From Lepidurus packardi (Eukaryota; Arthropoda; Branchiopoda; Notostraca; Triopsidae): DNA of 64,000 bases. Positions 1 to 64,000 of this stretch are shown in pieces. The stretch lies in assembly GCA_023053545.1 (NCBI GenBank), contig JAKZAN010000004.1, positions 4,898,001 to 4,962,000 of the forward strand. The letters are read 5' to 3'. The translations under genes were made by a program, and so were the position numbers. Position 1 is the stretch's first letter. Each line of letters opens with the position of its first letter. A model generated the notes under the pieces. It was not told the DNA's origin and searched no databases. It saw only the letters and a list, made by a program, of their open reading frames with translations.

Positions 1-3000
1 GCCCCCCTCAAATTACAGTGCAGCGTGTAATCACGTACATTTTTGGGTTAAGAAGGACGAACTAGACAACAGACGGCATGACTTTCGAAAAAGTCAACAG
101 GTGAGAAAACGAATAAATAATAATATAAAGACGACCGGATCTAGCATTGCTGTATGTTTTTTCTCCCTTTTTTGGTTTTAAACAAGAAAGAGAGTGCCTA
201 TAACAATAGTGTAAGGTTTTTGGACTTTGCAGTTTGTTCGTGATTTTTCTCTAGGTCATTGGATCAGTCCGTCAGCAGGTAAGGTTTTCTTTTCTTTCGT
301 ATGCCTTGGTTACTTATGAATCGCATTGTGGTTGCAGATGTTAGATGGACGCAGGAATGTTGCGCCCGTAGCTTCCACTCTATCCGTAAGCACAGATGGT
401 TCCAAGGACGGAAATCCCTTCGCGGTGACACCTTCCCTAAGCCAATAAAAAATAATAAAGGAAAAAAAATACCAAGACGAAATTCCCTTACAATCCAGTG
501 GAGAAGGAAAATGCTCATAATTAATGAGGAATTCAACAACAACAACAAAATCCGTGAGTATACAGCATCTGACAAGAGTTTCGAGAGCGGTGTGCTTACT
601 TTCCAACACGGGGACCATAGCAAGTAACACTCTACCCACAAAAGGCAAAAGAGTTAAGGCCGCTTTTACTTTAATCGTTACTAACGAGACACTGATAAAC
701 TGACAGATCATACGTTTTACCTTGACCAGAACGTAAACGCTGTGCGCTGACGCTTCTGCTCTGGGGTACAAGCGTTTACTCCCGATACCAGCGTTTACTC
801 CAGATACCAGCGCGGCGTCGAGGTAGAAATTCCGACAAGCTCACCTGGAAAAAAAGGCCTAGCAATCTGTGCGCACATCCGACTTGTTTGATTTCCGATC
901 TACAAGCTACTTCCTGTCCCCTTCCTGATAATCACAGCTGCTCTTCCGCGAAAAAACACAATCATCAAACCTTCGCACTTCCGAACTGTACTGACTTTAC
1001 CCATACTACCCATACGGTTCCGGCCTTATCGTTCTTTCTCCTTCGTCTTTTGGAAATTATTTGCTTTAGGTAAAAAAAAAAGCCGACTTTATTGTTTCCG
1101 AACAGAAGTTATGTCTATAACAACCTCTGTCGAACTGCCAACAACCACATAGTTGGCTACCGGAGTTTTGCTCGGTATTGTATCTCTTGGATCACAGCTG
1201 TCCTTGCTTCAGCAGTTCAGAAAGCTCTGTGTTACTGCTAAAAGTGTGCGAAAAGGGAAAGTAACACGGGGGCAAGCTATCAGCTAATTTGTAATATGCT
1301 TTTCAAGCACATTTTAAGTGAATATACCATCCCAACGCCTTCAGCACCCAAAATCAAATCCAAAACCAAAACCGCAGTCACACCTGGCTATAGATCCCAA
1401 GCAAATCAAAACCATCATACACTCGCTTTCCTTCACTTTTATGGTTAGAACTTTACTCGTGATGTGGGCCATTACTTGCAAAAAAACGTGCTTAACAATA
1501 ATCCAAGCATTTTAACAATGGACGCAGTCAACTGCTGTTGTGAGTTTCGTGTTTTTGCCAGCTTGGTCGAACCCACATACCCAAAACAACAACGATATAA
1601 CCCCTTCTGTCAAAAAGGCTTTGCAATGAGCTAAAACGCACTTTCCCCTGCACGAACGAGCACCATAACAATGACACACATACCTGGGACAGACAGCAAT
1701 CATTCATTGCCCTATTAAGGTTTTGTAAGTTTTCTATGAAATCGTTTACATACCCTTAAAACCCTAGCGAAAAATCTCCCTAAATCTCTTTTTCACTCCC
1801 CCCCCAAAAAAAAAAATTAACACAAGAGGGGTCTTCTTCAAAAACGCCCCTTTTGGCCCATTGAAAGCGGGTAGTACTGTTGGTCAATAGTTAAAAGCAT
1901 TGAAGACCCGGGTTACACCAAAACTATGGAACTATTATAAAAGGCTACGAAGAAAGAAAATAAAAAAAGACCTAAAGGAATGTCATCAAACCTCACCTGT
2001 ACCAGAATTTCCCGCGCCCTGGCTTTGCAATATGTGGTCTTCTCTTTTCTTCCTGGTTTTCCCTGAGTGAATGAGTGAATCTGCTTCTATATACACGGAT
2101 TAAAGGTGCGGGGGGAACTTCTTTTAGCCAAAGCGTCCAAGTCCAGGTGGTCAGCGACTGTATATATAGGGAGACATACACAACTACGGCAAGGATACGT
2201 ATAAGAAGTAGACCTTTCCCACGATACATACAAGGCTCCTGCATTCTCTTGTCCCAACACCTGTCCAGGTGTGTGCCCTTTTTTTTTCTTTTCTTTTTTT
2301 TTTTAAAACAAATTCAGACTCGGAGTCATCCTTGATGCCTTTCTATCATCCCAAGTCATGCGGGAGAGGACCATACAAGGAATCCGTATACAACTATCTT
2401 CCGAGTTCTAAAGCATTGCCAATAAACAATGAAACTATATGTCCGCCCCATACCCCCCACCTTTTCTTTTCGTCCCTAAAAGCGTTCCTAACTGTACTGT
2501 TTGCTTATTCTAAATTGAGGCAAAACCGTGTATCTATACGCTTCGCTTTTTGTCCCATCTGTGATATTCTAGTTTCCCAGGAAAGGACCTTCGTATATTT
2601 GCACTTTTTTGGTGATAACAAGGTTTTCGGCGAATCTCCGGCCTGCCCTTCAACGAACAGCACGTCTGTCAAAACTATCGTTTGGCTAGAGGCAAAACTT
2701 GACGAAGTTCAAATAAACTGCCAAAATAAGGCAACGCAGAATTTTTTTTCCTCTTTAATATTAAACAAGTAAACATTAATCGCACGGATGACTGCAATTC
2801 GCTATTAAAGGAAAAGGTCTGAATTTTCTCTGGAACTAAAGATTGCGACAGAAAAAGAAGTCAACAATGACGCAAATCAGTACAAAAGGTCAACGGTTTT
2901 TCAGGACTTGATCTCCACGTCCCAGGGTCTCTCTATCATCGCAGAAGAGCCTTGGACAAGACCGAACATTTTGTTATCGAGTAAAGTTGCCCGTTGATCT

Positions 3001-6000
3001 GGCTTTTGTATCCCAGTCAAGCGAACAAGGAGCACACAGGTGTCTTATCGTCCTTGTCTCATTGTACTATCTGAATATTCCAAGTTCTTTTGCTTTATAA
3101 AGGAGAGAGAGAGAGCTAGTCTTGGGTTTCGCCCGCGCACTTGCTTTTCCAAACAAGCGAGAGCGTGGGAACCGGAGAATTTCTATTACGATTGACTTTT
3201 TGTACTCGGGCTTTTATCTTAAGGCACAGGTGCTCTTATCGGCTTGTTTATCAGCTCAGACTAGCCAACAAAAACTTGGGAGATAAAGCCATTCCAACAC
3301 CCTTTCGGTTTATACAAATACCTCCGTATTTGATTCTGGAACTCGAGTCTGCTTTTATTTTATTTGTATTTGAAACGCCATAAATCCTAAGACTCCCACA
3401 CATCGAATCCCCAAAACACACACATTTAAGTCCCGTTTCATGTTGTCCTGCTATAACATCTTTCTCTAATTTGTCGGAATAGAAACCCGACACAAGATAG
3501 TGTCTAGCTGGCTGGGAAGCAATCAACTCTTGCACTTTCGCGATGTCTATGGTAGAACTTATTGTTGCACCCAAAGCTGTCGGCGGCGGCGCCAGGACGT
3601 CTGGGAATGCAAATATTCTCCACGACCTGACCCTTTGGTGTTTCTTCCGCCAGGTAAAAGGTAAAGTTTTGCACCCTTTCTATAGTTTCCTTCAACAATC
3701 TGAGGGCAAAAGAGGAGGAAACAGAAGAAAAAAATAGAACGCAGTGGCTTAGAAGCTCGAACACTATCCATAGTTTGAATGTTTTAGCGCTTATTGTCGA
3801 ACACTGTCGAAGTGTTCAAGGGGGCCAATAAAAGTTGACAAGAACGGGACAAATATGCGTGCCAGGGACAGTAACTGAACCGCACAAGGGCCCATTAACC
3901 TCTCCTTCTGTTAAACTTGACTCTTCTCAGCAACTTCTGAACCATGAAAACGTACGAATTTAGTGTAGACGCTCAACAGAGCCACAAAAAAACGGTCAAG
4001 GTGCAGGCAAAACATGCGAGAGAAAAACGGAAACAAAAAAACTGAAGACCTCTTTTCCTCTCTCTCTTCCTGACTCGTAAATGCGTTTTGCATGTCTGAC
4101 ATGTGACTCAACACGAAGCCTTTGATGAGATTAACTAATTCCAGGCCATATACTGCGACCATAATATGCTGAAAGCTATTTTTCCCCGATCGCTGTTAAA
4201 ATTCCGTGTATCCCATCTGACAAGTCCTAGACAGTCAATTTGCTCCAGATAAGACCCAAATTAGCCCAACAACACTTTCAGCAGTTATAGTATATAGCTG
4301 CTCAATTCTTGGTCATTTATCACACACACACAAATCGTTTAAAAATTGGGATGGTTGTTAGACCTTTTTTTTATCCAAACTACACCAGAAAGAGACAAGA
4401 GATGAGATAAAGAAGTTTCGCTTGCATGCACGACATCTCCATTGACAAAATCTTTCTCGCTCCCGTTTTCCGTTTTTCTTTTACAGGAGCCATAAACTTG
4501 TCGGACAGTGGCTCTCTCAACCTTTCTTGCATTTATTAGGTATTCCTTCGAATACAAAGTAGTACCAAACGCTGGTTACTTCCTCTTCAACGCTTAAAGA
4601 ACCTTAATAAGACCAGTCTAATATGCCCATACTTTATTGTACACGCTATTTTCCTTTCTCAGAGAAACTAGGTGATGCTAAATAGACAATCTATAGCTTA
4701 CAAGGTCTTCACGTTCACGCTCTCTGCAGATAAAAAGGCTTCAACGTTTGTATGGCTTGCATTTTGCTTTCAGGAGTGTAAGGCTTTAAGTTACAAGAAA
4801 TCTCACGCTTTTATCAATTCCATCATTATGCCTGAGTAAGGGGGCTCTCTATATAAATTGCCTGGGCCTTCTCTATATGGCAAGTTCGCGCCCCTTGAAT
4901 CACGCAGCATGGTGGTCTTGCGCTAACAATTGGATCGCCTACACGAACTCGCAGGTAAAAAGAAAAAGAGATTCCGAGAGGGCCTCAATACATGTACGGT
5001 CATATGAGAACTCGCCTGATCGTAAGGTACAATGTTTTTGCATAAACGACGAGCTTTGCTTGTTAAATGGGGCTTCATAAACAGGTACGGCACAGACAAT
5101 TTTGTTGCTTCCATAAAAAGTAAAGTAAAAAAATACATTTATATATTGGGGGTTAAAGGAAGGATACTTTTTGGTGGGTCATAAAAACGTTCTAGTGTTG
5201 GCACCAAGCGGGGGTCCGCTTCTATTCTATATTCACTACCTGGATGCTGCTTGGGATGCCAATGCCAACGTTGGCTGTGGTTTTCGTGTCTATACGATTG
5301 GACACCCTTAACCTAACGTCTGAGCGTGGCCGTCTCGAACTCAACGTCTCTCACGGAAATCTCAGGGGCTATACAATGCTTAACAAATGCTGCGGGCTCC
5401 ACACAGGTGTGTGCCAGTCTGACAGTCGCCACATCTTTAAGCTCCGTTTACACTAGGCCCAACTTTTGCATGGCAAAGGCGAGCCGGGAAGCGCGGTTCA
5501 GGCAGTGTGAACGGAGTTTAAGGGGAGCCGAGGCTAGACATGATGAGGGCCATACAGACTTGACTTAAAAGTTATCCCAGCTATGGGAACAACAGATCTA
5601 AACACCTGAGCATCCCAAGAACGAAAAAAAGCGACAACACCCCAAAGTCACCGCCTTTCGAGGTTTATCGCGGGATGTGTTGGGTGATGGAGGACACTTT
5701 TAAAATCGTTCCCTCTTTACTTGGGGCTTGAGAAAAGTTATCGTCTCGTACATACCTGAGGGTCACTTCCAGAAAGGAAGAAAGATGTGATATGGTGCTT
5801 TTAAAAGTTATGCAAATACCTGACTAAACATATACCCTATAACGAATAGGTACACTGGCGTGTTCGTTGTCGCTTTTCCTAGACAAAATTGGGTTCAGTT
5901 AAGATTGAGGAAATCCTAAGCGACGACTTTTGGACTTGGGCTCAGCAGCGGCATTCCTATGTGCAATTCAGGCTTGTTCATGTTTTGTCACGGTTGATAA

Positions 6001-7260
6001 AGGCGGGGGGAGGAGGACAGATAAGACCAGGGTCGCGAAAGGCGTCAATTTAGAGACAATTAACTCGATCAAGACCACACTACGAACTATTACACTTGGC
6101 CCTAAAGCTTCACTTTTTCCTTTCAAGGCAGATACAATTGCAGCCATAAAAAAGACAAAAATGCGTCTTTTGAAAGGAACGTTGGGAACACCATATGTGT
6201 GATACAGACTACTTTTTCTTCTTCTTCTTCCCCTATTTAAATCCGGGTGGTCCGCCGTAGCCCAAGACGCACACCAAAACTTGCAACCTTATTTCTTAGA
6301 TAGTCAAGTCACTGTTCAATTTCCCATGCGCTCATTTCAAACAACTTACTACCTTAAACGGGGCGTTATTCATGAGTTGTTCGCGTGTGGAAGGAGAGAA
6401 AAAAATTACAAGAAAAAAAACTGCTCCATGGGCTTATAGGTCAGTTGCTATGTGGCTATGGCCTTAAACGAGTATTACGGAGCTATAATGTGCTAGGTCT
6501 ACAGTGCTTTTCTTTCACTTTCTGATTCTATTTTCTTTTTGGGGGACTTTTAAAAAGTATACATACCTTATGCATATGGATAGCATATGCTTGCTAATAC
6601 AGTTTGCCAACAGACAGTGGTTTCCTAGTATATATGGCATGACTTTTTTTTTCGGTTGGGCAACCTGCTGAGAATCACTGCTGCGATCTTGAAGGCTTAT
6701 CGGCAGCTAAGTTGCTTAGCATAAGGTACCAATAAGGCGGAAAATTCTCCCTTTTTCTGTGCAAAGCTAAAGACTGCTGCGATGTAAACAGAGACAAGAA
6801 GGGAGCTTGAGAAGTGATAAAAGAAACCATAAACAGATCCTAAGCACAGAATGTCTTCATATGTGCGTTCCTGGTATATATATGTATGTGCTTGTCAGGC
6901 ATATATGCATATTGATAAGTCATGGCCCAAACAGACTTGACATCTACACCCCAACACACATGGCGAGCTCTCTCTTGTAAAAGTATCAGAATTTTTAAAT
7001 ACACAGTGAACAGGGAAGTTTCTTCCTTACAAGGTCATGTGGAATCAATCATGGCCAAGTTCGTTTTCTTATTTATACTGAAAAAAGCTCGACAAACTCT
7101 GGAAAATTTCGTCCGATTATCTTCTCAGCCTTTCCCTTGACGCAATTGCCAACATAGTACAGAGCTCACCAGAATACCTAATTGTCCATGAGCAGCTGTG
7201 GGGATGGCCAATATAACCAAAGATAGATCTATGCCTATGGCCGCGTCCGGTTTTCCCAGG
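1..7260. other. Intergenic or intronic tract without a recognised gene
   Basis: I see only short open frames with noise-like composition here and no family I recognise. There are AT-rich stretches, many homopolymer runs and a short CA run near 4321. The 3' end leads into the promoter side of the emc gene. A CGTGGGAAC match to the CSL/Su(H) consensus also occurs at 3164-3172, far from any promoter I can place. Confidence 0.6.
772..809. repeat. Two-copy 19-bp tandem repeat
   Basis: The unit GCGTTTACTCCCGATACCA is followed directly by a copy with a single C-to-A change (ACTCCAGATACCA). It is a small local duplication with no evident function. Confidence 0.8.
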
Positions 7261-7268
7261 ATCGGAAT

Positions 7269-7277
7269 CGTGGGAAC
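7269..7277 (+). promoter_or_regulatory. CSL/Su(H) consensus site, distal
   Basis: CGTGGGAAC matches the CSL consensus YGTGRGAAM at every position. It lies about 670 bp upstream of the emc TATA box. Notch input to emc/Id genes is known in other animals; use of this site is an inference. Confidence 0.35.
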
Positions 7278-7442
7278 TCACGAGGACACACAATAGAGCC
7301 GCATTGCCACCGATTGACGCCCTCGACGCTTGCATGTACATTTCACCCCCTAGAACAAGTCTATATAATAAAACGCGTTAATATATACAACTGAATGAAC
7401 ACGCTTTCCTAACCCCTATATTCTGTATTCGTTTACGTGGAC

Positions 7443-7451
7443 TGTGGGAAA
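7443..7451 (+). promoter_or_regulatory. CSL/Su(H) consensus site, proximal
   Basis: TGTGGGAAA matches YGTGRGAAM at every position, about 500 bp upstream of the emc TATA box, in the same orientation as the site at 7269. Two full matches in 200 bp of promoter-side DNA is suggestive only. Confidence 0.35.
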
Positions 7452-7917
7452 AACGCGGGGGAAGCTTTCCGCAACTAAGACCGTTAATAAGTTCTCATTG
7501 GTTTACGTTACAAATGACTTGATCTATTGCTCATAATATGAGCAATTATATCCGCTGTCTTATTACCAGTTTTTTTGTCCGTGTCATGATTTTGCTTGAT
7601 GTTCACGTTCAGCTCGTTAGCGCCATACGTTATACTCCCTCAAACAATCCTTATTCCCAAACTGGTTCCTCAGTTCCGCAGCGATTTTCTTTACCATGAA
7701 ACGAGAAACGAAGCGTCTCAAGGGTCTGGTCTAACCAATTTGGATACATTACAAAGCGCTTCCTCTAGACGTTAGCACACAAGTCTCTTTTATACCATAT
7801 ATACTCGTTCAGAGAAAGATAGGAGGGCTTGTTCGCAGGCGCGACAGCTGCTGCTCGGTGGCCATAGCTCTAAGGGAGCCCCTTTTCAACCTCTTGCGAT
7901 CGCACATCCCATGCGGA

Positions 7918-7980
7918 GGCGGGGCTTTGGGTCGACCGGGTATAAAATCAGCCGTTGCCAGCGGACATCAAATCATTGAC
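7918..7980 (+). promoter_or_regulatory. Core promoter of emc: GC box, TATA box, possible initiator
   Basis: GGCGGGGC (7918-7925) is a GC box of the Sp1/KLF type. TATAAAA follows at 7941-7947. About 30 bp downstream is TCATTG (7973-7978), close to the arthropod initiator TCAKTY. Transcription is therefore expected to start near 7970-7975, giving a 5' UTR of about 125 nt with no intervening splice site needed. Confidence 0.65.
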
Positions 7981-8099
7981 AAGCTCAGCTCTTGCACAGC
8001 AGCAACCTTTGCGCATTCTCTCAAACTCACAGTTTTCCAAGTTCGTTTTTCTTCTCGTGTTGTTTTTTGACGACAAAGTTTATCCACAACTTCGCAAAA

Positions 8100-8706
8100 A
8101 TGGTGAAATCTACCGTCAACAACGTGAAAGTCTCCGTCAGCCACAACAAAGTGTCCGACAGCAAAGTGCGCAAACCAGAACAAGTGGAGATGCAGATGTA
8201 TCTGTCCAAGTTGAAGGAATTGGTGCCTTACATGCCCAAGAATCGCAAAGTTTCCAAAGTGGAAGTCATCGAATACGTGATCGACTACATTTGCGATCTC
8301 CAAGGCGCGTTGGAAAAAAGCCACCCGAGCGCTTCGGCTGTCGTTACTGCCATGCTCAACAATATGGCCCATCAACAACAACATAACAACAACAACTGCC
8401 TGCAAGTCGCTAATGCCAACCTGTACCACAACCTCAGCGAACAGTCTCAGGCGATCAGAAACAATTCTACTATTACTACTACCTCTACCGGAATTGTACT
8501 GCCCAACCGACAGCCTTTGGTTTCCTTGCCAGCAACGCCCAACAATGCCGTTCAGAATTCCTGCGCTCAAGAGGTAATGCACACCACTTTCATACCAAAG
8601 TTCCCGAACCAGTTTAAAACTAACGTTTTGTTTTCTTTCTCTAAAGGTCAGTCCCTTGGATAAAAGCCCTTCTCAAGACTCGAGTCGGACAGTCCTGCCA
8701 TGTTAA
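8100..8706 (+). CDS. emc: Extra macrochaetae / Id-type HLH protein lacking a basic region
   Basis: This is a nuclear dominant-negative regulator: its HLH pairs with bHLH proneural and E proteins and keeps them off DNA. Two exons, 8100-8573 and 8647-8706, flank a 73-bp phase-0 intron (gtaatg...taaag) and give 177 residues. The HLH spans about residues 30-73, with helix 1 [11 protein letters not shown], loop MPKNRKVSK and helix 2 [15 protein letters not shown]. The residues before helix 1 lack the Arg-rich basic region, which is diagnostic of the Emc/Id class. The tail is rich in Asn, Gln and Thr. Start choice: an upstream in-frame start exists at 7992, but the ATG at 8100 has a strong context (CAAAAATGG) and directly precedes the family-like N terminus. 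Without splicing the frame would run on to 8663; the spliced second exon adds 19 residues ending LPC. It stands alone, with a TATA promoter 160 bp upstream. Confidence 0.93.
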
Positions 8707-8855
8707 TTGGCCTCGCACCTGGATATTTCAGAAGTTCCATCATTTTGCATCAAGTCATCTCTTTATCTCATGAAAAAGCTTCATCGAAAGCTGGACGATT
8801 TTTTTATCTTCTTCAAATTCTGGCTCTGTGTCTACAAATTTCCTAGACATATCAT

Positions 8856-8862
8856 GTCTTCC
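8856..8862 (+). promoter_or_regulatory. GY-box / miR-7 seed site in emc 3' UTR
   Basis: GTCTTCC is the GY-box heptamer, complementary to positions 2-8 of miR-7. It lies 150 nt after the emc stop codon. A single 7-mer can arise by chance; its nearness to the next site raises interest. Confidence 0.4.
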
Positions 8863-8872
8863 TAGAGCTGGT

Positions 8873-8880
8873 CTGTGATA
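8873..8880 (+). promoter_or_regulatory. K-box / miR-2 family 8-mer site in emc 3' UTR
   Basis: CTGTGATA contains the K box TGTGAT and is a full 8-mer seed match to the miR-2/13 family. It sits 10 nt after the GY-box. These two motif classes are known from 3' UTRs of Drosophila Notch-pathway genes. Confidence 0.45.
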
Positions 8881-8922
8881 ATTTTTTTTTTTATATAAAA
8901 ACAAAACTAAACAAGAACATTG

Positions 8923-8930
8923 TGTACATA
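8923..8930 (+). promoter_or_regulatory. Pumilio recognition element in emc 3' UTR
   Basis: TGTACATA fits the Pumilio consensus TGTANATA exactly. It lies on the sense strand inside the presumed 3' UTR, upstream of the poly(A) signal at 9031. Confidence 0.4.
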
Positions 8931-9030
8931 GCGCACCAATTCATATTGTACCCCACACCTTATTCGCCTTACCCCTCCTGGCATATCATCATTGTTTTGT
9001 ACATGTAGTGGCGACATTTTCTGAAGAGAA

Positions 9031-9036
9031 ATTAAA
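9031..9036 (+). terminator. Poly(A) signal of emc (ATTAAA)
   Basis: ATTAAA lies 325 nt after the stop codon, and A-rich sequence follows within 20 nt. No AATAAA occurs earlier in the 3' UTR, so this is the likely cleavage signal. Confidence 0.5.
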
Positions 9037-10764
9037 CCAGATTTATATCAAAAAGAAAAATTCGAGTTTGTTATTAAAGGAGACCTTGTCTTTGATTTCC
9101 TTTTTTTTCAGGGCTCTTGGGAACGTCATAAGCTGACAAATGTCATTACTGAAATAAGCTGATTCAACTGAACCTGAACAAAGTCCAAGACACCTGCACA
9201 TCATTAAGCAACCTACCGGAAACAGTTCTAAGAAACGCCTTTCTTTTTATTGCACGATTCTCTTTTTATTTTTTACCTTCTTGTGCCATAACAGTTATCA
9301 TAATTTAGTCCATTAAGGCAAGGTTGCTTTCTGCCGTAAAGGTGCGGCAAAAAGGGGGAAAAAACGTTCTAATATTCTGTCATAAAAGAAAAGTTGGGAG
9401 AAGAATGGCGTATATGCTCTCTTCTTCCTCGGAGGTGCCCCGTTATTTGTTAGCTATGGCACCTTTTTATTTCTTCGTCTACCTGGAAGAACCAAACCGA
9501 ACAATCAAGCGTAAGCAAAGCACATTGAGGGCATCCTTGCCCACAGCCATGCACGTGCACGCGGGGGCCACCAACAACCATCACCCACCCCACGGATCAC
9601 CACAGGAACGTGCAGGTGAGATCCGTAACTCCTTTTCCGAATGCTTTGTTGCCTTCTTGGCCAAAGGCTTTCTTGGACGTTGGATGGTTGGAGCTGCTGC
9701 TGCACAGCCAGAAAGCAATAAGGCCTCTTACTCTTTTACCACCTTGTATGGTATATGGCTTTTTAGCCCCTCTCCGCGTCTTAAAACTTGTGCCCATAAC
9801 ACAACAACAGACACACACACATATACACACGTACCATATGGCTAGTGCAATCTCTTCTAGCCTCCTTCTTCCCTACCACATTCGTGAATTCGTAATGCTG
9901 TCTGGAAGCCTTTTTTTTTCCTTTTACAGGCCACAATGAATGCTTAAATGGATTTCCATTTCCCATGGCCTGTTGGCGTAACCCTCACGCTTTTTAATTA
10001 CCTCCGCGTACCTGTATGTGTAGCTGCGCCACCACTGCGGAAGATGGTGGTCATCATTTTTTCTTTATTATGCCTGTCCGACAAGAACGGAAACGGGAGA
10101 CCTGAATAACTTACAAGCAGAATCAAGTCACTGAGTTGTAAAGCAAGACCGGGATATGCGAACGGGATAGAGCTAATCAATCGTATCGTGCCACATAAAC
10201 ACTGAAAACAAAGTTGTATAAGGTTGGGTTGAAGGGGGAGGAATGTATCTTTAACCTCGTCAGAAAATAAGTTCCCAGGCAACAGAGTAGAACGGATTGC
10301 ACATGTTTCGGGGCGGTTTTATTAGTAAAAAGAAAGACTTGTATGGTCAAATATGGAGGTTAATTTTTTTGGGGGGTATAATATCAGTTGCCCTTATTTT
10401 TTGTGCGTGTTTGGGTTTGCTATGCTTGACAGATTCGCACTCATCTCATTGATGGATCCCAAATCGTGAATGGTGGAGTCAAAGACTGCAAAGAGAAGAT
10501 TACTTTTAGAGGACCCATCACGCATGACTAAGCTAGTTTCATTGGGTGATCAAGTTAAGAGGAACCCATAGCATCCAGGTGTGACTCAAAAGGTGTGTAA
10601 CTCGTTTCTAACCCACGTTAACTCGGACCCAGAACAGAAAAAGAATGTATTTACATTTTACTGTATATATCCGTTGCCTAATTGGCCCACATTCTCAGTT
10701 CGTTTCCTGGACGCGTCCTAGAGACGCAAACGAAACTTGAGAAAACCCATTGTGTAAGTGTTAG

Positions 10765-10779
10765 GTGTGTGTGTGTGTG
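10765..10779. repeat. (GT)n microsatellite
   Basis: An uninterrupted GT run of 15 bp. Short and of no evident function. Confidence 0.8.
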
Positions 10780-13700
10780 CTTTAGAGATAGATCCATGGC
10801 TAGTGCAACTGTCCTCTTGCAAAACCTTTGCATTATGCCTCTTCACTCTTTTGTTTATTTCAATACTTGAAAACGGTATACCGCCTTCACCATAGTCGTA
10901 CTCTCCCAGGATCCCAAGATTTTTCGTCGTAATGTCAGGATCCTAAGATGTTTTGTCAAGGGTAAGAACGATCTTCTCGGGTGAGTTGAGTTGGTACCAA
11001 CACTCGGCTAAAAGGCGCAGATTCGCTTACAAAAGTTCTTACAATGTTTGTGATTCCCATCCTTTCGGGGAGAGGACCATTAGCAAATCAGTAAACCTTG
11101 ACTCAAGGAGGTACCGAGGAGTTTTTAAAGGAGCATTTCCGGTACAAAGTGAGAGACAAGAGGCGATCGCCCCATCGTATTGGCCGATGCTTGTTGCTGT
11201 GTGTGCATTGTTGGTTTGTAAAAGAGAAGAAACCTTCCGTCTTTCTCACCTGAGTCTCAAGAGGGTCTTTTTCTTGTCCGGGTTTGGTATGGTATGGGTT
11301 CTTGGGTCCCGTTCCCCCGTGTCGGCTGCGACAGACCTATGGCGCCCGGATGGCGCGAATGCACCTGTGGAAATCCTCGGGCAATATGCAATACCACTTC
11401 AAAGACCACTCTCTCTCTTCTCTTTAGCTTTTGGCTCCTTTTTGGTCTCGAAGAGAGCGATGCTTCTCAATTCCCTTGGCAAGCGGGACCGCCTGGTGGG
11501 GAATACTCCATCGAAAGAAGATCTCGTCTTCTTTTGAGGAGCCCTTCGTTCTCAGCTCCGATAAGCTCCTTTGCTTGCAACAAAAAGCCCCCAAAACGTA
11601 AGAACGTAAGAACCCGAGAAGTAGACGATAATGATGATGATGACGGTTTGGTAGTAGTAGTGCACTTCTTCTTAGAAACATGATTGCATACGTTTTTACA
11701 TGCTAAGAAGAAAACCTAACGACTGCTCTGATCCCTTAATCGCTTTTCGACAGAGCCTTTAATTTCGTTCCTTAACCGTTGCAAAAAAAAAATATGAGCT
11801 CTCTTGCATGGGTCAATGGACCACCGTTCTCGTGATGCCATCAAACCATCCATAAGGAAGACGTAAACAAAAAAAATCTGTCGCCGAATCATTAAGTTTA
11901 TTGTACAATAGTTCAAAAACACGCAAAGTTGCAGGGTCCGTATTTTTTTCATTAATAAGTTCACGCTACCAATCATTCATTTTTCTTGCATTTTAATGAC
12001 TTTACCAGAATTTCGTTAAAATTCAGTTTATTAAAGTTTTATTAAAAAACTTAACTTTCCATTCCGTATATAAAAAGAGAAAAAGGTGGAAGCAGGAAGC
12101 TGCAACCAAACGTTTAAGAAATCTTCTCACAGAACAACTTGTGCCTTCTAAATAGTTTGAACACAATTTATCTGACGTTGAGAAATAAAAAAAAACAGAA
12201 CGTTTCCTTGCCACCAAAAATCAGTGTTTTGTTTCGCAAGCCAAAACTCGCTTTGGCTTCCAGATTAGAGAGCGTAAAACGATGGCAACAATGAATTAGT
12301 ATACGCCAACCTAATCACGGTATTTGGTCGAATAATACTGAAAGAAAAATGCAACAGGAAAAACTTCCTTAAAATTAGACACAATAGTTTACTTCCTGAT
12401 TTGGATAAAAAATAATATTACAATCTGGTTTTACTGCAGCCAGAACCTACAAAACGACAAACGGAAAGAAAAGCCTCTGGAATTAGGCTATTTTCAAATC
12501 TTGTGGTAACACCTGATAATGCCGACGTCACTAATATGCATGGCTGTTGTTCTGAATGCATTTCCTAACCATGTGTTATGTATACGCTGGGTGCCAAAAG
12601 AAAAGAAAGAGGAAAAGGCTCTGGCTTATCATGGATGCAGGCGCGAAGCCAAAAGCCGTTGGCTCATTAGGTTCGTGTTGAATGCGTAAAAGCTTGCGTA
12701 CGGGAAAACGCTACGCATGTTTCCTATATGTATTTGCCTCCTACGGGGAAGCTTGTTCCGTCTCTAACGTGCCATTCAAAACCGAAATAGCCTTTCTCTG
12801 GCGCATCGTGGGGCATTCAATTTTAGGGTTTCCAAAAGCGGGGCATTCTCATTTAAAACTTTTGGAGCTGCTATTTACACTCGGTGCCAAACCCAAGAAA
12901 AATAAAAACTGGCATGACGCTTTTGCAGGTGCATAGTGCATACTTGAGTAGAGCGAGTGAGAAGATTTTTCCGCCTTAGTTTATATGCCGAGGTGGCATA
13001 TTTCACCTGATGATGGATGCCAACGTTAGCCGAAGGTGACATGCGATGCTTCTTGTAGCCAAAGGTCTCGAAGACTTGGCTTACGATTTTGAGAAATCAG
13101 TTCGGTTAAGAAAATAATAATAAAAAAAGACTAGCTATATACCAGTCAAAATATATCCTTCACTATTGATACGGTAGGGAATAGTTACTCTACCATGACG
13201 AGTAACCACAAACGGAAATTAGCGTGAGAGACAGTAAAAAAGATATTTGAGACGACAGCTTGACTGCTTTCAGAAGATGCTAAAAAGTTTAATTAGGAGA
13301 TTGTGTAGTAAAAGAAACCCAAAAAATAAATAAAGAATAGACACGATAGATAGGGGTTTGAAATCTGAAAAGGGGTGGAAAAGTGTGAATGCTTTGGGTC
13401 GCTCCAACACTCATGGGAGTGCTGGGGGATCGGTTCTTTTGCTTGCATTCTTGACGAGATGAAAAGCAAAGGGGCTTAAAGCAAGAAAGTCGACGCAGGT
13501 GCACGCCAGCCAACACGTCGCCGACCATGTCCATTTTCAGACGCGGCAGCCAAAACTGAGAATGAGCAATGAGAAGCGACCTCGGCATACTATGCAACAC
13601 ATTTCAAATTTAGACGAGCCAGAGAAAATTAATACTATTTTTTATATTTTTCTACCTTCTTCGTTCTAAGCAACATTGATATTCAGAATTACATCCCTCC

Positions 13701-16700
13701 CGGCAAATAAGGATATTATGTACGTATGACCTAATAGACCTCTAGCCGCTCCACTTTTTGCTCACACCGTTTGCAACCGAAAAGTCAAAAGTGCTTGGAG
13801 CGCAAGCAGAAATCGTCGCAATTATCATAAGGAAAGTCTCTGGAAATTTTTTTGTGAGGACTTGCGATGTGTTCTACGTCACAACCTGGATTGATCGCTG
13901 ACATTCTGGACGTTGAAAGTGTCATTCATAAAGTTTCACGCTCGAGTTGCTAGGAAAACTAAATATATTAACATCCTACTACCAGTTATTACAAGGACAG
14001 AAATTCCGAATAAAAAAACGCAGGTCATAACTGGGTGTTTTAAAAATATAAAAAATCCCAACAGGAAACGCGCCACGGAAGGTATACAGGAAAACTAAAA
14101 AGGACGTATGAAGCAAATTGCCAACTTTGTATCAGGTCCTTCTTTTTACGAGATAATTTTTGCTCCCCTCCAGTCATGGTCTGGAATCCTTTTAAAACTC
14201 ATTCAAAGTGACTTGAATGAGATCAAAACTCAACTCGCAAAGGGCTATGCCGCGAGGGATCCACCTGTTGCGCGCTATTAATTCCTCGCCAAATGTGGTT
14301 TACATTGCTCTCACCCACCCCGCGCCACCTCCCCTTTTTCATCTTCCCGATCTTTGTTCTGTGTTAACATTTATATTCACTTGGAACATTTTCTCTTCTT
14401 GCCTGAGCCGTGAGGGGGTTATAAGTAATTCGACCACCGAGTTGAAACTTTGCCCCGTTTGCCGTTTTGGAACGAAGAACGCGTAAGACCACACCGCAGG
14501 ACCGAAAAACCAAAGGAAAGGGAAAAAGGAGTTCAGATAGACCCCGTTTGCATACTGCATTTGACCCCAGGATCAAACATACAACATACACACACATACG
14601 TTTCTCGTATGTACGTATATGTATGCAAGCCCCCAGCTGCGTCCACGTCTTGGTGGCGCCTCAATAGGTCACCAAAAGGTCAATCGGTCATTGCTTATCT
14701 TTTCGACAGTCTTTTTCCAGCCAAACGCTTCAAGTTTATAAGCAATAATAGCGCCTCATATTTCCCTTATACCCCCGGCTTGTACTCTTTAATCACAGTT
14801 TCATTTGCAAGTTCACTCTCAAAGGGCAAACAATACGTCCAGACATGATGGGGGGAGACACAATACTTTAATTACCCGCCGTTGAAATTATGCTTCGGTG
14901 CGGTTCCCGGATTCAAGAGGGAACAGTAAATGCTGCTGAGTTTTAAAGGAGCTAGTTTTCAATTGCTATGAAGTTATTCCAGCGTGTCAAATAACACGGA
15001 ACCTATAAATGTGGGCAGCTTGTTGGAGAATGTGTTGCGGCTCGCGTATCTGGCGCCTGGGCGACGCCTCCTCCGCCGCCAACTCGCAAAATCGGCAAGA
15101 CCATGCACTCCCTTTTGGTACATGGTCCATTTGCATTGTAATAATGCCTGTCTTTTTTTCGGTCCGTCTTCTTCTTTCTGTCGTTCTCCAGCTTCTTCCG
15201 GGAGCCAGGAATCAAGTGTCAATGCAAGCCCTTTGGAACCCAGGCGAACTCGAAAAAGAACTCACACAGTTTAATCTGCTAGACAGATCTTGTATAACTT
15301 GACCGACATCCCGCATCCGCTCAGCTCTTGTGCGACATTCTTGGATGCGCATGTCTTCATGTGGGATAGAAGATCCATTGAAGAAGATTAGGTACCGCCG
15401 ATTAAATCATTCACGGAAGTTCTAACGGTGCAAATATGCTAAAGTATTTGCTGGCTACCTCATGGAGACCAAAAGAAGATTTTTTTAACATAAAATTCGA
15501 GGGAAAAGGGGTTTACGAAGTGAATAGAAAGTTTTCAAACCCAATGTAAAGAGTCACGTGCGAAAAAACTCGTAAAGAGACACCCACCTTAGGTCAACCC
15601 GTTACTACGCCATAAGAAAGAGTTATGCGTTGCCCCTTTTATGTTTACTTTTGGCAAGTCAGCAGGCAACCAGATCAAACACGTAAATACGCTTTAAAGC
15701 CATATATGTCAACTCAAGTGGATCCTTTCACCATCCGCCCCCTTATAGAGGGTGTGCGTAACAGATATTAAGACTTTAAAACTAACGCTTGATTGTCATC
15801 ATTCGATTAGAAGGACTCTCGACATGCGACAGTCCGTTGCAGTAGGCCTTATTGCAAACGCGAGTTCGATAAGCTTTTTTTATAATGACAAAGAATAACC
15901 AAAGTAATTTTAAAATGTAAAAAACAAAAGCAGACTCCGTTATCGGAAATCTACGGTTACAAATCCATGTTTACAGTTCCAATACATATAGAAAAGAAAT
16001 AAACTTTATAACAAATTTGAGGTTATCACACGGATTTTTTTAGTTCATTAGCACGATTGGTCGATACTAGTACGTTTGTCAATGGCGGCAAGACTAGTTG
16101 CTTATAATTCGTTATAGTAGCTTAATACTGAAAAGGAATTCTGGGACCTAGTAAATACTTAATTACGCTTGCTATTATAGCAACGAGGAAATTCACGACT
16201 TAAAATAAAATTTTAGTATTATCATACGAAGAAGAACTTGAAGACAATTCAGTGTCGAAATTTGCAATACTACAAATAAAATAGGTAAACGGTGTTACAA
16301 TTAGAAAGCTAGACATAATTTACATACAATATATTCAGTGTAGCCATTGCTGTAGCTCAGTTGAAATGCCAGTCATTTCACAACAAATACACAAATTTTC
16401 TGGTACGATTTTCCTTATTACAACGCCTTTTATGCTTCTTTTTCACTTGAATTTGAACATTCTGCCGTTTATATGGTAAAATTATCAATTTGGTTTCAGT
16501 TTCCCAATTCTTAGTTACCACAGATGTTAGTACCAGATTTTCTTGTAACAATGTAGGGCAGAATCCGACTTAAACTTGCACGGCAATAGTCACTAAGTTG
16601 ACTCCCAATGAGCTTGGCGATTTGCGTCGATAAATTGCAGTGCCTCAAGTCTCAAATCTGTTTTATTGTCCGCAAACTTGCAACTCAAACCTCAAGAAGT

Positions 16701-17158
16701 TTCGGCTTTCAAGGCAAAATCCATTTGGCGACTTTAACGAGAGTACAACAAGAGTATTACGATGATAGCGATTGTCATAGCGGACCATCTGGAAGCTCTT
16801 ACGTTTACACTGGGTTATTAAAACACAGCCAAGATGCTTCCAAGAGACAACTTTGCAGGTGTAGTGACAAGATTCGGATTTGACATTGGCAAGTAATCTT
16901 AAACGAGTACAGCGTATATTATTGCCAAGTGCTCGAGCATGTTAGAAGACAGAATCACCGGAATTAGCTGGATTACAAGTGCAGTTTAGGAATCTTTAAT
17001 ACGGCAGATGTGGAAATCGCAAAAGAAACTCTGGGCGTAACTCTTACAGTTCGTAAGAATACGCAGTCATTAAGCGAATTTTCCCCGCAGTTAAGTCTGA
17101 CAGATGTAAAGAGTTTCTAGAGCACACGGCCACACTTACGGCTTCGCCACACGTGTAG

Positions 17159-17410
17159 AGACTTGCACGAAAAGATGCGGGTACTTTCGTAAAAATAGAA
17201 CACGCACCTTGTATTGTGCAGACAATTGGAAACGAAATTATTAGACAGCCGGCGTACGACTTTTGCGAGATGCCTTTTCAAGTCAACGACCCGGGCTATC
17301 TCAAACGCATACTTATCCCGTTGCATATCATTTGCATCAAAGGCCCAGGTGTGACGGGAGCCAAGGGCTGGACAGTTAAACACAAGAATGCGTTACTTAG
17401 GGCACAATAA
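17159..17410 (+). other. Weak YEATS-domain-like coding trace
   Basis: An 83-codon open frame contains FCEMPFQVNDPGYLKRILIP, which echoes the late YEATS pattern (acidic residue, P-F-x-V, G-Y/W, then a hydrophobic strand with a proline). The remaining YEATS strands and the aromatic reader pocket are not visible upstream, and a TAG stop precedes the frame at 17156. It may be a decayed exon or a chance resemblance. Confidence 0.15.
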
Positions 17411-20400
17411 GAAGCAACATATGCGATCCAATGATAAAAAACTGTGTCTTGGTTTTTACACTTTTGCTTCATCTTCAAATCCCTACTGCGAACGTATCAT
17501 ATAAAGCTAACTGTTTCGCAGCCATCTGGACACCTTGTCAAAGCAAAGAAATGGATCTATCAAACTATTCCGACCGTCAGCATCTTCCGAAAAGATTTTG
17601 GTTCTCAAATAAAACTTGAAAAAAGAGAAAAAATAGACCGATAGAATAGAAACAATGACGTAAGAACCCTCGTTAGCGTATGCTTCTTCTACTACTTATG
17701 AGAGTTTTCTCAAGTTTCATAATAAAGTCTTGCCTATTCTCATTTCCGCACATCATGCCAGGTGGCTTTTTCCATGTAAACTAAATTACATTGTAAGCTT
17801 CTCGCGGCACGCACAACGTGCCTGGACCCTTCATCTGCCAATATATGCGCGCTCCCAAATTAACTCATACATACATATATTAAGGATCCGAAAATTCGAA
17901 AACTCTCTCTGACACCGAAGCATATGAGCAAACGGCCCGAAATTACTAAAAGAAATTACTAAAAGCTGCCAGCTAACTTGGACATGCAGATTTCCTCATC
18001 CTTTGAAATAAGCACTTGTCCCTTTGCCTTCCAATTACCTTAACCAGCGCCTGCAATTTTCGATACTTAATTTCCTTATTAACTGGTAACGACGGTTCAC
18101 CATTAGAAAACGGGAAAGAACGTCGGTAAAACATTTTTTCCTAATATAGTCATACGCAATACCTTTTTTCCTTTTACCTATATTTTTTACCTTTTACGTA
18201 TATCGCCACGCCCATCATATCAGCTGCTTTTAAAAAATCTAGTCCGCAGAACCATAAAAACCGTTAACGACATATGGACGGAACGTTGCTTTCGTCGCTT
18301 GCCGCTTGCCCTTAACTTCATAAATGCATGTAGCACAATCACAAGTGAAAACTAACCAGGGCTTAGGCCCCCCAAAGCAGATGCTAAATACCCCCCCCCC
18401 TTTTTCTCCCTTCAGGATTATAAAAGCCAACGCTCTTCTCCGTTTGGATATTACTCCACAATTCGGTCTCACAAGCAAAGAAAAAAAAACTTCGGTTAAC
18501 GAGGAGTCGAGGACCAAAAACCTTGGGTCATCGTCATACATATATACACATACGACCATGTGCGTTTTTACCCCCACATGGTAAGCAGGCAGCAGGGCGA
18601 CAGGTGATGAGGTTGACCCCCCTTCTTTTGCCAATCCACACACACACACATAGAGCGTGGGAATGAAGCCCTTTTTACTCTCTTACCCCTCACCTAATGT
18701 CGCTAAGCAGCAGCTTTCACTGGTACTATAACACACAAATGTGTACGGGAGACGACGACCACCAACCCCTTAGGAATCACAGCTGCCCGGTGTCCCATAC
18801 GCAATACAGTTTCAACTGTATCAAAAACGCGAGCTTTGAACCCAACAACCCAACCGTTTTAGGCTCCTGCTGTTGATGTTCCCGTGATTGGAAACTCGTT
18901 AGGAAGTTGCATACCTACACCTGGCGAAAACTACATGGGCCTCAGTATCTTATTTGCTGATTTGCGGCTATTTCGTCTTCGAGGAACGAAACTGTTTTCG
19001 CCCGAGTCCCGGAAACATTTGGATGTTTCCCCCGACGACGGCCAATATGCCTATCAAGCGTCGCTGACAAAAGCTCCAGGTGTCCCATTCACAAGCGAAT
19101 CAACCCTTAGCCGGCGAACAATGTGGGAACAGTGCCAACGTCCGATTCTCAGATCAGTAATATAGATGCGCGTTCCCGAAGACAATAAACATTGTTTAAA
19201 CCAGCTCTATAAGCATAGCAAAAGCGCCAGAATTTTCCCTGTTCCGCATCCACGCCACTCAGTTATTATCATGTTCATATTTTCTGTAAAAGATAAGTCA
19301 AGAATTAAATTTAAAGTTAGGAAGGAAAACGTGACCGGAAGGATCAACACCTTGGGCACACACTTGACTCTTAAAAAGAGTGTAAAACCTCGATTTCTGT
19401 TTGCATGGAACACGTACATGACCTGTTTAGATGAAAAAGCGGGTTTTGGGGATAACCTTTTTAGGGGTTTAGCTTTATAGAACTTCTTAACACAGACACG
19501 GCGAATCAAGTCTTTAAGGAACGAACCTCAACAACGCTATAACTAAATGGGAAAAAAGCCGAGACGAGGGGGAAAAAAATACTTTCGAACTGAGTGACTA
19601 TTTGGCCATGCAAAGTACAGCTTTCAAACTCAAATATTAGATTGTGTGTACAGAAAAGGCCCGAGCCATATATCTACAGGTCCCAAATTTGGGTACGTGA
19701 AAAGGGGATTGCCACATTAGGCAACTCTTGGAATTGTACTTCTTTTCTTAATAATGTATTAGTCCTTGGTTAGTGAAATGCGAAGTTAGCTATAAAAAAA
19801 GTGACTGACAGCAGTGACACGAGCTAAAAGTCTGAAAGTCCGAGATGATCAACCACTCTGCAGATGATAGCACATAGCATGACATGAGGAAATTTGGAAT
19901 GCCCAAGTTTTCGATTGTTTACTTTCTACCGCTTCATGGGGGAACTAAAAGCCGCAAAACAACGTCAGGTATTGCCAAAGTCCACAATCATGCCGCACTG
20001 TTGGTATTACGGCAATAGACCGAGCTAAAAAAAATAATATAAGGAATAAGCGAACTAATTTAATACATACACACAACTATATGGTAATTTCTATGCCATA
20101 TTACCAACAAGGACATGACTGGAAGACCTGCTAGATAACTAACACTAAATCAATTAGAAAATAAATTGCAATTCCATTAAGAAATAGAAATAAATAATGC
20201 CCATCTTTGTACATAATTTCTAAGCAGATGGGCATCATTTTAAGACCATCTGAGACCCTCTACAATTCCGGATCAGTATTAGGAGTGCGGAGCACGTGTT
20301 CACAAGATAAGAAAAAATTACTATGCAGTAATTTTGCGACATTTAACTAAGTAATTTAATTTACGTTCCAAAGAAATGGGGATCTTTGATGGAATACCTC

Positions 20401-20806
20401 CAAATTCAATCAACCAGTTTGGGTTTCAAACACAACCAGTAACGCCTCTCTCCCCGTAGCAAAAATGAGACCTTGTACGATAAAAGTGTCACCTGGTTTG
20501 GTTACTTTTATTTTTTATCCTTGTTTGGCTACTTTATTTTGTATTGTAGCATCATAGAAGACTGCAACAGGGGTCTTGCCTTGAAAATCCTCCAATGAAA
20601 AGACCATCTACAATGTTTGGTTTCAAAATTTCCCCAAAATTTGCAAATCAAAGAGTTTACCTGCCTTACTGTGAATGATCCTATACAAATACGTATGACT
20701 AGCTTCGCCATTATTTATTACGGTTAATTTATTATGGCCAACACAATTTCTTCATTTTAAACGCTGTGCAAAGCAAGCTCCCTTTTATTTGATGATGGAT
20801 ATCAAA

Positions 20807-20858
20807 CGCCATCTAGTGGTTTAGCACATAACACAAGCAAAGCAACACCATCTATTGA
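20807..20858 (-). promoter_or_regulatory. CTCF-like site plus a degenerate second copy
   Basis: Read on the minus strand, 20819 to 20808 is CCACTAGATGGC, a full match to the CTCF core CCASYAGRKGGC. A weaker relative (TCAATAGATGGTG) lies at 20858-20846. Both sit just upstream of the gene-like relic starting at 20891. Use as an insulator or promoter element is inferred. Confidence 0.35.
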
Positions 20859-20890
20859 TTACGGGCGTACGAAATTGCGATATTGTAAAA

Positions 20891-21645
20891 ATGCGAAACA
20901 TACTGAGAAATGGAAAACAGCTTTCTACGGCTGATCTCAAAAGACTTCTCGGGGAAACTGACAATGAAGGTTAGCAATTCGGTCTGGATGAATTCCCCAA
21001 AGCGTTTCCCAAATGCTTAAATACGCAACCGGTTGTAAGAGAACATTCAAACGGGTAATTGAAGAAAACTCGAAACGAAACACCCAAAAAATCCCGATTG
21101 TTTTTTCTAACTTGAAATGGTATGCCTTCTAAGTGTGACTGCAGAAACTTATTATACTGATTGCTAACAACTGCTTAAATAATATAGGGTGGAACGGAAA
21201 ACCTTAAGCGAGTTGCCTGCAAGTTTTGAAAGGGAGATCCGTAAGCGAACCTCGGTGACGTATGACGCGTTCACTACGCCTTTACTTCCTAAGTCGTCAT
21301 TTGAAGGAACAACTTATACCTTTTCTACCAGCAATCTACCTGCTCTCACAACATATAGTAAAATGTGAAATTAGCATTTTACCATTTCGCATGGCATTTC
21401 GCATTTTACTGATGACCTAACTTTCTACATAATCAATTCTGGCTTTTTCGAGGTTCAACAAAAAAGCTGAAAGCCGTCTACACATAAAAACTCATTAGCT
21501 TAAATACTTGGACCGAAGTCTGGAAACTTTTGCGCGTTACAATGTTGCAAGATTAGACGACAAACTCAGAGAAATGGGAAGGGCTCATTCATTGTCCAAG
21601 GATATAGAAAAAGAGCCTTCCCTTAAGCGTAACGTCGTTGCGTAA
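20891..21645 (+). pseudogene. Broken multi-exon gene relic of unknown family
   Basis: I do not recognise the protein. Four stretches have charged, low-Cys composition unlike the surrounding noise. Exon A (20891-21054) starts with ATG and has an in-frame TAG at 20972-20974; the frame resumes and ends in a phase-2 donor (GG|gtaatt). Exon B (21188-21357) follows a matching phase-2 acceptor and stays open to a phase-1 donor. A third piece from 21453 has the matching phase but soon meets a TAA. A fourth, 21499-21645, is a helical stretch with LDRSLETFARYNVARLDDKL in another frame. The nonsense codons and the frame change point to a duplicated pseudogene that kept its introns. It could also be an unusual active gene with wrongly guessed exons, or chance. 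Confidence 0.35.
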
Positions 21646-23123
21646 CCGCACACGAGATAAGGTGATGCAACAAGCCTCGTTTTTTGCAAATAAAAAGGAA
21701 ACATTTCGAAACGTATTGCTCCTTTTGTCAGAAACTGACATCATGTCTTCCGCGCATGATTACTGGTCTTTGACCCCATTAATCCACAAGACCTGTACAC
21801 AATGCGCAGTCTTATTTCCAACTTCTCAGAGCGTTGGCCGTAGTTGGGTAAAAGCCTGGCAAAAAAAAAGTCGAATTAAAAAAAAAAATTATTCACTTTT
21901 TCTAAACCTCTGATGGCTGCTTCCGTCGACGATTCGTAAGTTCACTCTATTTGTTCAAGTACAAAGTCTTCCGGATTTTGTGTGGACGTCATAAGCTGAG
22001 AGTTTTTCCCGAGATTTACGATAACATCTGTTCTGATGAAGCACGTGCATAGATTGAGAAGACTTTTCCTTAATCGTCTTAAGACTCGATAAACACTCTG
22101 GGCCTAAAGCGATCGGACTTTGGGAGTAAAATCTCCCCAGACAGTAATTCTCTTTAAGTAATCCGGAACGTATTAGCTAAGTAGACTTTCTATTCATAAG
22201 AAGCCTAATAGTAAACTGTAGAAGTCTTCTCTAAAACATTCGCTAAATCGTCTTTTACTAATAAAAAAAAACAAGCCGACTTTCCTGTCCTGGGTAGTGG
22301 CCTTGCCTCACCCTTGCTATTGATCGCACTCCGAATTTGCAGAAAACATACGCAAAGCTATTGCGCATTGTCAAAATAATAATGACAATGCATTCCACAG
22401 ATCCAAGACTAGCGTCTTTAGCTAGACTTAGTAGAGAGATCATGTGAAACAGTAGGTTTAAATCGATCCCATTCATTATCTAATGTCTCTTATCTAAATT
22501 ATCGGCCTTCAGGGGCCCAGGAATGGTTCAGTAAAGTGTCTTCAACGTTTCTTTACGTCGTGACGTAGGCCAGGAAGGGTAAGGTTACTTGACTCAGATA
22601 TTCGAAAGCACTTTCTGCGACTCCACATTCCTTTATTCCTTATTAAGAACTGGCTGAAACAGAAAGAAAAGCGGCTTAGCTAAAGGGGGGGTCAATGAAA
22701 GGTGTGTCTGTAGCTGCACCAATCCTGTGGCCAGCATACGTTTCAGACGCTTCCAGAAGCCACAGAAGACGAAGGATACGCAAGTTCGAAAACGAACTTG
22801 TACTGTATATAAAAGGGAACAAAAATACTACTGCATTTAATACCGAATTTTGTACTTTTTGCTTTCAAATCCCTTCCCGCTTGACAAAACTACCTCTGCT
22901 CGTTTTTGTTAAAATCTTGGGCCAACCCACCTGGAAACGGCAAGACAGCAAATTCAGTCTGGTTCCGTGTTGTTTTATTCACTTCCTAGCTAACCAGTCC
23001 ACAACAGTGAGTACTGCGCGTTTGACCAGTCCAGAAGTTTTCTCTGCACAGTGTAAACTCTTCCACCGCAAATTACCATTTCTTTAATTTGCTCAAGTTT
23101 TATAACTTAAAAAAGTAAATCTA
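21646..23123. other. Gap between the relic and PNP
   Basis: A frame from 21638 continues with a helical-looking start (DKVMQQASFFANKKETFRNV) and then degrades, perhaps further relic. Nothing else is recognised. The last few hundred bases should hold the promoter for PNP exon 1a; I see no clear TATA box. Confidence 0.4.
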
Positions 23124-25605
23124 ATGTCGATCAAAACGGAGGTCGCCATCTTCCAGAATGAAGTTTTCAACAATAATGAGAACGATAGGAAAGAGTCTCC
23201 GTTCGCGACCTCAATGACGGCAGCACAACAAGAGTAAGTGTTTCGCGGAAATTGGCATAACAGTTTGGGGAGAAATTTGCCTTTAGATGATCGAAAGGTT
23301 ACTGAAATTGAAAGGTTCCTTTCCCCTCTACCTTCAGCCAGACATAACTGATTTTCGGGGGATTCCTTTCATGTTTGCAAGGGAATTATTGCATGTTTTA
23401 TATGGCGAAAAAATCTTAAAAAACAAGATTCAAAAGTCTGATTCTCAAGTTCTTGGAATCTCTTTGACAGTGAGCCAACGTTTTGCCTTATTTCTTATTT
23501 TATTTTCCCATTTGTATGCGATATACGATATTGTGGTGTAATAGTATAGAATTTCAAAATGGTTATCTTTAAAGTCTTAAATGTGCTTCAGAAACAGATC
23601 TGTAAAGTACTGTTTCTGAAGCACATTTTGCGTGTCTTACGTGCCTAAATCTTTTACATAATTTGTCTGTCGTGTAAGTTGCGTAGCTGGTTTTTTTCCA
23701 GCTTGACCTTAGATCAATTGAAGGACAAACTTGTTCTGCCGAGATTGTTCAACTGAGCACGTTAGCATCATTTGAACTTTCACCAACTTTAGATGCTGAG
23801 CAGCGTCTAGTAAACTAACAATTGAATCCCTGAGGAGCACCTAATAATTTAAACGGGCTTTATTAGTGGGCACGGAATTTAATGTATTGAAAGATGCATG
23901 AAAATAGTGTTCCTTCCTTCCTTTCGGGTTGGGAATCTATGTACAGCATTCCGCATACTCCGGTGACGGCCTTTGCCTCAGGTGGGGGACGAGAAGTACT
24001 CGAATTTGTCTTTCCTGGGGACCCTCATCCGTAAGTTTACCATGTCGCTTTATTTCAAAATACTCTTGCATGATATTTTGTTAACAAAATAATGGCAGAA
24101 ATTACGATGCGAAAGAACTGTTAGATAAATAACCCATAATGGATTCAGGTACACGTACGAAATTATCGAGCAAAGTGCCAACTACTTGCTAGAGCGTTCT
24201 CGTCACAGACCTCAAATCGGTATCATCTGCGGCTCCGGCTTAGGTAATATTATAGCTAATTACACACATGCGACAGCTGTTCTGACAGCGTGCTTTTTGA
24301 ATTACAAAATTCGTATTTCCTTAAAGGCGGTTTAGCGGATTTACTACGCGAGAAAGACATCTTCCCCTACGAGGAAATTCCAAACTTCCCAGTGTCTACC
24401 GTACCTGGCCATGCAGGTCGCATGGTAGTAGGCTTGTTGGGCGATGTGCCAGTCATTTGCATGCAAGGCAGGTTCCACTGCTACGAAGGTTACCCGTTAT
24501 GGAAGGTAAAATTACTAATAAAAAAAAAAGTCATGAAGGTTACGCGTATGGAAAGGTACGGCTAAATTTAGAGGAATGCTCAAGGCCTACCCCTTTTGGG
24601 AGGCAAGGTTACATTTATGAAAAAATCGTTCCTCCTAAAAATAGACATACTAGTTTTGGAGTTCATTTAATGATTTTCTTTCTATGCTGGGAAAAATGTA
24701 TACGGAAATAATGTTTTTCTTTTTTTTACCCCTTTTATGGGAGGCAAGGTTACATTTACGAAAAAATCGTTCCTCCTAAAATAGACACACTAGTTTTAGA
24801 GTGCATTTAATAATTTCGTTTCTGCGCGGGAAAAAAATTATACGGAAGTAATATGTTTATTTTTTTGCAGTGTGCTATGCCTGTTCGTGTCATGAAGCTC
24901 ATCGGTGTAAGCAACATTATAATCACTAACGCTGCTGGAGGACTCAATCCCGCTTATCGCATTGGCGACATTATGCTCCTGAAAGATCACATTAACATGC
25001 AAGGTTTTGCGGGAGAAAGCCCTCTAACGGGCCGTAACGACGAGAGGTTAGCATTTAAATATTTCTTTTCTTAAAGAGTAATTGTAAAAAATCTTTAGGT
25101 TTGGTCCTCGATTTCCTGCCATGAACAACGCGTATGATATTAATTTGCGAAACTTAGCCAAATCGGTTTCCAAAGAACTTAAAATGGGCGATTACATGCA
25201 CGAAGGCGTGTATGTTATGCTGGGTGGACCAACATATGAAACGGTGGCGGAATTACGACTACTTCGTATGTTGGGTATTGATGCTGTGGGTGAGTGACAA
25301 AGTCTTATGAATTTCTGAGTTCTATGAAGTATAAGTTTATCGAATAATTTTTTTAAATAGGTATGAGCACAGTTCCTGAAGTTGTAGTAGCTCGTCATTG
25401 TGGCATGGTTGTGTTCTCATTTAGTCTCATCACCAACGAGTGTATCACGGATTACGACGACGACAGACAAGCTAATCACGAAGAAGTCATTGAGACGGCT
25501 AACAAACGTCAAGGCGACCTGAAGCTCTTCGTAACGCGAATGGTGTCTGTCATGCACGAAACGCTTAGTAATACAGAGCGTTGTACAGATAATGGAGCAA
25601 AATGA
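23124..25605 (+). CDS. PNP: Purine nucleoside phosphorylase, with two candidate first exons
   Basis: This cytosolic purine-salvage enzyme splits inosine and guanosine with phosphate to give base and ribose-1-phosphate. Exons: 1a 23124-23233 or 1b 23894-24030, then 24149-24243, 24327-24505, 24871-25046, 25099-25289 and 25361-25605. Every junction is GT-AG with matching phase, giving 331 (1a) or 340 (1b) residues; the human trimeric enzyme has 289. Family hallmarks in order: the phosphate loop [55 protein letters not shown] (purine-contacting Glu), [20 protein letters not shown] (purine-contacting Asn) and NHEEV (ribose-side His). All key residues are intact. Only the N-terminal extension before YTYEII differs between the two first exons. 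The gene converges on FAAP24 with a 397-bp gap. Introns are 52-83 bp, except intron 3 (365 bp, internally duplicated) and the first intron. Confidence 0.95.
23579..23628. repeat. Perfect 19-bp inverted repeat with 12-nt loop
   Basis: AAATGTGCTTCAGAAACAG (23579-23597) and its exact reverse complement (23610-23628) enclose a 12-nt loop. It sits in the intron after PNP exon 1a, before exon 1b. It could be a hairpin RNA element, a transposon footprint or a cruciform. Confidence 0.9.
24535..24558 (+). repeat. Duplicated tail of PNP exon 3 with ghost donor
   Basis: The end of exon 3 and its donor (24485-24508) recur 50 bp downstream inside intron 3, with one substitution and one compensating indel pair. 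The copy keeps AAG|GTACGG, a possible decoy splice donor. Confidence 0.7.
24588..24865 (+). repeat. Two-copy tandem duplication of about 139 bp in PNP intron 3
   Basis: Copy 1 (24588-24726) and copy 2 (from 24727 to near the acceptor) share TACCCCTTTT, GGGAGGCAAGGTTACATTTA and GAAAAAATCGTTCCTCCTAA with small differences. Copy 2 runs into the real acceptor tract TTTTTTTGCAG at 24870; copy 1 has an equivalent T-rich tract without the AG. This makes intron 3 the longest of the internal introns. Confidence 0.85.
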
Positions 25606-26002
25606 GAACCTCCGAAAAAGAGGAAAGGGATTTCGCTGTTCTGCCTAGTTTTCGCTCTTTCGCCATATGCTCCCACCCTTTCTTGCAATATATATTAAGT
25701 GTAAGTCAAAGTTTACCTAACATTTGAGACCCGATTGTTGTGTCAGAAGCTGCCCTCACATTCTATGAGTACTTTGGAAACTGCCTGTTATGTGTAAGAC
25801 TTGATAATTACTTGTGGATCCCTTTCCCCTTTCGTAAGGGGGAAAAGCAATGCAGAATCTTTTGAAGATAAAAACGAGCGCAAGGCCAGCCAACCCTCCC
25901 ATACAGTAAACGTGTAGTATTGCCAGGTAGAACTATAGTGTGACATACAATAGATATATATATATACAGTGTAAAGAAACAAAATTAGCATTTGGTTACG
26001 TT
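25606..26002. other. Convergent 3' ends of PNP and FAAP24
   Basis: This 397-bp gap must hold both 3' UTRs. I see no perfect AATAAA for either gene; AT-rich candidates are AATATATATTAAG at 25687 and a TATATATATA run near 25956. The two transcripts may overlap in antisense. Confidence 0.5.
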
Positions 26003-26892
26003 TTAATTGGGCTGGTTGAAGAAACACCAGATACTTTCAGCAACCAATGGTCCCACCACAGTTGTTAAGTCTTGTAAAGATGCTAAAGCGATTTTGTGAA
26101 GGGAGCCATAATGCTTTATAAGGGCTTCTGCTCGTTTGTCTTTTACTAGGGGAATTGTGCAAAGCATTGCGAGGACTTGGTCGTGATGAGACAGACTTGA
26201 AGGAGGTCGCAACTTGAACTGATTTTTCTGCGCCTGAGACTCAGCTTTCACCTATTGTATTAGCGGATGAATGGCTACACAAAGTAAGTTACTAAACAGT
26301 ATTTTACCATTTGGCTGAGGAGTTGAGGTAATTCTGCTTGAGAACTGATAGGAATTAAACGTAAGCCAAGCTCTACAACTGCCAGTTTCTGCAGAGAAAT
26401 AAACTGCTGGAAAGTTAAGGGTGTTCTTTCTGCTACGATAACAGCACGATCTATATTGGCCTAAGAAAAAAGGTGACTTTTTAAGGACGTAAAGTAAACT
26501 TGAATATATATACATACCTTTTTTAGTTTGACCACTTTCAATTTGTATTTTTTGCCCTCATTGAAGTCAGCTTCCGAAATAAATAGCACTGAGCAGTCTT
26601 GGGAGAAATGGAAATCGATTTCACCCAAGTCGGAAGAGAATATGATATGGTCAGTCCCTGGAAAGAGGCAATTAATTGGTTAATATGAACGTAGAAGGAG
26701 AGAGAGAGAAGATATATATAGAATATATAGAGATAATATATAGAAGATATATATTAAATTACTTGAAAGCTGAATTGCTAAGGAGGTATTTATCCATCTA
26801 TCCGATATCATTATTTGTCCTGCTGGTATACGGGGAAGATTATTAGGAATACTCCCAGAACAAGTTTGCGAGATCGTAAAAGAGTTATCCAT
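26003..26892 (-). CDS. FAAP24: Fanconi anemia core complex-associated protein FAAP24
   Basis: FAAP24 pairs with FANCM, binds single-stranded and branched DNA, and helps load the Fanconi core complex at stalled forks. Four exons on the minus strand: 26763-26892, 26518-26657, 26308-26460 and 26003-26251; introns are 105, 57 and 56 bp and phases match. The product is 223 residues; the human protein has 215. The N-terminal two thirds is the XPF/MUS81-type pseudonuclease fold: GQIMISDRW near the start, then CSVLFISEADFNEGKKYKLK, AVIVAERTPLTFQQFISLQK and VVELGLRLIPISSQAE. Each aligns in order with the human protein. The nuclease motif ERKxxxD is absent, as expected for FAAP24. The C-terminal 70 residues form a tandem helix-hairpin-helix (LCTIPLVKDKRAEALIKHYG, then DLTTVVGPLVAESIW). 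I chose the start at 26892 over an upstream in-frame ATG at 27126 because the length then fits the family. Confidence 0.88.
26697..26756. repeat. GA/TA-rich simple repeat in FAAP24 intron 1
   Basis: A GAGAGAGAGA run passes into repeats of AGATATATAT and ATATAGA. It fills most of the 105-bp first intron of FAAP24 and is likely to vary in length between individuals. Confidence 0.8.
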
Positions 26893-27129
26893 GACACCAA
26901 GCCACTTGGAAATGGAAAGTAACAACACTACACTAGAGGTACGTTTGCCGAGGGCAGGCTCTCGGTTGCAAGCTGAACCGAAACCTGCCCATAGTTTCTC
27001 AGGCGCGGTTCTCCGACCGGCACGACGACGATCGCGCGAAGAAATTGTCGCAGCGAATAAATAACAAGCAATCTTTTTAAGTGTTTGTGGCGGTAAAACG
27101 TACAACGTCATTAAGAACTCGCTCATGCC

Positions 27130-27640
27130 TTAAAAGCCGAGTACAAAAAGCTACATCGAACTCGAACCGTTGTGCAACTTACTACCAGCCAAAGCAGTTG
27201 GAAAATTGCTGAAAGGTACAAGTTTCACCAGAGAAATCAAAAGGAAGTCGAATCTGTAATTCAGTTCGCCACAGATTTAGAAAGATTCGCAGCGAAGTGC
27301 AATTTCGCTACAAATTTAAGCGAAGCCCTACCGGACCGTTTCGTGAGTGGATTAACTTCAAAGAACATACATAAACAAATTCTTAACAAAGGAAAAGTTC
27401 ACTATGGCTACTGCATTGCAATTTGCGGAAATTATGGAAGCTGCGGAATCGGAATCTCAGCAAATGAACGAAAGCGGAGAGGTAACACAAAATTTGGATA
27501 ACATCTCGGTTAAAACATGTTGACGTCGTGGAAGAAAGAATCACACACCGGAAAATTGACGCTTCCGTACAGCAGTCTGTGATTCAGTCTGTTGGAATAC
27601 TGACGGGATTCAAGCAAATGCAAAAGATATGCAAAAAATG
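27130..27640 (+). mobile_element. Decayed Ty3/gypsy gag fragment
   Basis: The frame at 27172-27420 has the gypsy capsid pattern (AERYKFHQRNQKEVESVIQF, later CNF and ALPDRFVSGL). A frame change near 27400 moves the rest, AEIMEAAESE, to another frame. Downstream, Cys/His-spaced codons of the nucleocapsid zinc knuckles remain, but at least two positions read TGA. No pol, LTR or target duplication is seen, so this is an internal fragment. It begins less than 300 bp upstream of the FAAP24 start codon, in its promoter region, on the opposite strand. Confidence 0.75.
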
Positions 27641-28616
27641 AGTATATGTTTTAATGGTAAGAGCACAACTCATAATTTTTCTAAATAGGGTGCCATTTTT
27701 CTGGACGTTAAAGATTTGTTTCCTGCATGGTTTAATGAAGCCAAGTCTCCGTTGTCAACAACATTCGTAAGCTTAAAAATAAGAGTAAAATATAGTTTAT
27801 CCATTTTAGTGCAGGTGTTTTTGATACCATTTTCATCAGAGTAGATGTCGCTTATTATGATCACGTTTGTCAAGTGAATATTACTTCGATTAAGCGGAGA
27901 TTCTAATAACCGAAAATCGGAAATATGTACAGTACATGTGCGTAGGATGTTTTATGGTGTAAATAAGAAAAATAAAAATAGTGATATTAAGAACGAAATT
28001 ACATTTTCTTGTCTATACCAAATGACCATATTCTTTATTTTGCAACGATTTTTCCACAATTTTGATAGAGATGATTGAGGAATTCCTAAATTAACGGCCG
28101 CTTTCCTTTGTTGCAAATCTTTTAAATTCAACTTGTCGTTTCAATGCGAGCCACAACTGCTCTGTTACATTTCAATCAACGCTTATTTTCTTTTTCTGTT
28201 ATTTCCGCCATTTTTATCTAACCAAACGTCTAAAACACAACCAACACTGCTGAAGCCTACTCCTACGCTTAGGGCGGGTTCTCAACACGGTTTGAATCAG
28301 TCCTTTAAAACTTAATTCCATAAACCCGCTGATTCTAACAACCAGGGATCGCAATATGTGGCGTCTACTACGGGACCTTGACTATAGTATAGGATATTTT
28401 TTAAGAGTCGCAATATTGTTTGTTCTCTTGCAGTTGATTGGGAGCTTTCAACGGCAGCTTCTCCTTTCCTTTCACTTCCCTTTTTTATTTTCTCCGTGTT
28501 TTCTCGTCATTGGATTGTGTAACTTCCACGCCGGGTTTTTTACAGGTAGGAAACTTTATATGTTCGCTTCATTAACAGAACTCGTCAGCTATTCTGCACG
28601 AGCTGACCGTAGTTGT

Positions 28617-28638
28617 GGGGTGGGGGAAGGGGAAGGGG
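28617..28638 (+). other. Canonical G-quadruplex motif
   Basis: Four runs of four or five Gs are separated by 1-2 nt loops (GGGG T GGGGG AA GGGG AA GGGG). Such short loops predict a very stable quadruplex. No gene is placed next to it with confidence. Confidence 0.85.
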
Positions 28639-30608
28639 AAGCCAGCTCTAAACTGCGTCAGTTCAATGCACAGATTTCGAGTCGGGTAGACTTTTTAAAT
28701 GGCCCACTGTTACGGTGAGGCCGGGCAACGTCAGGTGGCACTGATGCAAGAAGCGTACGAGACAGGGATGACTCCCCAACGGGTGCTGTCTTCTTCTTAC
28801 AAGATGGCTGGAGTCGCGCGGCGGCTAATTCGTATGGCCACGACATTTTTCTTTCTTTGTTTGCATTGTCTTCCCCCTTTTTTTCTTCTCTTCCCCCCGG
28901 TGACCGCGAACATCATGCCCCAGCTTTAATTCACTACCAGGTTCAATCTTCCGCGTTCCAGTACATTCTGATTCCAAATAATTCTGAATTAAACCTTTTG
29001 CATGTATGTCTTGTCTCACAATATCATTCATCACGCGACAAAAAATCTTATATAGCGTACCCCAATGAAGCTGGCGAGTCGGTACATGGAAAACTGAAAA
29101 GATTTTCCTTAGATGTACAGTGAAGAACGATATTTTGCTGAGTATATTTTCGGTCTACATTTTTTTCCACCAAGTCGTGTATTTACCATGTATTTTTGTA
29201 GGCCATTATCTGGTATATACATACTTCTCTTCACATTTCGGCAATGTTCTCCCTTCTGTCTTGCGTAGATTGAGAGGTCACTTTTTGCCCTAACGTGTGT
29301 AAGCATTTGAATGAAATATGCATTTATTTTCCAAGAAAAAGAATCTATAACATCCTAATTATGTATAGTCGACACTAACCAGCTTAACTTCATGCCATAA
29401 AGAACTCAAAAATCTCTTAATTCCTTCATAAATAAAGATACCAAATTCTAGCTTGACGATATAAATGAAAATTAATGCTAATGTCGTCAGACAATAGATC
29501 TTGCTCGCATTAAATCTTAGCTAACAGAGAACGCCTTTTTCCAGCCTGTTTTTCTCATTACGAGGGCTGGGAAGTTCATTTTTCGCCGTCCTTTCATGCA
29601 CAAATTCAGGGCCTAATACACAGCAGCTTAGAGGCGAAGAACCAACGACGAATCGAAATGTAACAAAAAAAAACCCTTAAAAAACGAAATAAAAAAGGCC
29701 AACTTGTTATAAGAACGCAGCATTTTGGTCGACTTAATAGTTAGGGCGGTGGCTCCGCAATAATAAACAAAGTCCTGATATGGAGATAGACTTTGGCATC
29801 CCGAGCACACCCTGACACCATAAGAACATCTACAAGAGAGACCACAAGCCCACGCACCGAAAAAACTTACACGTCTTGGGAGCTTTTCCGGCTAATCTAA
29901 GTAAGCGGAGAAGCGACAAAAAATAACTAGGACGCTGCATGCCACGACGATAACAGCTTTCGGTTGCTCCTTTTCGACCAAGTTTATACTCAACTCATCC
30001 CCACAAATATACAAAGCAGACCTTGCTGGGACCGTTCACGTAGTGAAAATGTCTTGGCCTTTTAAAAAAATCCTATTATAACATCTTGGCACCAAAAGAA
30101 AACGGCAAGTTCTTCGCTTTCTCATAAAAGGAGTAAGGCGTTGAAAAGACTGTATGCGATAATTACTCCACACAGTCGTTTTATAATGATTTATCGGCGA
30201 GGAACTGGGGGTTCCAAAGTGTGTGTAAAAGGGATTTGTGGGAAGAGACCATTGGAAGCAATGATAGTTATAAATTGTTGTAATAATTCTTGTAAGTTGT
30301 TCGGTGTCGTAACATTACAAAAACCAACATACAGGTCTGAAATAATTTTCGCATATGCTGCTTTAGGTCGTTTCAAAAGTTATATAGATTCATTAGAACT
30401 GAACCTGGAAGTCAATCATGTTTTCCAAGCTAACTCGGCGGACTCCTAGCTCAGCATGACGTCTCACCATTTTAAGAATGGTCTGTGATCCTCCAAGCGT
30501 CAAAGAAATTGATCTATTTCCCAATCCTCTTCGTATGGAATACCGTGGTTTAAAAGGGTTTTGGTACATGGTACGCCAAGAAGATTTGTAAAATACTACA
30601 AATATACA

Positions 30609-30658
30609 AGATAAAAGCAGAATTTTCAGGTTTTCAGCTTTTTCAGATAAAAGCAGAA
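30609..30658. repeat. 14-bp direct repeat pair
   Basis: AGATAAAAGCAGAA occurs at 30609-30622 and again at 30645-30658, around a T-rich spacer with TTTTCAG repeats. Confidence 0.75.
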
Positions 30659-31148
30659 CTACTTATATTTGTAAAAATCAACACAATATTGCCTACTTTA
30701 AATAATCAGGATTAAACAATATCCTGTTCGTCTGGAATTCTTCCAGAATAAGCGTACAATAGCGTTATGCGCTTGCTACGGATCGATAGCATTGTACTGG
30801 ACCTACGTTGCAAATTAAATTTGGCCAAACCATAATACAACAAAGAGCTTCGGGGGTATGTAAAAGCCCTAAACAGGTAGTCCAGAGCCCGCTTTATGAC
30901 TAACCAACACATTGTAAACCCAAGTCAAAAAATGAGAAGAAAAAGGAAGTTCCTGGCTTTAATGCTAATTCCCCATCATCTTTCGAGGCCCCCGCCCTGC
31001 TGTCTCTCAGCCAACGAGTCGTTAATATAGCTTTACAATTCTTCCTCACCACCCCAAAAAAGAAGGAATCTCAATCGAAAGCTTATGAATGAACATTACA
31101 ATACCTAATAAGCAAAAGTCAGTCACAGTTTGTTTAGTCGGTAATCGT

Positions 31149-31188
31149 AAGCGAATTTCACCTGTATTAAGCGAATCTCACCTGTCTT
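31149..31188. repeat. 20-bp tandem repeat carrying CACCTG E-boxes
   Basis: Two adjacent 20-bp units, AAGCGAATYTCACCTGTNTT, differ at two positions. Each holds CACCTG, the E-box bound by Snail/Zeb and some bHLH factors. A third partial AAGC follows. Confidence 0.7.
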
Positions 31189-31933
31189 AAGCCTAATTTA
31201 AATGGCTTTGTTTTTCTCATTACGTAGAACCAAAAGAAAAACTCGTGTGTTCGTGAGAAGATGTATGGGTATAACCAACTATTTCCCTCCTGCCCTTTCA
31301 TGCTCCAACTGACTGAAAAGAACAAAAACAATATGATGAAGAGAACACGATTGGTTTGGCAGCCGTGCACTAATCTATTGCAAGCTAAGTACGTCGAAAA
31401 GGAGTGCTACGGGAACTCGCAAGCCATGCTTTTTACATCATAAGACTCCTACGTTTTATCCGTCCCAAACCGTGATTAGTTACGCCAAGAATCTTACCAT
31501 CATCATTCCATTATTAGCATAACTAAAGCACCCTTCCTCCCCGTCCTCCTCTCTCCTTTCGCAAGTTGCCCCTCTCGAGATCAATCGACGCAAAACTTTT
31601 TTCTTAAATCCCTAATCTGCGTATCTTCAAATTATTCTATCATAAAAGCGTACGGACAGAGAGTTAGAAAGCATCCTTTAGCGAGGCATATGACTTGATG
31701 ATTATCTTTTCCTCGCCTCTCCTTAAAATTCGCCAAGCAAAAATACTTGGAATGGTTGGGCTAAAGGATGCCGTCATATATTCCAAACTTGTTTTGGAAC
31801 TTTGGCGCTTTTGTGTACAGCATAATACACACCTTCCAAAAAACTGACGCACACTATATTGTCGGTGCATTACGCGAAGCGAAAAAATGCTGTCTATATG
31901 GCGTCACGAGGTTATTAACTGCGATTTTTTCTA

Positions 31934-31951
31934 CCCCCCCCCCCCCCCCCC
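31934..31951. repeat. C18 homopolymer
   Basis: Eighteen uninterrupted cytosines, the longest single-base run I noticed. It lies just past the stop codon of the small minus-strand frame at 31999. Confidence 0.9.
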
Positions 31952-31998
31952 TTTCCTCGCGCTTTTGGCATTTTCCTTCCAGTTCTTCTTAAATAAGT

Positions 31999-32217
31999 TC
32001 AAAGCACTCTACGAGCAGCTATTTCGCTGAGCGCTAACACGTCCTCATCGCTGTTCAAAAGCCTCACGTGTATTAGTGTGAGGACGCTGATGACTCTGGG
32101 AGTGCATTCACAAGTAGGCAAGCAGGGCTTCCCGCAAAAAGTCGGTCGAGTCAAGCATAACACATATCCAAGAAGGACAGGAGAAACGGCTTGCCAGAAA
32201 ACTAGCGAAGGACTCAT
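31999..32217 (-). CDS. Candidate small TATA-driven gene, unknown 72-residue product
   Basis: I do not recognise this protein. The first ATG downstream of a TATA box (32389-32381) opens a 72-codon frame; no earlier ATG occurs in the inferred 140-nt 5' UTR. The product begins with a hydrophobic stretch (SPVLLGYVLCL) that could be a signal peptide or membrane segment, then a short Cys cluster (FCGKPCLPTCEC), then an acidic helical tail. The composition is not clearly coding, the start context is weak (GTTGATGA) and no poly(A) signal is obvious. It may instead be the first exon of a longer gene, or noise after a chance TATA. Confidence 0.25.
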   Translation of the reverse strand: MSPSLVFWQAVSPVLLGYVLCLTRPTFCGKPCLPTCECTPRVISVLTLIHVRLLNSDEDVLALSEIAARRVL

Positions 32218-32380
32218 CAACGTCTCGCAGTGTGGTGTTCGCGAGTGGTTGCTGTGGTTGGGCTTCGTCGGATGCGGAAAATCCCAAAGTGGTGTTGCTT
32301 TGCTGCTCTATCCGGCTTTGAACGATTTCAAAAAAAGACGCGATAACAGATTCGGACTCGTGAGTTGAAGCTGAGCTTGC

Positions 32381-32389
32381 CCATTTATA
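32381..32389 (-). promoter_or_regulatory. TATA box facing the small minus-strand frame
   Basis: On the minus strand TATAAATGG is followed about 23-30 bp later by TCAACT and CTCACGAG, fair initiator positions, and by an ATG-free leader. Confidence 0.35.
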
Positions 32390-35131
32390 CCTGCGCCGAC
32401 GTTTTAAGGGGGATTATCAAGAATCAAAAATAGCAAGAGAGAAACAAATATTCCCCGCTGTCTTTTCCGGAGAAACACAGTGTCATTGTATTAACCGCCC
32501 GCAAATCAGTGGTCTACGAATTCTCATGTGTCAGTGTTTACTCCGTTCATTGCCCAAGTGCTAAAGTCAACCAATCGTGATGGGGCAAGAAGCTCTGTGC
32601 CGAAGGTATTCATTCTAATTCTATTGAATTACTTATAACATATCATTCCTTAACCAGAAAACTCTCATCCTTTTTTATTCCTAAGAATTAAATAACAAAA
32701 ATTAAAAGCTTTTACGTGGGAAAAACTTGCTAAATTCTCAGTGTGGAGCGATGCACACACGCGTCTGTCTTAAAACTTTTGAAGGGATAAAAATATACCA
32801 ACTCAACTAAACCCCTAACCTCCCAAGTTACCTTATCCCTCCTCTGCGCCTACTTGCACGTAAACGTTTAAGTCCGCCGTCGAGCCTAATTTGTTACACA
32901 GGGCCATCTCCCAAATCGCAAACCCTGAAAACAGAACCCGACTTTTGACGAGATGTATCACGCACAATAAGATCTGAAAAACAAGATAGGCAGGGAGGAT
33001 AAAAACGTCGGGTCCGATTGCCTCGCCAAGACCAAAAAGTTGACAGTGGGGAGGACCCATGGAAGCGGACATAACAGAAATCTGGAGTGACGTATCTGAG
33101 CTTCATTCCATACATTTTGGCACCGAATCTCAGACACCGCGTTTTAAAATTAGCTTCTATGACAAACTCGACGACTCGTTCCTAAAATTGTGTCTTCCTT
33201 ATAAAGTAGTTTCAACTCGGATTGACTCATTTGTTTCAAATTAAGAACCGGCTCTCCTTTTTTTCCTTTCTTTCATTTTTTTCCTTCTCATTGAACCCAG
33301 CAAACGTTTCCACAGCATCCGAGTATATTACACCGTCCCACAAAAAGTCGTGTCTACCAGGGGTCCCTCTCGGAGGTGGCTTGTCCATGTCTGCTAAAAT
33401 CGGACATGGACCCTTTACCTTTATTTGTTGTTAAAAGGGTGGATCAGTGGAATAATCAGGGCGTGGGCGAAAGGCTGTCCGCTCAACAATAGTTGTTAAA
33501 CTTCTCAAACTGGTAACATCTAACAAGTATTTGCCAAGGGTACCAATACTTTTGAAAACTTCTTTTTGGCTAACACAGCTCTCTGCAGCTTGTTCAACGT
33601 AAAAGCGAACTGGTGAAACAAAAAAGAACTCCTCACGCTTCTATCTGTATGTGAACCATACCCAATTGGGAGTCTGTTCTGTTCTATACTGTATCATAGA
33701 CTAAGGAAAATGACCACGTCCGGGGCAGCCGAGGGAGGCAAGACAGAAAAGAAACCTCCATTTTGTGGAACATAAATTATTTCGTCGCTGTCAACAGGCG
33801 GAAATTAATGCTTATCACGTGAAAATTCGTCTTGATTCTAACTTGGCACCTCGTCGCTAAAAGCTTTTTGGGTTTTTGAAAATCCCAAATCTTCTTGGCT
33901 GAAATTGCCATCGGGCTATTATGCATTCCCGAATGTCCCGTATTGCGCGTGAAAAAGCTTCTAAGTACACCTGGCGACACGTCTAACAAAAGCTATGGCG
34001 CCAACCCGCAGAAGCAGTTTACAAGCGCGACTTTTCGCTAGATAAGCTCGAACTCCAACACCTGAGCCAACCAAATTTTGCTTCTTGTCAGATTAATGAC
34101 AAACACAATTACTGTCACGGAGACACTGTCAGTTTTCTTTTGTACCCGGCAAATTTCCCAAAGAAAGATTATGTTTCTTTTTTTTTTCTTTTTTTAATCC
34201 TTTTCATTGCTCTGGAATTTTCCACCCACCCAATTACAAGCACCAGCGGTCAGTTAAAGGTGTCCGAACCCCTAATTCATGAAGCAGAAACTTTATAGCG
34301 AGTTAAATCGCTTTGACTATGTATACAAGACGATATAAAATTGCATATCCTTCTTCCAAATCTAATCATAACTCTTTTTTAACTCTCTTAGGAACTACTG
34401 AAAATGGTGCTGCAGGTTTGTGTCTGTCATACATGATATAAATGTACTGCGCGCGATACCTAACGCCCGTTAAATTTTTCAATAAACTAGAAAAACATGC
34501 TCGTCATTCTCCCTGAACGAAGGATCGTTTTGTTATTTTTTCTGCTTCGGCGCGTAATAAAAGCTATTATAGCCTCTACAGTCTTCTTCCTGGAGAGTAT
34601 ACCATAGCGCCGTCTTTCTATCTTTTATTTTTATTATTGTTATGGTGTCTATTAGTCCATAAAGCTCTCGTCCCTCGACGTTTACTCCGGCAGGTAGCCT
34701 AATGCTGTGATAATATACGACAAGGGGAAAGATAAGATTCTTAGCCACTATTAGCGAGTCTTAAAGAGAGGTTGGGACATCACATATGGAATTTTCCTCC
34801 AACAGCCACTCTTCAGAAGACACCTTTTGGGGGGTTTCATACAGGATTTATGGAGAGCCCCATTGTTGGGAACGGAATGTGCACGATACTGTTGTTGTCC
34901 AGCCATCCGGTCATCTTCTCCTTTCTGTGACTTTTCTCCATGGTCACTTATCCAATGCTAAATTGTAGTAGAAATAAAAATAGAAATGACAAGAAAAAAA
35001 AAAGATTTTGTACTGCAAGGACGACCTGCCAAACTGGGAGCGAGAGGCAAGGACGAGACTGTTAATTAGCTTCCTTGGTCGACGCTACACATAGCTACAG
35101 GCAAATCAGACTCCTAAATGGAGGGCAATTG
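32390..35131. other. Tract upstream of the collagen gene
   Basis: No gene recognised. Noted: a 61-codon frame at 33059-33241 with strong start context (CCCATGG) and acidic composition, unplaced; and TATAAAA at 34334-34340 followed by ATGGTGCTGCAG|GTTTGT at 34404, which resembles the tiny first coding exon of many arthropod secreted-protein genes, but no matching second exon was found. Confidence 0.4.
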
Positions 35132-35138
35132 TATAAAA
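35132..35138 (+). promoter_or_regulatory. Possible TATA box of the collagen gene
   Basis: TATAAAA lies 269 bp before the signal-peptide ATG at 35401. A start near 35163 would leave an upstream ATG at 35170 with a 54-codon frame, so either a uORF or a leader intron would be needed. The true start may be elsewhere. Confidence 0.35.
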
Positions 35139-35400
35139 CTAATAAGGCTTGCGTCCGTTACTTACGTGCATGGCTCACAAAGAAAAAAAAACTGTACCAG
35201 GACTTGTAATTGACATCACGCTTGACACGGAATCAAAAGGACATGTTACCTTTTTTCTTCATACCTCCCTTCGAACCCGAGATTTAAGACCCATGTTTTT
35301 TTTTACAAATCTCATTGGATACAAAAAATAAAATAAAAAACTATGTATCTTACACATTTATTTTTTCGTAAAAAAAACTAGGAGACGCAAAAAGCTGCTG

Positions 35401-38400
35401 ATGGATTATTTGGTTTGGTTGGGTGTAGCATTGGTGCTGCTCTGGAGCCCTGTTGTGCGAGCACAAGGTAAACTACAGAAACGAAACCTTTCGTGGGTCT
35501 TACCAAGCAAAAAAGTGCACGTCATGCATGTGCAATTTACACTACAACGCCTGATGAAAACAAGTTTTTTTGGGGGGAAAGAGAACTTGGATCCTATAAA
35601 ATCGCTCTAATGGTACTTTCATATTCGTACATAATCTGTATGGACACACATGCATATAACGTTAATGGCTGAAAAAGAGGGTAGTGAGAGAGTCTATGAC
35701 TCTGGACCGTTTTAACTTGCAAGTGATGATCTGGGGTCTTATGTGGAAAATCTATGCAGCAGACTTCGGCGCTGGGAAATAGTATATGGGTCACCCACCC
35801 ACAAGACCCAACAAACTCGTTGAGAGAGACTCTTAATAGTTTATCAGGTCTGGCTTTTGCATCACGTCATGAGAAGACAAGCCACGGCGCCCTAGTTCAT
35901 CATCCCAGCATCCTTAACAAGTTTCAAATGATATCTGAAGATGGCTCACATATAGAGAGAGTGTATCAGTGGCTGCCTAAAAGCACTTAGAGAGCATTTC
36001 TAAAAAGGCCTATTTTGGGCGGGCGTTTTTAGGAAACTTTATATTGCTCTTCACTTCTAAGTAACTTACTCGCTACAACCGCACAGTTTGTAAATAAACA
36101 AGCCGAGCTGCTGTGATTTACACGCATTCAAGTTCCAAGACTTGGTTTCGTTACGCATGTAGACACTGTCAAAGCCCGGACGGATAAATAGCTTCTGAGC
36201 ATGGAAAAGCGCATGATAACATCTAATAAATACAGCTTCCACTAACTAGTTTCAAACTTTTTATTTATTTTTTTTACTTTTTTTCTTAAACAAGAAATAA
36301 AATTTAAAAAAATCCTTCGGGTTTCTCTCGTACGTGTAGAAGAGAGTGGTGATGGGGACTATCCAGATGAGGAACTTGACGGCATCGAACCAGAACCAGA
36401 CACTGAATTTCGAGAGGATGACTTGGGTAAAAGGGCTTTTGGGCAAACATAATTACCTTTCACACATTTTTACTTTCTATCTTCAAATCAAATCTAATAA
36501 TAATTGACGACCCGATCCTGTCTCATATACGTCTAACCTTTCAAGTACTGGTGGAGGTACTCATGCTCAGCAAATACTTCGGTTTTTTTCAGTTTTTTTA
36601 ATATGCTGAGCTTCTCTTTAAAACCAGAAATAAGTCTGTTTTGCTTATCGTGTTTTTAGTAAGGTTACTATTTAATAAAAAAAATAAAACATTTCCGTAG
36701 ATTCAGGTCCACGTCGAGGGGATGTGTCAGTTTACGCTCGTCCAGGTAACATTTTCTATTTGGTTAGTTTGTGTAGTTGACGCAACACTGATCCGGCATT
36801 CACCTTTGATTATGAAAACATGTAGAGTCTGACTTTTGAGTCATTAATATGGTATGTCTCCCAACCTTTTATTAGGCGTGAATGAGTATGCCAGCTTTGA
36901 AAACGGACCCTGTTCGGATTATCGTCCTGGCGAGGATGATTTACAAGCGTTTGACTTTATCCGACAGTTCCGACTAGATGTGTTGGAAACGCAATACCCT
37001 GGTGTATCTCGCGTGCAGGGGTCTAGTCGATTGCAAACCGCGTACCGCTTAGAAAAGAAGGCTGATTTGGTCGTGCCAACTCGGTAAGGTTTTCAGCTTT
37101 GTCATATATAATATAAACCCCCATTTACATTAGAATATTCTCTGTTCTTTTCCCCATAACGATTCATCATCTTGTTCAATCCTTTTAGGAGTATTTTCCC
37201 GCAAGGATTACCCCAGCAATTCTCTTTCATTTGCACGTTCCGTACCACGAAGCCTCCGAAAACACCCTGGAACATTATTCGCATCAGTGACTTGCGACAA
37301 AAGCCTCAATTCCAAGTTACGCTTAACCCAAGCAAACAAGCTATCGAGTTTGGAATCACGGATTTCGAAGGAAAACTGCAAACGTTGGTTTTCCGCAAAG
37401 CTAAAGTATTCTTTCAATTTATTTTTCTGTTAAACAAAATGGATTGTTTGTTTTGAAAGAAAATTTTACAAATTTGCAAACGAACTATTTAATTTCTAGG
37501 TTTTTGACAAAGAATGGCACAAGATCCATTTTGGCGTCCATCGAGAGAAAGTAGTACTCTACGTGGACTGTGAGTACAGTCAAGAATTACCGTTGGATGT
37601 TCGAGGCCCCATCGATACCAACGGAGAGATTGCCATTTCTAAAGTCCTGGGCTCTAAACGCACGGTCCCAGTATGTCGAAGCTTAATGTCTTGTAGCACA
37701 GTAGTCGGGTTTAAATCATAGTCATCCTTATCGTTTATACAGATAGACCTCCAATGGATGGTTATGAGCTGTGACCCTTCCCGACCAGAGCGTGAGACCT
37801 GCGACGAATTACCAGCAGTAAGCAGTTTATTAGTACTTTGGGCATTGTTCAAGCAAGCCAAAGCTTTTATCAAAAGCCAGGGCCCGGATACCGCATTCTT
37901 TCTTGTTACATTCCTGCGTAATTTCGCAGCGCATTAGAAAAGCGAAAGGGATTTTGGCAATCTTCCCAATGCCAATGCTAAACTAGACGCGGTATACGTC
38001 TACGAAGCTTGCCACGTTACCATAGCTGCTAGTTTGAAACTTGACTTATGACTTGACTTAAAACCTGAACAGGAGATGCTGGAAGCTTCTATGTATTGTT
38101 GCCAAATAATACCAGGGAAATTACAGCTTAGCATTTTCGGATTAAAGTGAAGATAAGTAGCAGTGAGACTGTTTGGCAAATTTGCAAAACATCAGTCCAA
38201 TTTCGTTTTTCTCTTTAAGAATAATCAGGCAAAAACCAGACTAATGGTTGTGCAATAGGGAAATTAACCTGCCCACTCTTCTTGCTTTTAGAATTAAGAA
38301 GAGTTAGTGCTTATCTCGGATTTAAAGCGAAGCTGTTTCTTAACATTGTCAAATGTCGAATTCAAAACACGTTTTTTGCAAGCTTCTTCTGAATAAAAGA

Positions 38401-41400
38401 AAGAAATGGAACCGAGTCGTCCACTTCTCCAAGTCAACAAGTTTTAAATAAAACGAGTTTTCTTTTCAATTTCGGAGCTTGTAAAATGAACTACAATATT
38501 AAAAAAGTGATAGGTAGATGACTAATGGCTTCAGCTACCTCAGTCTGAACGAATCATAGAGATTAACTTCAAACTATGCAAATTAAAGTAACCGCGATTA
38601 CGGAAGTACAAGAACGATTATGAACCGCAGGTGTTTCTAGTTGTCACAAAATACATAGTGTAATTTTTAGGATTAGGAATTTGCTTACGTAAGGGTGAAG
38701 TTTAAACAATACGTCAAAATAGTTAGCCAAGTCGGAAATGATTTTAATATTACATTTTTCTCAACTTCAAGACACCAGTTGAACAAGTCCATAATTCCTG
38801 CCAAACGGTGTGTCCCCAAGGACCAGCGGGATTAAACGGAAGTCAGGTAACACCTAAACTATAATACTCGGCGTTGTGAGAATGCGAAGAATTATATTTA
38901 ATATTTCAAAAACTAGGGAGCTTCGGGGCCTCCCGGAAGACCCGGAGAGAGGGGCCTGCAAGGCATCGCTGGATTACCGGGATTGCAAGGGGTTAGGGGT
39001 GAGCCTGGCCCGCGAGGCGAACAAGTAAGTGTCACAGACCTTGACAGAAGTAGTTTCATTTAGTTGCCCATTTCTTGATTGGGCTATTGTTATTTTCATA
39101 TATTTACTGAGATAAGTAAGTCCTTCTTGTGGTTGCGGGTTATACATAAGTTTTAATGCCAACCAGCTCACCTTAGATCATGTCTAGGTATAGACAGGGC
39201 ACTACTGCGCACCGGGGTGCTGGGGCCGTTATGGCCTGGCATGCATTCGAGCCTCGTTTAAGCATAAAATAGCACAGCTAAGGTGATGGAAGCCTTCTTA
39301 TGTTTGAGTCAAAAACTTGCACGGTTAAGATGATAAACCGCAAAGGCTTGTCATCACTTTCCGTCCATGGATTGTCCTTTCTATACCTATTCACGGTCAG
39401 AGTTGCTTACAGTCAAAACACGTTCTCTGAATCTAGTTACATGCGTATGTAATATGTCCCGGAGTTCAAAAGGACATTAGTGTGTCAATTGTCCAACAAT
39501 TAATTTTTTTTGTTCAACTAGTGGGGTGAAAGAAAGTGCGAGTTTTAACGATTCTCATCAACGAAAGTTGTAACTTATCCTAACAAAACCTAAGCTAACC
39601 TAACCTACCTAACCTAATCTATCCTAACCTAACCTAATGCATTTCCAATCCAACTACCAGTTTTCAACTCGACTGACACTCGTTTGTCATTTGTTTTCCG
39701 GAGAACGTTTTGCAACAATAATACACACTATTGTCATTTTTATTTCCGAGTTCCGAAACTGGAGAACCTGTAGTATAGTCAACCGAATTCTTACACACCA
39801 TCTAGCGATCATAATTACACTAAACATTCCTTCCTAACTGACAGTTTTACCATAAAATACTAAAGTTTCAATGTGTGCCGTAAACTATTTAATTGTATAC
39901 GAAGAAGAGAGACATCTCAATTCCTGGAACCTCAAACAGCTAAAAAAAAAAAAGTAATTCTGATGTATTCCAAATCAAGGGACTGTCAGGCCTCCCAGGT
40001 CAAGTTGGACCGAGGGGCAATCCAGGGCCTGAGGCTGAGAAGGGTGATAAGGGAGACAGTGGTCAACGTGGTCTACCGGGAGATCGGGTAAGCTATTTCT
40101 TCCCGAAGCTGCTTTTCTGGCACCAGTCCTCATGTGATCCATTTTTCCAAGGGTGAACCAGGTAGCAGAGCCGAGAAGGGTGAACGCGGTGACGCAGGAA
40201 TTAGCGGTAAACCCGGAGTAGAAGGCCCCAGAGGATTCCCCGGTTTACCTGGAGAAGCTTCACGCATTGCAGGTAAGCTGAATATTTTCCTTAGTTGCAA
40301 ATACGTGTCTAACTGACCTACGATTGCAGGACCCCCAGGGCCAGTAGGACCCACCGGCGAAAGAGGATTGCCCGGAAACCCTGGTCTTGATGGGGCAACC
40401 GGCGCTCGAGGCGTAGCCGGTAAATACACTTGAAAAAAATCACATAAACGCATGTATGTGTTCTATAAACTTTTGCTACCCAGGTGAACTTGGACCTAGT
40501 GGACTACCCGGAAAAGATGGTACTCCTGGTGAAAGAGGCCCGAAAGGCGACCGTGGAGAAAGGGGCGTGGCTGGTGTAAGGGGACCGCCTGGAACTGCTG
40601 TAAGTTGTAACTGGTATTTATTTGCCAGAGCTTGTATTTACTCTTGCTTATCGCCTGAATGATTAATATAGGGTAACCCTGGGCCGCCTGGACCAGCAGG
40701 ATCGCAATTAGCTGGACAAACAGTACCAGGCCCGATGGGTCTAACGGGTCCTAGTGGTGAGCCTGGCTTACCAGGAACTCCTGGCGAAAGAGGAGAACGG
40801 GGAGAAAGAGGTGACAGAGGCGAACGCGGACTTCGAGGAGACAAAGGTAAAAACGAAAAATATTAAATTTACGTTAAGTGAATAATAAATAATACATTAG
40901 TGAATAATAAATTAACTCAAATAAATAATATTATCTTTGGGCTAAAGGTGATCGTGGTACGGTTGGTTTACCCGGAAACGATGGACTACGTGGTGAAGTT
41001 GGCCCTGCCGGACCTGGTGGTCTCAGAGGAGAAAAGGGTGAGCCAGGATTGCAGGGACTTATTGGATTGCCAGGCAATGCGGGTTTAATCGGAATGCCGG
41101 TGAGAGACTTGAATACCCTAACGAATGTATAATCAACTGCTGTACTTGTTGACTTAATTTGTACACTCACAGGGTCAAGTTGGACCGTCTGGTCCACCTG
41201 GCGAAAAAGGTGCAAGGGGATCTATTGGTGACACTGGACCCACTGGAAACCCAGGAGCGCCGGGTAGAATTGGGGATCAGGGAATACAGGGATCTCAAGG
41301 TGAGCACGACTCACTTCCATGTAATATTTAAAAAATTTTGTGTCTACATTCACAGGATTGCCCGGTCTTAGGGGAGAACAGGGAACTAAAGGTGAAAAGG

Positions 41401-43684
41401 GAGACACGGGTATTGCTGGAACTGTTGGTCCAGCCGGCATTCCGGGCCTAAAGGGACACGAAGGAAAACAAGGCAACGAAGGCGAAAAAGTAGAGCCAAA
41501 TCATTATTTTTTAAATAAACTTTGCCCAAAAGGTAACCGTTTCTATGCTCTCTAGGGACCAAGAGGCGAGAAGGGTGATGTGGGTAGCCGAGGACCGGAG
41601 GGACCTCCGGTAAGCTCTCATATGAAATTCAACGAACATTATTTTGACTAAATTAGTTGTGTTAATCTAGGGATTGGACGGAAAACCTGGCGTTCAGGGT
41701 ATCATTGGCAGACCTGGACCAAAGGGCGATAAAGGTACAGTTTTTTAAGTCATCAATGCTGTTCGCTTTATTAATGATGTTGGAATAGGTGACGGAGGCA
41801 GCACAGGAGCAGCAGGCGCCCGAGGTCCACCAGGACCTATTGTAAGCAATGACGAATTATTGTTTCCAGTTATTTAGCAAAAGTTTTGGTATTAGGGCGT
41901 TCCAGGAGTTAGCGGTCAACAGGGCCCACAAGGCCTACCAGGGATGATGGGTAGATCCGGGCCTCCTGGGCCACCAGGTCCTCCAGGCCCTCCCGGTGAA
42001 CGTGCAGTAATACCTTCTAATTTGAGTTCGCGAGATGGAGATGGCGCACCCGGAGCCATGGGCGCTACTGGTTTACCAGGACCAGCTGGCATAGTGAGTA
42101 CTATAATGCTAGTTTTACTTGAAGTTCCAACACTGGAGCTATAATTAGATGTCTGCAAGTTAATTCTAACTAATTAATCTCTCTTTCCGTAGCCCGGTGA
42201 GAGAGGCGCAGATGGCCAGAGAGGACCAGAAGGTGCACCCGGCAACCCTGGCGTACCCGGAGTAGAAGGAGCGCCTGGTTTGCAAGTATACATGCCAACA
42301 ACGCCTGCACTTAGTACTATATTCTGGTAACTTTATTTTTTTAAGGGTGTTGCAGGTCCCAGAGGAATACAAGGTTCTCCTGGATTAAACGGCGCTCCAG
42401 TAAGTGAATTTTTTTTTTTTTTTAATTGCTCGGTTTGATCAAATTTTGTATTATAGGGTCGCAGTTACTCGGAATCGGAACTTAGAGATATTTGCGCTTC
42501 GGTCTTGAGAGGTAAGCTCAAACATACATTACACAGCTTAAATTTAGATGGTGTCGTAAAGAAGGATTTATCTACATATTCCAAAAATATAATTATGAAA
42601 CTAATGCGAATTAGATCAACTGGCTGAGTTGACAGCAACGTTACGAGGTCCTCCAGGTCCACCAGGAAGGACCCGAGTTGGAAAACCCGGTACTCAGGGT
42701 CAACAGGGTGCACCAGGTTTGACATTTCAGATACATAGTGGACATACTGGGAACCGCTGCCGGGCATGATAAAAAATCACACACGGCCGTAGATTCAATG
42801 CCTCAGAAAAATGGGAGAATGAGCTGCATGAAAGCACTGCTTTAATTACGGACTACTTTTTTTTTTATTGCACCTGGCATGTGTAGATCAACTAGAAGAA
42901 TTGACTGCGGGATTAAGTGGTCCTCCAGGAATGCCCGGAAGAGCACGCGTAGGCAGACCTGGCCCACCAGGGCCTATGGGTATCCCAGGTATTAACTTGA
43001 ATCGTCTTTGCATAGAAAGCACTTAGGAAAAAGAAACTAATGTACCAACCTTCATAATACTTTGCATGTTTCGGATATGGGAGCTTTCGGGAACTAGCTT
43101 TTAAACAAAACTAAGAGAATTAAAACTAAACGATTTATTTTTTCGCAAGGTGAACCGGGCAAGAACGGTATGCCGGGTGAAAGAGGGTTTACCGGGGTTC
43201 CAGGTAATACTGGACCTGCTGGTCCTGAAGGAATTAGGGGTGAACGAGGAGACAAGGGTGACCGTGGACCGTCTGGAATCGGTATCGAGGGTCCCATGGG
43301 ACCTATCGGTTTGCAAGGTAAAGACACGCTTTGTACAGTGCATAAATAGGCTCATTTTTCAATATTCCAAATTCATTTCCTGTACCTTACGTTGGTAATC
43401 TATTTTGTTTTATTTCCAGGACCTCCTGGCCCACCAGGTGTTGGCTTGCCTGGTCGACAGGGAGAAAGAGGCGATTCTGGTAAACAGGGTAAGTTTTCCT
43501 TATTTTCCTATATCGAGATTCAACTGTGACAAGTCAATTGAATGCTGTTGTTTTTTGCTAAGGTGTTCCTGGACATAGGGGTCAACCTGGTCCCCCTGGC
43601 AACTGTGAAGGTTGCAACAATAATTACGCTTTGGCTTATGCTGCTCGACCTTCCATCAACAACGAGAAAGGGCCGTCAAAATAG
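35401..43684 (+). CDS. Type IX-like collagen alpha chain (TSPN domain plus interrupted triple helix)
   Basis: A secreted matrix collagen, nearest in plan to collagen alpha-1(IX). Phase-matched exons: 35401-35467, 36340-36426, 36701-36745, 36876-37083, 37189-37405, 37500-37670, 37743-37817, 38772-38846, 38917-39024, 39980-40087, 40152-40272, 40330-40419, 40484-40599, 40672-40846, 40948-41099, 41173-41299, 41356-41489, 41556-41609, 41671-41734, 41789-41841, 41896-42093, 42193-42285, 42346-42399, 42457-42511, 42615-42716, 42887-42988, 43150-43317, 43420-43488, 43563-43684. The product is 1069 residues with all exons, 1035 if exon 25 or 26 is skipped. Order: signal peptide ([20 protein letters not shown]), acidic segment (about 23-51), thrombospondin N-terminal-like domain (about 67-290) ending [20 protein letters not shown] as in human COL9A1, then Gly-X-Y from about 307. 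Interruptions follow GEAS and GSQ, one holds [11 protein letters not shown], and a Cys-bearing one reads [13 protein letters not shown]. The C terminus is short with a CEGC pair, probably for interchain bonds. Several exons are 54 or 108 nt. Two glycines are replaced by Ala. Confidence 0.93.
39187..39387. mobile_element. MITE-like element in collagen intron 9
   Basis: Near-matching terminal inverted repeats (GGTATAGACAGGGCA at the left; the reverse complement of the right end is GGTATAGAAAGGACA) sit inside a TA dinucleotide on each side (39185-39186 and 39388-39389), as for Tc1/mariner-type MITEs. A second inner inverted pair (39280-39296 with 39343-39359) makes it fold back on itself. It is 201 bp with no coding frame. 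Confidence 0.55.
39579..39637. repeat. Degenerate interstitial telomere-like (CCTAA)n array
   Basis: Fifty-nine bp built mostly of CCTAA/ACCTAA units, several exact (CCTAACCTAACCTAA at the end) and others changed at one base. CCTAA is the complement of the arthropod telomere repeat TTAGG. It lies in collagen intron 9, about 190 bp after the MITE-like element. Confidence 0.75.
42615..42988 (+). other. Tandemly duplicated exon pair 25/26 of the collagen gene
   Basis: Exon 25 (42615-42716) and exon 26 (42887-42988) are both exactly 102 nt, both phase 1 at each end, and encode similar peptides starting [15 protein letters not shown] and [15 protein letters not shown]. Either one alone restores a normal single non-collagenous segment after exon 24. 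Intron 25 is 170 bp. Exon 25 has the weaker donor (GTTTGA). Confidence 0.85.
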
Positions 43685-44700
43685 AGCCTAAAAGCTAGAG
43701 AATTTAGCTTGTCTTCGCCAGCAACACTGCCGTTTTTGAGATTCTGAAGGAAAGGAAAATTTACTAGTGCCTCGAGTTCACCAATCAACAAGCCATATCT
43801 GCTTTTATGCACTATTTCATGGAAACTCCGTAAATTTTGGAGGAAAAAAAGCAAAAAATTAAAAGTAGCATGGAGAGAAAAAATTTGCAAAACTATCAAT
43901 CATGCGTGCCTGACGATATCTTGTGTTAAAAGAATTTGCCTATATTACATTAAAGATCGCTTAGAGAAATGCGCTTGTAGACTGGTTCCTGTACATACAG
44001 AAACGAGTGCCCCATACCAAAAATAGTAATTTCCTTGACAAATTTACCTGTTCTTATTTTTTTAACGAAGAAAACCCTAGTAAGCTCCGGTACCTTCATA
44101 ACAAAACCGACAAAGAACAACCAGAAGTTGTTGTACAATTTCTTCTACAATAATACGCCCTTTGTTTTCTTAACACAAATTCACACATTTGTTACAGAAG
44201 GTATGGGATGCTTGCACTGTTGGTACGGGATATGCAATGACGTTTAGCACTTAAATTTTGAATAAACGACGAGGTAAGGCGCTTCCTGAGCAAAAAGAAG
44301 TCAGCAGATGTTTAGGAATCGTGCAATTCATGCGACAAAACCCCAAGTACGCGATGTCTTAAATGTAAAGTATAGAAAACCGATAAAAGGGTAGAAATAA
44401 ACCAAGAAATAAGAAAAATGCTGGCACCTGGTGAATTTTGTGCCAGGAAAACATTTCTAATGATGCAATGGAAAATGTAATTTACAATATAAATATAAAA
44501 TAATATAGCCTACAATGTAATATCGAGAGAATTCACTAATCCAAATTTTTAAAGTTACAAATAAGATATTGTAAACGATCTTAGAGTTAGAAATTTAATT
44601 AAGAAATACATGGGTTTGTTTTAAAATTACAAGACTTTTACAATGTATGCATCGCATTCTGAAGAGACAAGAGACATTTTTATAATAATTTACTTATGCA
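43685..44700. other. Collagen 3' UTR and flank
   Basis: AT-rich sequence without coding signal, running from the collagen stop codon to the proposed BEL LTR edge. It holds the poly(A) signal at 44261 and a second AATAAA-containing spot near 44395. Confidence 0.6.
44261..44266 (+). terminator. Poly(A) signal, probably of the collagen gene
   Basis: AATAAA, 577 nt after the stop codon, is followed within 40 nt by GT-containing sequence. It is the first perfect hexamer downstream of the gene. Confidence 0.45.
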
Positions 44701-45100
44701 TGACAGGCGATGTTACATACGTGTAAGTCGTACAAACCTGTTTCACATATATAGGACTTGTTCTGTATTTCACGTTATCACTTTAGACAATCAAACCAAC
44801 ACTACGCAATATAAAAACGTCAATACCAATACACACGCGAACCCAACTCACCAACTGCCCACTGCCCTTTTTTTCCGTCGTTCCTCGTCAACTCCCTTCT
44901 TCCCGGCCTCCTCTTTTCCCCATAGCTAACTTACGTCTCCAGACGTCAGGGTCCGTTTTCTTTAGTTCTTAGAAAAACGACCAAAAAACGTATACTTCCC
45001 TATTTTCTCTTAAACTAAACGTCCTTTGTCCGGAGTCGCATATGTCCCAGGGGTCAAGTCATTGGTCAGTCCCCTTCCGGATGCGCCGTTATCCGGAACA
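44701..45100 (-). mobile_element. Proposed 3' LTR of the BEL/Pao copy
   Basis: Read on the minus strand this 400-bp segment begins TGTTCCGGAT just past the pol stop codon and a purine-containing tract, and ends GCCTGTCA, giving the TG...CA borders of an LTR. Its first bases form an inverted repeat, TTCCGGAT/ATCCGGAA. A TATATA box (44744-44755) lies inside. No second LTR is present to prove the borders. Confidence 0.5.
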
Positions 45101-45129
45101 TAGCCGGCCCTGTTTCGAACGTAAATAAT

Positions 45130-46947
45130 CTAGTCTTCGGGCTCAGCTATTTCCATCAAACAGAGCTTGGCTACTGGCCGGACATACTCCCCATGTTTTG
45201 TTTTGACAAGTGCCGTTCTGACAAGGCCATCAGGTCCGGGGTATACCTGAATCACTCGTGCGATTGGCCAGAGGCCTCTTGGACTGTTCTCATCGATCAA
45301 CAGCACGACGTCATCGGGTTGAAGGTTGCGGTTCGGCCGAACTCATTTCCTACGTTCAATGATGGACGGCACATACTCTCGCAGCCATCGGCGCCAGAAT
45401 CGCTCGGTTATCGCTTGAGAAGCTCTCCACCGTTTACGAGCGTTAAGATCTTCATCCGTCACGAGTCCAGTCGGCAGGTTAGGGTTGGCTCGGCCCAGTA
45501 AGAAGTGATTCGGCGTCAGCGGCTCCGGATCTTCGGGATTCATACTGAGATGCGTCAAGGGTCTACCATTCAGCAGTGACTCCACTTCTGCCATAACGGT
45601 TGTGAGGATTTCGTCCGTTACGGTTTGATCCAGCAATGTGTATCTAAGGGCGACTTTAGCGGAGCGTACCAGACGTTCCCAGACTCCGCCAAAGTGTGGG
45701 GACGCAGGGGGGGAAAAGTGCCAACTGATTTCTCGCTGTGCCAGCTCGTCCGCAATTCGCTTCTGGTTACAGGCTTTCAAGTTTTGCCGGAGCTCCTTCT
45801 CACCTGCACTTAGGTTAGTTCCATTATCACTAAAAACGTGCACCGGAGCGCCGCGACGGCTGACAAATCGTCTAAAAGCCAAGATAAACGAGTCAGTATC
45901 TAGTGAGTGTGCAACTTCCAGGTGGACTGCGCGCGTGACGAGGTACGTGAAGAGGCAAACGTAACGTTTGTGTACTCTTCGATGAATTACGACCGCGAAC
46001 GGTCCAAAGTAATCCACGCCAACGTTCGTGAATGGTGGGCTATACGTATCTAGTCGTTGCCGGGGTAAGGCAGCCATCAACTGGACGCACGGCTTGGCTC
46101 GATAACGGTTACAGGCGAAGCACCCGTTTACAATCTTGTTCACAGCCGCCCGACCTCCTGTCACCCAGTACTGGAGACGCAAATCGGCTAAAGTTCGCTC
46201 GGTTGACCCATGTGCTAGCCTTTCGTGTGTACGGCGGATTAGTAATGCCGTCAGCGGGCTATCAGGGCTCAGGAGTATAGGGTGCTTGACGTTGGACGGG
46301 ACGTCGGCATGTTGGATTCTTCCGCCCACCCGTATGATACTTTGCTCGTCCAGGAAGGGAGTCAGTTTCAGGAGTTTCGAATTGCGCGGGAGCGGTTCTT
46401 TCTTCTCCAGGGCAGCATAATCCAATCCCATGAGGCGCTTCTGTTCTACCGTGATGAACTTGAGAAGGGCATCGCTGCATTCAGCAACTGACAGGTGCCC
46501 CTTCTCCACGGAAAACTTGGACGGTCGCGTGTTCCTGGTAAAGCGAAGAGTTCAAGCCAGAATACGCTTCAAACTGTTTAGGTTAGACGTACCTCGCAGG
46601 ACTTCGAGTGATTCGTCTTTGTCTACCCCAACAGAGGCAATCAGCGGTGGTAGTATTTCTTGGTCAGTGTTATCGGGCTCTCTCTGGATTTGTTCAGCGG
46701 GCCACTCAGAGGGCGGCTGCTGGAGGAAAGTTGGCCCGTTGAGCCATCGGTTCGGTGTGACCAGGGAAGTTGCTTCTAGCCCTCTAGAACTGTCATTGGC
46801 GGGGTTCAGCTTCCCCGGAATATGTCTCCACTGGTCGGATTCCGTAAGCTCTAGAATTTCAGTGACCCTATTTGCGACGAAGGTTTTATACCGGCAGGTT
46901 TTTGAGCGGATGTGCAAAACGCATAAATTCAGGAAAAGCAAGTCCAT
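45130..46947 (-). pseudogene. BEL/Pao retrotransposon pol, 3' part, two nonsense codons
   Basis: One minus-strand frame encodes the end of the RNase H region (TFVANRVTEI, later WRHIPGKLNPANDSSRGLEA), a zinc-binding integrase N terminus (HERLAHGSTERTL, CFACNRYRA), the integrase core (GVDYFGPF, FSDNGTN and HFGGVWERLVRSAK with its catalytic Asp, Asp, Glu order plausible) and the BEL-type C-terminal tail (LIDENSPRGLWPIARV). TGA stops interrupt it at 46554-46552 and 45345-45343, each where the family has Trp. Reverse transcriptase, protease and gag are missing: the copy is truncated near 46.95 kb. It cannot move on its own. Confidence 0.9.
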
Positions 46948-46962
46948 TGGGCCTGTTTTGGG

Positions 46963-47012
46963 TGTGGTTTGGTCTGATTAGTACAATTTTTTTTGTGGTT
47001 TGGTCTGATTAG
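46963..47012. repeat. 19-bp direct repeat at the BEL truncation point
   Basis: TGTGGTTTGGTCTGATTAG occurs at 46963-46981 and again at 46994-47012, 31 bp apart, just where recognisable pol sequence ends. It may mark the deletion or insertion event that cut the element. Confidence 0.8.
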
Positions 47013-47842
47013 ATTGAATTTGGAGCCTTTGATTGTTGTGATTTATGTGATTTACACATTGCCAAGAAACGCTGTATGAAAAACATGCAGGAAACTTTGG
47101 TTTTTGAAGAGATATAATAAATAAAACTGTAAAAAGCCATCTGGATTTTCTGAAATGGTAATATAAAGTATCGCAGCCAAAGCAAAAAATGTTTATCCCG
47201 AAAACGTGGCGTTGCCGTTGAATAGATGGCACATCTCAAGATCACGGTATTCGAGACTTCATCAAAACTTCAAAATCTTGAATTTTGCGATCTTGAATCT
47301 TGAAGTCCGTGCTACCGCTAACTTGAGATCAGCCACCTATTGATTCAAGACCGCAGAATTCAAGAAATCGAATCTCGAGGTCTTGAATTTTGTCTTATCC
47401 CAAATGTAATCTTATTTGAATCGTACAGATCAAACTACGCCCCAATCAGGCACATGGCCTTGCTTTTCTTGATTTTGATCTGTAGTGTGCACCAGTCTTA
47501 ACCACGAAGTTGCTACGGCCATCTCCCAGTTGCTTTCCAAGGTTCATTCAAAGTTTCAAACAAGCCCATTCTCACTCTCCTTTTCCTCGCGACTTCACTA
47601 ATCTTCCAGCGAAACTTTTCGTGTTTCAAGGCTTTTGAGGCGGATCCTCCAGTTATTCTCAAAGAAGCGCCCGAAGCAAGCCAAGGCGGCAAACCAATGA
47701 CGTAGTACACAAAAGCACATCTGGTAAACAAGACGCTGTGTTTGCAGCCTTGATTTGATTTTCGTTTTGTTCTTAAGACAAACAAAATAACATTTAAGGC
47801 GTTTTTTCGTTATTCCATAGTTCTGTTCTGTTGCTTGCAATT
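47013..47842. other. Gap between BEL copy and fused; TTGAA-rich palindromic patch
   Basis: No gene. From about 47245 to 47395 CTTGAA/TTCAAG words recur on both strands, including AATTCAAGA facing TCTTGAATT around 47357-47388. The remainder should contain the promoter and leader of the fused-type gene; no TATA box stands out. Confidence 0.5.
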
Positions 47843-50800
47843 ATGGAAGATTACGAGGTGCTCGAAATGGTTGGCGAAGGCTCTTTCGGACGCGTCTACA
47901 AAGCTAGATACAAAAAATCTAGAAATATCGTGGCTCTCAAGTTTATTCCTAAAGTAAATCAACGCTTTATTTGACTAGAAAAAGTACTTTTAAGTAATAA
48001 TAAACGTTCCAGATTGGTCGGTCAGAGCGAGAATGGCGAAGTTTGCGTCAAGAATGCGAAATTCAGAAGAATCTCAGACACCCCAACATCATCAGTATGT
48101 TAGGAGCCTTTGAAACAAGCAAAGAAGTAATGTTGAAACATGCAAATCTAGCAGGTTTAAGTTGTTCTCTTACTCTTTCATAGGTAGTTGCAGTAACAGA
48201 GTTTGCTGATGGAGAATTATTAGACTTGTTAGAGAAGGACAGGACTCTGACTGAAGCAAAAGTACAGGAGATTGCTTGTCAGCTCATTTCAGCTTTGTAC
48301 TACTTGCACGCTCATCGGATCCTCCATCGCGATATCAAACCTCAAAACATCTTGCTAACAAAGAAAGGAACCGTGAAATTATGCGACTTTGGTTTCGCGA
48401 GAGCCATGGACCTCAACACTTATGTTTTAACATCTGTCAAAGGTACGCCTCTGTATATGGCCCCGGAAATTATTGAAGAAAATCCATACGACCATAATGC
48501 AGACCTATGGTTAGTATTCCAAATCAAAATTGAAAAGCTTTGAAAATCACTAAAAAAATGTAGTACAAAATAATTTAGGTCGTTGGGATGTATCTTATAT
48601 GAATTACTGATGGGTATTCCCCCCTTTTGCACCACCTCCTTGCTTCAACTCATTCGCAAAATCAGATACGATGCAATCCACTGGCCAATTGACACAAGCG
48701 CTAATTGCTTAAGTTTGATACAAGTATTTATAAAAATATTTCCCTAAAAATCTGAACGATATAATCATGAATTAAACTGATATTGCTCGTCTTAGGGCTT
48801 ACTCGAAAAAGATAGTCGCAAACGACTAACCTGGCCAGCCCTACTAGAGCATCCATTTGTTGCAGGCAACGTCCTCGTATTGCCTCAGACTGGTAAACTC
48901 ATCAATTATGGGGTCGGGAAAATTTATTTGATTATAATTTTTTTTTAATCCCTTATCTCAGACCAGTCCATGTCCATGCCAGCGTTAACCAGAATGCTAA
49001 CAGCTTCAGAAGAGCTAGCTAAAGAATTACAACGCCAAGAGATAGCTCAAAGACTGCTCACGCAACCCAGGTAAAGCCTCTTTCTGTCACAACAATAACA
49101 AAATGCATGTAAGAAGAGTGTTTTCATTATAGTATGACTAGAAGAAAACACTACCTTGCTTATGCTAACCGAGCTCGTTCACACCAGATTATGTAACTGC
49201 CTTCTACGGCGTAATATTTTTTAAAGTTAAAAGTACATTCTTGAAGATCCCGTATAACTTAACTCGGCATATTTGCTTAGCATGCTAAGTTGGAATAAAA
49301 TTCGGAACGAAGATATCCCGAGATTTTTACATACATGTTCTCTTTGCTTTGCGAAATGCAGTATGAAAGGCCTTTTAGTCAACTTATATGCAGGTGCACA
49401 TGAATTTCCACGGATTAACATCTTAATCTGCATATTGCGAATTTGCTGTGAAATGCAAATTAGCATATCCATATCTTGGTCCTGTAATTAACCAAAAAGG
49501 AATCATAGGAAAATCAAGGTAATGAAAACAATACGTGTTTCATTCTAGGTTGTTTGCTAGAGCGGCGCAGAAGCTCGAAGAGTATGAACGACGTCGCAAC
49601 AGTGCTCCTACCCAAACCGCGCCAAGATACCACGGCCAGGTCCAAAAACTAAATGCGGACACGCCTACGGCTTGGCCGTTGCAATATCCCACGGCTATAA
49701 GTTTACAAGGCCCGTTGCCGTTCGCCAAAACCACGTATGACAATCTGTTACCCGCTCCTGTCCTTACCTCAGCCCACACGGAAATTTCGACCAAAGAATT
49801 GGACATGACAGTCACAGGTGTGGACGTCAGCCAGCTCCAGTTAAACCCGAGCGATACTGTTGCAGTCCCCCCTGATGACACCGAAGCCATGCGAAGTCCT
49901 TTTCCCCTGCACAGTCTCACGTCAGATTCTCGCCCCCTCGAGAACGACGAATGGCTCGAATTCCTTAATTCAACGTTAGAAGATGCGTTGGATAGCTCTC
50001 CCAGCATGCTAGAACAGCGCAATTTGATGGCTGTCTTAGTCAGTCCGTTAAGAAATCCTCAAGCTGCACCAGCCGTGTTGGAACGCATCGCGGTTTTGTT
50101 GTCGGTACCTTTTGCGAACGCTGACTCCAGTTCCGATGAAACGTTAGAACCGATCTACCAGGTTTACCTGGACAACAAGGTGGTACCAAATTTGCTGTAT
50201 GCGAGCAAGCTTTTAGCGCGACGGCGCGGAGAAAGTGGGGGCGACATGGAGCCAATAACAGAAAGTAAACAGTCGTCAGAAAGTGGCGACATGGCTGACC
50301 ACAATGGCGGCCCCACCTTGCCAGAATTAACAGCCGACGAGTTACAAGCCCTTGATATGTTGTTGGCGCTGTTGACCCGGTTAGTGCACTCACAAAGAGC
50401 CGACTTTCTGCTCCAGTTCTGTGACGCCCTTTGCGTGCTGGGAGCGGGACCTTTACTGTCGCGATTGTTAGCGCAAGATCGCAGGAAAGTTCGGCTGGTC
50501 ATGGATATCCTAGCCTTGCTCGCCCACGTGCTCCGATCTTGTCCTGATAACGGAGCTGTTGTCCAAGAAGTCCTACTTTCCGAAGGTAATCTCGCAGTTT
50601 GTTTGGTTCCAAACTTTCCCAGGCTCTCACATAATAATGTTGTTTTAAGATGAGATATTGCACAGGTAAAAGCAATTGCGAAAGGGAGAAACATAATTTA
50701 TTCCGCATGTGCAACAAACATCTACTTCAGTATCAGTAACTCCGTAGCATTAGGTTTTAAAACATTGTTTTCGTCGCTTATTTAATGGCAAAAAGAAGCT

Positions 50801-52788
50801 TGAAAACGGTGCCAACACTAATTTTTAGGATACTTGAATTACTTAGGAGTATACTTCGAAGGTTACTTTCTTGAAGTGCCTTCTCATCAACAGTGAAAAA
50901 TGCACGAGTGATAGTTTTCAGTGTTGCGAACCATGGTGATTTCTTGCCAGTTTTTGCGACTTGAGAACACGATTTGGCGGCCGTTTTAAGACATTTGGCG
51001 ACATAATGTTCATTTATTTTCGAAAATGTGTGCTTCGTGGGAGAGAAAAATAGCCTTAGGCGTCTGTTTGCTGTTTTCCTTTACGTTCTCTTTTCTAGCT
51101 TCATATATTCTCCGGATTATAGACAAAATGAGGTCTTGAGAGGTCAACTTCCAGGCTAAGGTCAATTAATAATGCTACAGGCATGCCTTTCTTTCGCCAA
51201 ATCATTGCTATACAATGATAAAATGAAGACACAGATCAGATACAGATACGGTGATACAGATAGAAATAAAGTGAGGTACATTGATTCACTTTAGCCAGTC
51301 GAATTAAAAAAATCTTACGTAAGGAAGTATTCTTGAAGGCCTGTCGGAGGTCAGAGACCACTATTAAGGTGATCAAGGAAAGCACGGCAAAATTAAATCC
51401 CACATTCGTAACGCAAATGCAGTTTCAAGGAATTTTAAAGATGTTTCAGCATATGATATTTGAATAAAAATCAGCAACTTTGGAGATTCGTTATCTGTGC
51501 TTTTTGGCGACGTAAAATGTAAATTCAGCAAATAGGGAACTGCCACTATGATTCTAATGAGTTATGGAACGCGGTTGCTACTAGTCCGGGGCCCTACAAT
51601 CGCCTCTGATTTCGCTAAGTGAGTCGATTTGGTTCCAGAAAATTTGAATCTCGCCCACTACCTTCGATTAGCTCGTGGAATAAGTGTCTAGATCGAATCA
51701 TATGATCAATTATGCAATATATAATTCTTATTTTTTAACGTAACTCTAGACATAGTTCCAATTTTATTTTATATAAAATTAGAGTACTCCAATTTAACAA
51801 GGACAAATTGAAGGTGTCAAATAGGGTAGATAACAAGAAGATTGTCACATTTTAGGGCCTTGAACCCAGCCATGGTGCAATATTTTTGACTAAGTTAAGG
51901 ACTTAGCTTGTAAACTGACAGAACATTTATTTTTTGAATCCAGGTGGGAGCAAACGAGTAGATCTAATGCGACTGTTAAATCATCGCCAAGCTGGCGTCC
52001 GCGCAAGATGTTGCACATTGCTAGGTTACATGGCTCGACGAGGAAGTCCTCCTCTGCGTCAGATGTTTCGCCAAGACGAATATTTAAAGAAATTGCAGGA
52101 CCTCCAGAGTGATACGGATGCGCACGTTCAAAAGGTAAGAGGCAAAGCATATTATTCTGTTCTTACTTCGTTCTGGACCGCTATGCCGAGGATTTGCATG
52201 CCTAAATATGCTAATAACCGAGTAAAAGAACGAGATTTCTTGGGACTACAAGGTCCGCCATTCATGGAGCTTATGGCTAATTCGTGGTTGTAGGCAAAAC
52301 TCAAATCGTACTCGACGTAAATAATAACATTTTGATTAAGATTTTGCCTTGTAACCTTGAGTAGTCCTGGAGGAGAGGGAGATGGTGGAAGATGGATGGA
52401 ATCTCGCTCAGTACATTCAGTCCTACTCAATATCCCCAATTTTCCAAGTACATATATACACAAATCTCTTCCCATTTTGCCTCGACGGAATAGTCAAATC
52501 TCGGTAACGAATTTCATTTGGTTATCACAAGACGAATGACTCGGGAATTTTTGAGACGTACCCAAACCAGTATCAACTATTTAACAGTTTTCTTTTTTCT
52601 TTTGTTTTCCTTTCTCAACTAGAGTGCTGTCTTTGCTTCCCACTTCGTCAGCCGCTGCCTCAGTCTTACGGGATGAAGATGTTATGACAATGATTTGCAG
52701 CCGATCCTTGAAACTTGCGATAAGCGAAATGGCTTACGATCGTTACGACGGATCGAATCTTCAACCAGAAGTTGCTAAGAGCTTATAA
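47843..52788 (+). CDS. fu: Fused / STK36-type serine-threonine kinase
   Basis: Fused is a cytoplasmic kinase of Hedgehog signalling (with Cos2 and Sufu) and, in vertebrates, of motile cilia. Exons: 47843-47953, 48013-48126, 48184-48509, 48579-48723, 48796-48892, 48962-49070, 49549-50585, 51944-52134, possibly a 23-nt exon 52294-52316, and 52623-52788; phases match and the sum is 772 residues, near Drosophila Fused (805). The kinase fills about residues 4-256: [10 protein letters not shown] loop, Lys33 in [13 protein letters not shown] with Asp125, DFG at 143, GTPLYMAPE with Glu170, and [12 protein letters not shown] at the end. The catalytic set is intact. [20 protein letters not shown] follows, then a long exon with helical repeats of ARM type continuing in exon 8 ([20 protein letters not shown]). 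Exons 1-8 are secure. The microexon and last exon are inferred from phase alone; the last exon could belong to another gene. Intron 7 is 1358 bp and holds a GATACAG-type repeat near 51226. Confidence 0.88.
51226..51271. repeat. GATACA-type short repeat in fused intron 7
   Basis: The words CAGAT and GATACAGATA recur several times in about 45 bp. It is a degenerate simple repeat inside the largest intron of the gene, which otherwise shows nothing recognisable. Confidence 0.6.
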
Positions 52789-52795
52789 AAAGCGG

Positions 52796-52801
52796 AATAA
52801 A
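52796..52801 (+). terminator. Poly(A) signal after the last fused exon
   Basis: AATAAA begins 8 nt after the stop codon TAA at 52786-52788. A very short 3' UTR would follow. It supports 52623-52788 being a true terminal exon of some gene. Confidence 0.5.
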
Positions 52802-55800
52802 TGAACTTCCCACAAAAGAAACACAGCAGTGAAAATGAACAGTTAAAGAAGGTTTGGGTGGAGACCCATCACCACACAACACCTTCTTTTCAAAAGAAAA
52901 AGAAGTCAAAAAGGCCACTAGGGTCTTGGCAAACGTGTGTGAACAGTAAGAAATTAGGAAGGAGTGGCCGGAAAGTAAAGACTTGGACGTGCTAGAACAT
53001 TTCAGACAGGCGTTTGAGGGTATGCGAAAGGGGAAGATGCATCTAATAATTCCTTCGAAATTGTTGCATTAAAAAGCCTCAACAGTCCAGTCCACTTCCT
53101 CCCCTTCACCGAGCATAAAAAGCTTCGAGAACCTACATCCATGGCATGCAAGAAGCTATGATGACCACCTAAACAGCCTTTTTGGCTCAGAAGAACGTGA
53201 TTGTTTTCAAGTATCAGCCGCACCTTGGAAACGCGCGAGGAACGGTCTCTCTCTCTCTTTCTCGAATGTGTCTTCTATATAGTCCTAAATGAATTAAAAA
53301 ATAGCGTGGCAAAGGGTATGGTATAGTAAATGCTAATAGGAAATCTTGGCATTCACAACAAAGAAAGGGATAGGAAGATGAGAGTACTGTAATGCCTAGA
53401 AGGTTCAGAAGGGGCTCTAACGTATTCTGTAAATAAAAAAAAATAAAAAAAACTCATTGGCGTATCCAATCAAAGTTAGAGTATGTGCCCTGACTGTATC
53501 TAAGTGATGCCGCTGCAAACTTGCTTCGCCGGTCTATGGAAATGCGCAGCATCTTGTATCCCAGTGAAAAACGGCGGGGCGTCCCACGCACGTCAGGACA
53601 TCCTGGGATTTATTACATGAAGCCGAGAGCTCAGGTGTCTTTCTCGAGACATTGGAACATCAGGCTTCCATGGGCACCCCCGTAAAGATAAAAACCTTCC
53701 CCGTCCATGAATGAACCGCGTGAATGAGTGGTGGAAACCTGGTACGGAAAAAAAACAACTTTCCCAATTGAAAATTGTTCTTAGCAGCAACTAGCCTATC
53801 CTATAACTGAATGAATGAATACTACTATACTACTCGAGCACCTGAGAAATTTCCATGGGAAACTGAACCAAACTGCGTTGGTTATACGAGAGTCAGTTGT
53901 TAACTATTGTAAAACATGATCTTTGTCAATACAATTTATTTATTTATTTTTCACCAAGAGGCGCCTTTTGAAACTGTTTGACAGCAATCGTTGTGATTGT
54001 TAAGATACAGAAAACAGCTGCCAATTAACTGAAAAAAGAGAGAAAGACAATGCTATACTGTACTGTTTCTTTTTTCTCTTCATGCGAAATTATGCATCAA
54101 CCCTCCTCAGCGAGGGACTTCCGGTGCCTTGGCACTTTTAGCGGGCATCATTTCGTGTTTATCGCTTATGCAAATGAACTTGAGTGAAAGAGGATAGTGC
54201 ACCAGCATAATATGGACCATTGCCACGAGATATGGCGTGTACAGGCACGCGGCCAGGTAACATTAGGCCTCTCCTTAAGTTCAGCTTTTTACGTTTGTAT
54301 CTTGAAATTTGAATTTAACGCTTCTAAAACAATTCCAACATTTTACGGGGACGGAGCGTAGGGATCCTAACAATTCCCGAGAGCAGTCCTGTATAACAAC
54401 CTTCAATTCTATACACGCCACCTAATTTTTAAATAGGACTTCTTAACCAGCTTCCGTAGACACCATCGCCAATACTAATGCAAAACACGCAGCTCGTTGG
54501 CATTTGACAAATTAAAGAAGGATAAAGGGGGATATACAACTGTTCAATTGTTGCTTCCGAGGTCGTCCAAGGGAAACTATGGTAGTGTGCGGATACAGTC
54601 AACATCCTCAATCTTAATTCCTGACTAAATTTGGAAACTGAGTGAAGGCCATCCAGACGTTCTATGCATCAATTCACGACAGAATCCCCTAATTCTGTTC
54701 AAAGCATTGGGTTTGGCCGGGCCATGTTGAAAAACTCGGGTAATAAGAGGCTTGCTGCGGTTCCACTTGAAGTTTCCAAACATTTACATCACATTTCCAG
54801 GAATTTTCTTGATTTGGGGGCTTTTGTACCGTAAAATGACCCAAAACGGGACCGGGATTGCCCCATATGCTCTCGCAACTGTTTACGTACCTGATGTCAA
54901 ATTTCATGGTCAGGTTTTCCTTTTAACACCAGAAGGTAAGAGAGAGACCTCACAACGGCTGCAAACATATAAACCCAGAAGACCCCGGTAGCTATAGCGC
55001 CCGCGAAATAAGAACAAAAAAAAGAACAGTGAGCAACTATGAGCTCGACATGGTGCATGCAAATCAGGGCTACCGGAAATGCACTTCCAATTCAGTCAGC
55101 CTTTTCTTGACTTGCTGACGAAACCTTCACCGCCAAGTCCGCCAGTCTGCCACCCAAGCTATAACAACATGCAATGCAAGCGGAACTAGAACAAAATAAA
55201 AGTCCGGAAATTCCCGTACAAAATCCTCGTACTGCAATGTCCTAAAGGTGTTTAATAAGAGCGGCGGCTTCTGTGGTTCGGCCACACGTCACCTGTTAAT
55301 CACACATCTTTCCCCATCAACGCACGGCATCATCAATATTCTTGGAAAACACCACTAATAAATGCAGAAGTATTACGCAGAAGACGGAAAAAGGAAAGTA
55401 ACGAGGTTTTACACAGCAGGGAAGCGTGAAATCCATAAAATGAAAAGAGGTTAATGAAAGCGAAAGGTTGTGGCTTCTATTCCGATGTCTTCATACGGCA
55501 CAAGGTGAGAATAAGGTTCCGGAGATGGAATCTCGATCAAGGTAAAAGATAAATCGGCGTTGGCATCAAGGTGTGAGTAGAACCTACCTACGCACAAAAA
55601 TATCCGTAGCCCCTGGCGGCTAACACAAACTAAGATATTAAAAAAAGTATGAGTAACAGAAAAGAAAGACATTTTCAGCTACCGACACGCGATTTCAGCG
55701 CCAGCTTTGCATCTATCACTCTGTGCTTTCATCTCCATTTTCATTTGCTTATAATTTGCAACCACACCTTCTATTGTTAAACCTTCCGTCAGCTGCTTAT

Positions 55801-58800
55801 AAAGTAAACTTTTAACATGCACCGTATGGTACTACACAGTGCATAAAAGTGGCACGAAATGACCAAAAGAAAAGCTTTTTAAAGAATAACTTTTTTAGGG
55901 TTATTTTCCCCTTTTTTAGATAAAGGACAACCGCTACGACCGTGTTTTGCTTGAAAATCTGAAAACCTCGTTAGTCTTCGCTTCTTGCATAAACAATGTC
56001 CCCCGGTTTTGCCGATCCAATAAGTGAAAACCTTCACCTGTCAGGAGTTATAAACGCGGACTACCCAAAAACAGCAGCAGCAAAGCAGTGTCTCCTGAAA
56101 CAGGAAGGAAGGAAAAGAGGAAAGGATTTTGTGTTCTTCTTCGGGGGATACTCAAGCCATACAGCGCTATCCGCTATGCGTCTGCATATATACAAGACCT
56201 GATCCACAGCTTCCCCTCCGATTTCCATATAATCAAGGCAAAAACGCGACCCAGACAGCTAAATTATAAATTCTGAGCCGCACGCGACCACCAAGGATGT
56301 CGCAGTTTTTTGATACCGTACAGTACATCCGTAAAAAAAAAAGTAATCAGAAAAACCTGTAAGACAACACAATACCTGATTACCTTTCGGTCCGAGTAAA
56401 CGTTCGAGGTTTCTCATGAATTTTGGGGACTCCTACCCCCCTACCCCCCATGTCCCGTCCCAGCAAAAGCTCAACTTTCTAAATATATCCCCACTTTGTC
56501 AAAGAGGTGCCCAATAGCCTTTAGACGTATAAAAATGGAAGTGGCTTGTTGGAAGGTGATTTAAAAGTCTAGTTGATTAGATGTTTTTTTTTATTTATTT
56601 TAAAAAGGAGAAGGTGTTTAATATACACGTGTTTCAAACTTGAGTTTTCGAACCTGCACATCAAACATCACCTTCACTCGGTCAAGGCAAAACATGGCAC
56701 GCATAAAGCATCTGTGCAGCTAACAGCAACAACCCATTTTGGGAATGTCTTGATCTCTTCTCCCCTTGGTCCAAAAATCATTTACATAACTAACCAAGCA
56801 ATTGACCTGGACCTGCAGTTGTATTATACACACCCTGAACCCAAAGATTTTATACGGGAAAATGCAGGATATCCACCTCCTTGACAATACCATGGATTTT
56901 TTTTTTCGCTTTCTTGTTTTCCCCTTTTTTTATATGAAGATTTTATGCATCTTTCTGGGCATGTTCTTCTTTAGACAAGTTTCCTACACTTGACCTTAGT
57001 CAATGTCTCTGAATACGTGCCAGTTCTGTGTTCACGGGTATTCCATAAAAAAAGGAAAAAAGATCCAGTCGATACGAGAAATTGCAGGATCGTTTCTCGA
57101 ACCTGTTCACTTTTAACGAAAGTCTCAAGAGGGGCCTCTCGTCAGTTTATTTTTCGTTTTGCAGTACAGAAATATGACAGAATAACCCGCAAGCACGTGG
57201 GTTGTATCAAGCTAAGAGCTAACAAAAGGAAGCGAAAGAGATCATGTTTCTCTAAGAAACCGCCAGTCTGCGGAACAAGAAATTCTTTTTTGGCGCTCAA
57301 CTTTCTGTACCGTTAAGGGTCCATTATGGAAACATTATCGACCAGATATCTTATGACATATTTAGGAGATTTTTTTTAATAATAAGAAAGGTTGGGGTAC
57401 GTGAGAGGAAGAAAGGAGTACCATGGTTGATTTTCTACATCGTATAAAGCCAAGATCACGTTACCGTGGGTCATGCGAGGTAGCATGACTGATATTACTC
57501 TTTGGTTATTGATTCTCGCCTGATCTCCAATATAAGATGACCTTTCACGGAATCCTTAAGACAAAAGTCAACTCATTCAATATTGAAAAGGCAAAACTCG
57601 TCCCAAATAGTAACCGAAACTCCGCACCGACATCACGAATGTGGGTGGGTAGGTCCCTTTTACATGCAAATATCAGCTGTTCAAATCTTGAAGCTCGAAT
57701 TAAGCCAAGCAAAACCTAATTACATAATGAAGCCCTCACCACCTCTAACTGGGACTCTGACATTTTACCCTAATGAACTATGAATCTCCCTAATTGCCAA
57801 GTCTTTGGGGGTTTCCTAAGATGAAAGCCCAAGTTCACCCAAATTTATCCCTTTTGGCACTCCCACGTTTACCACCTACATCCATGCTATCAATATCACA
57901 AGGCACAAAGTTGAAACCAAGATCAAGTACGTACACGCTATATAACACACAAGAACTATTTATGCTCGTGGCTTCCTCACACAGCAACCTGTAAAAGCCT
58001 CATAAAACGTGCGAAACGACTTGAGGACCCCCCTTTGTCATTACCGCGACTATTGAAATCAAACCATCTCTACAATAGCTTTTTTATCTTTCTTCTTAAT
58101 CAGCTGGCTTTCAGTTCTCAAAAAGACAAAATTTCGTTTCGTTTGTTAAGTGTCCTAATGACCTTGTTCAATGACATAAAAACATGGAACGGGGGAGGGG
58201 AACTCTACAAACCCGTCACGGGTTCACACAATAATAACAAAATCATAACTCGAAAAAGGTGCAGAATCCTCTTACTGAAATCTTGTCAAGGGAGATGCTG
58301 TGTCATGTTTCCCCTCAAACAAATATAAGAATCACTAACAAAACGCTGCGCGAGCCAAAAAGCCCCTTTCTTTCTTTCAATAAAACTTAAGCCCAGATTT
58401 ACAGTTTCGTTTTCTGTATTTTTTGGCCGAAAACTCAGACGAAACATTTTCGTTTTGCCTTCTACCCCTCCACCGAGTCTTCCGACACCTTTCTAAAAAT
58501 AAGCATTCGGAGAAGCTGCGACTTTTGCCAGCTGACCCTATCCCCCCCCCCTTCCCTTACATGTGTGGCCCTATATTAAAACGCGTCTTGTGTTGAAACT
58601 CCCTGACAAATGGTTCAGAGATATACCTTTTCTCTTCGCAGCACCTGGAAACGACTCTTTCTGAAAAATATCTATTTCCAGAACTCAGTAAGCGAAAATC
58701 AAACGTTTTTCTTTAAATTTATCAATTCGCCGAAGCAAATAAACAACTATTGCCGCAACCTTTATTTCTTCTTATTTCAGAGGATATACACGATATTACA

Positions 58801-61800
58801 TTCCCTATAGTTAACAGAAATTTATTTTTTATATATGTATATAGTAACTATTATAAAGATTTAAGTAATAGCTTTAATGCTATGAAATGTTGGAAAAATA
58901 CAAATAAAATGTAAAAATTATTCATATTTAATTCTTTTTTGTTATAAAAAATAAGCTAAAAAAGATCTATTCTGGTTGGGGGTCGGGGTTGTCAAAGGAG
59001 GTAAATACAGAAAAATGAAAGAAAAACAGCGATTACGCCCGCCTTTTCCTGTTGCAGCTATCGTACTAGTAATTGTCAGCGTCCATCAGGTGTTTATTAC
59101 ATCGCAGGAGTGCTCGGGACTCCTTTATGTGGGAGTAGATTGTATTAGTATTCTGGCAACGTGCCTTTTAATAGAACTCGGCGAATGCACAAGCTCCCAC
59201 GCTTGATAATGTGTAAAAGATTCGAGTTACACACAACACACACACACGCACACCTTTTTCCTTAACTTCTCGACTGCTTCCAGCGTCCAAGTACTCGCAG
59301 GCTTTTCCTCCTAAGATTGCATTTCCAAATCCCCGATATGCGACAGGTTATAATTCTATAACCGCAGGTGTATATACATATAAGAAGAAGCCCCTCTCCT
59401 CTTAAGAACCCGCAGTCACCAAACCTTCTCTTCCTACATTCTCCCCGAGAACCCAGTATCCCCCTTGGCCAGCAGCACGTGGGCTCTCTTCCCCAAGTCG
59501 GAACGATATACACCTTGGCCCAAGACTCTACGTCGCTTAAAGGCCAGGACACAGGACCAAGACAGCAGCAGTCCACGCTCAACATCTCACCTGAGAAGAC
59601 TGAACTTATGTAAAACGTTTTAGATTCACTTTGTTACACCCACTCCCTTGCATTGGAAACGTCAAACGTGGAAAGATTTGTTGCAATCCAGCCGTGCTTC
59701 TTTACGCGACTTCTCGAGTCTTTTGTAATCATTTGAATCACTTCAACCCCCCAAAATAGACCAACCTTTGAGACCTTTGTGCCTTCTAAAAGAGTAACGT
59801 TGCAAAAGCAAATGTGGACTGACTAATGGACAATTTGGTGTCAGAGACTTCTAGAAGAATCCAAAAAAGTCGTTCAAAAAGTGAGTCAACTACCGGTGAA
59901 GTTATGAGACTTTTCGATTAGAAACAAAAGCCAAGGACCGGATTTCCCCTATGACCCATTCGTTTTTCACTCCCGACTCTGGCCACAGGTAAGCTGAAGC
60001 TCCTTCTTATCACACACGTTTTTTTTTTCTAAAATCTTAGGCGGCTTTCTAATTCAGGTTTTGCGTGAACATTTCAAATCGGGGCCTCTTTAGTCTGGCA
60101 TACGTTTACGGATACGTAAATCTAAAACCCACTTGGTCGTTTTCATGCCGAATTAGCACCCAGATTGTCAGTTCGTAAAATTAACCTTGATCTTTGTGTT
60201 CTGAATTGGGAAACAATTATTTAGATACACGAAAAGATTTATTATTTAGGTAATCTGTTATTTATTGGTTAGGATTTATTATTTATTTTGTTATTTATTA
60301 TTAAGGATTTATAGTTTTATGATATATTTTTTTTTACCCCGACCAATCAAAAAAGGGAAAGCTAATGAATTTTTCTTTTTAATAAGGGTCGATCCAATTT
60401 AACTATGGTAATTTTTATAGGGGATAGGGTATGTCTGCGTGTATGTCTGTATATAGCGTACTGTGCGGGGAAAATATATTTTAATATTTTTACAGACAGA
60501 GAGACACGGCCAAGTCTCTCATCTTTTCTTCTCTTGCGCTTCAGGAAGTCTTTTTGCTCCGTTTCAACTGTCTTGTTCTTGTCTGTGGAGCGGATCCCAG
60601 AATATTCAAGGTCTAGGAGAAGGCTAGAAAAAGGTGTGCGGCAGTTTCAGGAGAGGGGCAATACACGGGCATGAAGGCACACCAAAAAAGGGGGCGTGGT
60701 GGTTCGCAAAACCCCAGCCCGCCACTCCCTTTAATATTAGGGGCACGTACACCCTATCGGAGGATTACTGTAACGAATAGCTTAGAATTCTGAATGAATA
60801 ACCTCACTTTGGGAGCTTTGGGTTCATCTCAACCTTGGGAACTCGACAAAATATATATACATATCCCGCAATTTTTCAAAGCCTAACGAACTTTTCCACT
60901 TCCTGACTCTTTGGTTTGCTCATTGATTTGAATGATGGATGAGACTACAAAGAGGCTTGCATATGAGGCAAAAAATAATTAAAAAATGACGAACGTCAAG
61001 AACTGAAACCTCCTCTGACGCCTCCATACAATGCTCCCCCCTCTATTTTTTCTTTCTTTTACTGGATAATTCTTTCTAATCTGGTTCTTTGTTGACAAAA
61101 ACCCGTTCTGCATATTAATTTGCGTTCGAGATGGGTCTTTGCCAACGGGTTACGGCCTCTCTAGGTTCGCAACTCGTTCTCAGACCCACACACATAAAAA
61201 TAAGGAGCGAAAAAAAGGTGAACTCGACTTGGCCTTTTAAGCATGTGAAAATAACCGTGTTGAGAATGAAGACTTCCAAGAAGTAAACACACACAACAGG
61301 GGAAAAAAAAGTAAAACAAAAATAACAGTTTAACAAATCCGGTAAGTTAATACACAACCGAAAATGCCACCTGGACGGTGCGGGCTTGCTGCTGTGTGAG
61401 AAATGGTCGTAGCAATACGGTCTTCGACTCCATTATCAGGCCTGGGTTTTCCTCCTGTCTTGGCGATCTTATCAGCTGCTGGGGATCTTCCTTTCCTGCA
61501 GATATAAAACCCCTTTACAGCTTTACCGCGAAAGATCTAAGGACTACATTTCTCTTCTCCTCTCCTTCTCTCTCTTTTACCTTCTGTACTTCAAAGGCTT
61601 CAAACGTCAGCTTGCTAAAACCTAAACCCAACAAGTTAACGAGGAAACTGGCTTTGCTTTTTCCCCAGATGTTCGAAACCACATCGTTTGGCTTTTGGTT
61701 TCATTTCAAGAATTTTTTTTAAAGAAAAGAAAAAGAAAAGCGCTTTCGGTGTAATTTCAATAAAAAATCTATTTATTATAGTTTATATTTTGTTGTTTTT

Positions 61801-63812
61801 TTAGTTAGCATGAGAAAAAATAAAAGCATGGCTTTAGAATTTGAAACCTTCATGCTCACAGGGATCTTCAAAATTTTTCTACGTCATTAGCATCACTGAG
61901 GAACTTCATAAATGGGCGCCACGGCCAAGGCCATATCCACAACAGAAGAGAATAAAAGCATGAAAGCAACCAGTTGATTAACTTCTTGAAGCACTTGAGA
62001 AATGCAGCTCCAACTTGCGAATTGCTCCCACTAAAAATTATATTGCTTTTTACTCTCTCTTGTATCGTTTTTACGAGGTGGTGGGTGTGGTTCAACTCGG
62101 CGAAATTATTGCTCTCCATTTCTGTCATACTTCCTGAAACTTGCACTTCTCTTCCAAAGTTCGGCTAAATTATTTAGAACATTTTCTGCACTTCCAGACT
62201 GTGTTTTCGAACCTCAATGTGATTGAAAAGTTTGTAATAGTGATTATGATTACACATTCCTTGCGCTCTAAACCGTACGCCATTACATATTTAAAGAGCA
62301 ATACTTAGCAGAAAGCAGCTCAAAAATAGGGCATGAAATCTAGTTTTTTGTTATGTTTTTTTCCATCATGCGCCAAGCAATAATTAAGCTATTAGCGAAA
62401 GCACATTTCCAGAAATAGGTTCACGTGACTTTCTGACATCAGGGATGTATCCATGATTCTCGCGCATTTCCTTTGTATTTAAAAAAAATGTATGTATATT
62501 TTAAGCAAAGAAATGGCCAGTAATAACCGTGGCAACAATCGCTGTAAGACATGCCATGACACGTCCATGACGTGATTGACGTCACAAACCAAAGATTGCA
62601 AGTCAGTAACTATTGAACGGTTGTTTAAAACAATTTGGGGCAAATTGCATCATTTCTCTGAATAATGTATACTATAAGAATCTATGGCAATCTCAACACG
62701 TGATTTTAGGTAGCAATTTTCCCTTTATGAGTTTGACTTTCTCAGTGATATTGGGTAGTATAGTTTGCCAGCAGTTTAAGACTTTAGGTTCTTGAAGTAT
62801 TGCGTCGTAACGCTGGCTAAAAAATTAAATTTATAAAATGAAAAGAAATGCGAGACAATATTTGTCTCAGGACTTACATCCACACATGGGCCCGTATATG
62901 TACCTCGTATCCACAATAAATACTGGGAGATGACGTTCAAGTACCTTAATGGAGATAACGTATGAATGAAAAGTTGCTTGAAAAAGTGTTTGGCGGCGAC
63001 TCGGGCGGTCCATTCATCTCCTAATGCAAACGGACGAGGAAACCACTCCCTGTACGATTATTAAGTTAACATTACCGGAAAACTTTTATCCTTTCCCCGT
63101 CACGGGTCTTTATTGTTTTTGGATGCCTCTGAACACTTATCTATAGTGTGCCAAGGTACTGACCACGTGACTCTTCAAAAGTCTTTCAACAATCGACTTT
63201 GCGTGACAAAAAACAAATTAGGGCCATTTCGGCACTCCAAAAATGAAACAAAAGTGAACAAACGCATCCTTCCACGCCTAAGCAACTAGTTATTTTCTGA
63301 AGCGGACGTCACAGGAACCATATGACTTAGTTCCATTTTTTCCGTCTTCAAGTGTTTTCTTTTTTCCCTTGTTTTCCTAAGGACAGAAGGAAAAGGAAGG
63401 AAAAAAAAACGAATGACTTCTTTCCCGAAATAGAAGATCAACAGTCGGATGGCGGATGTCACTCGTACGTTGCCAAGCTCATCTACGACGACAGGTTCAA
63501 CGGATAACTTTTGAGCCTCATGTCTGTTTAAAATTACAAAAAAGGAAAATGTGTGCAATAGTGTCAAATTAAGCTGATAACAATATCTCAAATTACTTTA
63601 CAAACCACGAGGATCAGCGATCAAGAGTTCGTTTAAAAGCTTTCCATTTTTCCTGTTGCCATGTACTAGTACACACGTTTCTTGCCCTAAAACAAAGTTC
63701 TTCTAGTGCTAAGAGGCTAATCATCTACGTTAATCACGTTCCAAGCGTGGTATTGCAAAAAGTGAAGGCAAAAGACACTGCCTCAGAGAAGTTCAAACCG
63801 AACCGTTTTCAG
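52802..63812. other. 11-kb tract without a confident gene
   Basis: Open frames are short and noise-like. I note a C10 run at 58542-58551, a CA-rich patch near 59226, and AT-rich TTTATTATTTA repeats at 60230-60330. Several minus-strand frames at 61.87-63.5 kb look mildly coding but could not be joined in phase (see rejected items). Confidence 0.45.
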
Positions 63813-63892
63813 GTTTCGTGCTTGTCAAGGAGCCAAACGACATTGCCGGAGATCCTCCTGATCCCCAAACTGTATTCTTTGTGAAGTCCTAG
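63813..63892 (+). CDS. Possible terminal exon at the right edge
   Basis: After an acceptor (GTTTTCAG) comes a frame of 25 residues plus stop, including VLVKEPNDIAGDPPDPQTVF, with a low-noise composition. No upstream exon with a phase-1 donor was found inside the window. It resembles the C-terminal end of a secreted or cuticular protein only loosely. I would not name it. Confidence 0.2.
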
Positions 63893-64000
63893 ACTTCCTT
63901 TTTTTAGTCTTTCCCTTTTTTTGGATACTCTATGTGGCCTAAATACTCAAGAAAGATAGCCTTGCATTCTCTATGTGTGAAAAGTAATTGCGTGGCACTA

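Follow-up and report, generated by a model that had tools for sequence, protein, structure and literature searches.

A collagen IX-like gene in the window

The window, by which we mean the whole 64,000-nt stretch of Lepidurus packardi DNA that was analysed, carries a gene that encodes a collagen IX alpha-1-type fibril-associated chain (Table 1). Its domains run in the order signal peptide, NC4, collagen domains, NC2, COL1, and NC1, with exons 1 to 3 placed by splice signals and reading frame alone. Exons 4 to 7 match residues 4-223 of the 223 in the NC4 of collagen alpha-1(IX) (2UUR; E = 1.5e-55), which gives the protein the N-terminal thrombospondin-N/laminin-G-like NC4 domain of a collagen IX alpha-1 chain; the Pfam model Laminin_G_2 scores 18.9 bits on this NC4, under its cut-off of 22.9. 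As in that chain, an NC2 lies between COL2 and COL1, and the protein ends in a COL1-like domain with small Gly-X-Y breaks followed by an NC1 with CEGC.

Exon 24 joined to either exon 25 or exon 26 aligns with the NC2 of collagen IX (PDB 5CTD, 5CTI, 5CVA, 5CVB, and 9WXP) at the same position in the chain, cysteine included. The query is short and its E-values are modest, those for exons 24 and 25 being 0.0039 (9wxp) and 0.0063 (5ctd) against COL9A3 NC2 and 0.65 against COL9A1, and those for exons 24 and 26 being 0.0055 (9wxp) and 0.59 (5ctd) against COL9A3 and 0.023 against COL9A1, while a longer query aligns in place. The initial annotation had proposed a type IX-like collagen with a segment resembling the NC2 of COL9A1. 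The matches to solved collagen IX domains uphold the type IX and NC2 identity, although the best NC2 match is to the alpha-3 and not the alpha-1 chain.

Table 1. Coordinates of the collagen IX-like gene and its features around the duplicated exons (positions in the window)
Feature	Position	Strand	Description
Collagen IX alpha-1-type gene	35401..43684	+	29 exons; AG/GT borders and one open frame
Exon 24	42457..42511	+	Constant first NC2 half with cysteine; exits in phase 1; aligned to collagen IX NC2
Intron 24	42512..42614	+	103 nt; contains 42550-42566 and GAAACTAATG at 42597-42606
Exon 25	42615..42716	+	Copy A: second NC2 half and COL1 start; 102 nt, phase 1-1
Intron 25	42717..42886	+	170 nt, separates the copies; 52-nt AG-free stretch ahead of the acceptor
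Exon 26	42887..42988	+	Copy B: second NC2 half and COL1 start; 102 nt, phase 1-1
Intron 26	42989..43149	+	161 nt; second GAAACTAATG at 43033-43042
Exon 27	43150..43317	+	COL1 continuation; starts in phase 1
Stop codon	43682-43684	+	

When the genome was searched with the NC2, NC1, and NC4 of this gene, the sole responder was the gene itself. The COL9A3 NC2 query returned zero matches in the same genome, and because it missed even the collagen IX-like gene, partner chains may have been overlooked. No arthropod relative was found in the sequence collections searched. Matches to the fibrillar-collagen C-propeptide (PF01410) lie at two places in the genome outside the window (L013 and L014, on contigs 1 and 2), and fibrils for a fibril-associated collagen should therefore exist in this animal. 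Two TAG codons fall within the L014 match, on contig 2, and may mark an intron.

Several other features were seen in the window. Within the 955-nt intron 9 lie about 13 imperfect TAACC copies (39571-39637), which we take to resemble the arthropod telomere repeat TTAGG. A 402-aa open frame on the minus strand (45343-46551), some 1.7 kb downstream of the gene, matches PF17921 (integrase zinc-binding domain) and PF18701 (DUF5641) and looks like a BEL/Pao-type retroelement. An open frame at 7980-8663 has a helix-loop-helix domain (PF00010) and is, we assume, possibly an Id/emc-type regulator, and a 375-aa open frame at 49526-50653 has zero Pfam matches at E 0.001. Outside the window, a scan of viral contigs for related sequences gave one locus, L010, at 41% identity.

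Likeness and age of exons 25 and 26

The two homologous exons lie side by side and match in length and phase; each has AG before it and GT after it, and 170 nt separate them. The initial annotation had pointed to their adjacency, length, and phase, to the shared motifs DQLxELTAxL, GPPGxPGR, and RVGxPG, and to an exon 24 terminating in CASVLR; all of them are found in the sequence, RVGRPG being one form of the last shared motif. The two copies are identical at 65/102 nucleotides and 23/34 amino acids, and their differences fall at codon positions 1, 2, and 3 in 7, 8, and 22 cases. Because collagen repeats are alike in any case, we ran a control against 968 ungapped 34-aa windows taken elsewhere in the protein, the best of which reached 13/34 with either copy. 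By BLOSUM the pair scored 120 and the best other windows 49 and 45. In the first 11 residues, which are non-collagenous, the two exons agreed at 8/11, compared with 4 (exon 25) and 5 (exon 26) for the best other windows.

At the 17 fourfold-degenerate codons common to the two exons, 6 third positions are identical, which is near the expectation for unrelated third positions. The Nei-Gojobori method gave a dS of about 2.7 (saturated), a dN of 0.26, and a dN/dS of about 0.10, a ratio that is rough when drawn from 34 codons and that, being pairwise, cannot separate the two copies. Because synonymous sites are saturated and dN/dS is near 0.10, the duplication is old and its peptide constrained; exons 25 and 26 are an ancient tandem duplication under constraint. 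A degenerate DQLxELTA pattern occurs at exactly two places in the 108.6-Mb genome. We found no third exon copy in the window by ungapped DNA comparison, and none in the genome by the exact degenerate pattern, which a diverged copy would escape.

The copies differ at 3/11 residues in the second half of the NC2 helix and in the first COL1 triplets. At a position where all three collagen IX chains carry Ala, exon 25 does too, and its helix ends in Arg against Arg or Lys in those chains; in exon 26 these two residues are Glu and Ser, and Gly takes the place of the Thr of exon 25. In the helix half, exon 25 thus looks nearer the common collagen IX form, and exon 26 appears derived. The NC2 cysteine lies in exon 24 and is retained by every splice form.

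Splice forms and predicted products

The four splice forms (one copy, the other, both, or neither) are all in frame. Because exon 27 starts in phase 1, either copy joins it with a Gly codon, whereas the 25-26 junction codon is Asp (GAT). Skipping both copies (42512-43317) also keeps the frame and leaves Gly at the 24-27 junction (CASVLRGEPG), so that a shorter chain lacking the second half of NC2 could be made. Introns 25 and 26 exceed all 16 others from intron 10 on (54-102 nt), intron 24 aside.

Three hypothetical products, each running from exon 23 to the stop codon, were compared with solved chains, the collagen IX chains all coming from PDB 9wxp and being, we assume, vertebrate. In these searches fibrillar collagens and one repetitive fibril protein had the top totals, built up from many overlapping weak repeat matches, with collagen IX next. 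Both one-copy products aligned over query residues 1-162 in one piece with residues 7-167 of COL9A1, 8-169 of COL9A3, and 6-166 of COL9A2. Either copy alone would therefore restore the collagen IX distance from NC2 to NC1 within one residue, with a COL1 of conserved length and a cysteine-bearing NC1 (162 residues versus 161-162). The exon 25-only product scored 86.8 (COL9A1), 83.5 (COL9A3), and 75.5 bits (COL9A2), and the exon 26-only product 86.6, 83.5, and 81.8 bits, compared with 72.9, 69.8, and 66.2 bits for the product with both copies. Against COL9A1 the two-copy product broke into two pieces (24.8 + 52.0 bits) with query residues 51-91 omitted. Its best stretch began past NC2 for COL9A3 (residue 91) and COL9A2 (residue 89), as read from table rows, the residue-by-residue view being that of COL9A1 only. 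The product comparison favours the use of one copy at a time in the predicted protein, and the length comparison is new support for it here.

The splice sites of the pair were ranked among 28. Scored from +1 to +6, exon 25 has the weakest donor of the set and exon 26 the next weakest (rank-sum P = 0.0026); when the scoring runs from -3 to +6, their ranks are 5 and 7 (P = 0.08). The acceptors of exons 25 and 26 rank 1 and 13 when the last 12 intron bases are used, 2 and 7 with 20 bases, 10 and 15 with 30, and 17 and 11 with 40, while an alternative scoring with two exon bases in the acceptor puts the acceptors at 1 and 4 and the donors at 4 and 7. The weakness depends on the window chosen; it hints at regulated exons, most clearly for exon 25.

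Candidate devices that would enforce exclusion were also considered. Frameshift, one known device for exon exclusion although not a requirement for it, is rejected by the four in-frame forms. Steric interference is rejected by the length of intron 25, given that introns of 54 nt exist in the same gene, and since the AG-free stretch takes up 52 nt of this intron, the branch point should be at least about 116 nt away from the donor. All borders are GT-AG and the donors are U2-like, as judged by eye, so U2/U12 incompatibility is rejected as well.

The initial annotation had suggested looking for docking or pairing sequences in and around intron 25, and one marginal helix came to light, the rest being at chance. 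Long duplexes between introns 24, 25, and 26 were at chance, with 0.52, 0.40, and 0.97 of 300 shuffles at least as stable, and folding of the whole region gave a z of -0.78 (60 shuffles). The best ungapped helix joins 42550-42566 in intron 24 to the pyrimidine tract of exon 26 (42858-42874) and is reached by 3-4% of 200 shuffles, a figure uncorrected for the four comparisons made over three intron pairs of one genome; helices in the other intron pairs were at chance level. A second pairing, 42567-42583 with 42875-42891, is 82% complementary and one of 6 inverted pairs, and it is not additive with the first because it crosses it. We regard the helix that pairs intron 24 with the acceptor region of exon 26 as a marginal lead only.

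The exact 10-mer GAAACTAATG stands in both flanking introns, 24 and 26. The motif of the STAR protein ASD-2 extends to ACTAAY, which occurs in 5/28 introns (also in 1, 7, and 21), and ACTAAT resembles a branch point; a STAR-motif role of the 10-mer is therefore not claimed. In the passages available, ASD-2 is described as binding CUAAC repeats (PMC3469465), and competing RNA structures are proposed as a common device in mutually exclusive exon clusters (PMC6071210).

Probable use of one copy at a time and its meaning for type IX collagen

These data are best read as mutually exclusive, or almost exclusive, use of the two copies, and we consider this reading probable. Exon 24 would supply the constant first half of NC2 with its cysteine, and exon 25 or exon 26 would each complete NC2 and begin COL1, so that a mature transcript would take one copy, as 24-25-27 or 24-26-27. 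Two chain versions would result, alike in length but distinct in the second half of the helix and in the first COL1 triplets. The initial annotation had proposed such exclusion: it is favoured by the collinearity of the one-copy products, by the conservation of both copies, and, in one of the two scorings, by weak 5' sites, but no enforcing device was identified and all four forms are in frame. The matching length and phase of the copies and the greater length of introns 25 and 26 also speak for it. The conservation of the exon 26 helix half is most easily explained if exon 26, like exon 25, joins exon 24 directly.

Were both copies instead constitutive, the chain would pass from a full NC2 through a short stretch of triple helix and an added interruption of 11 residues into a lengthened COL1. 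Collagens tolerate interruptions of the triple helix, the double form is in frame, and intron 25 has room enough for ordinary splicing, with a T10 tract in its AG-free stretch. Such a chain, however, would lose its one-piece collinearity with collagen IX and would carry Asp for Gly at the 25-26 junction, and its second half-domain would have no partner from exon 24, leaving the conservation unexplained; we judge this arrangement unlikely. The proposal in the initial annotation that both copies together would give two NC2 segments in tandem does not hold for two full segments, since the second would lack both the exon 24 half and the cysteine. Looser use, in which transcripts normally take exon 26, with exon 25 as an optional or rare cassette, and some carry one, both, or neither, fits the four in-frame forms and the sites of exon 25, whose acceptor (12 intron bases) and donor (+1 to +6) are each the weakest of 28. 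Yet the acceptor weakness is gone at windows of 30 or 40, the helix half of exon 25 resembles the collagen IX chains more than that of exon 26 does, and the pair comparison shows exon 25 to be as constrained as exon 26, which would be odd for a rare exon; this we hold to be quite improbable.

The pair could also be non-functional, whether through chance likeness between collagen repeats, duplication in the assembly, or decay of one copy, and such repeats do lift chance similarity, as the background of 13/34 attests. The agreement of the pair, overall and in the non-collagenous part, lies well above that background, and the DQLxELTA pattern is confined to its two genomic places. Chance similarity is ruled out by the window control and a recent assembly copy by the saturated synonymous sites, while the open frames and a ratio near 0.10 argue against decay, which together make a non-functional pair very improbable.

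The kind of phenomenon is already known, because alternative collagen exons are shown by let-2, COL5A1, and the human genes COL9A3, COL24A1, and COL13A1. The let-2 gene of C. elegans is likewise an alternatively spliced collagen gene, with exons 9 and 10 as a mutually exclusive pair, but it encodes a type IV collagen and not a type IX NC2. Exons 64A and 64B of COL5A1 are likewise a collagen exon pair and mutually exclusive, but they belong to a fibrillar collagen and not to a trimerisation domain inside a FACIT. The passages available describe the alternative splicing of let-2 as regulated and controlled by ASD-2 (PMC3469465) and the COL5A1 exons as an alternatively used pair (PMC13077938), and they name human mutually exclusive exons for COL9A3, COL24A1, and COL13A1 (PMC5740500). 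COL9A3 is thus a type IX chain gene also named with such exons, the positions of which are not given in the passage of PMC5740500. Among the matches listed from the openly licensed literature, there was neither an arthropod type IX collagen with alternative NC2 exons nor an exon pair rewriting half of a type IX trimerisation domain.

In the passages available, the NC2 of type IX collagen is said to determine chain selection and stagger (PMC5126661, PMC12562938) and to be the smallest known collagen trimerisation domain (PMC5126661), and three genes are said to give its three NC2 chains (PMC12562938). In contrast to those three NC2 genes, the gene described here has two versions of the second half. 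The choice of copy may alter how chains pair, their register, or the stiffness of the NC2 hinge in this animal. A rather unlikely but conceivable reading is that a single gene gives two NC2 chain types by exon choice, so that the animal would form type IX homotrimers or mixed trimers that differ in register or hinge.

A natural exon swap within NC2, if true, would be a ready experiment on chain selection by a few residues, and splicing would do work that is given to separate genes in vertebrates. Should the one-gene reading hold as well, chains in this animal would be selected by splicing, as opposed to the three genes of vertebrates.
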